Shown one piece after another: positions 1-35,920 of a stretch of 35,920 nucleotides of DNA. How positions within the stretch are numbered: the first letter of the stretch is position 1; every line of letters starts with the position of its first letter. The notes below the pieces were generated by a model that ran no database searches, was not told the origin of the DNA, and worked only from the letters and a program-made list of their open reading frames with translations. The translations under genes were made by a program, and so were the position numbers. The stretch is from Candidatus Margulisiibacteriota bacterium. GTDB taxonomy: Bacteria > Margulisbacteria > Riflemargulisbacteria > GWF2-39-127. The stretch spans positions 1 through 35,920 of the forward strand of contig QKMY01000067.1 in assembly GCA_003242895.1 (NCBI GenBank), in the 5' to 3' direction.

Positions 1-96
1 CAAGAAGGGCTTACGGTTTTAGAAACTTTGAAAATTACAGATTGTGGGTTAAAATACTATGTCGTTAATATCTGGATTCCCCCATCTTCGGAGTAG
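1..96 (+). CDS. 3' end of an unidentified gene (partial)
   Basis: Frame 1 is open from the window edge to a TAG at 94-96 and encodes the last 31 residues of a protein, ending in WIPPSSE. The fragment is too short to assign to a family. It ends about 27 bases before the tRNA-Val gene on the opposite strand, with no clear terminator between them. It could be a chance open frame, but its ending just before the tRNA block suits a real gene end. Confidence 0.4.
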   Translation, partial: QEGLTVLETLKITDCGLKYYVVNIWIPPSSE

Positions 97-122
97 AGCC
101 AAAAAATACCGAATTAAGAAAA

Positions 123-199
123 TGGTGGGCGCGACTGGAATCGAACCAGTGACCCCTTGCATGTCAAGCAAGTACTCTAACCAACTGAGCTACGCGCCC
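123..199 (-). tRNA. tRNA-Val (anticodon GAC)
   Basis: Read on the minus strand this folds as a 77-nt cloverleaf. The 7-bp acceptor stem GGGCGCG/CGCGCCC is followed by discriminator A and an encoded CCA. The anticodon arm is CTTGC-TTGACAT-GCAAG, giving anticodon GAC, which reads valine GTC/GTT codons. The T-loop GTTCGATTC is intact. It lies 74 bp downstream of tRNA-Cys on the same strand, so the two are probably cotranscribed. Confidence 0.97.
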
Positions 200-273
200 A
201 TTTTCTTTAAGACATGTATATTTTGGCATGAGTAATTTGTTTTGTCAAATGGCATTAAATTGCCGGAAAAATT

Positions 274-348
274 TGGAGGCGGCGCCCAGATTCGAACTGG
301 GGGATAGCGGTTTTGCAGACCGCTGCCTTACCACTTGGCTACACCGCC
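274..348 (-). tRNA. tRNA-Cys (anticodon GCA)
   Basis: A minus-strand 75-nt cloverleaf. The acceptor stem GGCGGTG/CGCCGCC contains one G-U pair, with discriminator T and an encoded CCA. The anticodon arm GCGGT-CTGCAAA-ACCGC gives anticodon GCA, cysteine. The T-arm contains GTTCGAATC. It is the promoter-proximal gene of a two-tRNA unit with tRNA-Val. Confidence 0.97.
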
Positions 349-553
349 GATAAGCTTAAACATTCTAACAACATTAAAAATAAATGTCAAACAAATAATA
401 CGCACTTACTCGTTCAGCATAAGCAAAGCTTTGTAATCTATAAACCGCATTGAGAGAAGCTGGGCTTTTTTGTCATTTCATGATTTTATTTTTTAGTAAG
501 CCAGGTTAAAAAATAATAAATATCAATAATAATTATCAATATTTAAAAAATAT

Positions 554-593
554 GCAAATAGATATAAAATAGTTATTATTAACATCTATTTGC
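554..593 (+). promoter_or_regulatory. Perfect 10-bp inverted repeat in the comEA leader
   Basis: GCAAATAGAT (554-563) and ATCTATTTGC (584-593) are perfect inverted repeats separated by 20 AT-rich bases. The right arm ends 2 bases before the comEA Shine-Dalgarno sequence (GGAGG, about 595-598). It could be an operator around the promoter or a 5'-leader hairpin that controls access to the ribosome binding site. The function is inferred only from position. Confidence 0.5.
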
Positions 594-602
594 GGAGGCT
601 GC

Positions 603-1229
603 ATGAGAGAGAAACTTGAAAGTATTTTTAATAAACATAAAGAGATTATTATTATTATTTTAATAACTGTAGCGATAGGTATCCTTCTGTATAAAACGTA
701 TTATTCAAAACTTACCGTCCCCAAAAATGTTGTAATCGATATTATTCCGTCACAAACTGAAGAAACTAAGAAATATGTTGAGCCACAGCAGTTGAGGTCA
801 TTGATAATGGTGCATATTGCAGGGGAAGTTAGGAGACCAGGTGTATACAAAATAGTTGATGCAACTAGACTTGTTGATCTGATCAAGGAAGCCGGTGGAA
901 TGACGGAAAAATCTGATCTTACTGATATTAACCTTGCGATGCAGCTTCACGATGGGCAAAAGATAATTATTCCTTCAGCAGGTATGATTTCCTCAGAGAC
1001 ACAAGGTGTTAGTTCAGGGACCAAGAGCAGCAGTGCCGTAATTAACATTAATCAGGCTACTTGCGAGCAATTGCAAGATATCCCGGGAATAGGGAAGAAA
1101 TATGCTGAGAATATTATTAAATACCGAGAGGCGAACGGGTATTTCAAGTCCTATGATGATCTGCGGAAGGTGAAAGGTATTGGGAAAAAACGAATAGAGA
1201 AAATAAAGGAATTATCTGTACTCAATTAG
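603..1229 (+). CDS. comEA: ComEA-like competence DNA-binding protein
   Basis: ComEA is the membrane-anchored receptor that binds double-stranded DNA and hands it to the ComEC channel during natural transformation. The 208-residue protein has the family's order: a short basic N-terminus, one TM helix (about 14-32), an SLBB domain (about 66-125, starting near VHIAGEVRRPGVY), a Ser/Thr/Gly linker and two helix-hairpin-helix motifs (IPGIGKKYAENI at 160-171, VKGIGKKRIEKI at 190-201). The ATG has a good GGAGG ribosome site. comEC is in this window but about 13 kb away, so the two are not in one operon. The gene ends 3 bp from the convergent TPR gene with no terminator between them. Assignment is confident; competence itself is not shown. 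Confidence 0.9.
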   Translation: MREKLESIFNKHKEIIIIILITVAIGILLYKTYYSKLTVPKNVVIDIIPSQTEETKKYVEPQQLRSLIMVHIAGEVRRPGVYKIVDATRLVDLIKEAGGMTEKSDLTDINLAMQLHDGQKIIIPSAGMISSETQGVSSGTKSSSAVININQATCEQLQDIPGIGKKYAENIIKYREANGYFKSYDDLRKVKGIGKKRIEKIKELSVLN

Positions 1230-1232
1230 TCA

Positions 1233-1862
1233 TTACTTGATCAGATATTTCTTCATTTCTTTTATTGCATTTTTCGCATCCTTATTGGTGGGGTCTATTT
1301 GAAGTATTTTTTTAAATTGATTTGCAGCCGATGAATAATTCCCCAAGTAAAATAGTGCAATTGCAAGGTTATACCTGCTACCGATATCGTTAGGATTTTT
1401 TTGCAAAATTTTGATGCAATATTTGCTAGCGGAATTATAATCCTCGCTTGCAGCGAAAATATCTGACAAAAGACCAACTGTTTCTTTTGTCTCTCCTGCA
1501 TAACTGATTGCAGTATAGGCTTCTTCCAATGCTAGGTTATATTGTTTTTTTATCAAATAAAGTCGTGAAAGGGTGATTCTTGCTTCGACATCGTCTGCCT
1601 TACTCTGGACTGCATCCAAACATCCCAGTATTTTAACATCGGTATCATGCTCTTCATAGTAATTGACTACATCTTTTTTATTATGAGGATGTTGCGCCAG
1701 GTCGTATCTTTCAATTTGTTCAGCTGGACTTAACAACGCTTCTTCATGTCCAAGATCGAAGAGTAATCTTTTACAGTGAGGACAAAAAAGTTTGTCCGGA
1801 GAATGAGGATGAGGAATTGCAATTTTTTTGTTAATTACTATTTTACATCGTAAGCAGATCAC
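1233..1862 (-). CDS. Zinc-ribbon and TPR-repeat protein
   Basis: A 209-residue soluble protein. The N-terminus carries two cysteine pairs (C3/C6 as CLRC, C27/C30 as CPHC), the pattern of a small zinc ribbon. Residues about 70-205 are TPR helices, with clear repeats such as YNLALEEAYTAISYAG and NPNDIGSRYNLAIALFYLG. TPR proteins are usually scaffolds for protein assembly; no partner can be read from the sequence. It starts 24 bp after the PglZ-domain gene on the same strand and is the last gene of the long minus-strand operon, so it may act with that protein. I do not recognise a named family. Confidence 0.75.
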   Translation of the reverse strand: MICLRCKIVINKKIAIPHPHSPDKLFCPHCKRLLFDLGHEEALLSPAEQIERYDLAQHPHNKKDVVNYYEEHDTDVKILGCLDAVQSKADDVEARITLSRLYLIKKQYNLALEEAYTAISYAGETKETVGLLSDIFAASEDYNSASKYCIKILQKNPNDIGSRYNLAIALFYLGNYSSAANQFKKILQIDPTNKDAKNAIKEMKKYLIK

Positions 1863-1886
1863 AATATACTCCTTCTATAATCAGGA

Positions 1887-3539
1887 TTATTCCGGTTTCA
1901 TAATAATATAAGGTACTAGTATTTCAGTAATTGATGCTCCACCATGTACATACTCGTAGACTCTCTTCCGGTCGTCAGTATCGAATTTGAATGGTCCCCG
2001 GCAAAAAGCATAGTTAACATTATTATCGCCTGGAAGAAGAAATGTTTCAGGATTAAGGAGAAGATGGGTGTTTGCCGTCTTGAAATCCGAAAGTTTATCA
2101 ATCCGTGCTTGTCCGATGAGAAATCGGTCGGGTACATGGGATAGATTTTCTTTTTGATCAAAACCCTTAATATTGAATTGATTAACTCGAATTGTCTGTT
2201 GTGCAAGAACGTTTCCGTGATCGCTTGTAATAATTAGAATTCCTTTGTTTTTTCTTATCAACTCAAAAGTAGTTGCCATGATGTTTTTGCTGAACTCGAC
2301 TATAACGTGTTCTCGAAATAGGGATTCATCAGTCCTTGTGTGGCTCATTGAGTGGGTAAGTCCGTCAATAAAGAGATATATCAGTGCTGTAATGTCAGCC
2401 GGGTTTCTCTCAGTTTTTTTGAGTTTTTCAAATGCACTGCTTGTTTCCGCATGATGTATATACTTTCCGGTGAGACCATGGTTTTTTAAGTACTTATGAA
2501 AAAGTAACTCTTCATACTGATTGTTTAATAGTTGACCATGATAGGCTTCCAGTGAGCATTCTTTCGGAGATTTGCCTGCTAACAAGCTGTTTCGGCAGTA
2601 AGCAGTATAGGTAGGCAATAATGACCAGGAAATATTCTCCTGTATTGAATAACTTGGGAACTCTTTGTTGAAGATAGGTTTTACCTTTAGCCAATGATCA
2701 AATCTCATTGAATCAAATACCAACAGATAAACTGGCCGTGCAAAATTTTGTGATCGAATATCATCCAGTATATTCATGATGAATAAGGGATGTGGTTCTC
2801 CTTCTTTTTGCCAAACCGGGAAGTGCTTTAAATAATAATTTGTAAATTTATAATCGATATTTGATTTGATTTTCGAAAAGTTAGTAATGATATCCTCTTT
2901 GTGGCGGAACGAGTCAAGTAATATATCAAATTCACAACTTTTGTAATACAATTCCTCCCATTCCTTAAACGAATGAGGTGTAACAGACTGAATTACTGAC
3001 ATTGCTTCTGCCAGGTTTGGTTCTATGTTATTTATTTTTCCGGCAATTACATTTATTTTATTTTCCCAGGAAGAGAGATCTTTCTTGATAGCGGAATTTT
3101 CGATATAAAGATATATTAGTCGAATAAAGAAAAAAGTTAACGAGAATAGAAGGAGTATACTTCCGAATAGCGCTAATCTAATATCATGAATAAAGTTTGC
3201 CTGAATAATTTCTATGAGGTAGTAATTATTATCATGTATAGCCAATTTTTGGTTTTCGGATATCTTTTTCAAAGCTGACGGAGATATTCTTGTAATAGAC
3301 AATATAGCTCCTTTTGCTTTGTAATCGTCAAGAATTGAAGGTATTGAGGTGGCGCTTTGCACTTCCTTTTTTATTTGATTTAATAGTTCTTCTTTTCCGG
3401 TGCGGATATTGTTTTCAATTTTAGGAAAAACAAACCCAACGTGAATAATGAATACTACCATTAGTGAAATGAGTAAGGACAATGTCAGTGAACTGAAGTT
3501 GCGTTTGTTGTTTCTAGTGAAAATATTTATTTTAGCCAT
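1887..3539 (-). CDS. Transmembrane PglZ-domain (PorX-like) phosphoesterase
   Basis: The 550-residue protein has TM1 (about 16-38), a segment of about 80 residues likely outside the membrane (39-120), TM2 (about 122-145), a linker, and a PglZ domain of the alkaline phosphatase superfamily (about 265-550). Metal and catalytic signatures are present: FDSMR (D276), LLPTYTAYCRN (candidate nucleophile T310 or T312), FIDGLTHS (D392, H396), TSDHGN (D440, H441) and a C-terminal VHGG (H532) followed by EILVP. The pattern resembles the PglZ half of PorX, the type IX secretion regulator, but the receiver half is replaced by a two-TM sensor-like module. The start codon lies inside the end of the DinG-like gene (13-bp overlap), so translation is coupled. 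Domain call is strong; substrate and role are unknown. Confidence 0.8.
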   Translation of the reverse strand: MAKINIFTRNNKRNFSSLTLSLLISLMVVFIIHVGFVFPKIENNIRTGKEELLNQIKKEVQSATSIPSILDDYKAKGAILSITRISPSALKKISENQKLAIHDNNYYLIEIIQANFIHDIRLALFGSILLLFSLTFFFIRLIYLYIENSAIKKDLSSWENKINVIAGKINNIEPNLAEAMSVIQSVTPHSFKEWEELYYKSCEFDILLDSFRHKEDIITNFSKIKSNIDYKFTNYYLKHFPVWQKEGEPHPLFIMNILDDIRSQNFARPVYLLVFDSMRFDHWLKVKPIFNKEFPSYSIQENISWSLLPTYTAYCRNSLLAGKSPKECSLEAYHGQLLNNQYEELLFHKYLKNHGLTGKYIHHAETSSAFEKLKKTERNPADITALIYLFIDGLTHSMSHTRTDESLFREHVIVEFSKNIMATTFELIRKNKGILIITSDHGNVLAQQTIRVNQFNIKGFDQKENLSHVPDRFLIGQARIDKLSDFKTANTHLLLNPETFLLPGDNNVNYAFCRGPFKFDTDDRKRVYEYVHGGASITEILVPYIIMKPE

Positions 3540-6292
3540 TGTTTAATTGTTTTTACTAAATCGTCTTTATTTACGATACAGTGCTCAATGTTTTTAAAAA
3601 CGTTATTAATAATCTGGGAATAAGAATATTTATGATTATTAAAAGATAGATTTACTATTGCTGTCTTTTTATTACACTGCCGAATCATGTTATTGAGTGT
3701 CGACTGGCATGTTAAAATAGCTTCAGGTATAACTAAATCAAGTAGCCAGTTTTTATTGTTTTTTCTATAATTCCTGATTTTTGTTTTTAACAAAGGCAAT
3801 GTGATATCAGGCAATGGAAAATCTATAAATATTATACAAGAAATTTGCACATTAGAAAGGTTTATATTTTCAAAAAAATTGTATGTTCCAATAATAGTTG
3901 CTCCTGGCGAGCAACAGAAAGTATTTATTAGTGTGTTTTTTGATTTATAGGAATCTTGATGTAGGATCATTTTTTCCGATTTTGAGAAAAATGGTACTAA
4001 TTCCGAATGTATTTTTTTTACAGTCTTCAGATGCTTACTGACAATTAGTACTTGACCTGGGATTGCTTTTATTGACTTTTTAATAGTTTCCCGTTGAAAT
4101 TGCTTTAATTGTTTAATAGTAGCGAGTTGAACTGAGGGTATCGGACTAAAAAACTTTGTGGTATTAATGAGGGCTTTTGATTCGTTTTGTATACATCTAT
4201 AATCATCAAAAGTTTTGTCAATTAGGGTATTTTCCAGAAAATAATTAAACTTGTCATTTATTGTTATATAAGGTGAATGAAAGATAATATTATCGATATT
4301 CAAAATATTATCACCTAAATATTTTTCGTGATTAATTAATACTGTATGCAGAGTAGCAGATTTGAACTCCTTCTTATTGTATATTTCTATCCATGACGTA
4401 AAGTATTCTGATGGATGAGCGACATTTTTAAGGCTGCCACTTAAACTTTTTATCTGATGGCTAAAGGTGATCAATCGAAATATAATGTTATTTAAAAATG
4501 AGAGATCTGCCTTTTCTAATATGGTTTTTAATTTTTCAGCTTTTTTTAAGCAAAGCGTTATTTTTTTATAAATTGCATTAATTAACGCCAGTATCTTTTT
4601 CCATTGGACTGTGGTTCTTGTTGTTTTGGTAAGCATAATTGTATCCTTGATTTTTATGTTACTACGGCTAGAATAAGTATCAATCAAGGAATCGAATAGA
4701 GAATTAGCAAGTTCAGTACATAAAGCAACTTCTTTTGTTAGTTTTTCTGATTCTTTTATAATTTTTCTTTGCAATGCCGGAAGGACCGTAATAGTTTCAA
4801 ATCTCTCAACCATTTCCTGCATAATATTTAGATTGTAAGATCCAAGGTTATTGCAAATTTTTGAAATAACTTTTATAGATAACACAACTTTATTATTAGC
4901 TGTGATAATTTCACTGATTTTATGGGAATCGTACAGTATAAGGTTGTAATTACTAGGAAGGAAATATCGAATTGAATGATCTTTGGAAATCATCGTTTCA
5001 TGTTTAGTAATGAGTAGGTTCGTATTCGATAGTTTTTCTTTTTTAGGTTTTAAATAGCATTTATCTGAATATGTGCATTTATAATTTAGGCAAACAGAAG
5101 GCTCGCAATATAAGGTTTTATGGAATTGATAATATGTTTTTTTATGAAGTTCTGTAAGAAGTCCGGTTTCTGTTAATGATAACCAGGTGAGAACCGGTGC
5201 TAATTCAATTACATCATTTGTTTTTCCTGACACTGTGAGTGAATGAAGCAACGTTTCAACTTTTGCCAGACACACATAATCATTCGCGTTATTGAATGTT
5301 GAAATGACGAGATCTGGCAATAATGGAGTTATTGAATTGCATATATCAAGTATCTGTGCCTGGGTAGCCTCATTCAAAACAGAAATTACTACTGGCCTAT
5401 TATTTTGAACTGACCACAGTGCTGCTGGTAATATGTTTTGTAACAGCGATTGGTTATCATTTTTAGCTTCGATAATTAAGTATCTGTTTTTATTGAAAGA
5501 ATTGCATGTTTCTTTGAGCAGTAAAGTATCGTCACAATTCCCTGCAATAGCTTTGAACATGTTTTTAGTTTTTGCATAAATTATTTTTTTTTCTGTACAC
5601 GGTTTTGGATTAGATGAAAGGATGTTGGTTTTCGGTTTAAGCAGTGAATGCCACTCAAACTTTAGATCATTCTCTTGTCCGTGTTTAATTCTTTGTTCAA
5701 AACATTTCTCGATTATCTGGGCTGTAGGAGAATTGCAATAATGGAAAAGTTTTGTCATTTGAAAAAGCAGGTTAGCATCGAGTTTCTTTATTTCTTCAAC
5801 TGTTTTTAGAAATAGGATAGCAGTGATCCTGGCATCAGTGATGGCCTTGTGAAATGTTTCCGTAACATTTAAGAAACTTCTGGCAATCCTCTCCAGCTTG
5901 TAGCTCTGAGCACAAGGCTGAATTATCGAAAAAAGCTGAAGCGTGTCAACCGTCTTACAATCGAGCTTTGACAGGAAATTACTCGAATAAGTTCGATTGA
6001 TTATCGAATAATCAAAGTTAACATTATGTCCAACGAGTATCGCATCTCCTATGAAATCACGGATTATATCCGCAACTTCAAGAAAACTAGGCGCATCTTT
6101 CACGTCATCATCGGTTATTCCTGTTAAGCTTGATATAATCGGGGGGATTGATTTTTTTGGTTTTAGGAAGGTATTGAATTCTTCATGCAACGCATTGCTT
6201 TTTATTTTAACCAGGCCAATATCGATAATTTCATTGTCATCATAAGCTAAGCTGGTTGTTTCAACATCGACAACTACAAAATTCATTTTCAT
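3527..6292 (-). CDS. DnaQ-type exonuclease fused to a degenerate DinG-like helicase
   Basis: About 921 residues. The N-terminal 170 residues are a DEDDh 3'-5' exonuclease with all catalytic residues: DVET, HNVNFD, and HKAITDA (numbering from an upstream TTG: D11, E13, H91, D96, H150, D155). The rest follows the DinG/XPD-like helicase layout seen in Firmicutes exonuclease-DinG proteins. All four Fe-S cysteines appear kept: C343 in DYVCL, then C403-x4-C408-x5-C414, the spacing of E. coli C194/C199/C205. The ATPase motifs are gone: Walker A EAGTGTGKT reads EAKNDNQSL, DEAH reads YDSH, and QGFGRLIR reads STLNNMIR. It is probably an active nuclease on a dead helicase scaffold. Candidate starts are TTG 6298, ATG 6292 and ATG 6286, none with a strong ribosome site. 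It is cotranscribed with hflX (upstream) and the PglZ gene (overlapping). Confidence 0.85.
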   Translation of the reverse strand: MKMNFVVVDVETTSLAYDDNEIIDIGLVKIKSNALHEEFNTFLKPKKSIPPIISSLTGITDDDVKDAPSFLEVADIIRDFIGDAILVGHNVNFDYSIINRTYSSNFLSKLDCKTVDTLQLFSIIQPCAQSYKLERIARSFLNVTETFHKAITDARITAILFLKTVEEIKKLDANLLFQMTKLFHYCNSPTAQIIEKCFEQRIKHGQENDLKFEWHSLLKPKTNILSSNPKPCTEKKIIYAKTKNMFKAIAGNCDDTLLLKETCNSFNKNRYLIIEAKNDNQSLLQNILPAALWSVQNNRPVVISVLNEATQAQILDICNSITPLLPDLVISTFNNANDYVCLAKVETLLHSLTVSGKTNDVIELAPVLTWLSLTETGLLTELHKKTYYQFHKTLYCEPSVCLNYKCTYSDKCYLKPKKEKLSNTNLLITKHETMISKDHSIRYFLPSNYNLILYDSHKISEIITANNKVVLSIKVISKICNNLGSYNLNIMQEMVERFETITVLPALQRKIIKESEKLTKEVALCTELANSLFDSLIDTYSSRSNIKIKDTIMLTKTTRTTVQWKKILALINAIYKKITLCLKKAEKLKTILEKADLSFLNNIIFRLITFSHQIKSLSGSLKNVAHPSEYFTSWIEIYNKKEFKSATLHTVLINHEKYLGDNILNIDNIIFHSPYITINDKFNYFLENTLIDKTFDDYRCIQNESKALINTTKFFSPIPSVQLATIKQLKQFQRETIKKSIKAIPGQVLIVSKHLKTVKKIHSELVPFFSKSEKMILHQDSYKSKNTLINTFCCSPGATIIGTYNFFENINLSNVQISCIIFIDFPLPDITLPLLKTKIRNYRKNNKNWLLDLVIPEAILTCQSTLNNMIRQCNKKTAIVNLSFNNHKYSYSQIINNVFKNIEHCIVNKDDLVKTIKQWLK

Positions 6293-6356
6293 AAACAATC
6301 ATTCGTTATCCATAAAAAAAGAGAATGGAAGACTTTCCTAGCTTTGTTTAATTTCA

Positions 6357-7643
6357 TCATTCAATAATATAATCTTTTATAATATGCAATAAATCATTTT
6401 TCATCTCAATTTCCATTTTAACACCATTTTTTTCATAATTTTCTTCAATAATAGTAGTCTTTTGATGAAGAAAGTCTACAATGTTCATGTGATCGAATGG
6501 AATAAGTACTTTATGAGTCTTGCGGTATTGGCTTAGTAGCTCTTCTATTAAGAACATCGCATTTTCTATTCCGATATCTTCTTTTAATGAAATACCTGTG
6601 CAAGGATAGTACTTCTTTCGGTAATCATCGAGTATCTCTTTGTTTTCGAGCCTATCAATTTTATTGAGTAGGGTAATCATCGGCTTATTTGCTACCTTTA
6701 GTTCTTCTAGGACATGATACACTGAGTCAATAAGAAACCGGGGATTAGGGGCGCTAATGTCTACCACATGTATAAAAAAATCCGCTTCTTCTACCTCTTC
6801 AAGCGTTGCTCGAAAAGCAGAAACAAGGCTATGCGGTAATTTGTTGATGAACCCTACCGTATCAATTAAAAGTATTTCCTGGTTTCCTGGAAGACGCATT
6901 TTTCTTGTAGTCGTATCAAGGGTTGCAAATAATTTATCTTCTGCCAGAACATTTGCGTTAGTTAGTTTGTTAAGCAGTGTAGATTTTCCTGCGTTGGTAT
7001 AGCCGATAATTGCAGCAGTAGGGATAGTTTTGTTCAATCTTTTTTTTCTATGTAGTTCTCTCTGGTTTTTAATTTCCTCGATTTTATCCGAAAGAAACGA
7101 GATTTTGTTTCGGATTGTTCTTCTATCGACTTCAATCTGCTTTTCCCCTGGGCCTCTCGTACCTATTTTCCCTACTTGCCGGCCTAAGTGCTCCCACATT
7201 CTTGATAAACGAGGTAACTGGTAGCTTAGAGCAGCAAGCTCGACCTGCAAAATGGCTTCTTTCGTGTTTGCCCTCTGGGCGAAAATCAATAATATGAGTT
7301 CCGTTCTGTCTACTATCTTTAATTGGTTTAATCCTGTTTCTTCTCTAAGCGCGGTTTCCATGTTTTTTTGCTGAGAAGGACTGAGTTCGTCATCGACAAT
7401 GATAATATCAGGTTTTTTGATTTTAATATCTTCCGCTATTTCAGTTATTTTGCCTTTTCCAAAATAAAGCCTGGAATCTGGGTTGTGTTTGTTTTGCGTA
7501 TAGCTGGTTATTACTTCGATTTGCGCTGTGTCAGCGAGCAAAGCGAGTTCTTCCATGGAATAGCGAAAGTAATATTCGTTAACTTTTGAAGTTTTTAGTC
7601 CGAGTAAAGCAGCCTTTAATTTGCTGGTACTAGAAGTTTCCAT
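6357..7643 (-). CDS. hflX: GTPase HflX
   Basis: HflX is a ribosome-binding GTPase that splits stalled or stressed 70S ribosomes. Seen here: the N-terminal HflX domain with YFGKGK (about 63-68), the linker signature GTRGPGEKQIEVDRR (about 164-178), and a G domain with P-loop GYTNAGKST (217-225), DTVGF (264-268) and NKID (330-333). The length of about 428 residues is normal for the family. I place the start at ATG 7643 rather than the in-frame TTG at 7652. Either start overlaps the receiver gene, so translation is probably coupled to it. The downstream partner is the exonuclease/DinG-like gene, 60 bp or so away. Confidence 0.95.
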   Translation of the reverse strand: METSSTSKLKAALLGLKTSKVNEYYFRYSMEELALLADTAQIEVITSYTQNKHNPDSRLYFGKGKITEIAEDIKIKKPDIIIVDDELSPSQQKNMETALREETGLNQLKIVDRTELILLIFAQRANTKEAILQVELAALSYQLPRLSRMWEHLGRQVGKIGTRGPGEKQIEVDRRTIRNKISFLSDKIEEIKNQRELHRKKRLNKTIPTAAIIGYTNAGKSTLLNKLTNANVLAEDKLFATLDTTTRKMRLPGNQEILLIDTVGFINKLPHSLVSAFRATLEEVEEADFFIHVVDISAPNPRFLIDSVYHVLEELKVANKPMITLLNKIDRLENKEILDDYRKKYYPCTGISLKEDIGIENAMFLIEELLSQYRKTHKVLIPFDHMNIVDFLHQKTTIIEENYEKNGVKMEIEMKNDLLHIIKDYIIE

Positions 7644-8007
7644 GAGCGGCAAAATAATCGTTTAAAAATTTTATAACATTATTTACCTCAAAAGGCTTAA
7701 TAAAGTGTTCAATGACGTTTTCCGGGAGCTTATCCAATGTTGTATTATCTGCGTATGCTGTTATTACAACCACTGGCAACGTAGGTTTCAGTCTATACAT
7801 GGATTCAATTGCCGTTATTCCATCAATATTTCTCATTTTTAAGTCAATTAGCGCTAAGTCAATCAGCGTGTTTTGTGTGGACATTATGGCTTCAACTCCA
7901 TTATCACATTGGATAACGTTAAATCCGGCTTTTTCAAGTAGGAAGGCCATAGATTTTCTGAGGCTGGTTTCATCATCCGCAAGCAAAATGTTTTTGATGT
8001 TATTCAT
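7630..8007 (-). CDS. Stand-alone response-regulator receiver domain
   Basis: A 125-residue CheY-like receiver with no output domain. Conserved positions are present: acidic pair D11/D12, phosphorylation site D55 (LALIDLKM), T83 and K104 (FIKPF). A GAGGAG ribosome site 7 nt upstream fixes the start at ATG 8007; an upstream ATG at 8022 overlaps that site and is unlikely. The start lies inside the 3' end of gpsA (8-bp overlap) and the stop lies inside hflX, so expression follows the operon. No histidine kinase is in the window. The partner is unknown; the PglZ-domain protein in the same operon is one candidate, because in PorX a receiver and a PglZ domain are fused. Confidence 0.9.
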   Translation of the reverse strand: MNNIKNILLADDETSLRKSMAFLLEKAGFNVIQCDNGVEAIMSTQNTLIDLALIDLKMRNIDGITAIESMYRLKPTLPVVVITAYADNTTLDKLPENVIEHFIKPFEVNNVIKFLNDYFAAHGNF

Positions 8008-9037
8008 ATGATGTCTCCTCATATTCCAATTTCAACTTTCTTTCCATAAGATTATTAATAGCTTGCATAGGTGATAAGTTTTTAAAAAGAACATTGTAGA
8101 CCTGTTCTATTATTGGTAATTCTACCTTATGTTGCTTTGATACTCCATAGATTATTTCACAAGTCTTTATGCCTTCTGCTATAGACCCGATGCTTGAGAC
8201 GATCTCATCAATTGTTTTACCATGAGCCAGCTGGAATCCTACTTGATAGTTGCGGCTTAATGGTGAGGTGCATGTGGTGATGAGATCCCCCATGCCTGCC
8301 AATCCCAGCATAGTAGAAGGTTTTGCTCCTAATGTTTTTGCGAGCTTGGTTATCTCATAAATACCTCTTATCATGAGTGATGATTTTGAGTTGTTTCCTA
8401 ATTCAAGTCCATCTGCAATTCCCGCAGCAATTGCAATAATATTTTTAAGAATTCCGCCTAGTTCTATTCCAATGATATCTTCGTTTGTGTAAACTCTAAA
8501 ATATTTATTGCTTAGTGCTTGCTGCGCGGCTTCGGCTGTTTTTATGCTTTTCGAAGCAATAACTGAAGTCGCTGGTTTTTTTTGTGCAATTTCAAGTGCT
8601 ATGTTTGGTCCTGAAAGTATCCCAATATTGTCATGGAGATACGCCGGGAGTTCTTCGCACAAAATATCATACGGTGTTTTAGCCGTGTTTTGCTCCAAGC
8701 CTTTGGTCGCGCTAATAACGACAGTGCTTTGTTTGATTTTGCTTACTATGTTTTTGCAAGTATTCCTGAAGAACTTTGAGGCTACAACTATTATTATAAT
8801 GTCACTATCCAAAAAATCGTCCGAGAACTCAGAATGAAATGTAATAGAATTCGGAAGCTCTATTCCTGGTAACAGATTGTTTTTTCGAGAAACGGTCATT
8901 TGTTGCTTCAGGGTTTTGTCGTGGGTCCAAAGCTTGACCTTATGAGAGTTATCTGAAGCAATAATTGCGAGTGTTGTTCCCCATGCGCCGCTTCCGATTA
9001 CTGAAATTTTTTTTTGTGATGGTTGCACGATTGTCAA
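8000..9037 (-). CDS. gpsA: NAD(P)H-dependent glycerol-3-phosphate dehydrogenase
   Basis: GpsA reduces dihydroxyacetone phosphate to sn-glycerol 3-phosphate, the backbone for phospholipid synthesis. The 345-residue protein has the Rossmann motif VIGSGAWGTTLA (13-24), the conserved KGLE (112-115) and SGPNIALEIA (142-151) blocks, and the catalytic lysine K198 in LGGILKNI. The start is TTG 9037, which overlaps the plsY stop as TTGA and has an AGGAG site 8 nt upstream. Pairing with plsY is metabolically sensible because PlsY consumes the product. Confidence 0.96.
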   Translation of the reverse strand: MTIVQPSQKKISVIGSGAWGTTLAIIASDNSHKVKLWTHDKTLKQQMTVSRKNNLLPGIELPNSITFHSEFSDDFLDSDIIIIVVASKFFRNTCKNIVSKIKQSTVVISATKGLEQNTAKTPYDILCEELPAYLHDNIGILSGPNIALEIAQKKPATSVIASKSIKTAEAAQQALSNKYFRVYTNEDIIGIELGGILKNIIAIAAGIADGLELGNNSKSSLMIRGIYEITKLAKTLGAKPSTMLGLAGMGDLITTCTSPLSRNYQVGFQLAHGKTIDEIVSSIGSIAEGIKTCEIIYGVSKQHKVELPIIEQVYNVLFKNLSPMQAINNLMERKLKLEYEETSYE

Positions 9038-9624
9038 ACTTTATTCTCCTTGCCATGAAGTAGCCTTGCGATATTTGCTTTATGTTTTATTATGATATAG
9101 CCAGCTATGAATGTAAGGAATACCTGATAAGGAAGAGGGGTTGAAAAATAAGGAAGGCATGACAGAATAATTACTAGGATGGATGATGATATTGTAGCTA
9201 ACGAGACATATCTTGTTGATGCAATTATCATCGCAGCTGTTAATGCAGCAGCAATCAGAAATATAGGTTGAATAAACAGCAGTACACCAAGTCCTGTTGC
9301 TGCACCTTTTCCTCCTTTGAATTTTAAGAATGGAGAAAATGTATGCCCTAGGATAGCAAGTGTCGCTGCAATGATTACATATATATTTTGATGGAAAAAA
9401 AAGTAGCCAGATAAGCAGGCAATATATCCTTTAAGAAAATCCAACAAAAAAACCAGTATGGCATAACGTAATCCTAACGCGCGGTATACATTTGTAGCAC
9501 CTGCATTTTTACTGCCAAATTCAAGGAGGTTAACTCCCTTCGCTTTTGATACGATGATACTGTAAGGTATAGAACCCCAGAAAAATATTAAAGTATAAAA
9601 AAATATATAATAAAAGAACTCCAC
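9034..9624 (-). CDS. plsY: Acyl-phosphate:glycerol-3-phosphate acyltransferase
   Basis: PlsY is an integral membrane enzyme that transfers an acyl group from acyl-phosphate to glycerol 3-phosphate, giving lysophosphatidic acid. The 196-residue protein has the family length, several TM segments and the conserved blocks GSKNAGATNVYRALG (about 37-51) and KFKGGKGAATG (about 101-111). The start is GTG 9624 with an AGGGGG ribosome site 6 nt upstream. It is the first gene of the minus-strand operon that runs down to 1233; the following gpsA start overlaps its stop by 4 bp. Confidence 0.95.
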   Translation of the reverse strand: MEFFYYIFFYTLIFFWGSIPYSIIVSKAKGVNLLEFGSKNAGATNVYRALGLRYAILVFLLDFLKGYIACLSGYFFFHQNIYVIIAATLAILGHTFSPFLKFKGGKGAATGLGVLLFIQPIFLIAAALTAAMIIASTRYVSLATISSSILVIILSCLPYFSTPLPYQVFLTFIAGYIIIKHKANIARLLHGKENKV

Positions 9625-9687
9625 AATAATCCCCCTATAATGATAATAACCTGGATGAATTCAATAAGTTTGGAAATAAATTTTCGC

Positions 9688-9712
9688 AATAATTAATAAA
9701 TGCTTAATTATT
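9688..9712. repeat. AT-only inverted repeat upstream of plsY
   Basis: AATAATTAA (9688-9696) and TTAATTATT (9704-9712) form perfect 9-bp arms around a 7-nt spacer. It lies between the end of the second receiver gene and the plsY start, both on the minus strand. It may be an operator for the plsY operon or a weak terminator for the upstream gene. Such AT-only palindromes also arise by chance in this composition. Confidence 0.35.
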
Positions 9713-9817
9713 TCCTTGTTTTTGTTTAAAAATAATAACATATATATAAGTATTTTTCTATGACATTCGGTAGGGTAGAAAGGGTAATATCGTATTGATT
9801 AATTATGTTATTGAATG

Positions 9818-10201
9818 TCAGAGGACAAGATGTTTATGTATTTTTTTCAGGAGATCTTCGTTGTTGAAGGGTTTTTTTAGGATATCGTCGCAATTTGAAT
9901 GGAGCTGTATCCCTCCTGTCATATTTGGGGTAGCTGTAATTAATATGATCGGGATGTTTTTATATTTTTCTTTTGTTTTTAACATTTGCGAAAATAAATA
10001 GCCATTCATAACCGGCATTTTTATATCAAGAAGTATCAGGTCGGGTGTATTGGTATTTAATAGTTGAAAAGCATGATTCCCATTGGATGCAGCCAGTACG
10101 TCGTAGCCTTCGAGTGAAAGATAATATTTTAATGCAATAACAATGTTTTTGTCATCGTCAATAATTAGTATTTGTTTTTTTTCTGTGTCCGCCATAGCCA
10201 T
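9818..10201 (-). CDS. Stand-alone response-regulator receiver domain
   Basis: A 127-residue CheY-like receiver with no output domain. Key residues are present: acidic residues D15/D16, phosphorylation site D59 (LILLDIKMP), T89 and K110 (LKKPF). Two ATGs begin the frame (10201 and 10195) and neither has a strong ribosome site. It is about 190 bp upstream of the plsY operon on the same strand and close to the sigma-54 activator, which lacks its own receiver. A signalling link to that activator is possible but not shown. Confidence 0.9.
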   Translation of the reverse strand: MAMADTEKKQILIIDDDKNIVIALKYYLSLEGYDVLAASNGNHAFQLLNTNTPDLILLDIKMPVMNGYLFSQMLKTKEKYKNIPIILITATPNMTGGIQLHSNCDDILKKPFNNEDLLKKIHKHLVL

Positions 10202-10379
10202 AATCTATTTTAGCAATTTTAACTGTAATTTAAAAGCCTTATAACCAGGCTGAAAGAATTCTTGCTTTTTTGTAATATTCTTCCAAATATTTACCAGAAA
10301 TCTTTTCTGCAACCATTATAGTATCGTAACGTTATTATTTCCGTCTCATTTTTTTTTGAAGCGATTTTTGAAGATCAAT

Positions 10380-10403
10380 GATGTGGCGAATGATGTGGCG
10401 AAT
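10380..10403. repeat. Two tandem copies of a 12-bp unit
   Basis: GATGTGGCGAAT is repeated exactly twice, just upstream of the small gene at 10461. It falls in a frame that stays open from a TTG at 10356, but the strong ribosome site at 10461 suggests the repeat is untranslated leader. Confidence 0.6.
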
Positions 10404-10460
10404 GAAAATGTTTGGAAACTCATAAAAATGGGAAAAATAGATCTAAAGGAGGGATTCAAT

Positions 10461-10598
10461 ATGTCATCAAAAATCGAGGAATGTTATAAATTATATAATT
10501 ATGAGCTATTTAGGGTTAAAGTTCTTGGAAAACAGGAATCTCGTTTACTCAAGCAGTATGAAAGACGGATTAAAAAACTTTTAAAAGATAATAACTAA
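10461..10598 (+). CDS. 45-residue basic small protein
   Basis: A short ORF encoding a charged, predicted helical protein beginning MSSKIEECYKLYNYELF and ending in a lysine-rich KKLLKDNN. It has no signal peptide, TM helix or known motif. A near-consensus AAAGGAGG 8 nt upstream of ATG 10461 argues for real translation and against the longer frame opening at TTG 10356. It ends 24 bp from the convergent sigma-54 activator gene. The length and charge could suit a small regulator or protein-binding peptide, but I do not recognise it. Confidence 0.6.
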   Translation: MSSKIEECYKLYNYELFRVKVLGKQESRLLKQYERRIKKLLKDNN

Positions 10599-10622
10599 TC
10601 GTCTTTGAAGATGTCTTTAATG

Positions 10623-12125
10623 CTATTGTGATAGCTTAATGCGGTATTCTTTTATTTTAGTATAGAGTGTTGTTCTCGAGATGCCTAGTTTTTCTGAGGT
10701 TTTCTTGATATTGTAATTTGATGCATGCAAGGCTATCTCTATAGCCTCTTTTTCTATTTCCGATAAGGTTCTTATCCTCTCAATATCGACAGGGTGATTC
10801 TTTGGAGACAGGTGGCATGAAGCTGTAGGGCCTTCTTTCAGTAAGTTAGAGTTTTTTTGGATATTGATGTCCTGTAATTGGATAATCGAGTCTCCGGCAA
10901 TAATTACTGACCTGTGTATTGTATTTTCAAGCTCCCTTACATTTCCTGGCCAAGTGTACTGAAGGATTGTCTCCTGGGCAGTATTTGATATTGCCGATAT
11001 GTTTTTTTTGTATTTATTAGAATATTTATTCAGAAAATAAAAAGTAAGAGGCAGTATGTCATCTTTTCGATCCTTAAGCGAAGGCATGTTAATTGGGAAA
11101 ATATTAAGCCGGTAAAGCAGGTCTTTTCTAAACTTTCCTTCTTGCGTAAGCGTATCCAAATCTCTATTTGTAGCAGCAATAATTCTCGTATTTACTTGGA
11201 TGGTTTTTGTTCCTCCGACACGTTGTATCTGCATGTTCTGCAGTGCTCTGAGTAGCTTAACTTGTGCATTAAGGGGAAGCTCGCCGATCTCATCAAGAAA
11301 CAACGTCCCCTCTGAAGCTAGTTCGAATTTCCCCAGTTTTTCGTTGATTGCCCCTGTGAAAGCCCCTTTTTCATGGCCAAAGAGTTCGCTTTCTATTAAC
11401 TCCCCTGGAAGTGCACCGCAGTTTATTGCTATAAAGGGGTGTTTCTTTCGTGGTCCGTTATAATGAATGACCTCGGCGATAAGTTCTTTTCCTGTACCGC
11501 TTTCTCCTTGGATAAGTACAGTTATCTCCGTGTCAATTATTGTTCCGACAAGCTTGAATATTTCTTGCATTTGCGGGCTCTGTCCGATTATATCCACAAA
11601 ACTCTTATTATTATTGATTTGGTACCGGAGATAAGAAATGACTTCATCGCGTCTTTTTACTTCTTTTTGATGATCTTGTGAGTATTCTTCGAAAGCAAAA
11701 ATGCCCATGATATCGAGTAGATTGTTAAAATTAGTAATCTCTGCCGAGATATTGAAATTAGGTTTTTTACTATAGTTTTTATTCAAAAAATCAACAAAAG
11801 TTTTCTTCAGAGAAAATAGGTACATAGCTGTATCTTTTGCTGTATAGCCTAATCTGGCTTTTGATTTGCTAAGCTTTATAAGCATTTTTATTATTGGTTC
11901 AAGCTCTTTTGGTTCAATGTCGTGAATTGGCGTGTTTTTAGTGATATCTAGTAAAGATGAGATTAATTGTTTCGATTCTTCTTTGAGCAAAGGGGATGCG
12001 TTATCATTGTTTTGAAAGAACGTGTTACGGCTAAGTTCTTCCATCCACTTATTTATGATTTCCTCCTTGTTTTTTTCAAGAATGGAATAGGTAGCTAACA
12101 TTTGTTGTTTTTGATGATCTTTCAT
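10623..12125 (-). CDS. Sigma-54-dependent activator with RsbR-like N-terminal domain
   Basis: A 500-residue enhancer-binding protein that would remodel RNA polymerase-sigma-54. The AAA+ domain has Walker A GESGTGKE (207-214), the sigma-54 contact loop GAFTGA (254-259), Walker B LFLDEI (275-280) and WPGNVREL (392-399). The C-terminus is a Fis-type helix-turn-helix (about 455-495). There is no receiver domain. Instead residues 1-150 are an alpha-helical region that resembles the N-terminal sensor of RsbR-type stressosome proteins (conserved W27 in IINKWMEEL). That match is by eye. Target promoters were not identified in the window. Confidence 0.93.
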   Translation of the reverse strand: MKDHQKQQMLATYSILEKNKEEIINKWMEELSRNTFFQNNDNASPLLKEESKQLISSLLDITKNTPIHDIEPKELEPIIKMLIKLSKSKARLGYTAKDTAMYLFSLKKTFVDFLNKNYSKKPNFNISAEITNFNNLLDIMGIFAFEEYSQDHQKEVKRRDEVISYLRYQINNNKSFVDIIGQSPQMQEIFKLVGTIIDTEITVLIQGESGTGKELIAEVIHYNGPRKKHPFIAINCGALPGELIESELFGHEKGAFTGAINEKLGKFELASEGTLFLDEIGELPLNAQVKLLRALQNMQIQRVGGTKTIQVNTRIIAATNRDLDTLTQEGKFRKDLLYRLNIFPINMPSLKDRKDDILPLTFYFLNKYSNKYKKNISAISNTAQETILQYTWPGNVRELENTIHRSVIIAGDSIIQLQDINIQKNSNLLKEGPTASCHLSPKNHPVDIERIRTLSEIEKEAIEIALHASNYNIKKTSEKLGISRTTLYTKIKEYRIKLSQ

Positions 12126-12485
12126 GATTGCTTAACCCCATTTTAAAAATAAGCTATTTCGAAAGATTTGTTGAATTATTCCAATATTATATAGCCAGTA
12201 GGGTAATCTTTATACTGATTATTATTGTTATTCGCAGTTAATAGCTGTATTTCAAATAGCATTAAAATTGTTAACGCAGTGTACAGTATCTTTACATGTT
12301 TGTCAAAAAAGAAGTGTTTAAATTTAAAAGTTTAAATAGCTTTACGAAGAATACTATCTTTGTTATTATAATGACGAATGTAAATAATAGTAGCATTTTC
12401 TCCCAAATTCTCACGAGAATTTAAAGCCTTTTAAACAGTAACTTTGTTTATTAGATTTACCAGTATAATTAATGAAGGAGCTATA
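12126..12485. promoter_or_regulatory. Divergent promoter region with two palindromes
   Basis: These 360 bp separate the sigma-54 activator (leftward) from purS (rightward). No credible gene lies here. A TATAAT at 12367-12372 is a plausible -10 for purS, though no good -35 is seen at the usual distance. Just downstream is an 18-bp palindrome, AAATTCTC-AC-GAGAATTT (12405-12422). Further up is a second palindromic patch, ATTTAAA-AG-TTTAAAT, near 12322-12337. Either could be an operator for purine genes or for autoregulation of the activator. Confidence 0.4.
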
Positions 12486-12740
12486 ATGATTTTTCACGTA
12501 AAAGTCTATGTTTCAATTAAAGAAAGTGTTCTTGATCCCCAAGGAAAGACCGTGAACGAAGCGTTGCATCATTTGGGGTATCCGACTGTTTCGAAAACGA
12601 GAATTGGCAAGTATATCACCTTTGATATCGATAGTAATAGCCAGCTGGCAGCTGAAGCGCAAATAAAAGAGGTTTGCGAGAAAGTACTTACTAATCCGAT
12701 TATTGAAACATTTACGTATGATTTATCGGCTGATGCTTAA
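12486..12740 (+). CDS. purS: Phosphoribosylformylglycinamidine synthase subunit PurS
   Basis: PurS is the small bridging subunit of the PurS-PurQ-small PurL complex, which makes FGAM in purine synthesis. The 84-residue protein starts MIFHVKVYVSIKESVLDPQG and contains the family's V.....VLDP.G and GKYITFDID blocks. The start is ATG 12486 with GAAGGAG 5 nt upstream; the longer in-frame extension to 12444 is not conserved PurS sequence. It is followed by purQ after 55 bp. purL is not in the window. Confidence 0.95.
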   Translation: MIFHVKVYVSIKESVLDPQGKTVNEALHHLGYPTVSKTRIGKYITFDIDSNSQLAAEAQIKEVCEKVLTNPIIETFTYDLSADA

Positions 12741-12795
12741 TTTTTAATAGATTCTAGTTTAATAATTATAACTAGCGATTGTCAAAGGAGTTATT

Positions 12796-13506
12796 ATGCG
12801 GTCTGGTGTTATCGTTTTTCCCGGTTCAAATTGTGATCATGATTGCTTCCACGTGCTTAAAGAAGTAACTGGTGGGCAAGTAGATATGATTTGGCACGAA
12901 ACTTCTGATTTTGGAAAAGAACCTTATGATCTGATTGTTGTTCCCGGCGGATTTTCCTATGGGGATTATTTGAGAGCAGGAGCTCTCGCTCATTTTGCAC
13001 CCGCTATGAAAGAAATAAAGAGGCATGCTGATAACGGTGGTCTTGTAATTGGCATATGTAATGGCTTTCAGATATTAACTGAATCCCAATTGCTTCCGGG
13101 TGTTTTAATGAGAAATACTTGTATGAAGTTCATTTGTAAGCATATATATCTTAAAGTCGAAAATAATAATTCTCCCATGATGCGGAAGTATTCAAACGGA
13201 CAAGTTATCCGAATGCCTATTGCTCATGGTGAAGGTAACTATCAGGCTGATCAGAAAGTAATTGATAATCTGAAAAAAAACAACCAAATAGTTTTTAAGT
13301 ATTGTTCCGAAAATGGGGAAACTTCTGAACCATTCAATCCTAATGGTTCTATTGATAACATTGCCGGCATATGTAATGAAAGAGGCAATGTAATAGGTTT
13401 GATGCCACATCCTGAAAGATGCAGTGAAGAAGTTCTTGGCTGTGCTGATGGGCGTTTGATGTTCCAGTCGGCGGTTGAATATGCAGCAGCCCGCAAGATA
13501 GTATAG
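12796..13506 (+). CDS. purQ: Phosphoribosylformylglycinamidine synthase glutaminase subunit PurQ
   Basis: A class I glutamine amidotransferase that supplies ammonia to PurL. In 236 residues the nucleophile is C88 (GICNGFQIL), with the catalytic His/Glu in MPHPER (H205, E207). PGGFSYGDYLRAGA (50-63) is the PurQ-specific block. AAAGGAG precedes the ATG. The separate PurS and PurQ subunits indicate a multi-subunit FGAM synthase rather than the fused proteobacterial enzyme. A weak terminator follows. Confidence 0.96.
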   Translation: MRSGVIVFPGSNCDHDCFHVLKEVTGGQVDMIWHETSDFGKEPYDLIVVPGGFSYGDYLRAGALAHFAPAMKEIKRHADNGGLVIGICNGFQILTESQLLPGVLMRNTCMKFICKHIYLKVENNNSPMMRKYSNGQVIRMPIAHGEGNYQADQKVIDNLKKNNQIVFKYCSENGETSEPFNPNGSIDNIAGICNERGNVIGLMPHPERCSEEVLGCADGRLMFQSAVEYAAARKIV

Positions 13507-13513
13507 TTTATTC

Positions 13514-13534
13514 TTTATCGCACGATAAGTTTTT
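13514..13534 (+). terminator. Weak intrinsic terminator after purQ
   Basis: A 6-bp stem (TTTATC/GATAAG, one G-U pair) with loop GCAC is followed directly by five T residues, starting 8 bases after the purQ stop. The shape suits a Rho-independent terminator, but the stem is AT-rich and weak. Confidence 0.4.
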
Positions 13535-13582
13535 CGATATTGAATGAATAAAGTATTTATTGAAGTTGTATAAATCTAGCGC

Positions 13583-13882
13583 ATGGTGTTGATGATGGTC
13601 TTACTCTCCGTATTTCTTTTCGTCTTTGAATTTATTTGTGTTAACTTTGTTAAAAATATTAACCTGGATGGAATTCGGATTGAAGAAGAGATGCTGGAAG
13701 GTTTGATTGACACAATAAAGTATATGGACTTAAATCATTATATAACCTATATAATGCTCTACGTTTCATTTCTATATCTGGGCATTAATTATCATGTTTT
13801 TCTCTATTTGATACTATTTCTCCAAGCTATTTCTCTTTCTTGTATTTTCTTTCTTCTGGTTCATATCAAAAGACAATACTAG
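13583..13882 (+). CDS. Small hypothetical membrane protein
   Basis: A 99-residue ORF between purQ and comEC. It has a hydrophobic N-terminal segment (about 1-20), a charged middle (DGIRIEEEMLEGLIDTIKYM) and a long hydrophobic C-terminal stretch (about 50-93) that could form two TM helices, ending in basic residues. No strong ribosome site precedes the ATG, and AT-rich DNA easily encodes hydrophobic frames, so the gene is uncertain. No family recognised. Confidence 0.4.
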   Translation: MVLMMVLLSVFLFVFEFICVNFVKNINLDGIRIEEEMLEGLIDTIKYMDLNHYITYIMLYVSFLYLGINYHVFLYLILFLQAISLSCIFFLLVHIKRQY

Positions 13883-13985
13883 TGCTCCACCCAAATAACT
13901 GCTTAAATAATTAGTTTGAATGAAATTTAAGTTAGTATTTTAGCTTTGTAAATTTTAGTTAACGTAAATAAATGTATGTGTTATT

Positions 13986-16325
13986 ATGGATGACGTAATG
14001 ATATTTGCATTCTATCTGTCATCCATATTAAGTATTACATACAATATTGTTCCTATTATTGTGATTAAGGCTATATTCGTAATCTCTTTTGGTCTGATTA
14101 TTCTTTCTACCTACTGCAATAATCGGTCAAAACTTTATTATTCCTGCATTTTTATTTGCCTTGGATTAACTGTAGGTTTCTATCATCATATTAATGAACA
14201 GAATTATGATGTAAGCAAACTCTATGGAAAAAATGTTGAGATCAGGGGAATAATAATAACTGAACCGCAAAAGAATAATGGGAATACCGTCTCAGATCTT
14301 GTGCTGACACAAGTCAACGGTCAGAAGATACCGACAAGAAAAATAATCAAAATTGTACAGGGGGCATTCTCTAACTCCCCCGGATTGCACTATGGGGATG
14401 TTCTTATAATTAATGGAAAACTTTGTTCACTGACAAATAATTCTGAGGACGAGGCTGGTCCCTCAGCGTATTTCAAGTCAAGAGATTTATGCGGGAAATT
14501 ATACCTGGATTCATATTGTAAAATTATAGGTAATGAACAAAAGTACCTGAAGAAACTTTCTTTTGCAATCAAAGGAATAGTGATCAAGATAATTAATTCG
14601 TCGATGGCCTATCCATATAATCACCTGTTGGAAGGGCTCGTCGTAGGGGACGTGGAGAACGCTATTCCAGACACGATTAATGATAGTTTTCGAAAAGCTG
14701 GGATAACTCATATTCTGGTTGTTTCAGGCTCTCAAATCGCCTTAATAACTGGAATGACTGTGTTAATCATGAAACGTTTCACTCGAAGGAAATTAATTCT
14801 TTTCCTAGTGATCAATTTTACTAACTTTATCTTTGTTATTATCAGTGGATCAGACCCTAGTGTTGTTAGAGCGGGAATAATGATGAGTATTGCTCAGTTG
14901 GCAATATTATTCTCAAAAAACAATAAGCCTGAGCACTCCTTATTTTTAACCGGTTCAATAATGATTTCCTATAACCCTAACTATGTATTAGATTTAGGGT
15001 TTATTTTAAGCTTTCTTGCTACATTCAGTCTTCTCTCGCTTGCGCCGCAAATTGAAAAACATTTAAGTTTTATACCATCAAAGTATGTACGGCAGCTCTT
15101 TAGTGTGACACTAGCCCCACATTTAATGACTACTCCTGTGCTGCTTTATTATTTTTCGACATACTCTTTGTTTTCGATATTTGTAAATATTCTTGTTTTG
15201 CCAATTGTCGAATGGATAGTTTATTTGGCATTTATTTCTATTCCCTTGTTTTTTTTGTCATCCGGATTATCGAGTATTCTTTTTACTGGTTTGACAGTGC
15301 TGATTCAGGTAATCATGCTTATTGTTAATTATTTTACTTCGGTTAAGTTCTCAATAATAAATATTGAATTTGGTAAGCTTTCACTTGTGTTTTTTTTATA
15401 TGTGGTGTTATGTGTTGTTTTTTTTGATGTGAAGAAGGAGCACAAACTCTATCTATCTATAATAGCTTGTTTGCTTTTTATTATAAGTATCTTTCCAGAC
15501 TACCGGGAACAACTGGAAAATAAAACGATTCAGTCCGGTTCACTGTCGTTTTACGTACTCGATGTCGGGAATGGTTTGTGTACTTATTTACGAACGCCTT
15601 CCGGCAGATCAATTCTATTTGATTGTGGTGGGAATCCTGAAAAATATGTAGCTAAATCTTCAATCCTGCCTTTTTTGCAGAAACATGGGGTAAATGGATT
15701 GGATTATGTCGTTATCTCGCATGCCCACGCTGATCATTATTGTGCAATCAATTCTATTGAGAAAAACATTCACATAAAAAATTTAATACTATCAACCTTT
15801 CAGTCAAAAGATGAAGTTTTTGAAAAAAGCATCAGCGATGTGAGAAAGGATAATGTGAAAGTTATTCGAGTAGGAAAGGGCGATAGCGTTACCATAGATG
15901 GTATCCTGATAAAATTTCTTGCTCCTGCCAAGACTAATTTTATCACTTATGTTGAAGATGATGCATTGAATAATTTATCATTAGTTGTTGGTATTTATTA
16001 TAAAGAGACCGAAATCCTTTTTACTGGAGATGTCGAGGAGGATGGGGTAATGAAGTTACTTGAATGGTTACCTTTGGCATCAATGGATATAATAATAGTT
16101 CCTCATCACGGAGCTAAAAATAATTCTTTTGATAAGCTTCTTTCAAGGGTAAATCCAAAGCTTGCATTGGTATCCGTTGGGAAGAAGAATAAATACGGGC
16201 ACCCTAACAGAAATATGCTTAGATGTATAGAGAAGTATGGTGTGAAATTATTAAGAACAGATATTAATGGTACTATCCAGTTAAAGACTGATGGGCATAG
16301 AATTATTACCTATGCTAGGCACTGA
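13986..16325 (+). CDS. comEC: ComEC/Rec2 DNA-uptake channel
   Basis: ComEC forms the inner-membrane channel for single-stranded DNA in natural transformation. The 779-residue protein has an N-terminal membrane and soluble DUF4131-like region, the Competence domain of many TM helices (about 200-500, with LVVSGSQIALITG and SGSDPSVVRAGIM), and a C-terminal metallo-beta-lactamase domain. The MBL motif SHAHADHY (about 578-585) and a second PHHGAKNNS (about 702-710) supply metal ligands, consistent with a nuclease. This full three-part form is typical of Gram-positive and many other bacteria. The ATG has no clear ribosome site. The 3' end overlaps the convergent 62-residue ORF by 11 bp. Confidence 0.95.
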   Translation: MDDVMIFAFYLSSILSITYNIVPIIVIKAIFVISFGLIILSTYCNNRSKLYYSCIFICLGLTVGFYHHINEQNYDVSKLYGKNVEIRGIIITEPQKNNGNTVSDLVLTQVNGQKIPTRKIIKIVQGAFSNSPGLHYGDVLIINGKLCSLTNNSEDEAGPSAYFKSRDLCGKLYLDSYCKIIGNEQKYLKKLSFAIKGIVIKIINSSMAYPYNHLLEGLVVGDVENAIPDTINDSFRKAGITHILVVSGSQIALITGMTVLIMKRFTRRKLILFLVINFTNFIFVIISGSDPSVVRAGIMMSIAQLAILFSKNNKPEHSLFLTGSIMISYNPNYVLDLGFILSFLATFSLLSLAPQIEKHLSFIPSKYVRQLFSVTLAPHLMTTPVLLYYFSTYSLFSIFVNILVLPIVEWIVYLAFISIPLFFLSSGLSSILFTGLTVLIQVIMLIVNYFTSVKFSIINIEFGKLSLVFFLYVVLCVVFFDVKKEHKLYLSIIACLLFIISIFPDYREQLENKTIQSGSLSFYVLDVGNGLCTYLRTPSGRSILFDCGGNPEKYVAKSSILPFLQKHGVNGLDYVVISHAHADHYCAINSIEKNIHIKNLILSTFQSKDEVFEKSISDVRKDNVKVIRVGKGDSVTIDGILIKFLAPAKTNFITYVEDDALNNLSLVVGIYYKETEILFTGDVEEDGVMKLLEWLPLASMDIIIVPHHGAKNNSFDKLLSRVNPKLALVSVGKKNKYGHPNRNMLRCIEKYGVKLLRTDINGTIQLKTDGHRIITYARH

Positions 16326-16503
16326 TATCGAAATTATCGCCCTTGTCTTCTTCTTTGTTTTTTAGCATATAAAATTTTCTTTTTTTGGGATTCTTATCTT
16401 GTTGGTCTTTTTGTGTTGAAAGTACAATTATATTATCATTAGAATCTTTTTTAATCTTGATGCTTGCATCGGTAAAGTACTGATTATAGTCCGTAATTCT
16501 CAT
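16315..16503 (-). CDS. 62-residue hydrophilic small protein
   Basis: A short ORF encoding a highly charged protein rich in Lys, Asp and Asn (MRITDYNQYFTDASIKIKK at the start), with no TM helix or known motif. A GAGAGGAAAG sequence about 8-10 nt upstream of ATG 16503 is a plausible ribosome site. It lies 170 bp downstream of the FapA/DUF342 gene on the same strand and its end overlaps the comEC 3' end. It may be real but is unsupported by homology. Confidence 0.45.
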   Translation of the reverse strand: MRITDYNQYFTDASIKIKKDSNDNIIVLSTQKDQQDKNPKKRKFYMLKNKEEDKGDNFDISA

Positions 16504-16673
16504 TTATTAGCTTTCCTCTCGTTTTGTTTGCATAAATGATAAAATATGCTTGAAGTTCTATAGTGTGAATTTCTTATATTTTATCGATATATATTTGGAA
16601 AGCTTTAATTGAGATATTTTGATTGTGATAATTGATAAAATTAACCCGGAGAATTTTTTGAGTTTTTAAAAGC

Positions 16674-18095
16674 TTATAAAAGTTTACTGGCTATTTTGCT
16701 TTTTTTCGCATTGTAATAGAAAGCTATTCTTTTTTCTTCAAATTTAGTAATGAGCATGTCATCTTTTATTCTGATTTTGACTCCCGGATGAATAACTTTT
16801 TTAATTTGAATTTCTCCGGTGTTTTTTTCTGTAATAAACTTTTTTATTTCATTTCGATATAGTAAGAGTTTTTCTTTTCTTGCTTTTAAACTATTCGCAT
16901 TTTTTAGATATGTTTCAAAAATGGACTCGAATTCTTTGAACTCTTCAGCACTGATTGAATCGGACTCCAGATAATCCTGGACACCTTTAAGTTCTCTGAG
17001 TGTTTGTGCTAACATCTCTGTAGTATCATTTGTTTCGCGATCGATTTCTGCCAGTTTTCGCAAGGATTCTTCTATGTTCCATAAGGTGATTTTGGTTGAT
17101 GCTGTTTCAAGCTTAGATCCGATTTCGTTTGCAAAGATATTATACTCAGCGGTTATTGTGCCACCAATTATAAGCCCTTCTTCTTTTGTTACATTAATGT
17201 CTTTATGGCAGGTAACAGTGCTAAACAGTATTTCTCTATCAACAAAAAGATTTCCTTGTACTATTACATTTGCATGATGCAGATATTTACAATGCAGATG
17301 ACCTTCAACAGTTACTTTTCCTGAATTTTTATTATTTATCCCTTTTCCGATAGTCAAATTTCGACCGCAATCAATGAATGCGTTATTTACCTCTCCAGTT
17401 ATGTGGATGTTGCCTGTTGCTGCTATTTTAAACCCTTCATTTACGGAACCGTTTATCGTAAGATTGCAGGGGATATTTATATTTCCAATAGAATAATCAA
17501 TATCCTGATCTATTTTGACATTGTCCTTGACGAAAGCCTGATTGTTGGCAATCCCAGGGATGCCGCTGACAATTGCACAGATCATTTGAGAGCTTTCATT
17601 TAAATAGACGTTTTCGCCTAGTTGAATATTTGGATGCTGGATTTTTTGCGGGGGGATATTTTCTCCATATATATCGCAACCGGCAGTTCCCTCAATTGCC
17701 GGAACTAATTGGACCAGTGGTTCATCTTTTTTTATACTTACGATATATTCTATTTCGCGAAGGTTCACTATGCCCTGGTCAGAAACTTTAGGTTTTAATA
17801 TCTTGTCTGGAGATTTGAACAAAACACTGAATGATCCGTTTGTCCCTTCTACAGGAGGTGTTCCTTGAGCAATAACATATTCCTTTTCTCTGTTCGTAAT
17901 AGCTTCTTTAATATTATCTTTAATAATACCCTGTTTAATTTTTTTTAAGTCAAGGTAAGTCATAAGTTGAGTAGCTTTAATTGTCGGCCATTTAAATTTG
18001 CTGATAGTCATCTTTGCACTTAGTTTGTCTGGTGAGATGATAAGTCTAATCTTATGATCGAATAATTTTATTAAATTTGGACTGATTTCTGCCAT
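16674..18095 (-). CDS. FapA / DUF342 family protein
   Basis: A 473-residue soluble protein of the DUF342 family, called flagellar assembly protein A in some species. The N-terminal half carries the family's regions with a repeated G-x-P/EGT pattern (AQGTPPVEGTNG near 76-87, PAIEGTAGCDIYG near 132-144). Residues about 170-330 form a beta-helical run of short repeats (NLTINGSVNEG, NIHITGEVNN), like bactofilin and hexapeptide solenoids. A coiled coil follows (about 340-430). FapA is linked to polar flagella in Vibrio, but many DUF342 proteins occur without flagella. No flagellar gene is in the window, so the cellular role is left open. Confidence 0.85.
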   Translation of the reverse strand: MAEISPNLIKLFDHKIRLIISPDKLSAKMTISKFKWPTIKATQLMTYLDLKKIKQGIIKDNIKEAITNREKEYVIAQGTPPVEGTNGSFSVLFKSPDKILKPKVSDQGIVNLREIEYIVSIKKDEPLVQLVPAIEGTAGCDIYGENIPPQKIQHPNIQLGENVYLNESSQMICAIVSGIPGIANNQAFVKDNVKIDQDIDYSIGNINIPCNLTINGSVNEGFKIAATGNIHITGEVNNAFIDCGRNLTIGKGINNKNSGKVTVEGHLHCKYLHHANVIVQGNLFVDREILFSTVTCHKDINVTKEEGLIIGGTITAEYNIFANEIGSKLETASTKITLWNIEESLRKLAEIDRETNDTTEMLAQTLRELKGVQDYLESDSISAEEFKEFESIFETYLKNANSLKARKEKLLLYRNEIKKFITEKNTGEIQIKKVIHPGVKIRIKDDMLITKFEEKRIAFYYNAKKSKIASKLL

Positions 18096-18674
18096 GCAGG
18101 ATCCCCGTGTAAAATCAAAAATATTGGTACTCTATATTAAATTTTACGTTTTTTTTTGATAGATTTCATTTATTATATTAGCAATTATATCTGCCTGTAG
18201 TCATATTGATAGATATTATTATGAAATATCCCTGTAGCAATCAATAATATTGAAAGTATCTTGTAGTTTTGTAATGTGTTGTTTGTTTGCTAACTTTTAA
18301 GAGATTAATGCTAATAAGGTTAGATTTCAGTTTGCTATGTCTTATAATCTAATTTGCCGGAAATTAATTGCGTGGTGGATATTACTGTTGCAATACTCTT
18401 ACAGTACTTTTTAGGTGCTTCTAAAAAGTTGGTGCTAGTATTTCATCGTTTCACCTTTATTTCCCATTTAATTTCTCTGGTCTCTTTATTTTTTTTGTCA
18501 TTTCCTGGTTGTGCTTCCCACCCCCCGGGCGGCTCTGTTCATTACCCTTTTGTTGTTTTTTTACTTAATCAAATATATTAATATATCACATAGCTAAAAG
18601 AATATTTGCAATTTATTCTAGCTCGTTTCGATAATTAATTAAGCAGATTTATTTATTAAGAAAGGTACTCCGAA
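18096..18674. promoter_or_regulatory. 579-bp divergent intergenic region
   Basis: This separates the DUF342 gene (leftward) from the glucan phosphorylase gene (rightward). No gene is supported. A 75-codon frame at 18354-18581 contains a hydrophobic stretch followed by FPGCASH, like a lipoprotein signal, but its only start is TTG without a ribosome site. The clearest structure is a perfect hairpin at 18406-18429. A GC-rich patch, CCCCCCGGGCGGC (about 18520-18532), stands out from the AT-rich surroundings. The phosphorylase start has AAAGG about 11 nt upstream. Confidence 0.4.
18406..18429. repeat. Perfect 9-bp inverted repeat
   Basis: ACTTTTTAG and CTAAAAAGT flank a 6-nt loop (GTGCTT). No T-run follows on either strand, so it does not look like a classical terminator. 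It may be an operator or a leader hairpin for the phosphorylase gene about 245 bp downstream. Confidence 0.5.
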
Positions 18675-21626
18675 ATGAATAATAAAGGAAAAAATATCGG
18701 CAAGGATATCTATACATTTATAAAATACAAGATCATAAGTATAGATCGAGGAGGATTATGGAATATAGAACATCCGGGTAGTAGATTTAGCGTTAAAGGT
18801 AACAATCCTATATCAAATGCCATCAACAATCTTTCTAATCAAATAACCTCTATTGCTAGGAAAATTGCGATAACAATTCCTATCAATTCGAATGAAGGGT
18901 ATAAATCTGAAGATGGCAGGATAATAACGCAGAGTGAGGTCGAAGAGGCATTAACGAATCATTTTGGAGTAGAGGCTGGTATAGCAAATAAGTATTTAGA
19001 AAATATTTTTGCCCATTTAGAGAAAAGTATTATAGCCGAGTTTAATGATATGAAGGCAAGGAATCTTGATCTGAAGGATCGAATTGAAAAAGCACTGGAA
19101 ATAGATGAAGACCGCCGAGATCCGGATATACAAAAGCTAGGTGCCGAATTAGGTGAGCTTACAAAGGATTTTTTTAAGTTTCTGGTTGACCATGATATTC
19201 CTTTTATAATTGAAATGACTTCAGAAATAGGTGTACAGAATTATATCCATACGTATAGTGGCGGCTTAGGTGTGCTTTCAGGAGACAAACATAAAGTGCT
19301 TACTGATATGGGGATACCTGCAATTACTTTTGCCTTATTGCCAAATCATGGATATGGTGGACAGCAGATAAACTTCGTTAATAAAACAGTTATGTCTCCT
19401 CAAGATAAATGGAATCCTGCAGACAGTCCTTGGATATCTGAAATCGGTAAGCCTCAAAGTGTTATTCACGGCAAGGATTTCAGAGGGGATATCCGATTTG
19501 CCTTTAATAATATAAAAGGAATAAGCAGGGAACAATCTGAGAAGATACTTAACGCTCTTGATGCTTCCGGTGAGAATTATATTCATTCGCAATTAACAAA
19601 AGAGAGCGATGAATTATTGGCAATAGACTATCAGTCAATAATGCCTGGTCTTAACGACTATAGCGATATAGATCAAGAGGTAAGGGGTGTGCTTAAGAAA
19701 TGTTATAGTATTGAGGCTCAGCTGTACCTGCACGGTTACATCGGGAAGGATGGCATGATCAATCCGATCGTCTATATGTCAACGTATCATTTGCAGCAAG
19801 CTGCTCATAAACGTAACGTAACCGAGCAGCTTTATCCGAGTGGATGGCTGAAGCTGGCGGCACAATTCTGTTTGCCTAACCTAATGGAAAATTTTACAAG
19901 AGAGAGATCTATTAAAAAATCAATTATCAATTTGAATGAAGGGCATATGGCTTTCACTCCTGTAATTATGATGCGAAAGTATTTGGAAGAACATGGTATT
20001 GATCTTTCAGATAAATCAAAAATTGATGAAATTGTGGAAAATAACAAGGCACTTCTATTGGAAGCATTGCTTTGGGTAAGGAGTCAGGTCTCTTTCGTCA
20101 CTCATACAATTGACCCGTCTGCTTTTGACACTTATAAACAATATGATGTTGACGCAGTGGTGGATCCCCGGGATAAGCATATGATCTATGTCCTGGATAA
20201 TAAAGAATTCCCTAAAATTAATAATTACGTTTCTAAAAAAGAGTTACAGAGTATGTGTAGTAAAATAGATAGAAATGAATTTGATAAGCTATTGTCCGAT
20301 CTATTTATTAATCCTGAGGACGATATGTTGGTTGCTAATCCTCAACATAGCTATGCACAAATTATCGCAAAAGCTGGAAGAATTTTGACTGATAATGGTG
20401 ATATAGATGAATTTACAAAGATACTTGACAAGTCTAAGGTTGAGTTCGGAGGTTGGGGTTGTAATAAAGACGGAGCCTCTTTACTCATGGCGCCTCTTTC
20501 AATGTTCTTTGCCGGAATTGCTAACGCTGTAGCAAAAATCCATGAAGAGGTTACAAAAAAATCTGTATTTCCTCATGTTGCGGATGTGGCAAGAATGGGG
20601 AATGTTACCAACGCGATACATGCTCTTACTTGGTGGGGGGGGGCGAAGGACTTGGTTCGATTACTACAACCTTTAATAGGGAATGTTTCTAAAGAATATT
20701 TTAACGGATACAAATTCATGATGTTAAAAGATAATAAAGAATTTCAAGATGTAATTGCTAAAACTCATTTAAAGGAAAAATATGAGACTCTTGGCTTTAT
20801 TAATAAATTAGTAAAAGATCAATTTGGAGTCAGCGATCTGCTTAATGTTAACAACATTGATAATACATTGACTTGCGTATTTGCGCGAAGGTCTAAAGGG
20901 TACAAACTTAATAATCTATTTGTTGATAAAGCAGTTATTGAAGGTTATAAAGAAATAACTAAAATGTTAACTGATGATCAACGAATTGTTATCGTTGCCG
21001 CTGGAAAAGCTCATCCTAATGATGGGGAAGGGCAAGGCTATGTCTCAAATATCATTAATGAACAACAACAAATATATGATGCAACAGGAAGAAAAGTGAT
21101 TGTATTATATGTAGAAGATTATGACATGAATGATGGCAAAGTTTTTTCGAAATTCGATCTTTGTATAGCTAACCCGGTTGTTGGATGGGAAGCTTCTGGT
21201 ACCAGTCCAATGAAAAATCCTTTAAGACTTATTATGCATACCTTTGATGGTTTTTTTGCTGAGTTTGCCCAGGTTGCAAAAAAAATATTTGGAATTGATT
21301 CCGCATCATTTGGATTTGGCCCTACAAATGTTGAAATAGATTATAAAAATGAGAATATTAGACAAAAATATGCTCAGGCGTTTAAAGATCAGTTTATTGC
21401 AGTTGCCGATACTTTCTTTAATAATCGAGATAGCTGGGTCAAAAAACAAATTGAACAATTATCAATATTTACCTCGTGCTTCCAGATGGAACGGTTTGCA
21501 GAAAATTATCTGACCGAATGGAAAAATGTTAACAGTTTTGACTCACAATTGAATAAAAAAGCTACTATTGATTTTTCGAAACAGTTTGACAAAAACAAAG
21601 ATGAATCAAGCCAGGTGGTTCGATAA
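18675..21626 (+). CDS. Divergent alpha-glucan (glycogen) phosphorylase, GT35 family
   Basis: This family phosphorolyses alpha-1,4-glucans to glucose 1-phosphate using pyridoxal phosphate. In 983 residues the GT35 landmarks appear in order: YSGGLGVLSGDKHK (about 194-207), NLNEGHMAF (about 419), VTHTIDPSAFD (about 475, where homologues usually read THTPVPAGHD), AAGKAHPNDGEG (about 775) and EASGTSPMKN (about 838). The last holds the expected PLP lysine, but the usual GTSGMKAALNG reads GTSPMKNPLRL. The protein is longer than many bacterial GlgP enzymes and has a charged N-terminal extension of about 150 residues. A run of nine G bases sits in frame at 20635-20643. A hairpin follows the stop. I am confident of the fold, less so of substrate and activity. 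Confidence 0.85.
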   Translation: MNNKGKNIGKDIYTFIKYKIISIDRGGLWNIEHPGSRFSVKGNNPISNAINNLSNQITSIARKIAITIPINSNEGYKSEDGRIITQSEVEEALTNHFGVEAGIANKYLENIFAHLEKSIIAEFNDMKARNLDLKDRIEKALEIDEDRRDPDIQKLGAELGELTKDFFKFLVDHDIPFIIEMTSEIGVQNYIHTYSGGLGVLSGDKHKVLTDMGIPAITFALLPNHGYGGQQINFVNKTVMSPQDKWNPADSPWISEIGKPQSVIHGKDFRGDIRFAFNNIKGISREQSEKILNALDASGENYIHSQLTKESDELLAIDYQSIMPGLNDYSDIDQEVRGVLKKCYSIEAQLYLHGYIGKDGMINPIVYMSTYHLQQAAHKRNVTEQLYPSGWLKLAAQFCLPNLMENFTRERSIKKSIINLNEGHMAFTPVIMMRKYLEEHGIDLSDKSKIDEIVENNKALLLEALLWVRSQVSFVTHTIDPSAFDTYKQYDVDAVVDPRDKHMIYVLDNKEFPKINNYVSKKELQSMCSKIDRNEFDKLLSDLFINPEDDMLVANPQHSYAQIIAKAGRILTDNGDIDEFTKILDKSKVEFGGWGCNKDGASLLMAPLSMFFAGIANAVAKIHEEVTKKSVFPHVADVARMGNVTNAIHALTWWGGAKDLVRLLQPLIGNVSKEYFNGYKFMMLKDNKEFQDVIAKTHLKEKYETLGFINKLVKDQFGVSDLLNVNNIDNTLTCVFARRSKGYKLNNLFVDKAVIEGYKEITKMLTDDQRIVIVAAGKAHPNDGEGQGYVSNIINEQQQIYDATGRKVIVLYVEDYDMNDGKVFSKFDLCIANPVVGWEASGTSPMKNPLRLIMHTFDGFFAEFAQVAKKIFGIDSASFGFGPTNVEIDYKNENIRQKYAQAFKDQFIAVADTFFNNRDSWVKKQIEQLSIFTSCFQMERFAENYLTEWKNVNSFDSQLNKKATIDFSKQFDKNKDESSQVVR

Positions 21627-21657
21627 TTACCATAGAATAATTAAATTAATATACACT

Positions 21658-21685
21658 AAAGGGAAGCAATCTTTTGCTTCCCTTT
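21658..21685 (+). terminator. Strong hairpin after the phosphorylase gene
   Basis: AAAGGGAAGCAA and TTGCTTCCCTTT form a perfect 12-bp stem with a TCTT loop, about 30 bases after the phosphorylase stop. No T-tract follows on the plus strand, so it is a terminator-like or mRNA-stabilising hairpin rather than a textbook terminator. It separates this gene from dapL. Confidence 0.65.
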
Positions 21686-21764
21686 GGTTATTCAACCACT
21701 TGCCAAAAAATAACCTTTCGGGTACATTTATTTTGCCGAAATATCCCAGGAAGGAATTATAGTT

Positions 21765-23003
21765 ATGACACAATCATATATTCAGGACCTATTTGCACAG
21801 CGAATAGGTGGTAATCAATTTGGCAAATCAACAGTACTTTATAAATTTGAAAAAATTAAACGTGCTAAAAAAGCCGCGCTAGAAGCTCATCCAGGTGTTG
21901 AATTGATCGACATGGGGGTTGGGGAACCAGATTGGATGGCAGAAAAAGAAGTGATTGATGTGCTTTCCGAACAAGCAAAGAATTATGAAAACCGTGGCTA
22001 TGCTGATAATGGGATGCAGGAATTCAAAGATGCTGTTGTCAGGTACTTAAAGGGTGTTTATGGAGTAGAAGGCATTGACTCGATCGATGAAGTTAATCAT
22101 GCTATTGGTTCGAAACCAGCGTTAGCCCTTATGCCTTATGCGTTTATCAACCCTGGCGATATTACGATTATGACAGTTCCGGGCTATCCGGTCCTTGGTA
22201 CTGTGACACAATGGCTGGGAGGAGAAGTAGTTAATCTTCCGCTCTTGAAAAAGAATGACTTTTTGCCCGATCTGGATTCTCTTACTGCAGATCAGAAAAA
22301 GAGAGCAAAGCTTCTTTACATCAATTATCCTAATAATCCATGTGGCGCTGTTGCGACACCTGATTTTTATAAAAAAGTTGTTGAGTTCGCAAAAGAGAAC
22401 AATGTTGTTGTTGTATCCGATGAGGCTTATTCTGCACTAGTTTACGATGGAGAAAAACCGCTTTCTTTCTTGTCCGTAACAGGTGCGAAAGAAGTTGGCG
22501 TGAGTATCCAATCGATGTCAAAAGCCTATAATATGACAGGATGGCGCCTTGCCTATGTTGTGGGGAATGAAAAGGTTGTTAAGGCATTTGCTGCTGTGAA
22601 AGACAATAATGATTCCGGACAATTCAAAGCGATACAATATGCTGGCATATATTGCTTAGATCATCCTGAGATTACAAAGAAAACATGTGAAAAATATTCG
22701 CGGAGATTAGGATTTCTTGCTGAAGCTTTGTGTTCGGCTGGCTTTTCTGCTGAGAAACCTCGAGGGTCCTTTTACCTCTATGTACAGGTCCCAAAAGGAA
22801 TAAAAGGTGGCATTAAGTTCGAATCAGCTGAAGATTTTTCTCAATATATGATTACTGAAAAGCTGATTTCGACAGTGCCTTGGGACGATGCAGGTCATTT
22901 TGTTCGTTTTTCAGCAACGTTCATCGCTAAGGATGAAGTTGAAGAGAGACGCGTGATCGGTGAGATCAAAAAAAGACTATCTGGCATAGAATTCGAGTTT
23001 TAA
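21765..23003 (+). CDS. dapL: LL-diaminopimelate aminotransferase
   Basis: DapL converts tetrahydrodipicolinate directly to LL-diaminopimelate in lysine and peptidoglycan synthesis, bypassing the succinylase route. The 412-residue fold-type I PLP enzyme has VGEPDWMA near the N-terminus, YADNGMQEFKDAV, NYPNNPCGAVA, SDEAYSALVYDG and the PLP lysine K253 in SMSKAYNMTGWRLAYVVGN. The NDNNDSGQFKAIQYAG block is typical of DapL. AGGAA about 12 nt upstream is a usable ribosome site. DapL type is inferred from motif similarity; a related aminotransferase cannot be excluded. It stands alone between the phosphorylase and AOR genes. Confidence 0.85.
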   Translation: MTQSYIQDLFAQRIGGNQFGKSTVLYKFEKIKRAKKAALEAHPGVELIDMGVGEPDWMAEKEVIDVLSEQAKNYENRGYADNGMQEFKDAVVRYLKGVYGVEGIDSIDEVNHAIGSKPALALMPYAFINPGDITIMTVPGYPVLGTVTQWLGGEVVNLPLLKKNDFLPDLDSLTADQKKRAKLLYINYPNNPCGAVATPDFYKKVVEFAKENNVVVVSDEAYSALVYDGEKPLSFLSVTGAKEVGVSIQSMSKAYNMTGWRLAYVVGNEKVVKAFAAVKDNNDSGQFKAIQYAGIYCLDHPEITKKTCEKYSRRLGFLAEALCSAGFSAEKPRGSFYLYVQVPKGIKGGIKFESAEDFSQYMITEKLISTVPWDDAGHFVRFSATFIAKDEVEERRVIGEIKKRLSGIEFEF

Positions 23004-23131
23004 ACTAACAGGTAGGTTTGATAATATCAGGCAACTTTTTCTCTCATTATTTTCCGGGATTGGCTACTATATTTTTAAGAATCATTGTGTTACGATGTCG
23101 CAAAAGTAGACCAGTCATTAGGAGTTCATAG

Positions 23132-24883
23132 ATGTACGGGTGGACCGGGAAGATTCTCAAGATCAATGTATCAACCTCCGAGATAGCAGTTGAGACTCCC
23201 GATAATAAGCTTTACCATAAATACATTGGAGGCAGAGGTCTTGCCGGATACTTTTTAAGCCAGGATATTACCCGGGAATGGTATGATCCTGTTACACCGA
23301 TATGCTTTTTTGCTGGTCCTTTGACTGCAACTTCCGCTCCATCATCCGGACGCCTTACCATTATGTCGCGCTCACCATTAACAGGTACAATCGGATACTC
23401 TTCCGTGGGTGGAGCTTTCGGTACTGAGTTAAAAAAAGCTGGGTGGGATGGTATTATCATCACCGGTAAAAGTGATTATTTATGCGGGATAGAAATTGTA
23501 GACGGAAACGTCACCATAGTTAATTCGTCAATGCTAAAAGGGTATAAAACGATCGAAGTCAGCGAAAGCCTATCCGGCAAGGGAGCCTACGCTGCTATTG
23601 GTCCGGCGGCTGAGAATGGAGTGCTATTTTCGAGTATTGTTGTTGATAAGCATTTTGTTGCCGGCAGGAATGGACTTGGCGCAGTGTTAGGGAAGAAAAA
23701 AATTAAATATCTCACGGTCAAAGGGACTGGAAAGCTCTTAGTCAACGATCTGTCTGATCTCACAAAAGCAAATGAAGATATCTATAGATTAACCTCGGCT
23801 TCTCCGATTTTGCAAGGTGAGTTCGGTATTTCCAATTACGGGACTGGTGCGTTATATGACCTGATATCAAGTCGGCGGATGATGCCCACTGCAAATTTTA
23901 GAAAAACATATTTCGAAAGCTCTTCGTCCATGAATGCTCACGCATATAAAGAAAAATATAACCCTAAAAAGTTTGGATGCCGTGGATGCCATATTTTGTG
24001 CAAGAAAAGTACCACAAAAGGCGACAATATTCCTGAATATGAAACCATGTCTCATTTCAGCGCTTTGCTGGAAAATGAAGATATCGCTTGTGTTGTTGCT
24101 GCTAACAAATTGTGTAACGAGTTAGGGATGGATTCTATAACCGCAGCCGCAACCATTGCCAGTTATAGCGAAATAACCGGTAAAAAGATATCGTCATTAG
24201 CGATCCTCGAACTTCTGGAAGATATAGGCCTATCGAGAGGTATCGGAAAAGAATTGGGACAGGGTTCCTATCGGTATGCTTTATCCAAGGGGTGCATGTC
24301 AACATCAATGTCAGTGAAAAAACAGGAATTGCCGGCATATGATCCGAGAGGAGCCTATGGGATGGCATTATCATATGCTTTATCGACTAGAGGAGGATGT
24401 CACTTAAGCTCATATCCTATAAGCTATGAAATACTGAGAAAGCCGGTTCTTATTGATAGATTTACTTTTAGCGCAAAGGCCGGAGTCATCAAAATGTCTG
24501 AGGATTTAAACGCTATTGCTGATTCCCTGATAGCCTGTAAATTTCTATTTTTTGCTGTTACCCTGGAGGAGTACTCTCGGGTATTAAGGGCCGTTACTGC
24601 GGTGGATATGTCAGCACAAGACCTGCTTAACGTTGGCGAGCGCATTTATTACAATGAGCGGGTTATGAATGCAAAACTCGGTTTTTCTAAAGACGAAGAT
24701 GACCTGCCGATGCGTTTTTTTGAAGAAAATGGGACTTCTGGCAATAATGTTGAGATATTAGCTCTTGATCGGAAGGAATTTCTGGAGGCACGACGTAAAT
24801 ATTATATCGTTCGAGGTCTTAATAAAGATGGTCAGCCACTTAAAGAGAAAGCTTTAGCGTTAGGGCTCGAATGGAACGATTAA
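23132..24883 (+). CDS. Aldehyde:ferredoxin oxidoreductase (tungstoenzyme) family protein
   Basis: AOR enzymes oxidise aldehydes to acids, or reduce acids, with ferredoxin, using tungsten-bis-pyranopterin and one [4Fe-4S] cluster. The 583-residue protein starts with the typical MYGWTGKILKINVSTSE, has GGRGLAGYFL, the SGR.TIMSRSPLTG block and GRNGLGAVLG. The cluster ligands are C283-x2-C286-x3-C290 (FGCRGCHILC) and C469. The pterin-proximal DxxGLC motif reads DSLIAC, a change from the consensus. AGGAG lies 7 nt upstream of the ATG. It overlaps the aldolase gene by 13 bp (ATGGAACGATTAA), so the two proteins are probably made together. Substrate unknown. Confidence 0.9.
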   Translation: MYGWTGKILKINVSTSEIAVETPDNKLYHKYIGGRGLAGYFLSQDITREWYDPVTPICFFAGPLTATSAPSSGRLTIMSRSPLTGTIGYSSVGGAFGTELKKAGWDGIIITGKSDYLCGIEIVDGNVTIVNSSMLKGYKTIEVSESLSGKGAYAAIGPAAENGVLFSSIVVDKHFVAGRNGLGAVLGKKKIKYLTVKGTGKLLVNDLSDLTKANEDIYRLTSASPILQGEFGISNYGTGALYDLISSRRMMPTANFRKTYFESSSSMNAHAYKEKYNPKKFGCRGCHILCKKSTTKGDNIPEYETMSHFSALLENEDIACVVAANKLCNELGMDSITAAATIASYSEITGKKISSLAILELLEDIGLSRGIGKELGQGSYRYALSKGCMSTSMSVKKQELPAYDPRGAYGMALSYALSTRGGCHLSSYPISYEILRKPVLIDRFTFSAKAGVIKMSEDLNAIADSLIACKFLFFAVTLEEYSRVLRAVTAVDMSAQDLLNVGERIYYNERVMNAKLGFSKDEDDLPMRFFEENGTSGNNVEILALDRKEFLEARRKYYIVRGLNKDGQPLKEKALALGLEWND

Positions 24884-26043
24884 TCAAAAAATATGTGAAT
24901 AAATTGATTAAGAGCGGTCTAGTTAACGCCGAAGATGTTTTTTTTGCCGGGATTGATGAGCAGATCGTATGGAATAGAACTGAAACAGAGCATCATGAGA
25001 TTTTTACAACTCTTTTTCGTCACCTTACTATTAACTCACTGCTTTTTTCTTTGCCCGATGAACCTTACAGGACAATAATCAACTATTTAGCAAGTAAAAG
25101 TTACGGAGCTATCTACCCAAAAGATTGTGAGACCAGAACTTTTCTTCATGATTTGCCGGTGTTAAACGAGCTCGATGAGTGTAAGGTTGTCGAAGCGCTG
25201 AAACGAAGAAAAGCCGTTATCATCGAAAATAAAGGGATAATTACTTATGGAACAGTTAGTCCTGAACAGGCCTTTGTGACCTATAGCTCGGTTTGTTTTT
25301 CTTGTTTTGTTAAGTTTTTTGTTGATTACTACAATAACGTTAAACAAAAAACTGTAGATCAAGAACAACAAGCTGTTTTTGAAAAAGTGATTGAATTGCT
25401 TTCTCCTCCACTTGAAGATGGTACTATTTCTTTATCAGAGCTTTATCGCAAGCAACTGACACTTACTGAAGACCCCTATGGTTGTATGGTAGAAACTGGA
25501 AACCTGATGGTAGAAAACCGGTTGGTAGATTCTTTCTTTGGTAACCTCTCTTATTGTTCAGGCAAAACTCTTTACATTAGCCAGACCGGGAGCTCTCTTG
25601 ATGAACTCAATGGGTGTATTGACCCTTGTCCGATGGATGACTCATCTTCAATCGCCTTGACTGCTTCTTCTGAATTCTCTGCTCATCGCAAAATTGTCAC
25701 CTCAACTGATTATAATGTAATTTTACATGGACATCCGAAGTTTTCAGTCATTATTTCTATGTGCTGTGATAATTATGTCTGTGAGTCCCTGGGAAAATGC
25801 CATATTAGGTGCTCGCGGAAAAGGTATTTAGATGATATCCCGATAGTTCCCGGGGAGGTTGGTACCGGAGTTTATGGACTATGCAATACTTTGCCTGTGA
25901 ACATAAAAAATAATCGGGGGGCAATTGTTTATGGACATGGATTGTTTTCGGTTGGAATTAACGACTTTGTCACTCCATTCCGCACCATGGTTTTTATAGA
26001 GAATAGGGCTAGAGAAGCGTTTTTTTTATCTTTGAAAGAATAA
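24871..26043 (+). CDS. Class II aldolase/adducin-family protein with two domains
   Basis: The C-terminal half (about 185-390) is a class II aldolase domain, the fold of fuculose-phosphate aldolase. It has GNLMVENRLVD....GNLSY (210-227), zinc ligands H286 and H288 in LHGHPK, and a third histidine H356 in YGHGLFSVG followed by an alpha-helical end. The N-terminal half (about 1-155) looks like a second, decayed copy: KGIITYGTVSPEQAF (121-135) parallels GHGLFSVGINDFVTPF, and the HxH pair is missing. The protein is therefore about twice a normal subunit. Coupling to the AOR gene suggests that an aldehyde released by the aldolase feeds the oxidoreductase, or the reverse; that is inference. Confidence 0.8.
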   Translation: MERLIKKYVNKLIKSGLVNAEDVFFAGIDEQIVWNRTETEHHEIFTTLFRHLTINSLLFSLPDEPYRTIINYLASKSYGAIYPKDCETRTFLHDLPVLNELDECKVVEALKRRKAVIIENKGIITYGTVSPEQAFVTYSSVCFSCFVKFFVDYYNNVKQKTVDQEQQAVFEKVIELLSPPLEDGTISLSELYRKQLTLTEDPYGCMVETGNLMVENRLVDSFFGNLSYCSGKTLYISQTGSSLDELNGCIDPCPMDDSSSIALTASSEFSAHRKIVTSTDYNVILHGHPKFSVIISMCCDNYVCESLGKCHIRCSRKRYLDDIPIVPGEVGTGVYGLCNTLPVNIKNNRGAIVYGHGLFSVGINDFVTPFRTMVFIENRAREAFFLSLKE

Positions 26044-26137
26044 ATCCTTATAGGTACCTGGGATCAGATCGAAAAAAAAGCACCAAATTGCTAAATATCT
26101 TGTAGATAACTATCCGAATGTGATATAAATAATAAGT

Positions 26138-26593
26138 ATGAAAGAATCTGATGAACAATTAGATGAAATACTATATAATCTGGCTTTTGGTGATGATTTA
26201 ATCGCTAGAGAAAAGGAAATATTTTCCAGGCTTGGAAAACAGTATTCGTCTGGAGAACTAGTTGTCAAAGAAGGCGATGTATCAGATCAGCTATTTTTGG
26301 TTGTGTCCGGCTCTCTAAAAATTGTAAAGGATATCGGAACTGAAGATGAAAAAGCTATAGCCTTATTGACTGATGGCGAAATGTTTGGAGAAATGTCGTA
26401 TTTTGATAACCTGCCGAGATCGGCAAGTGTGGTTGCAGCTACAGATTCAGAAGTGCTGGTTCTAGATCGGGAACAGTTCGATATGATATTTCAGCTGCAT
26501 CCTAAATGGACAACCAAGATTATTCAGTCATTATCAAATAGAATATACCTGGCTTATTTAGATTTAAGAAACTCTGCTGAAATACTTTATTAA
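26138..26593 (+). CDS. Cyclic-nucleotide-binding-domain protein
   Basis: A 151-residue protein made of one CRP-type cNMP-binding beta-roll (about 25-145) with no DNA-binding domain. The phosphate-binding cassette is nearly canonical: FGEMSYFDNLPRSASVVA (about 88-105), including the Glu that holds the ribose and the Arg that holds the cyclic phosphate. It should bind cAMP or cGMP. The gene is followed after 12 bp by a related gene without the cassette, then by an adenylate cyclase, so the three likely share a pathway. No ribosome site stronger than a weak AATAAGT is visible. Confidence 0.85.
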   Translation: MKESDEQLDEILYNLAFGDDLIAREKEIFSRLGKQYSSGELVVKEGDVSDQLFLVVSGSLKIVKDIGTEDEKAIALLTDGEMFGEMSYFDNLPRSASVVAATDSEVLVLDREQFDMIFQLHPKWTTKIIQSLSNRIYLAYLDLRNSAEILY

Positions 26594-26605
26594 CAGGATT
26601 AATTT

Positions 26606-26998
26606 ATGAGATATCTTATACGTGGTGAAGAAAAAAAATATCAAAAAGGAACGGTGATTTTTCAAGAAAATTTGCCGGTCAGTAATGCGATTTGCTATCT
26701 TGTTGAAGGACTAGTGTCTGGATCAATAGAACAGGATGGGAATATCTTATATAAAGAAAATATTAAGAAAGATAACTTGATTGGGATAACTTCGAATTTT
26801 GTGAATAGAAAAAAGCACTTAGAAACTGTAATTGCTTTAACTGACGTGAAATTATATGTCTGGGATAAAGAGCAATTTATAAACGTTGTTGGAATATATC
26901 AAGAACTTGCGAAGCTGGTAATAAGTAACCTGTCCAGGCAACTAAGGAATTTAAATAAAATCCTCGCAAAAAAAGAGACGAATAATCGGGATTCATAA
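26606..26998 (+). CDS. Degenerate cyclic-nucleotide-binding-fold protein
   Basis: A 130-residue protein with the same beta-roll architecture as its upstream neighbour: YQKGTVIFQENLPVSNAICYLVEGLVSGSI near the start and VKLYVWDKEQFINVV before the C-helix. The phosphate-binding cassette is absent: the usual FGE...PRSA segment reads LIGITSNFVNRKKHLE. It therefore probably cannot bind cyclic nucleotides in the normal way and may act as a partner of the intact paralogue. The helical tail lacks an obvious helix-turn-helix. It starts 12 bp after the upstream gene, so the two are surely cotranscribed. Confidence 0.7.
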   Translation: MRYLIRGEEKKYQKGTVIFQENLPVSNAICYLVEGLVSGSIEQDGNILYKENIKKDNLIGITSNFVNRKKHLETVIALTDVKLYVWDKEQFINVVGIYQELAKLVISNLSRQLRNLNKILAKKETNNRDS

Positions 26999-27123
26999 TT
27001 TTCACAGTGAAAGATCTATCAAATTAGCTTCAAAAAGTTAATTATTCATGATAATAAATAAAAAATACCGCATGTTTGACGTCTAAAAAGGTGTTCGACA
27101 TTTTTTTTGAAAAATAGGGATAT

Positions 27124-29262
27124 ATGAGACCTGTAATTAGTATTTTAAAGAAAAAAAGTTTCTGGCTTGTTTTCATCATTTCCTATGTAATGATTTTTTC
27201 TTTTATTCTCTATTCTTGTGGATATTTTGAAAAATTCGATATGGATATATATGATCATTATTCCAGAACCTATCGAAAAAACGTCAAATTAAATTCCAGA
27301 ATAAAAGTTATACTTATTGATGATGCTTCGTTAAAAAGCTTAAGCCCTGAATTAGGGCGATGGCCGTGGAAAAGATCCATTTATAGGGATATTATTCGTT
27401 TTATAAATATGGGAAATCCTCGGGCAATATACTTCGATATTTTTTTTATTGAAGGGGATCTTGATAAAAAAAATGACGATGTTTTTGCTCAAGCGATAAA
27501 AGAATCCGGAAATGTTCATCTGGGAATGAACTTTGTCGATGAAACCGAAAAAAGTTTAATACATGAAACCCTTCCAGAATTGATAAACAAAAAATTCAGT
27601 CTCAATATTCGCAATTCAAATGAGGTTTTATTTAAGCAATATAAGAGCTATATGCTTCCTTTTCCGAAGCTGGTAGATTCAACAAAATCGCTTCCTGTAT
27701 ATACCTTTAATAAAGATTCTGATGGCATCCACAGGCAGGCAGAAATTATTTATAAATTCGGAAATCATTATTATCCTTCTTTGGCTTTATCTGCTTTGAT
27801 GGAGCTATGTAACACGCATGAGGTCCATTTAAACAAGCATACCCTTAAGATAGGGAATTTCACTATTCCTCTCCGGAGCAACGGAAAAGTGTTGCTTAAT
27901 TGGTATCCATCTGATCACGAGATACTTTCTATTGGTGGAATATTGGCTTCATGGCAGCAAATTATTGAAGGAGATATTAATAATCTTATTGTTGATCCCT
28001 CAATATTTAAAGATTCTATAGTAATTATTGGGGCGAGCGCAGTAGGGTTGAACGATCTAAAAGCCACGCCAATAAATGTTGCCCTGGCAGGGTCGGAACT
28101 GCATGCCACTTTGCTGTCAAATATCCTTAATCATGATCTGATGCTATCTATAGATAAAAAGTATGTGATTATCTCTGTGATAATAATTGCTGTGATAACT
28201 ACTTTTTCGATAGTGTATATTTCGCACATTGCTAAATATTTCATAGCGGTCATTTTATTGCTATGCTATGGGATATTATCTAGATTTCTTTTTGTACGGT
28301 TTAACCTCTACTTGCCAATTACACCGGTACTGTTCACAGCTGTCATGGCGTATTTAATTTCGCTAATCTATATTAGTTTTACGGAAACTAAAGAAAAATT
28401 AAGAATAAGAAGGACCTTCTCAAAATATCTTGCACCGGCAGTGATGCATGAAGTCTTAAGAAAGTATGGGGATTTAGAACCTGAGGTAGGGAAGAAAATT
28501 GAAGCGACGATACTATTTAGTGATATTAGAAGTTTTACAACAATTTCGGAGTATTATCCGGTTGAGTTAGTAGTGAAGCTGCTTAATGAGTATTTTGAGG
28601 TGATGATTAATTCGATCCACCTTAATAGTGGAACCCTCGACAAAATGATTGGTGATGCAATAATGGCTTTTTGGAATTCTCCCATTCTTATTGAGGATCA
28701 TTCGTTAAGAGCAGTGGAAACTGCTTTCCGGATGCAGGAATTGATGGTGGTTATGAATGAAAAATGGAAAAAAGATGGATATCCTCACCTTAGGATCGGG
28801 ATAGGGATTAATACGGGCGAAGCTATAATCGGTAACATCGGATCAAGTACGAGGCTTGATTATACTGCAATAGGAGATAACGTTAATCTCGCTTCGAGAC
28901 TTGAAGGCCTCTGCAAAGTTTATAGTGCGAAGATAGTAATTAGTGAATTTACCTATGCGTATATTAAAGATATTTTTCCCTGCCGTATTCTCGACAATGT
29001 AAGGGTTAAGGGGAAGCTTAATCCTATAGCAATATATGAACCTTTGAAGAAAGAAGAGACGCACATTGCTGAAGGGTGGAACAAAATATTTGAAAGTTAC
29101 CTGCAAAGAGACTGGAATAGGACCGAGTTATTGCTACTCGCGTTCATGGATACATACCCTGGAGATGCCTTAGCGAAAATATACTATAAAAGGATAGTTA
29201 CTTATATAGCTAATCCTCCTGAAGATTGCTGGGATGGGATATGTATATTAGAAACAAAATAG
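27124..29262 (+). CDS. CHASE2-domain class III adenylate cyclase
   Basis: A 712-residue membrane sensor cyclase: TM1 (about 13-33), an extracytoplasmic CHASE2 domain (about 35-335, with VILIDDASL and GRWPWKRSIYRDII), three closely spaced TM helices (about 344-420), then a class III cyclase domain (about 455-640). The catalytic set is complete: metal Asp in LFSDIRSFT and in MIGDAIMAFW, base-selecting Lys in LDKMIGD, Thr in DYTAIGD, and Asn/Arg in NVNLASRLE. A Lys/Thr pair is known for adenine selection in CyaC-type enzymes, so cAMP is the expected product. The C-terminal tail with PPEDCWDG is typical of CHASE2 cyclases. The neighbouring cNMP-binding genes fit a local cAMP circuit. Confidence 0.92.
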   Translation: MRPVISILKKKSFWLVFIISYVMIFSFILYSCGYFEKFDMDIYDHYSRTYRKNVKLNSRIKVILIDDASLKSLSPELGRWPWKRSIYRDIIRFINMGNPRAIYFDIFFIEGDLDKKNDDVFAQAIKESGNVHLGMNFVDETEKSLIHETLPELINKKFSLNIRNSNEVLFKQYKSYMLPFPKLVDSTKSLPVYTFNKDSDGIHRQAEIIYKFGNHYYPSLALSALMELCNTHEVHLNKHTLKIGNFTIPLRSNGKVLLNWYPSDHEILSIGGILASWQQIIEGDINNLIVDPSIFKDSIVIIGASAVGLNDLKATPINVALAGSELHATLLSNILNHDLMLSIDKKYVIISVIIIAVITTFSIVYISHIAKYFIAVILLLCYGILSRFLFVRFNLYLPITPVLFTAVMAYLISLIYISFTETKEKLRIRRTFSKYLAPAVMHEVLRKYGDLEPEVGKKIEATILFSDIRSFTTISEYYPVELVVKLLNEYFEVMINSIHLNSGTLDKMIGDAIMAFWNSPILIEDHSLRAVETAFRMQELMVVMNEKWKKDGYPHLRIGIGINTGEAIIGNIGSSTRLDYTAIGDNVNLASRLEGLCKVYSAKIVISEFTYAYIKDIFPCRILDNVRVKGKLNPIAIYEPLKKEETHIAEGWNKIFESYLQRDWNRTELLLLAFMDTYPGDALAKIYYKRIVTYIANPPEDCWDGICILETK

Positions 29263-29293
29263 AATAAAAAATGTTAATCTAAGGTTTATTACG

Positions 29294-29299
29294 ATATAA
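29294..29299 (+). promoter_or_regulatory. Candidate -10 element for the SH3b gene
   Basis: A TATAAT hexamer lies 22 bases before the SH3b gene start and 31 bases after the cyclase stop. The -35 at the 17-bp distance (TGTTAA) is a poor match, so this is tentative. Confidence 0.3.
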
Positions 29300-29320
29300 T
29301 TATTAAAAGGAGGTGAGTAT

Positions 29321-29848
29321 ATGATAAAGAAAGTGATATTTGTAGTTATGTTAGTAATAGCGTTTAATATAAATGCCTATTCCGAGGAAAAGATTAAAGC
29401 AAAAAAAGTCTACGTTTTCAGTAAAAATGCTCAATTGTTGCAAGAGCAGAGCTCTAAGTCGAAAGTGCTGTCAGATTTGACAAAAGGCCAGGAGTTACAG
29501 GTGATCGAGATTAAGGATATGTGGATCAAAGTAAGTTATGATAGTAAGACCGGTTGGATTAATAAATACCTGGTGAGCGAATCAATGCCTTCTAAGGAGA
29601 AGGCCGATGTAGAAAGTATGAAGATTAACTTAAAAAAGGAAGCTCGACGCAGAGCAAGTGCCTATTCAACTGCAGCCTCCACTAGAGGGTTAGTAGATGG
29701 CAAGTCAACCACTAGATCGGTAAACGCGGACTTGGAAGCAGTGATGAAAATGGAAGATCAAAAAGTATCTCCAAATGAAGTTAAAAATTTTATTAAAGAA
29801 GGCAAGTTAGATAAATCCGAGGCGAATAAGAATCATCATAATCACTAA
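29321..29848 (+). CDS. Exported bacterial SH3-domain protein
   Basis: A 175-residue protein with a classic signal peptide (MIKKVIFVVMLVIAFNINAYSEE, cleavage likely after NAYS). Residues about 27-85 form an SH3b domain (KKVYVFSKNAQLLQEQSSKSK through GQELQVIEIKDMWIKV to TGWINKYLV), usually involved in cell-wall or protein binding. The tail is Ala/Ser/Arg-rich (RRRASAYSTAASTRG) and ends in a histidine-rich HHNH. A strong AAAAGGAGG precedes the ATG. It is followed by a GC-rich hairpin and the M48 protease gene, suggesting a periplasmic function. Confidence 0.8.
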   Translation: MIKKVIFVVMLVIAFNINAYSEEKIKAKKVYVFSKNAQLLQEQSSKSKVLSDLTKGQELQVIEIKDMWIKVSYDSKTGWINKYLVSESMPSKEKADVESMKINLKKEARRRASAYSTAASTRGLVDGKSTTRSVNADLEAVMKMEDQKVSPNEVKNFIKEGKLDKSEANKNHHNH

Positions 29849-29888
29849 TCGAGGTAATATTGATTAGCTTCTATCAAATAACAAATGG

Positions 29889-29905
29889 CCCGCGCTCAGC
29901 GCGGG
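29889..29905 (+). terminator. GC-rich hairpin between the SH3b and M48 genes
   Basis: CCCGCGC-TCA-GCGCGGG is a perfect 7-bp all-GC stem, unusual in this AT-rich DNA, about 40 bases after the SH3b stop. A short T-run (TTTTTT near 29921) comes 15 bases later, too far for a classical terminator. It may attenuate or stabilise the transcript between the two genes. Confidence 0.5.
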
Positions 29906-29946
29906 TTCTGAATATGAACTTTTTTAATTTGGAAGGATTAGGGCTC

Positions 29947-30729
29947 GTGTTTCATAGGCTCATCATCATTTTATCACTATTAATCATGTTAACTATCGCA
30001 CCTCTATGTTATTCTGATCAACAAAGTGATATTAAAGATGAGATTAAGCTAGGCAGATCAATTGCCTCGGTGATTGCCGGAACGTATGGAATTTATAATA
30101 ATGAAGAGCTTATTAAATATATTAATCTTGTTGGCAATTCTGTTGTATATTTCAATGGGCGGACCGAGCTAAACTATTATTTTTCTGTAATTGATACGGA
30201 TTCAATCAATGCTTTTGCCTGTCCAGGCGGTTATATTTTCCTGACAAAAGGATTGATAATGTCGCTCTCCAATGAAGCTGAGTTAGCTTCAATATTGGCC
30301 CATGAGATTGCCCATGTTAATTGCCGGCATATATATAATGCTGTTGTACAGAAGAAATCAGACTCTGTTGATTCAATTTTAGCTAAAATGATAGGAGGCA
30401 GAAATGTATCTTTCAGTGTGGCTTTTAATCAGGTAGTCAATAAGGGACTTGAGATCCTTTTCAAAAGTGGACTCCCGTATAAAGATGAATACGAGGCGGA
30501 TGCTGCAGCAGTTTTCTATTTAGAAAATACTGGGTATAGCAGCTTCGCGTATAAGGAAGTTCTCACTCGTTTTGCTGGTATTGATTCTCTTGGTAACGAA
30601 AAGTTTTCAAGTACCCATCCGCCGATGAAAGAACGAATAACTAAAATCAACGATTTATTGAATGGAGAAGTTGAAAATGGAGAATACTTACGTGAAAGAT
30701 TCCAGTCGCATATTTCAAGAAAAATATAG
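29947..30729 (+). CDS. M48-family zinc metalloprotease, exported
   Basis: About 260 residues. After a signal peptide (FHRLIIILSLLIMLTIAPLCYS) comes a BepA/YfgC-like M48 peptidase domain: zinc motif HEIAH in SILAHEIAHVNCRH, and the third-ligand region YEADAAAV. The NAFACPGGYIFLTKGL block before the motif is typical of the family, which in diderms often helps quality control of outer membrane proteins. I start at GTG 29947, which has GGAAGGA 9 nt upstream; a TTG at 29860 would put a 29-residue, hairpin-spanning extension before the signal peptide. The 3' end overlaps the OmpP1-like gene by about 50 bp, tying a protease to a beta-barrel protein. Confidence 0.85.
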   Translation: MFHRLIIILSLLIMLTIAPLCYSDQQSDIKDEIKLGRSIASVIAGTYGIYNNEELIKYINLVGNSVVYFNGRTELNYYFSVIDTDSINAFACPGGYIFLTKGLIMSLSNEAELASILAHEIAHVNCRHIYNAVVQKKSDSVDSILAKMIGGRNVSFSVAFNQVVNKGLEILFKSGLPYKDEYEADAAAVFYLENTGYSSFAYKEVLTRFAGIDSLGNEKFSSTHPPMKERITKINDLLNGEVENGEYLRERFQSHISRKI

Positions 30730-32002
30730 AATAGCTGGAATATTGGTTGGTATAATATTCAGTTTATTTTCTTTTTGTAATGCCGAACAGTACCACTACA
30801 ATGATATTATTATTGGCGAAAGAGCTAGCGGCCTTGGCGGTGCTTTTTCTGCTATTTCTGATGATCCCTCCGGCGCTTTCTATAATCCAGCCGGACTGGC
30901 TTTCTCCGATAAGTCTTATATATCCATATCCGCTAACACTTATAAATATTCATCATCTCAATATAAAAACATCTTGAGACTTACTCCCAAACAGGGATCA
31001 AGAGATTGGGATTCTAATTCATCGGCTTTTATTCCAACTTATTTTGGGATTTTGCAGGATTTTAACCAGTTTAAATTTGCTTTTTCAGTAATTACGCCAA
31101 AGGCTGATGTTTTTAATCAAGATACATTGACTAGCTTTGATACGAATAACTCGGCTAATATGACCGAATTTCTGAGAAATTATGATGAAAGATCATTATT
31201 TTACATGATAGGGCCGTCAGTCGGTATGCTGATAAATGATTCATTTGCATTGGGCGCAAGTGTTTTTGTTACGTCAACTGGCAGAGAGTGGATAGATAAT
31301 CAATGGATAAACTATAAAAACCAGATTGGCAACTGGGGTTCAAATGTATGGCAATGGCAAAACGTATACTGGGAAGAATCTTCCTATGGTATGATGGGGA
31401 TTTTCGGTGCACAGTACATGCCTTCAAAACAACTCTCAGTTAGTCTGGTCCTCAAAGAGGGAATTGATTTTTATGCAAAAGCTAAACGTCAGGACATGAT
31501 TGCGACAAGTGATGTAGATACCCCGGCTCTTCCAAAATATACCGAAACCACAATAGACTTACTCTCGCAAGGCTATAGAAGTTTTCCTTTGTCTTTAACT
31601 TCCGGAATGGCTTTTTTTGTATCGCCCTCGTTATTATGGACTGCAGATATTTCTTGGTATTTTCCCTATAATGCCCCGGGAAAATATTTTAGTAATAAGG
31701 AGATGATTAATGCTGCAACGGGGCTTGAGTATTATTTAACGCTTAATACACCTATCCGATTCGGGGTATATGCGAATAATTCGTCTTTAGCCTATACATC
31801 TAATGGTGCAAAAGACATTGATCTGCTGGGTACGACTTTTTCCGTTGGATGGGAGACTGAGTTTTCTTCATTATCATTAGGAATTGATTATTCCTTTGGA
31901 AAAGGCAAAATATATATGTCAGATGAATATGGAGTACTTTTGCCATTCAGTGCTGATATGAAGAATCTTTCTGTAACATTTTCCGGCTCATATATGATGT
32001 AA
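30677..32002 (+). CDS. OmpP1/FadL-type outer membrane protein
   Basis: About 441 residues with a signal peptide ending in FSFCNAEQ. The mature N-terminus (IIIGERASGLGGAFSAISDDPSGAFYNPAGLA) is the OmpP1/FadL/TodX signature, a family of outer membrane beta-barrels that carry hydrophobic substrates. Alternating beta-strand patterns and a C-terminal FSGSYMM suit a barrel. ATG 30677 is preferred over 30662 because GGAG lies 9 nt before it. It is translationally coupled to the M48 protease. This gene is the best evidence for an outer membrane. Confidence 0.85.
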   Translation: MENTYVKDSSRIFQEKYRIAGILVGIIFSLFSFCNAEQYHYNDIIIGERASGLGGAFSAISDDPSGAFYNPAGLAFSDKSYISISANTYKYSSSQYKNILRLTPKQGSRDWDSNSSAFIPTYFGILQDFNQFKFAFSVITPKADVFNQDTLTSFDTNNSANMTEFLRNYDERSLFYMIGPSVGMLINDSFALGASVFVTSTGREWIDNQWINYKNQIGNWGSNVWQWQNVYWEESSYGMMGIFGAQYMPSKQLSVSLVLKEGIDFYAKAKRQDMIATSDVDTPALPKYTETTIDLLSQGYRSFPLSLTSGMAFFVSPSLLWTADISWYFPYNAPGKYFSNKEMINAATGLEYYLTLNTPIRFGVYANNSSLAYTSNGAKDIDLLGTTFSVGWETEFSSLSLGIDYSFGKGKIYMSDEYGVLLPFSADMKNLSVTFSGSYMM

Positions 32003-32313
32003 TTCGTTGATATTGGTATAAGTTTATATTCATTTGTATTTGCAATTTAATTTGAACCAAAGACATAAGGCATATATCGAGACATCGTTATTTTGTTGTC
32101 GTTATTTATGTATTTATTTAGGTAATTTAAAAATCAGCTAAAGTAATGTAAAAATTATACCGATAATCCCAGTGAGAGTTAAGAGAAGGAATAAAAAAAT
32201 GGCCGGACCGCTTGACGGAAGCCTTGAAACTACCGAATGATTGAGGTAGTTCCTTTAAATTAATCCACTCTTATATTCTCCTTATGCATGTTTATGTCTG
32301 GAGGCGATGTTTT
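32003..32313. other. 311-bp intergenic region, includes a structured RNA candidate
   Basis: No protein gene is visible here. The last 113 bases hold two adjacent stem-loops (32201-32251) and the ribosome site of a small ORF. Upstream of them the sequence is AT-rich with no clear promoter consensus. Confidence 0.5.
32201..32251 (+). ncRNA. Candidate structured leader, two stem-loops
   Basis: Stem-loop 1 is GGC-cgga-CCG-cttga-CGG-aa-GCC (32201-32223), a stem with an internal loop. Stem-loop 2 is AACTACC (32228-32234) pairing perfectly with GGTAGTT (32245-32251). They lie about 63 bases before the 36-residue ORF and the sigma-factor gene. The GC-rich block is unlike the flanking DNA. I could not match it to a riboswitch class. 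It could control the sigma factor or be an independent small RNA. Confidence 0.35.
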
Positions 32314-32424
32314 ATGGAAGAAGAAATTCTTAATAGAATCTCTCTCATTCTAGAAATAAACTATTTTAACTACAAAATATATCTAGAAAACCTAAGGGAA
32401 GCTATTCAATTAGGATTGATATAA
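32314..32424 (+). CDS. 36-residue small protein upstream of the sigma factor
   Basis: A short [25 protein letters not shown]... to ...LGLI, too short for many gene callers. GGAGG lies 9 nt upstream of its ATG, and the sigma-factor GTG follows 14 bp after its stop with its own GAGGAGG. The predicted amphipathic helix has no TM or known motif. It may be a leader peptide or a small partner of the sigma factor; the strong ribosome site is the only support. Confidence 0.55.
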
Positions 32425-32438
32425 GAGGAGGCGTAATT

Positions 32439-33437
32439 GTGACGTTATCGATGGAAAAGGCTAATAAAGTTAGTGTTGAGATATCAGAAGAAATACTCGA
32501 AAGCGAAAAGTTCCAGGTAATCAGAAAGCAAAAATCACTACTTCAGCCCATAAAGCAGGTAAAAAATAGAGTAAAGAATGCAGAAGCGGTTTGCTACGAT
32601 GTCAATGAAGAGAACAACATAATTAAGCGGTATTTGGATAGAATCGGCAAGATTCCATTGCTGACTAGAGATGAAGAGATAACGTTGACAGAACTCGTAG
32701 ATAGCGGAAATAAACAAGCAAGGGATCTGTTGCTTTTATCTAATCTACGTTTAGTTGTAAGTATAGCGAAAAAGTATATCAAATCCGGTCTTTTTATTGA
32801 TTTGATACAAGAGGGTACTCTCGGCTTGATGCATTCAATTGACAAGTTTGAGTACAAAAAAGGTTTTAAGTTTTCTACATACGCAACATGGTGGATAAAC
32901 CAATCGGTAAGCAGGTATCTTGCTAATCATTCACGATTAATAAGAATTCCGGTCAATGTTGTTGAGAATATAAATAAAATCAAACAAGTTTCAAAGAAAT
33001 TAACAAAAGAACTGGGGCGTGATCCCGAAATTGAAGAAATAGCAGCAAGAGCAAAGATGAGTATAAAGAAAGTAGAACAGTGTTTGTCGGCAGAGATCAG
33101 TCCAATATCACTTGATATGAACCTGAATGACGATGATGGTAGTGCTTTGAGTGAAATTATTGAAGATAACAAGGCGCGAACTCCAGAAGAGATTGTAATT
33201 GAGCAAAAAATGGTTAATGATATAAAAGAAGCTCTCAATATTTTGAATGATAAAGAGAAGATTATCATTACAAAACATTTTGGACTAGATGGCGATACTC
33301 CTAAGAATTTGTCCGAAATTAGTGAGATGTTCTCCTTGACCAGAGAGAGAATAAGGCAAATTGAGATGGGGGCATTTAAAAAGATTAAAGAATCTCCTTG
33401 TGCGGGAAATCTCTATTGTTATCTAAGTAATAATTAA
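32439..33437 (+). CDS. Group 2-like sigma-70 factor (RpoD/RpoS family)
   Basis: A 332-residue sigma factor with regions 1.2 ([20 protein letters not shown], 61-80), 2 ([12 protein letters not shown] to [15 protein letters not shown]), 3 ([13 protein letters not shown] and a typical helical block) and 4 (helix-turn-helix [19 protein letters not shown]). Region 1.1, the marker of the primary factor, is absent and the first 60 residues are unrelated. Region 2.4 reads WWINQS where primary sigmas read WWIRQA. These suggest an alternative, stress-type sigma rather than RpoD itself. GTG 32439 is supported by GAGGAGG 7 nt upstream. It follows a 36-residue ORF in the same transcript. Confidence 0.9.
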
Positions 33438-33497
33438 GGATAGAAATGAATTCCGGGATTTCAAAAAAGAATCTTATTTGAAGGTGAAAAGTAGCAA

Positions 33498-33917
33498 TTG
33501 AATAAGGAAAATTATCAGTTTTCAATTGATGTAAAAACGAGGTATAATGAGACAGATCAGGGTGGTAGAATTTATCATTCTCATTATTTTGTATGGTTTG
33601 ATATAGCAAGAACAGAGTTGTTTTCCTCGTTAGGCATAAATTACGCAGAACTTGAAGCGGCCGGAATATTCATAGTTATTAAAAAAATAGAATGTGATTA
33701 TATAAGGCCTGCTCATTTTAATCAGCTATTGACAATAAAAATTAATCATGTAAAATTGAATAAAGTAAAACTAGAGTTTTATTACCAGGTTTTGCATGGT
33801 AAAATAGAGTTGGCAAAAGCATATACAAAATTAGCTTTTATCGATAATAAAGGCAAGCTCTTACAAATTCCTAATAAAATAAGAGAAAAAATTACAGAAA
33901 ATATTGATTTGACATAA
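33498..33917 (+). CDS. Hot-dog-fold acyl-CoA thioesterase (YbgC/FadM-like)
   Basis: A 139-residue 4HBT-family protein that would hydrolyse acyl-CoA thioesters. The N-terminal signature TRYNETDQGGRIYHSHYF (14-31) contains the catalytic Asp (D20) and aligns with the Y..TD..G..YH..Y pattern of YbgC. WFDIARTELF follows on the main helix. Strands FNQLLTIKINHVKLNKVKLEFYYQVL complete the fold. The start is TTG 33498 with GGTGA about 10 nt upstream. Substrate chain length cannot be read. It lies between the sigma factor and the tRNA-Leu pair. Confidence 0.85.
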   Translation: MNKENYQFSIDVKTRYNETDQGGRIYHSHYFVWFDIARTELFSSLGINYAELEAAGIFIVIKKIECDYIRPAHFNQLLTIKINHVKLNKVKLEFYYQVLHGKIELAKAYTKLAFIDNKGKLLQIPNKIREKITENIDLT

Positions 33918-33986
33918 TGTTATTATTCGGGAACGCAATATAACTATACCTTAATCTGTTTGTTTCTTTTAGCAAGCTTTACTTAT

Positions 33987-34074
33987 GCCGAAGTGGCGGA
34001 ATTGGTAGACGCGTTGGTCTCAAAAACCAATGAGGTTTATCCTCTTACCGGTTCGATTCCGGTCTTCGGCACCA
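33987..34074 (+). tRNA. tRNA-Leu (anticodon CAA)
   Basis: An 88-nt class II tRNA with long variable arm. Acceptor stem GCCGAAG/CTTCGGC, discriminator A and encoded CCA. Anticodon arm TTGGT-CTCAAAA-ACCAA gives CAA, reading TTG. D-arm TGGCGGAATTGGTAGACGC is typical of bacterial tRNA-Leu. Confidence 0.97.
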
Positions 34075-34086
34075 GAATAATAGGTT

Positions 34087-34173
34087 GCCGGAATGGCGGA
34101 ATTGGTAGACGCGCTAGGTTCAGGGTCTAGTCTCGGTTTCGGGGTGCCGGTTCGAGTCCGGCTTTCGGCACCA
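34087..34173 (+). tRNA. tRNA-Leu (anticodon CAG)
   Basis: An 87-nt class II tRNA, 12 bp after the preceding tRNA-Leu. Acceptor stem GCCGGAA/TTTCGGC with one G-U pair, discriminator A and encoded CCA. Anticodon arm CTAGG-TTCAGGG-TCTAG gives CAG, reading CTG. The two genes share the D-arm sequence, suggesting an ancient tandem duplication. Confidence 0.97.
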
Positions 34174-34230
34174 TGTTACACTCATGGTAGATTCTCAATG
34201 AAATTTAATATACAAAAGGAAGGTTTTTAA

Positions 34231-35817
34231 ATGACTCCAAGAAAAAGAACTCCAGACAAAGAAGAAATTCCTAGTGCTGAAATAGAAAAAGAGGATACAA
34301 AGGTAATAAAGGCGAAAATAGTCAAAAAAGTTAATGGTGACGAAAGTAATGCTGGATACCGAGTAGAGAATAAAACTGAACCTGACAGCTATGAAAGGGT
34401 AAATGATTACTCTCAAAAGAGCCAGGACAATAATAGCGGACCTGATAAAGAGACTGCTTCTCGGGACGCTAGCAATCGGGATGAAGAACAACGAAATATC
34501 GATAGATCAAAGCAAAATAAGCCCAAAAAATATAATATAGGTAATAACCATAATATGGAGAAGGACGGCAGTGTTGAAAAACTGGATATCATTGAATTGC
34601 AGCAAAAAGATATTGCGTCTCTTCATAAAATCGCTGAAGAATTGTCAATACCGAATTATTTGCAAATGCGAAAGAATGATTTAGTATTTAAAATTCTTGA
34701 AGCTAAAACAGAAAAAAATGGATATATTTTCGCCAAAGGTGTTTTGGACATTTTGCCGGATGGATTTGGATTCCTTCGTACTAATAATTATTTGCCAAGT
34801 GCAGAAGACATCTATGTATCTCAGACTCAAGTTAGAAGGTTTGGTCTTTCGATGGGTGATGTCGTCTCAGGTCAGGTTCGTCCTCCAAAAGACGGAGAGC
34901 GCTATTATAGTCTGGTAAAAGTGGAAACCATAAATGGCAAAGATCCTGATCTTGCAAAGAAGAGAACCCTTTTTGCCAATTTAACTCCGATTTATCCTGA
35001 CTCAAGACTAAAGATGGAAACGTCCCAAGATAGAATTATAGGGCGATTAATCGATTTGATAGCTCCAATAGGTAGAGGTCAACGAGGCTTGATTGTTTCT
35101 CCTCCAAAAGCCGGTAAAACAACTATATTGAAAGAAATTGCTCATAGCATCACAACTAACTATCCTCAGGTACACATAAAAGTTCTCTTAATTGATGAGA
35201 GACCAGAAGAAGTAACAGATATGGAACGGTCGGTTAAAGGTGAAGTTATTAGTTCTACGTTTGACGAACCACCGGAGAGGCATATAAAGGTGTCTGAGTT
35301 AGTTCTGGAAAGTGCCAAGCGAATGGTTGAGTTTGGTGAGCACGTTGTTATCTTGCTCGATAGTATTACTCGTTTAGCTCGTGCTTATAACCTTGTTATG
35401 CCACCAAGCGGCAGGACTTTATCCGGAGGGCTTGATCCGAGTTCGTTGCATAAACCAAAAAGGTTTTTTGGTGGTGCGAGGAACATAGAAAGAGGTGGAA
35501 GCCTAACAATCCTGGCTACCGCGTTAGTTGATACAGGAAGTCGTATGGATGACGTTATCTACGAAGAATTCAAAGGTACTGGTAATATGGAACTTCATCT
35601 TGATAGGCGGCTTGCAAACCGACGAATCTTCCCTGCTATGGATATTGTCGCTTCAGGTACAAGAAAAGAAGAGTTGTTGATAGGACCTGAGGAACTTAGG
35701 AAAATATATTTATTACGAAAAAATATCGATAATGAAAGCGCAGCTGAAGAACTAATCCGTCTTATTAAACATACTAGAAATAATGAAGAATTTCTTACCT
35801 CTGCGATCTTTACTTAG
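34231..35817 (+). CDS. rho: Transcription termination factor Rho
   Basis: Rho is the hexameric RNA-dependent ATPase that terminates transcription. In 528 residues, the Rho_N helical domain spans about 119-157, the RNA-binding cold-shock domain about 165-235 ([15 protein letters not shown]), and the RecA-like ATPase follows with Walker A PPKAGKTT (291-298), [27 protein letters not shown] and the Q/R-loop region. About 115 polar, low-complexity residues precede Rho_N (rich in Lys, Glu, Asp, Asn), an extension seen in some other bacterial Rhos. AAAGGAAGG lies 7 nt before the ATG. Confidence 0.97.
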
Positions 35818-35878
35818 TACCAGCAGTTCTAATTATGAGTTTTAGCGCTGATAAACATTGAGTTCAGGCAATAAAGTA

Positions 35879-35920
35879 TCCCTATTGGGATGATTATAAT
35901 AGGGACGAGTCGCTCCCTAT
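35879..35920 (+). promoter_or_regulatory. Overlapping inverted repeats downstream of rho
   Basis: TCCCTATT (35879-35886) can pair with AATAGGGA (35898-35905), and the ATAGGGA within that can instead pair with TCCCTAT (35914-35920). The two hairpins exclude each other, as in attenuators. The window ends here, so the following gene and any T-tract cannot be seen. Confidence 0.4.

Follow-up and report, generated by a model that had tools for sequence, protein, structure and literature searches.

PglZ domains have so far been known in cytoplasmic proteins, and a gene in a 35,920-nt stretch of a Candidatus Margulisiibacteriota genome (contig QKMY01000067.1; the whole stretch analysed is called the window) raises the question of what such a domain does when it is apparently mounted on the membrane. 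In this study, the gene, its product (here TM-PglZ), its relatives and its surroundings were investigated. We observed that the product places a module of two transmembrane (TM) helices and an intervening loop (TM-loop-TM) before what is predicted to be a PorX-type helical bundle and a PglZ fold, with a complete metal site as judged from sequence and model. Our reading, held with middling confidence, is that TM-PglZ would be a one-component inner-membrane phosphodiesterase on the plan of PorX, with TM-loop-TM replacing the receiver (REC) as the dimer switch.

The gene and its membrane module

The plus strand across 1887-3539 is full of stops, and the minus strand holds one uninterrupted frame of 550 codons. 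The first-pass annotation had given exactly these coordinates, its residue numbers all agree with the translation, and the layout that it proposed, TM-loop-TM-linker-PglZ, is fully supported, the two TM helices by two hydropathy peaks and the inside position of the catalytic domain by the charge pattern. The start codon lies within the 3' end of the dinG-like gene, with an overlap of 13 nt, and no clear Shine-Dalgarno sequence was found before it; translational coupling to the dinG-like gene is probable. Because GC content and codon usage are ordinary in comparison with the window neighbours and the overlap is present, the gene is not an obvious chimera. A recent horizontal transfer was considered and set aside as unsupported by this ordinary composition, and an old transfer, in view of the absence of the gene from relatives in the phylum, may have occurred.

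Table 1. Positions of the TM-PglZ gene, the parts of its product and the adjoining genes in the window
Feature	Position	Strand	Remarks
TM-PglZ gene	1887..3539	-	550 aa; ATG at 3539, stop included
TM1	3420..3485	-	residues ~19-40; hydropathy 2.66; model helix 12-62
Loop	3183..3419	-	residues 41-119, likely extracytoplasmic; no Pfam match; pLDDT <50 over 76-117
TM2	3099..3182	-	residues ~120-147; hydropathy 2.28; model helix 109-148
Linker helix and three-helix bundle (PorX THB equivalent)	2811..3089	-	residues 151-243; model helices 151-185, 191-211, 215-243
PglZ / alkaline-phosphatase-superfamily domain	1890..2732	-	residues ~270-550; Pfam, PDB and fold matches
Zinc-ribbon-like N-terminal CxxC...CxxC + TPR protein	1233..1862	-	24 nt downstream of TM-PglZ
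DnaQ/DinG-type exonuclease-helicase	3527..6298	-	conserved neighbour
Stand-alone receiver (REC) gene	7630..8022	-	between gpsA and hflX; possible partner

Exactly two regions of TM grade were detected (Kyte-Doolittle, 19 aa), with peaks of 2.66 at residues 20-38 and 2.28 at residues 128-146, separated by a loop of ~75-80 residues. Residues 1-18 carry four positive and zero negative charges, and this +4 N-terminus suggests that the loop is extracytoplasmic and the PglZ domain inside; by hydropathy and charge only, two TM helices with a cytoplasmic output fit the layout of a one-component sensor. The reverse orientation, with PglZ facing outward as an ENPP-like ecto-phosphodiesterase, would recall the ENPP enzymes, which are extracellular and share the fold, but we find it scarcely credible, for the N-terminal charge and the lack of an obvious signal-peptide cleavage motif speak against it, the even number of TM helices sets both termini on one side, and the PglZ proteins of PorX and BREX are cytoplasmic.

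The loop gave no match beyond noise against Pfam, NCBIfam and PHROGs, and family searches recognised no conserved sensor domain in TM-PglZ, the model of the loop being unreliable. Residues 1-184 folded alone yielded a low-confidence helical hairpin only, and no second copy of these N-terminal 184 residues was found in the same genome. That the TM-loop-TM-PglZ layout has been found in one sequence of one genome so far counts against our preferred reading, as does a loop that has low pLDDT and matches no known sensor fold.

Relatives and distribution of the layout

Relatives were sought by scanning 84,980 GTDB species genomes with two degenerate peptide patterns, whose alignment took in one hand-altered fragment to widen the motifs; the scan covers PglZ proteins bearing at least one of the patterns. 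There were 466, of which the best 80 were used and confirmed by tblastn with the TM-PglZ protein. Nearly all of these 80 carry a receiver motif (DDE) and measure ~520 aa, that is, REC-bundle-PglZ, and the receiver occupies exactly the place that TM-loop-TM takes in TM-PglZ; the single BREX-like member is a Halorarius plasmid protein. Their hosts belong to Gemmatimonadota, Eisenbacteria, Latescibacterota, Krumholzibacteriota, Zixibacteria, Poribacteria, Cloacimonadota, Bacteroidota, Ignavibacteriota and Chlorobiota. The T9SS is usually confined to Bacteroidota. As a side observation, the PorX-type REC-bundle-PglZ proteins (L022-L101) occur well outside that phylum, in the first six of these groups.

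None of the best 80 of the 466 relatives has N-terminal TM helices, all being soluble, and among the ~90 PglZ proteins examined only TM-PglZ exceeds a hydropathy of 1.8 N-terminal to the catalytic core; the layout is apparently unique among them. Identity to the PorX-type relatives is only ~22-28%. A scan of genome contigs with TM-PglZ as the single query gave no match. Annotated matches on plasmids and phages were PorX or BREX PglZ, none with demonstrated TM helices, and the viral contigs scanned held a single PorX-bearing contig. In the open-access literature, no title or abstract was found to describe a PglZ protein with a transmembrane or membrane part. Weak PF08665 matches of ~500 aa in six genomes of the phylum were set aside: those of G005, G023 and G073, when translated, resemble cofactor-independent phosphoglycerate mutase, and those of G013, G021 and G026 are assumed to be the same enzyme.

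Helical bundle and PglZ fold

TM-PglZ matches the Pfam PglZ family (PF08665) with 43 bits (E 5e-11, cut-off 25), and its top sequence match in the PDB is PorX (E 7e-13). An AlphaFold2 model made from a 34-row alignment reaches pLDDT >85 over most of residues 180-450 and 510-550, mostly >90 in the PglZ core, and falls below 50 at residues 1-9, 76-117 and 458-468. The modelled core has the alpha/beta alkaline-phosphatase fold, and in a Foldseek search of the PDB PorX chains take every one of the first 17 ranks (E between 1e-26 and 4e-22), with phosphonoacetate hydrolase and ENPP/NPP enzymes coming after them, so the PorX-like PglZ core that had been proposed is borne out by the predicted structure. 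A viral structure library gave only weak phosphodiesterase and sulfatase fold matches. As the PorX alignments span 412-436 columns, the match includes the three-helix bundle, a part shared with PorX that had gone unmentioned in the first-pass annotation. Its aromatic residues F232 and W243 are invariant, and W194 nearly so, in 33 relatives, and in the model the TM2 helix runs directly into the bundle helices.

These features bear on the main rival to transmembrane control, a plain constitutive anchor, in which the TM hairpin would only keep a permanently active phosphodiesterase close to the membrane, where it might for instance act on a membrane-associated or lipid-linked phosphodiester, and the loop would sense nothing. 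The low-confidence loop without a recognisable sensor domain agrees with this, as does the fact that ENPP6 and ENPP7, which are among the fold matches, act on choline- or sphingolipid-type phosphodiesters. Yet a loop of ~80 residues and a helical connection from TM2 to the bundle exceed what an anchor needs, and the best-known member of the family is a signalling protein; we consider the anchor unlikely, though worth keeping in mind.

Catalytic site

The zinc ligands in TM-PglZ are D276, T312, D440 and H441 for one ion and D392, H396 and H532 for the other, and all seven are identical in 80/80 of the best 80 of 466 relatives; R316, K359 and T310 are likewise invariant among these. In F. johnsoniae PorX (PorXFj), the zinc ions are bound by T271, D237, D414 and H415 and by D360, H364 and H499 (PMC10951265, PMC11320123). 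The metal site was thus rightly described earlier as intact, with every PorX ligand present, and of the two threonines then offered as nucleophile T312 stands and T310 falls, because the spacing of four from T312 to R316 matches that from T271 to Arg275 in PorXFj. In an alignment of five proteins that includes BREX-3 PglZ, moreover, T312 is shared by all and T310 is not.

R316 and K359 align with the auxiliary-site Arg275 and Lys329 of PorX and are kept, whereas Asn357 of the PorX auxiliary phosphate site is L389 here. Changes of the PorXFj interface serines S384 and S388 abolish activity and hamper zinc-induced dimerisation; these PglZ-interface positions align with E410 and V414, in columns that vary among the relatives too. 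With E410, V414 and L389 in place of the PorX residues, the dimer contact and the substrate may differ from those of PorX. Judged by its residues, TM-PglZ is likely an active enzyme.

Gene neighbourhood and genome context

Seven class relatives have hflX ahead of dinG; six of these show the full order plsY-gpsA-hflX, and in the remaining one the contig stops at hflX. Neither a receiver between gpsA and hflX nor a PglZ gene after dinG occurs in any of the seven, so among the class relatives only this genome adds the receiver, TM-PglZ and TPR genes to the plsY-gpsA-hflX-dinG row. The first-pass annotation had mentioned neither this row with its receiver gene nor the apparent uniqueness of the layout. 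The TPR gene has a good ribosome-binding site, and its protein is present in the class at other loci, with no PglZ beside it there.

That a receiver gene and a PglZ gene without REC appear together in this row, with neither in the class relatives, suggests a split PorX: the receiver of 7630-8022, once phosphorylated by a kinase, would act in trans on the bundle of TM-PglZ, and the TM helices would only localise the latter. This receiver scores 64 bits to the PorX-REC profile; however, it is generic, its best PDB match being Spo0F with PorX lower, and its proximity is weak evidence because the genome has 57 receiver matches (query P0005) and a second stand-alone receiver lies close by (9818-10201, minus strand, upstream of plsY). 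On balance the split arrangement seems rather improbable to us.

Again, a defence effector was weighed, that is, a membrane-tethered PglZ nuclease derived from a BREX-type PglZ, and was judged very unlikely. The NCBIfam BREX-3 PglZ score (104 of 250 bits, other BREX PglZ models being lower) nearly equals the PorX score of 112 bits, a nuclease activity that depends on metal is reported for a type I BREX PglZ (PMC12205998), and in the tree TM-PglZ joins the archaeal BREX-like protein of Halorarius with support of 95/99. Both branches of that pairing are very long, at 2.8 and 4.5 changes per site, so it is not relied on; moreover, the BREX N-terminal extension is absent and no BREX genes are nearby. 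The sole other PglZ of the genome sits in a BREX-1-type set on another contig (L012, G000:C17, 3421-15989), with a PglX-like methylase, BrxL and a BrxC-like ATPase. As this set lies elsewhere and the neighbours are plsY, gpsA, hflX, dinG and TPR, TM-PglZ is not part of BREX.

A single GGDEF protein is encoded in the genome, alongside three with DHHA1, so PglZ is not needed as a pGpG hydrolase, though it might serve as one. Elsewhere in the window, at 26138-29262 on the plus strand, two small cyclic-nucleotide-binding-domain proteins directly precede a CHASE2-guanylate/adenylate cyclase, possibly a cyclic-nucleotide signalling set. A sigma-54 activator (10623-12125, minus strand) has an N-terminal part that matches RsbRD_N and not a receiver, an uncommon pairing, and a 983-aa protein (18675-21626, plus strand) shows a partial carbohydrate phosphorylase match at residues 601-917 and no match in its first 600 residues.

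Proposed mode of action

PorX is a zinc-dependent phosphodiesterase whose bundle and PglZ domain are active without the receiver, and it dimerises through REC and PglZ interfaces, driven by REC phosphorylation as well as by zinc (PMC11320123). On our preferred reading, the one-component phosphodiesterase, the two TM helices would fix TM-PglZ as a probable dimer, the extracytoplasmic loop of ~80 residues would receive or stabilise a signal, and the helix of TM2 would extend into the bundle, the part by which PorX links its receiver to PglZ. The membrane module would in this way bring about dimerisation and move a helix in response to a stimulus, and so set how two cytoplasmic PglZ domains, with two zinc ions each, are arranged in the dimer. 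T312 would be the nucleophile that attacks a phosphodiester, and the likeliest substrate would be a linear or cyclic (oligo)nucleotide or another signalling phosphodiester. Direct transmembrane control would take the place of receiver phosphorylation. The envelope-sensing, cyclic-oligonucleotide phosphodiesterase suggested at first sight may hold within this scheme. More tentatively, the protein could be the first of a class of transmembrane one-component PglZ phosphodiesterases in which what is sensed at the envelope directly controls, by way of the PorX bundle, how a nucleotide second messenger is hydrolysed; a receiver might in addition act in trans, giving a split, membrane-bound PorX.

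Comparison with known systems

TM-PglZ belongs to the PglZ / alkaline phosphatase superfamily and is neither PorX nor a BREX PglZ by their defining features. On our reading it resembles PorX in its output and a TM one-component sensor in its input. With PorX (the T9SS response regulator, REC-THB-PglZ; NF052313; PDB 7pv7, 7pvk, 8tef, 8p6f) it shares the order of bundle and then PglZ, the seven zinc ligands, the bundle aromatics and a similar length. PorX has an N-terminal receiver, whereas residues 1-190 of TM-PglZ form TM-loop-TM and give no REC match, and the PorX interface serines and Asn357 are not kept. The NCBIfam PorX equivalog score lies far under its cut-off of 300 bits, the T9SS marker SprA, whose cut-off is 200, scores 26 bits in this genome, and no PorX passes the cut-off in any of 74 genomes of the phylum. 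TM-PglZ is thus not PorX proper, as it lacks the receiver, scores below the cut-off, has changed interface serines and comes from a genome in which the T9SS marker SprA stays under its cut-off.

BREX-3 PglZ (NF033449) and the Halorarius PglZ (WP_255152837.1, 29% identity over residues 194-547) likewise combine a helical segment with a PglZ core and the same metal residues, but they carry long N-terminal extensions, have no TM helices and sit in BREX or BREX-like gene sets, unlike TM-PglZ. The Halorarius protein is closer to TM-PglZ than BREX-3 PglZ is, and its plasmid (L017, 1-8452) holds in a row a BrxA-family gene, a gene for a 1301-aa hypothetical protein, PglZ and a metallophosphoesterase. 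NPP/ENPP enzymes and phosphonoacetate hydrolase (PhnA), of the alkaline phosphatase superfamily, share the catalytic fold and the two-metal site; they have another cap, lack the PorX-type helical bundle, and are extracytoplasmic or metabolic enzymes.

The exchange of the receiver for a membrane module, with the bundle and catalytic domain kept, suggests that the bundle is a portable coupler, and TM-PglZ offers a way to study PglZ output apart from a two-component system or the T9SS. TM sensor kinases, GGDEF/EAL proteins and class III cyclases have the same TM-loop-TM input and a presumed helical coupling, and differ in that their output is a kinase, a cyclase or EAL; on the computational evidence of one genome, PglZ would add to the output domains known behind such inputs.

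Follow-up and report, generated by a model that had tools for sequence, protein, structure and literature searches.

The window, the whole 35,920-nucleotide stretch of Candidatus Margulisiibacteriota contig QKMY01000067.1 analysed here, carries on its minus strand an exonuclease–DinG fusion (ExoDinG) in an operon between hflX and a gene for a PglZ-domain protein. ExoDinGs are DNA-repair enzymes in which a DEDDh 3′–5′ exonuclease is joined to a DinG helicase motor. The relevant features, with the basis for each, are:

1887–3539 (−), membrane-type PglZ-domain protein (PorX-like); its start codon lies in a 13-base overlap with the end of ExoDinG
3527–6298 (−), ExoDinG with a degenerate helicase motor (pseudo-helicase), 923 aa; Pfam and NCBIfam profile matches
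3530–5548 (−), degenerate DinG helicase half, aa 251–923, fold predicted to persist; alignment and predicted structure
3680–3703 (−), degenerate motif VI, STLNNMIR, aa 866–873, second Arg kept; alignment
3851–3889 (−), degenerate motif V, aa 804–816; alignment
4268–4276 (−), lost motif III SAT, now SPY, aa 675–677; alignment
4922–4933 (−), lost Walker B/DEAH, YDSH, aa 456–459; alignment
5057–5272 (−), stretch with four retained Fe–S cysteines, C343, C403, C408 and C414; alignment
5444–5470 (−), lost Walker A/motif I, EAKNDNQSL, aa 277–285; alignment
5810–6277 (−), DEDDh 3′–5′ exonuclease domain, aa 8–163, catalytic residues intact; Pfam and residue mapping
6357–7652 (−), hflX, conserved upstream neighbour; 42–46% identity to the hflX adjoining ExoDinG in class relatives
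8000–9037 (−), gpsA, conserved upstream neighbour; synteny with class relatives
9034–9624 (−), plsY, conserved upstream neighbour; synteny with class relatives
5269–7827 of L034 (G000:C26, same genome) (−), RadC-like (JAB) DinG fusion, 852 aa, helicase motifs fully intact

The initial annotation placed an exonuclease–DinG fusion at 3527–6292, and this assignment stands: 6292 is an in-frame ATG two codons inside a frame that opens with TTG at 6298, the codon from which motif residues are numbered here and also, despite the 6292 end, in the initial annotation. The gene must lie on the minus strand because the plus-strand reading of 3527–6292 has stops all through, which rules it out. Of the Pfam models, RNase_T scores 105 bits and Helicase_C_2 43 bits, and neither DEAD nor DEAD_2 is matched, whereas the intact class relative L054 matches both DEAD models and scores 157 bits for Helicase_C_2. 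The NCBIfam fusion models TIGR01407 (288 bits) and PRK08074 (337 bits) cover the protein over its full length at about half of their curated cut-offs (547.7 and 789 bits, respectively); the TIGR01407 cut-off is also missed by most intact ExoDinGs from outside the Firmicutes. On profile and alignment evidence, the window gene is a real full-length ExoDinG with degenerate motor motifs and retained nuclease residues.

The exonuclease half has all five DEDDh residues (D11, E13, D96, H150 and D155) and also keeps H91, and the cysteines typical of Fe–S DinG/XPD proteins are complete at C343, C403, C408 and C414, both as first annotated. These cysteines are kept in 4/4 cases, compared with 31/94 for the other conserved residues of the helicase half (Fisher p = 0.014), a difference that is only suggestive of selection acting on them. 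The earlier proposal of selection for a nuclease plus Fe–S fold without ATP hydrolysis is upheld as regards the retained residues, and the open frame speaks against simple decay; as regards selection on the cysteines it is left at a suggestion. The reverse pattern is seen in an ExoDinG recorded twice in our set (L040 and L070, the same protein), which has intact ATPase motifs and lacks most Fe–S cysteines. Separately, three Bacilli frames of ExoDinG length (G157:C1:3692106-3694619, G080:C35 and G101:C32) match the family model only from position ~100–164 on, and possibly have degenerate exonuclease domains.

For the helicase half, the protein was aligned with 41 homologues drawn from several phyla and scored at the positions that at least 85% of these share. 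The P-loop runs from E277 and A278 through K, N, D, N and Q to S284, in the place of the Walker A lysine, and L; DEAH has become Y456-D-S-H459, and both readings agree with those of the initial annotation. Consensus residues are lost in the motif I region (R254, Q257, G279, T280, G281, G283 and K284), at K336 and G337, in motif II (D456, E457 and A458), in motif III (A676 and T677, the motif now reading S675-P-Y), in motif V (W809F, G811N, D813N and G816N) and in motif VI (Q866, G867, G869 and R870). In this last motif, QxxGRLIR has become S866-T-L-N-N870-M-I-R873, with the first arginine replaced by asparagine and the second retained. The claim that all helicase ATPase motifs are lost holds for motifs I, II, III and V and for most of motif VI. 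Besides the four cysteines, the residues kept include E277, A278, H459, S675, G804, E810 and R873. Overall, the helicase half keeps 35/98 conserved residues, where the next lowest of the 41 homologues keeps 75%, and the exonuclease half keeps 21/25 (Fisher p = 2e-5 between the halves). The degree of motif loss is far past chance. An intact P-loop elsewhere, which would have spoken against this picture, is not present: the protein holds no second P-loop or DEAH-like string.

The ssDNA-contact residues of the motor have fared similarly. In Staphylococcus aureus DinG, unwinding is abolished by mutation of K336/K338, K801, F804, F823, R858 or Y864 (PMC12345164). Mapped on that structure (8zef), the window protein has N336, A338, D826, L829, L852, N887 and Y893, so that six of the seven unwinding-essential residues are lost and, by this mapping, most of the ssDNA contacts of the motor are gone.

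Two questions bear on the origin of this protein: (i) is it the ortholog of the ExoDinGs of related genomes and (ii) do other ExoDinGs share its motor loss. For the first question, hflX adjoins ExoDinG in all class relatives checked, and the order plsY–gpsA–hflX–ExoDinG is found in those whose contig reaches far enough. Trees put the window ExoDinG inside the Margulisbacteria group with moderate support (0.81 for the class grouping with both halves together, 0.96 for a wider group with the exonuclease half). The shared gene order and the intact relatives therefore identify it, as judged from synteny and trees, as a vertical, in-operon positional ortholog changed in place in one lineage. Horizontal replacement of the locus is ruled out by the synteny.

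For the second question, helicase motifs are intact in 41/41 aligned homologues, and the Walker A string is present in 75/75 DinG-type homologues from genome contigs, none of which is a dead-motor relative. A DEAH pattern missed four of these 75 (L066, L124, L125 and L131); the D and E are aligned in L066 and L124, whereas L125 and L131 are counted by their Walker A string alone. No dead-motor ExoDinG occurs among the full-length family matches listed for 121 genomes of Bacilli and 117 of the phylum of L064 (Cloacimonadota), where the weakest end-to-end matches listed score about 447–501 bits compared with 288 for the window protein, and no close relatives were found in viral contigs. The consistently dead-helicase clade envisaged in the initial annotation was not found; the pattern is known from a single genome, and all homologues examined have normal motifs. 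Relatives with normal Walker motifs, which the initial annotation would have taken to show that this copy is simply decaying, do exist in the same class and operon position, so that half of its own refuting case holds; the open frame speaks against simple decay.

The manner in which the helicase half has changed is informative. With a fixed topology, the tip branch of the window protein is 0.89 substitutions per site for the exonuclease half and 3.56 for the helicase half, roughly a fourfold acceleration, against a median helicase/exonuclease ratio of 1.06 across tips; no other helicase branch exceeds 2.27. At 0.345 (GC1) and 0.262 (GC3), the GC content of the helicase half lies below that of neighbouring genes (0.42–0.47 and 0.30–0.37) and of the exonuclease half, a sign of strongly relaxed constraint. 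Its 673 codons nevertheless contain no stop. In 60 simulated runs of neutral decay from an intact relative down to 36% identity, the same stretch acquired 29 stops on average and at least 19 in each run, and the open frame therefore argues against plain pseudogene decay. A codon-usage score did not discriminate: off-frame controls came close to the coding frame.

An AlphaFold2 model, which leans on the alignment of intact homologues, has good confidence values for most of the motor (mean pLDDT 81, pTM 0.81), and its best solved matches are two S. aureus DinG structures (TM 0.71–0.78, Z 25 (VIA) over ~850 residues). Predicted secondary structure keeps the DinG order, and the MD1, Fe–S/Arch and MD2 fold expected of an ExoDinG is present by prediction. 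Because the frame is open and the confidently predicted structure matches S. aureus DinG, a folded C-terminal half would appear to remain under selection, most probably as a scaffold, and the motor chemistry not.

A candidate for the missing helicase function is found in the same genome. The DinG C-terminal domain is present in 8/8 genomes of the class, but a second strong DinG occurs only in that of the window: the RadC-like fusion, 41% identical to one of Candidatus Frackibacter (L121). Used as a query against 55 genomes of the phylum, it matched only exonuclease fusions elsewhere. From this co-occurrence in one genome, 5′–3′ unwinding may have passed from ExoDinG to the RadC-like DinG. However, a second helicase alone does not explain the motor loss, because Bacilli commonly carry a second DinG-like helicase, such as B. 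subtilis YpvA (PMC12525004), with the ExoDinG motor still alive.

Taken together, we think it probable, if by no means certain, that the window protein is a pseudo-helicase ExoDinG, an ATP-independent exonuclease that keeps its old motor as a scaffold and has passed unwinding to the RadC-like DinG. The sequence shows that the in-operon ortholog has lost its ATP binding and hydrolysis motifs while the DEDDh residues, Fe–S cysteines, predicted fold and frame stayed. In this scheme, the protein would act as an ATP-independent 3′–5′ exonuclease on single-stranded DNA or RNA, its C-terminal half would stabilize or position the nuclease, perhaps via the Fe–S domain, and the RadC-like DinG, unique to this genome in the phylum, would take over 5′–3′ unwinding. 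Without a working ATPase, Listeria DinG E465A still has strong 3′–5′ exonuclease activity (PMC12774634), and the K290A form of B. subtilis DinG still breaks down linear ssDNA (PMC12525004); because such published ATPase mutants keep their nuclease, an ATP-independent exonuclease is a plausible stable state for the window protein. Points against this reading are its basis in one genome, the relaxed constraint on the helicase half, the dependence of the predicted fold on intact homologues, and the need for both activities in the crosslink resistance of S. aureus (PMC12345164).

The best rival explanation for the open frame is polar effects on the overlapping PglZ gene. Stops would be polar, and the frame would be kept open only through translational coupling, with no role for the C-terminal half at the protein level. 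The PglZ start codon does lie inside the ExoDinG stop region, and the two genes share a strand in a tight operon; polarity, however, would not keep cysteines, a hydrophobic core or length, and a shorter gene fused nearer to PglZ would do equally well. We regard this explanation as unlikely. It is quite unlikely that the old motor has instead acquired a new active role, for example by binding RNA or protein as a platform and so directing the nuclease; the net charge of its two C-terminal thirds is +28, whereas the entire helicase half carries +6 to +14 in five class relatives, but AT-driven drift to Lys and Asn accounts for part of this. The least probable of the three is that selection acts on the exonuclease alone and the helicase half is decaying, its frame open only because stops have yet to arise: rapid evolution, AT drift, intact relatives and loss spread across all motifs fit such decay, but every neutral run gave at least 19 stops, the divergence is far too large, and the retained residues are not randomly placed, with cysteines complete and secondary structure in DinG order.

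The pseudo-helicase reading can be compared with known systems. The ExoDinGs of S. aureus (8zef/9ii8), B. subtilis and Listeria (Lmo1899) resemble the window protein in length, domain order, DEDDh residues, fold and family models, but their Walker A, DEAH and motif VI are intact and they hydrolyse ATP. Bacillales members have no Fe–S cysteines where the window protein keeps its four, the opposite pattern of loss. E. coli DinG/YoaA (6fwr) matches the Fe–S helicase fold (TM 0.53/0.68), but has no exonuclease domain and an active motor. The passages on DinG in a 2025 review (PMC11981726) sort DinG-like proteins into ExoDinG, pExoDinG, RadC-like DinG and others. The RadC-like type, a separate gene without an exonuclease domain, is that of the second DinG described above. 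The pExoDinG of Caulobacter type, described there as having an incomplete nuclease centre and a live motor, is likewise a DinG fusion with one of two enzymes dead; the window protein is its mirror image and falls outside that class. An ExoDinG whose motor is dead does not appear in those passages, and a literature search for a pseudo-helicase DinG found none. As far as our survey and the review passages extend, the dead-motor ExoDinG is a previously undescribed variant.

Whether the two ExoDinG activities need one another is debated: nuclease-dead and helicase-dead S. aureus DinG both fail to restore crosslink resistance (PMC12345164), whereas for the Listeria and B. subtilis enzymes the nuclease is active in vitro by itself. 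The window lineage amounts to an evolutionary knock-out of one half, with nuclease, Fe–S cysteines and length kept, and makes the separability of the activities, and a role of the Fe–S domain apart from the motor, directly testable.

The downstream PglZ-domain protein has two predicted membrane segments, and none of this type was found elsewhere among 55 genomes of the phylum. Its closest solved relative is the PorX response regulator (7pv7), and the residues aligned with the PorX catalytic Thr and His are present. It is highly doubtful that the motor-dead ExoDinG and this co-translated, membrane-anchored, PorX-like phosphodiesterase form an ATP-independent nuclease pair that breaks down DNA, RNA or signalling oligonucleotides at the membrane. 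The operon that encodes the stand-alone PglZ protein also has a free-standing receiver domain (7630–8022, minus strand), inserted between gpsA and hflX. Because PorX is a fusion of receiver and PglZ domains, the two proteins may constitute a split PorX-like pair.
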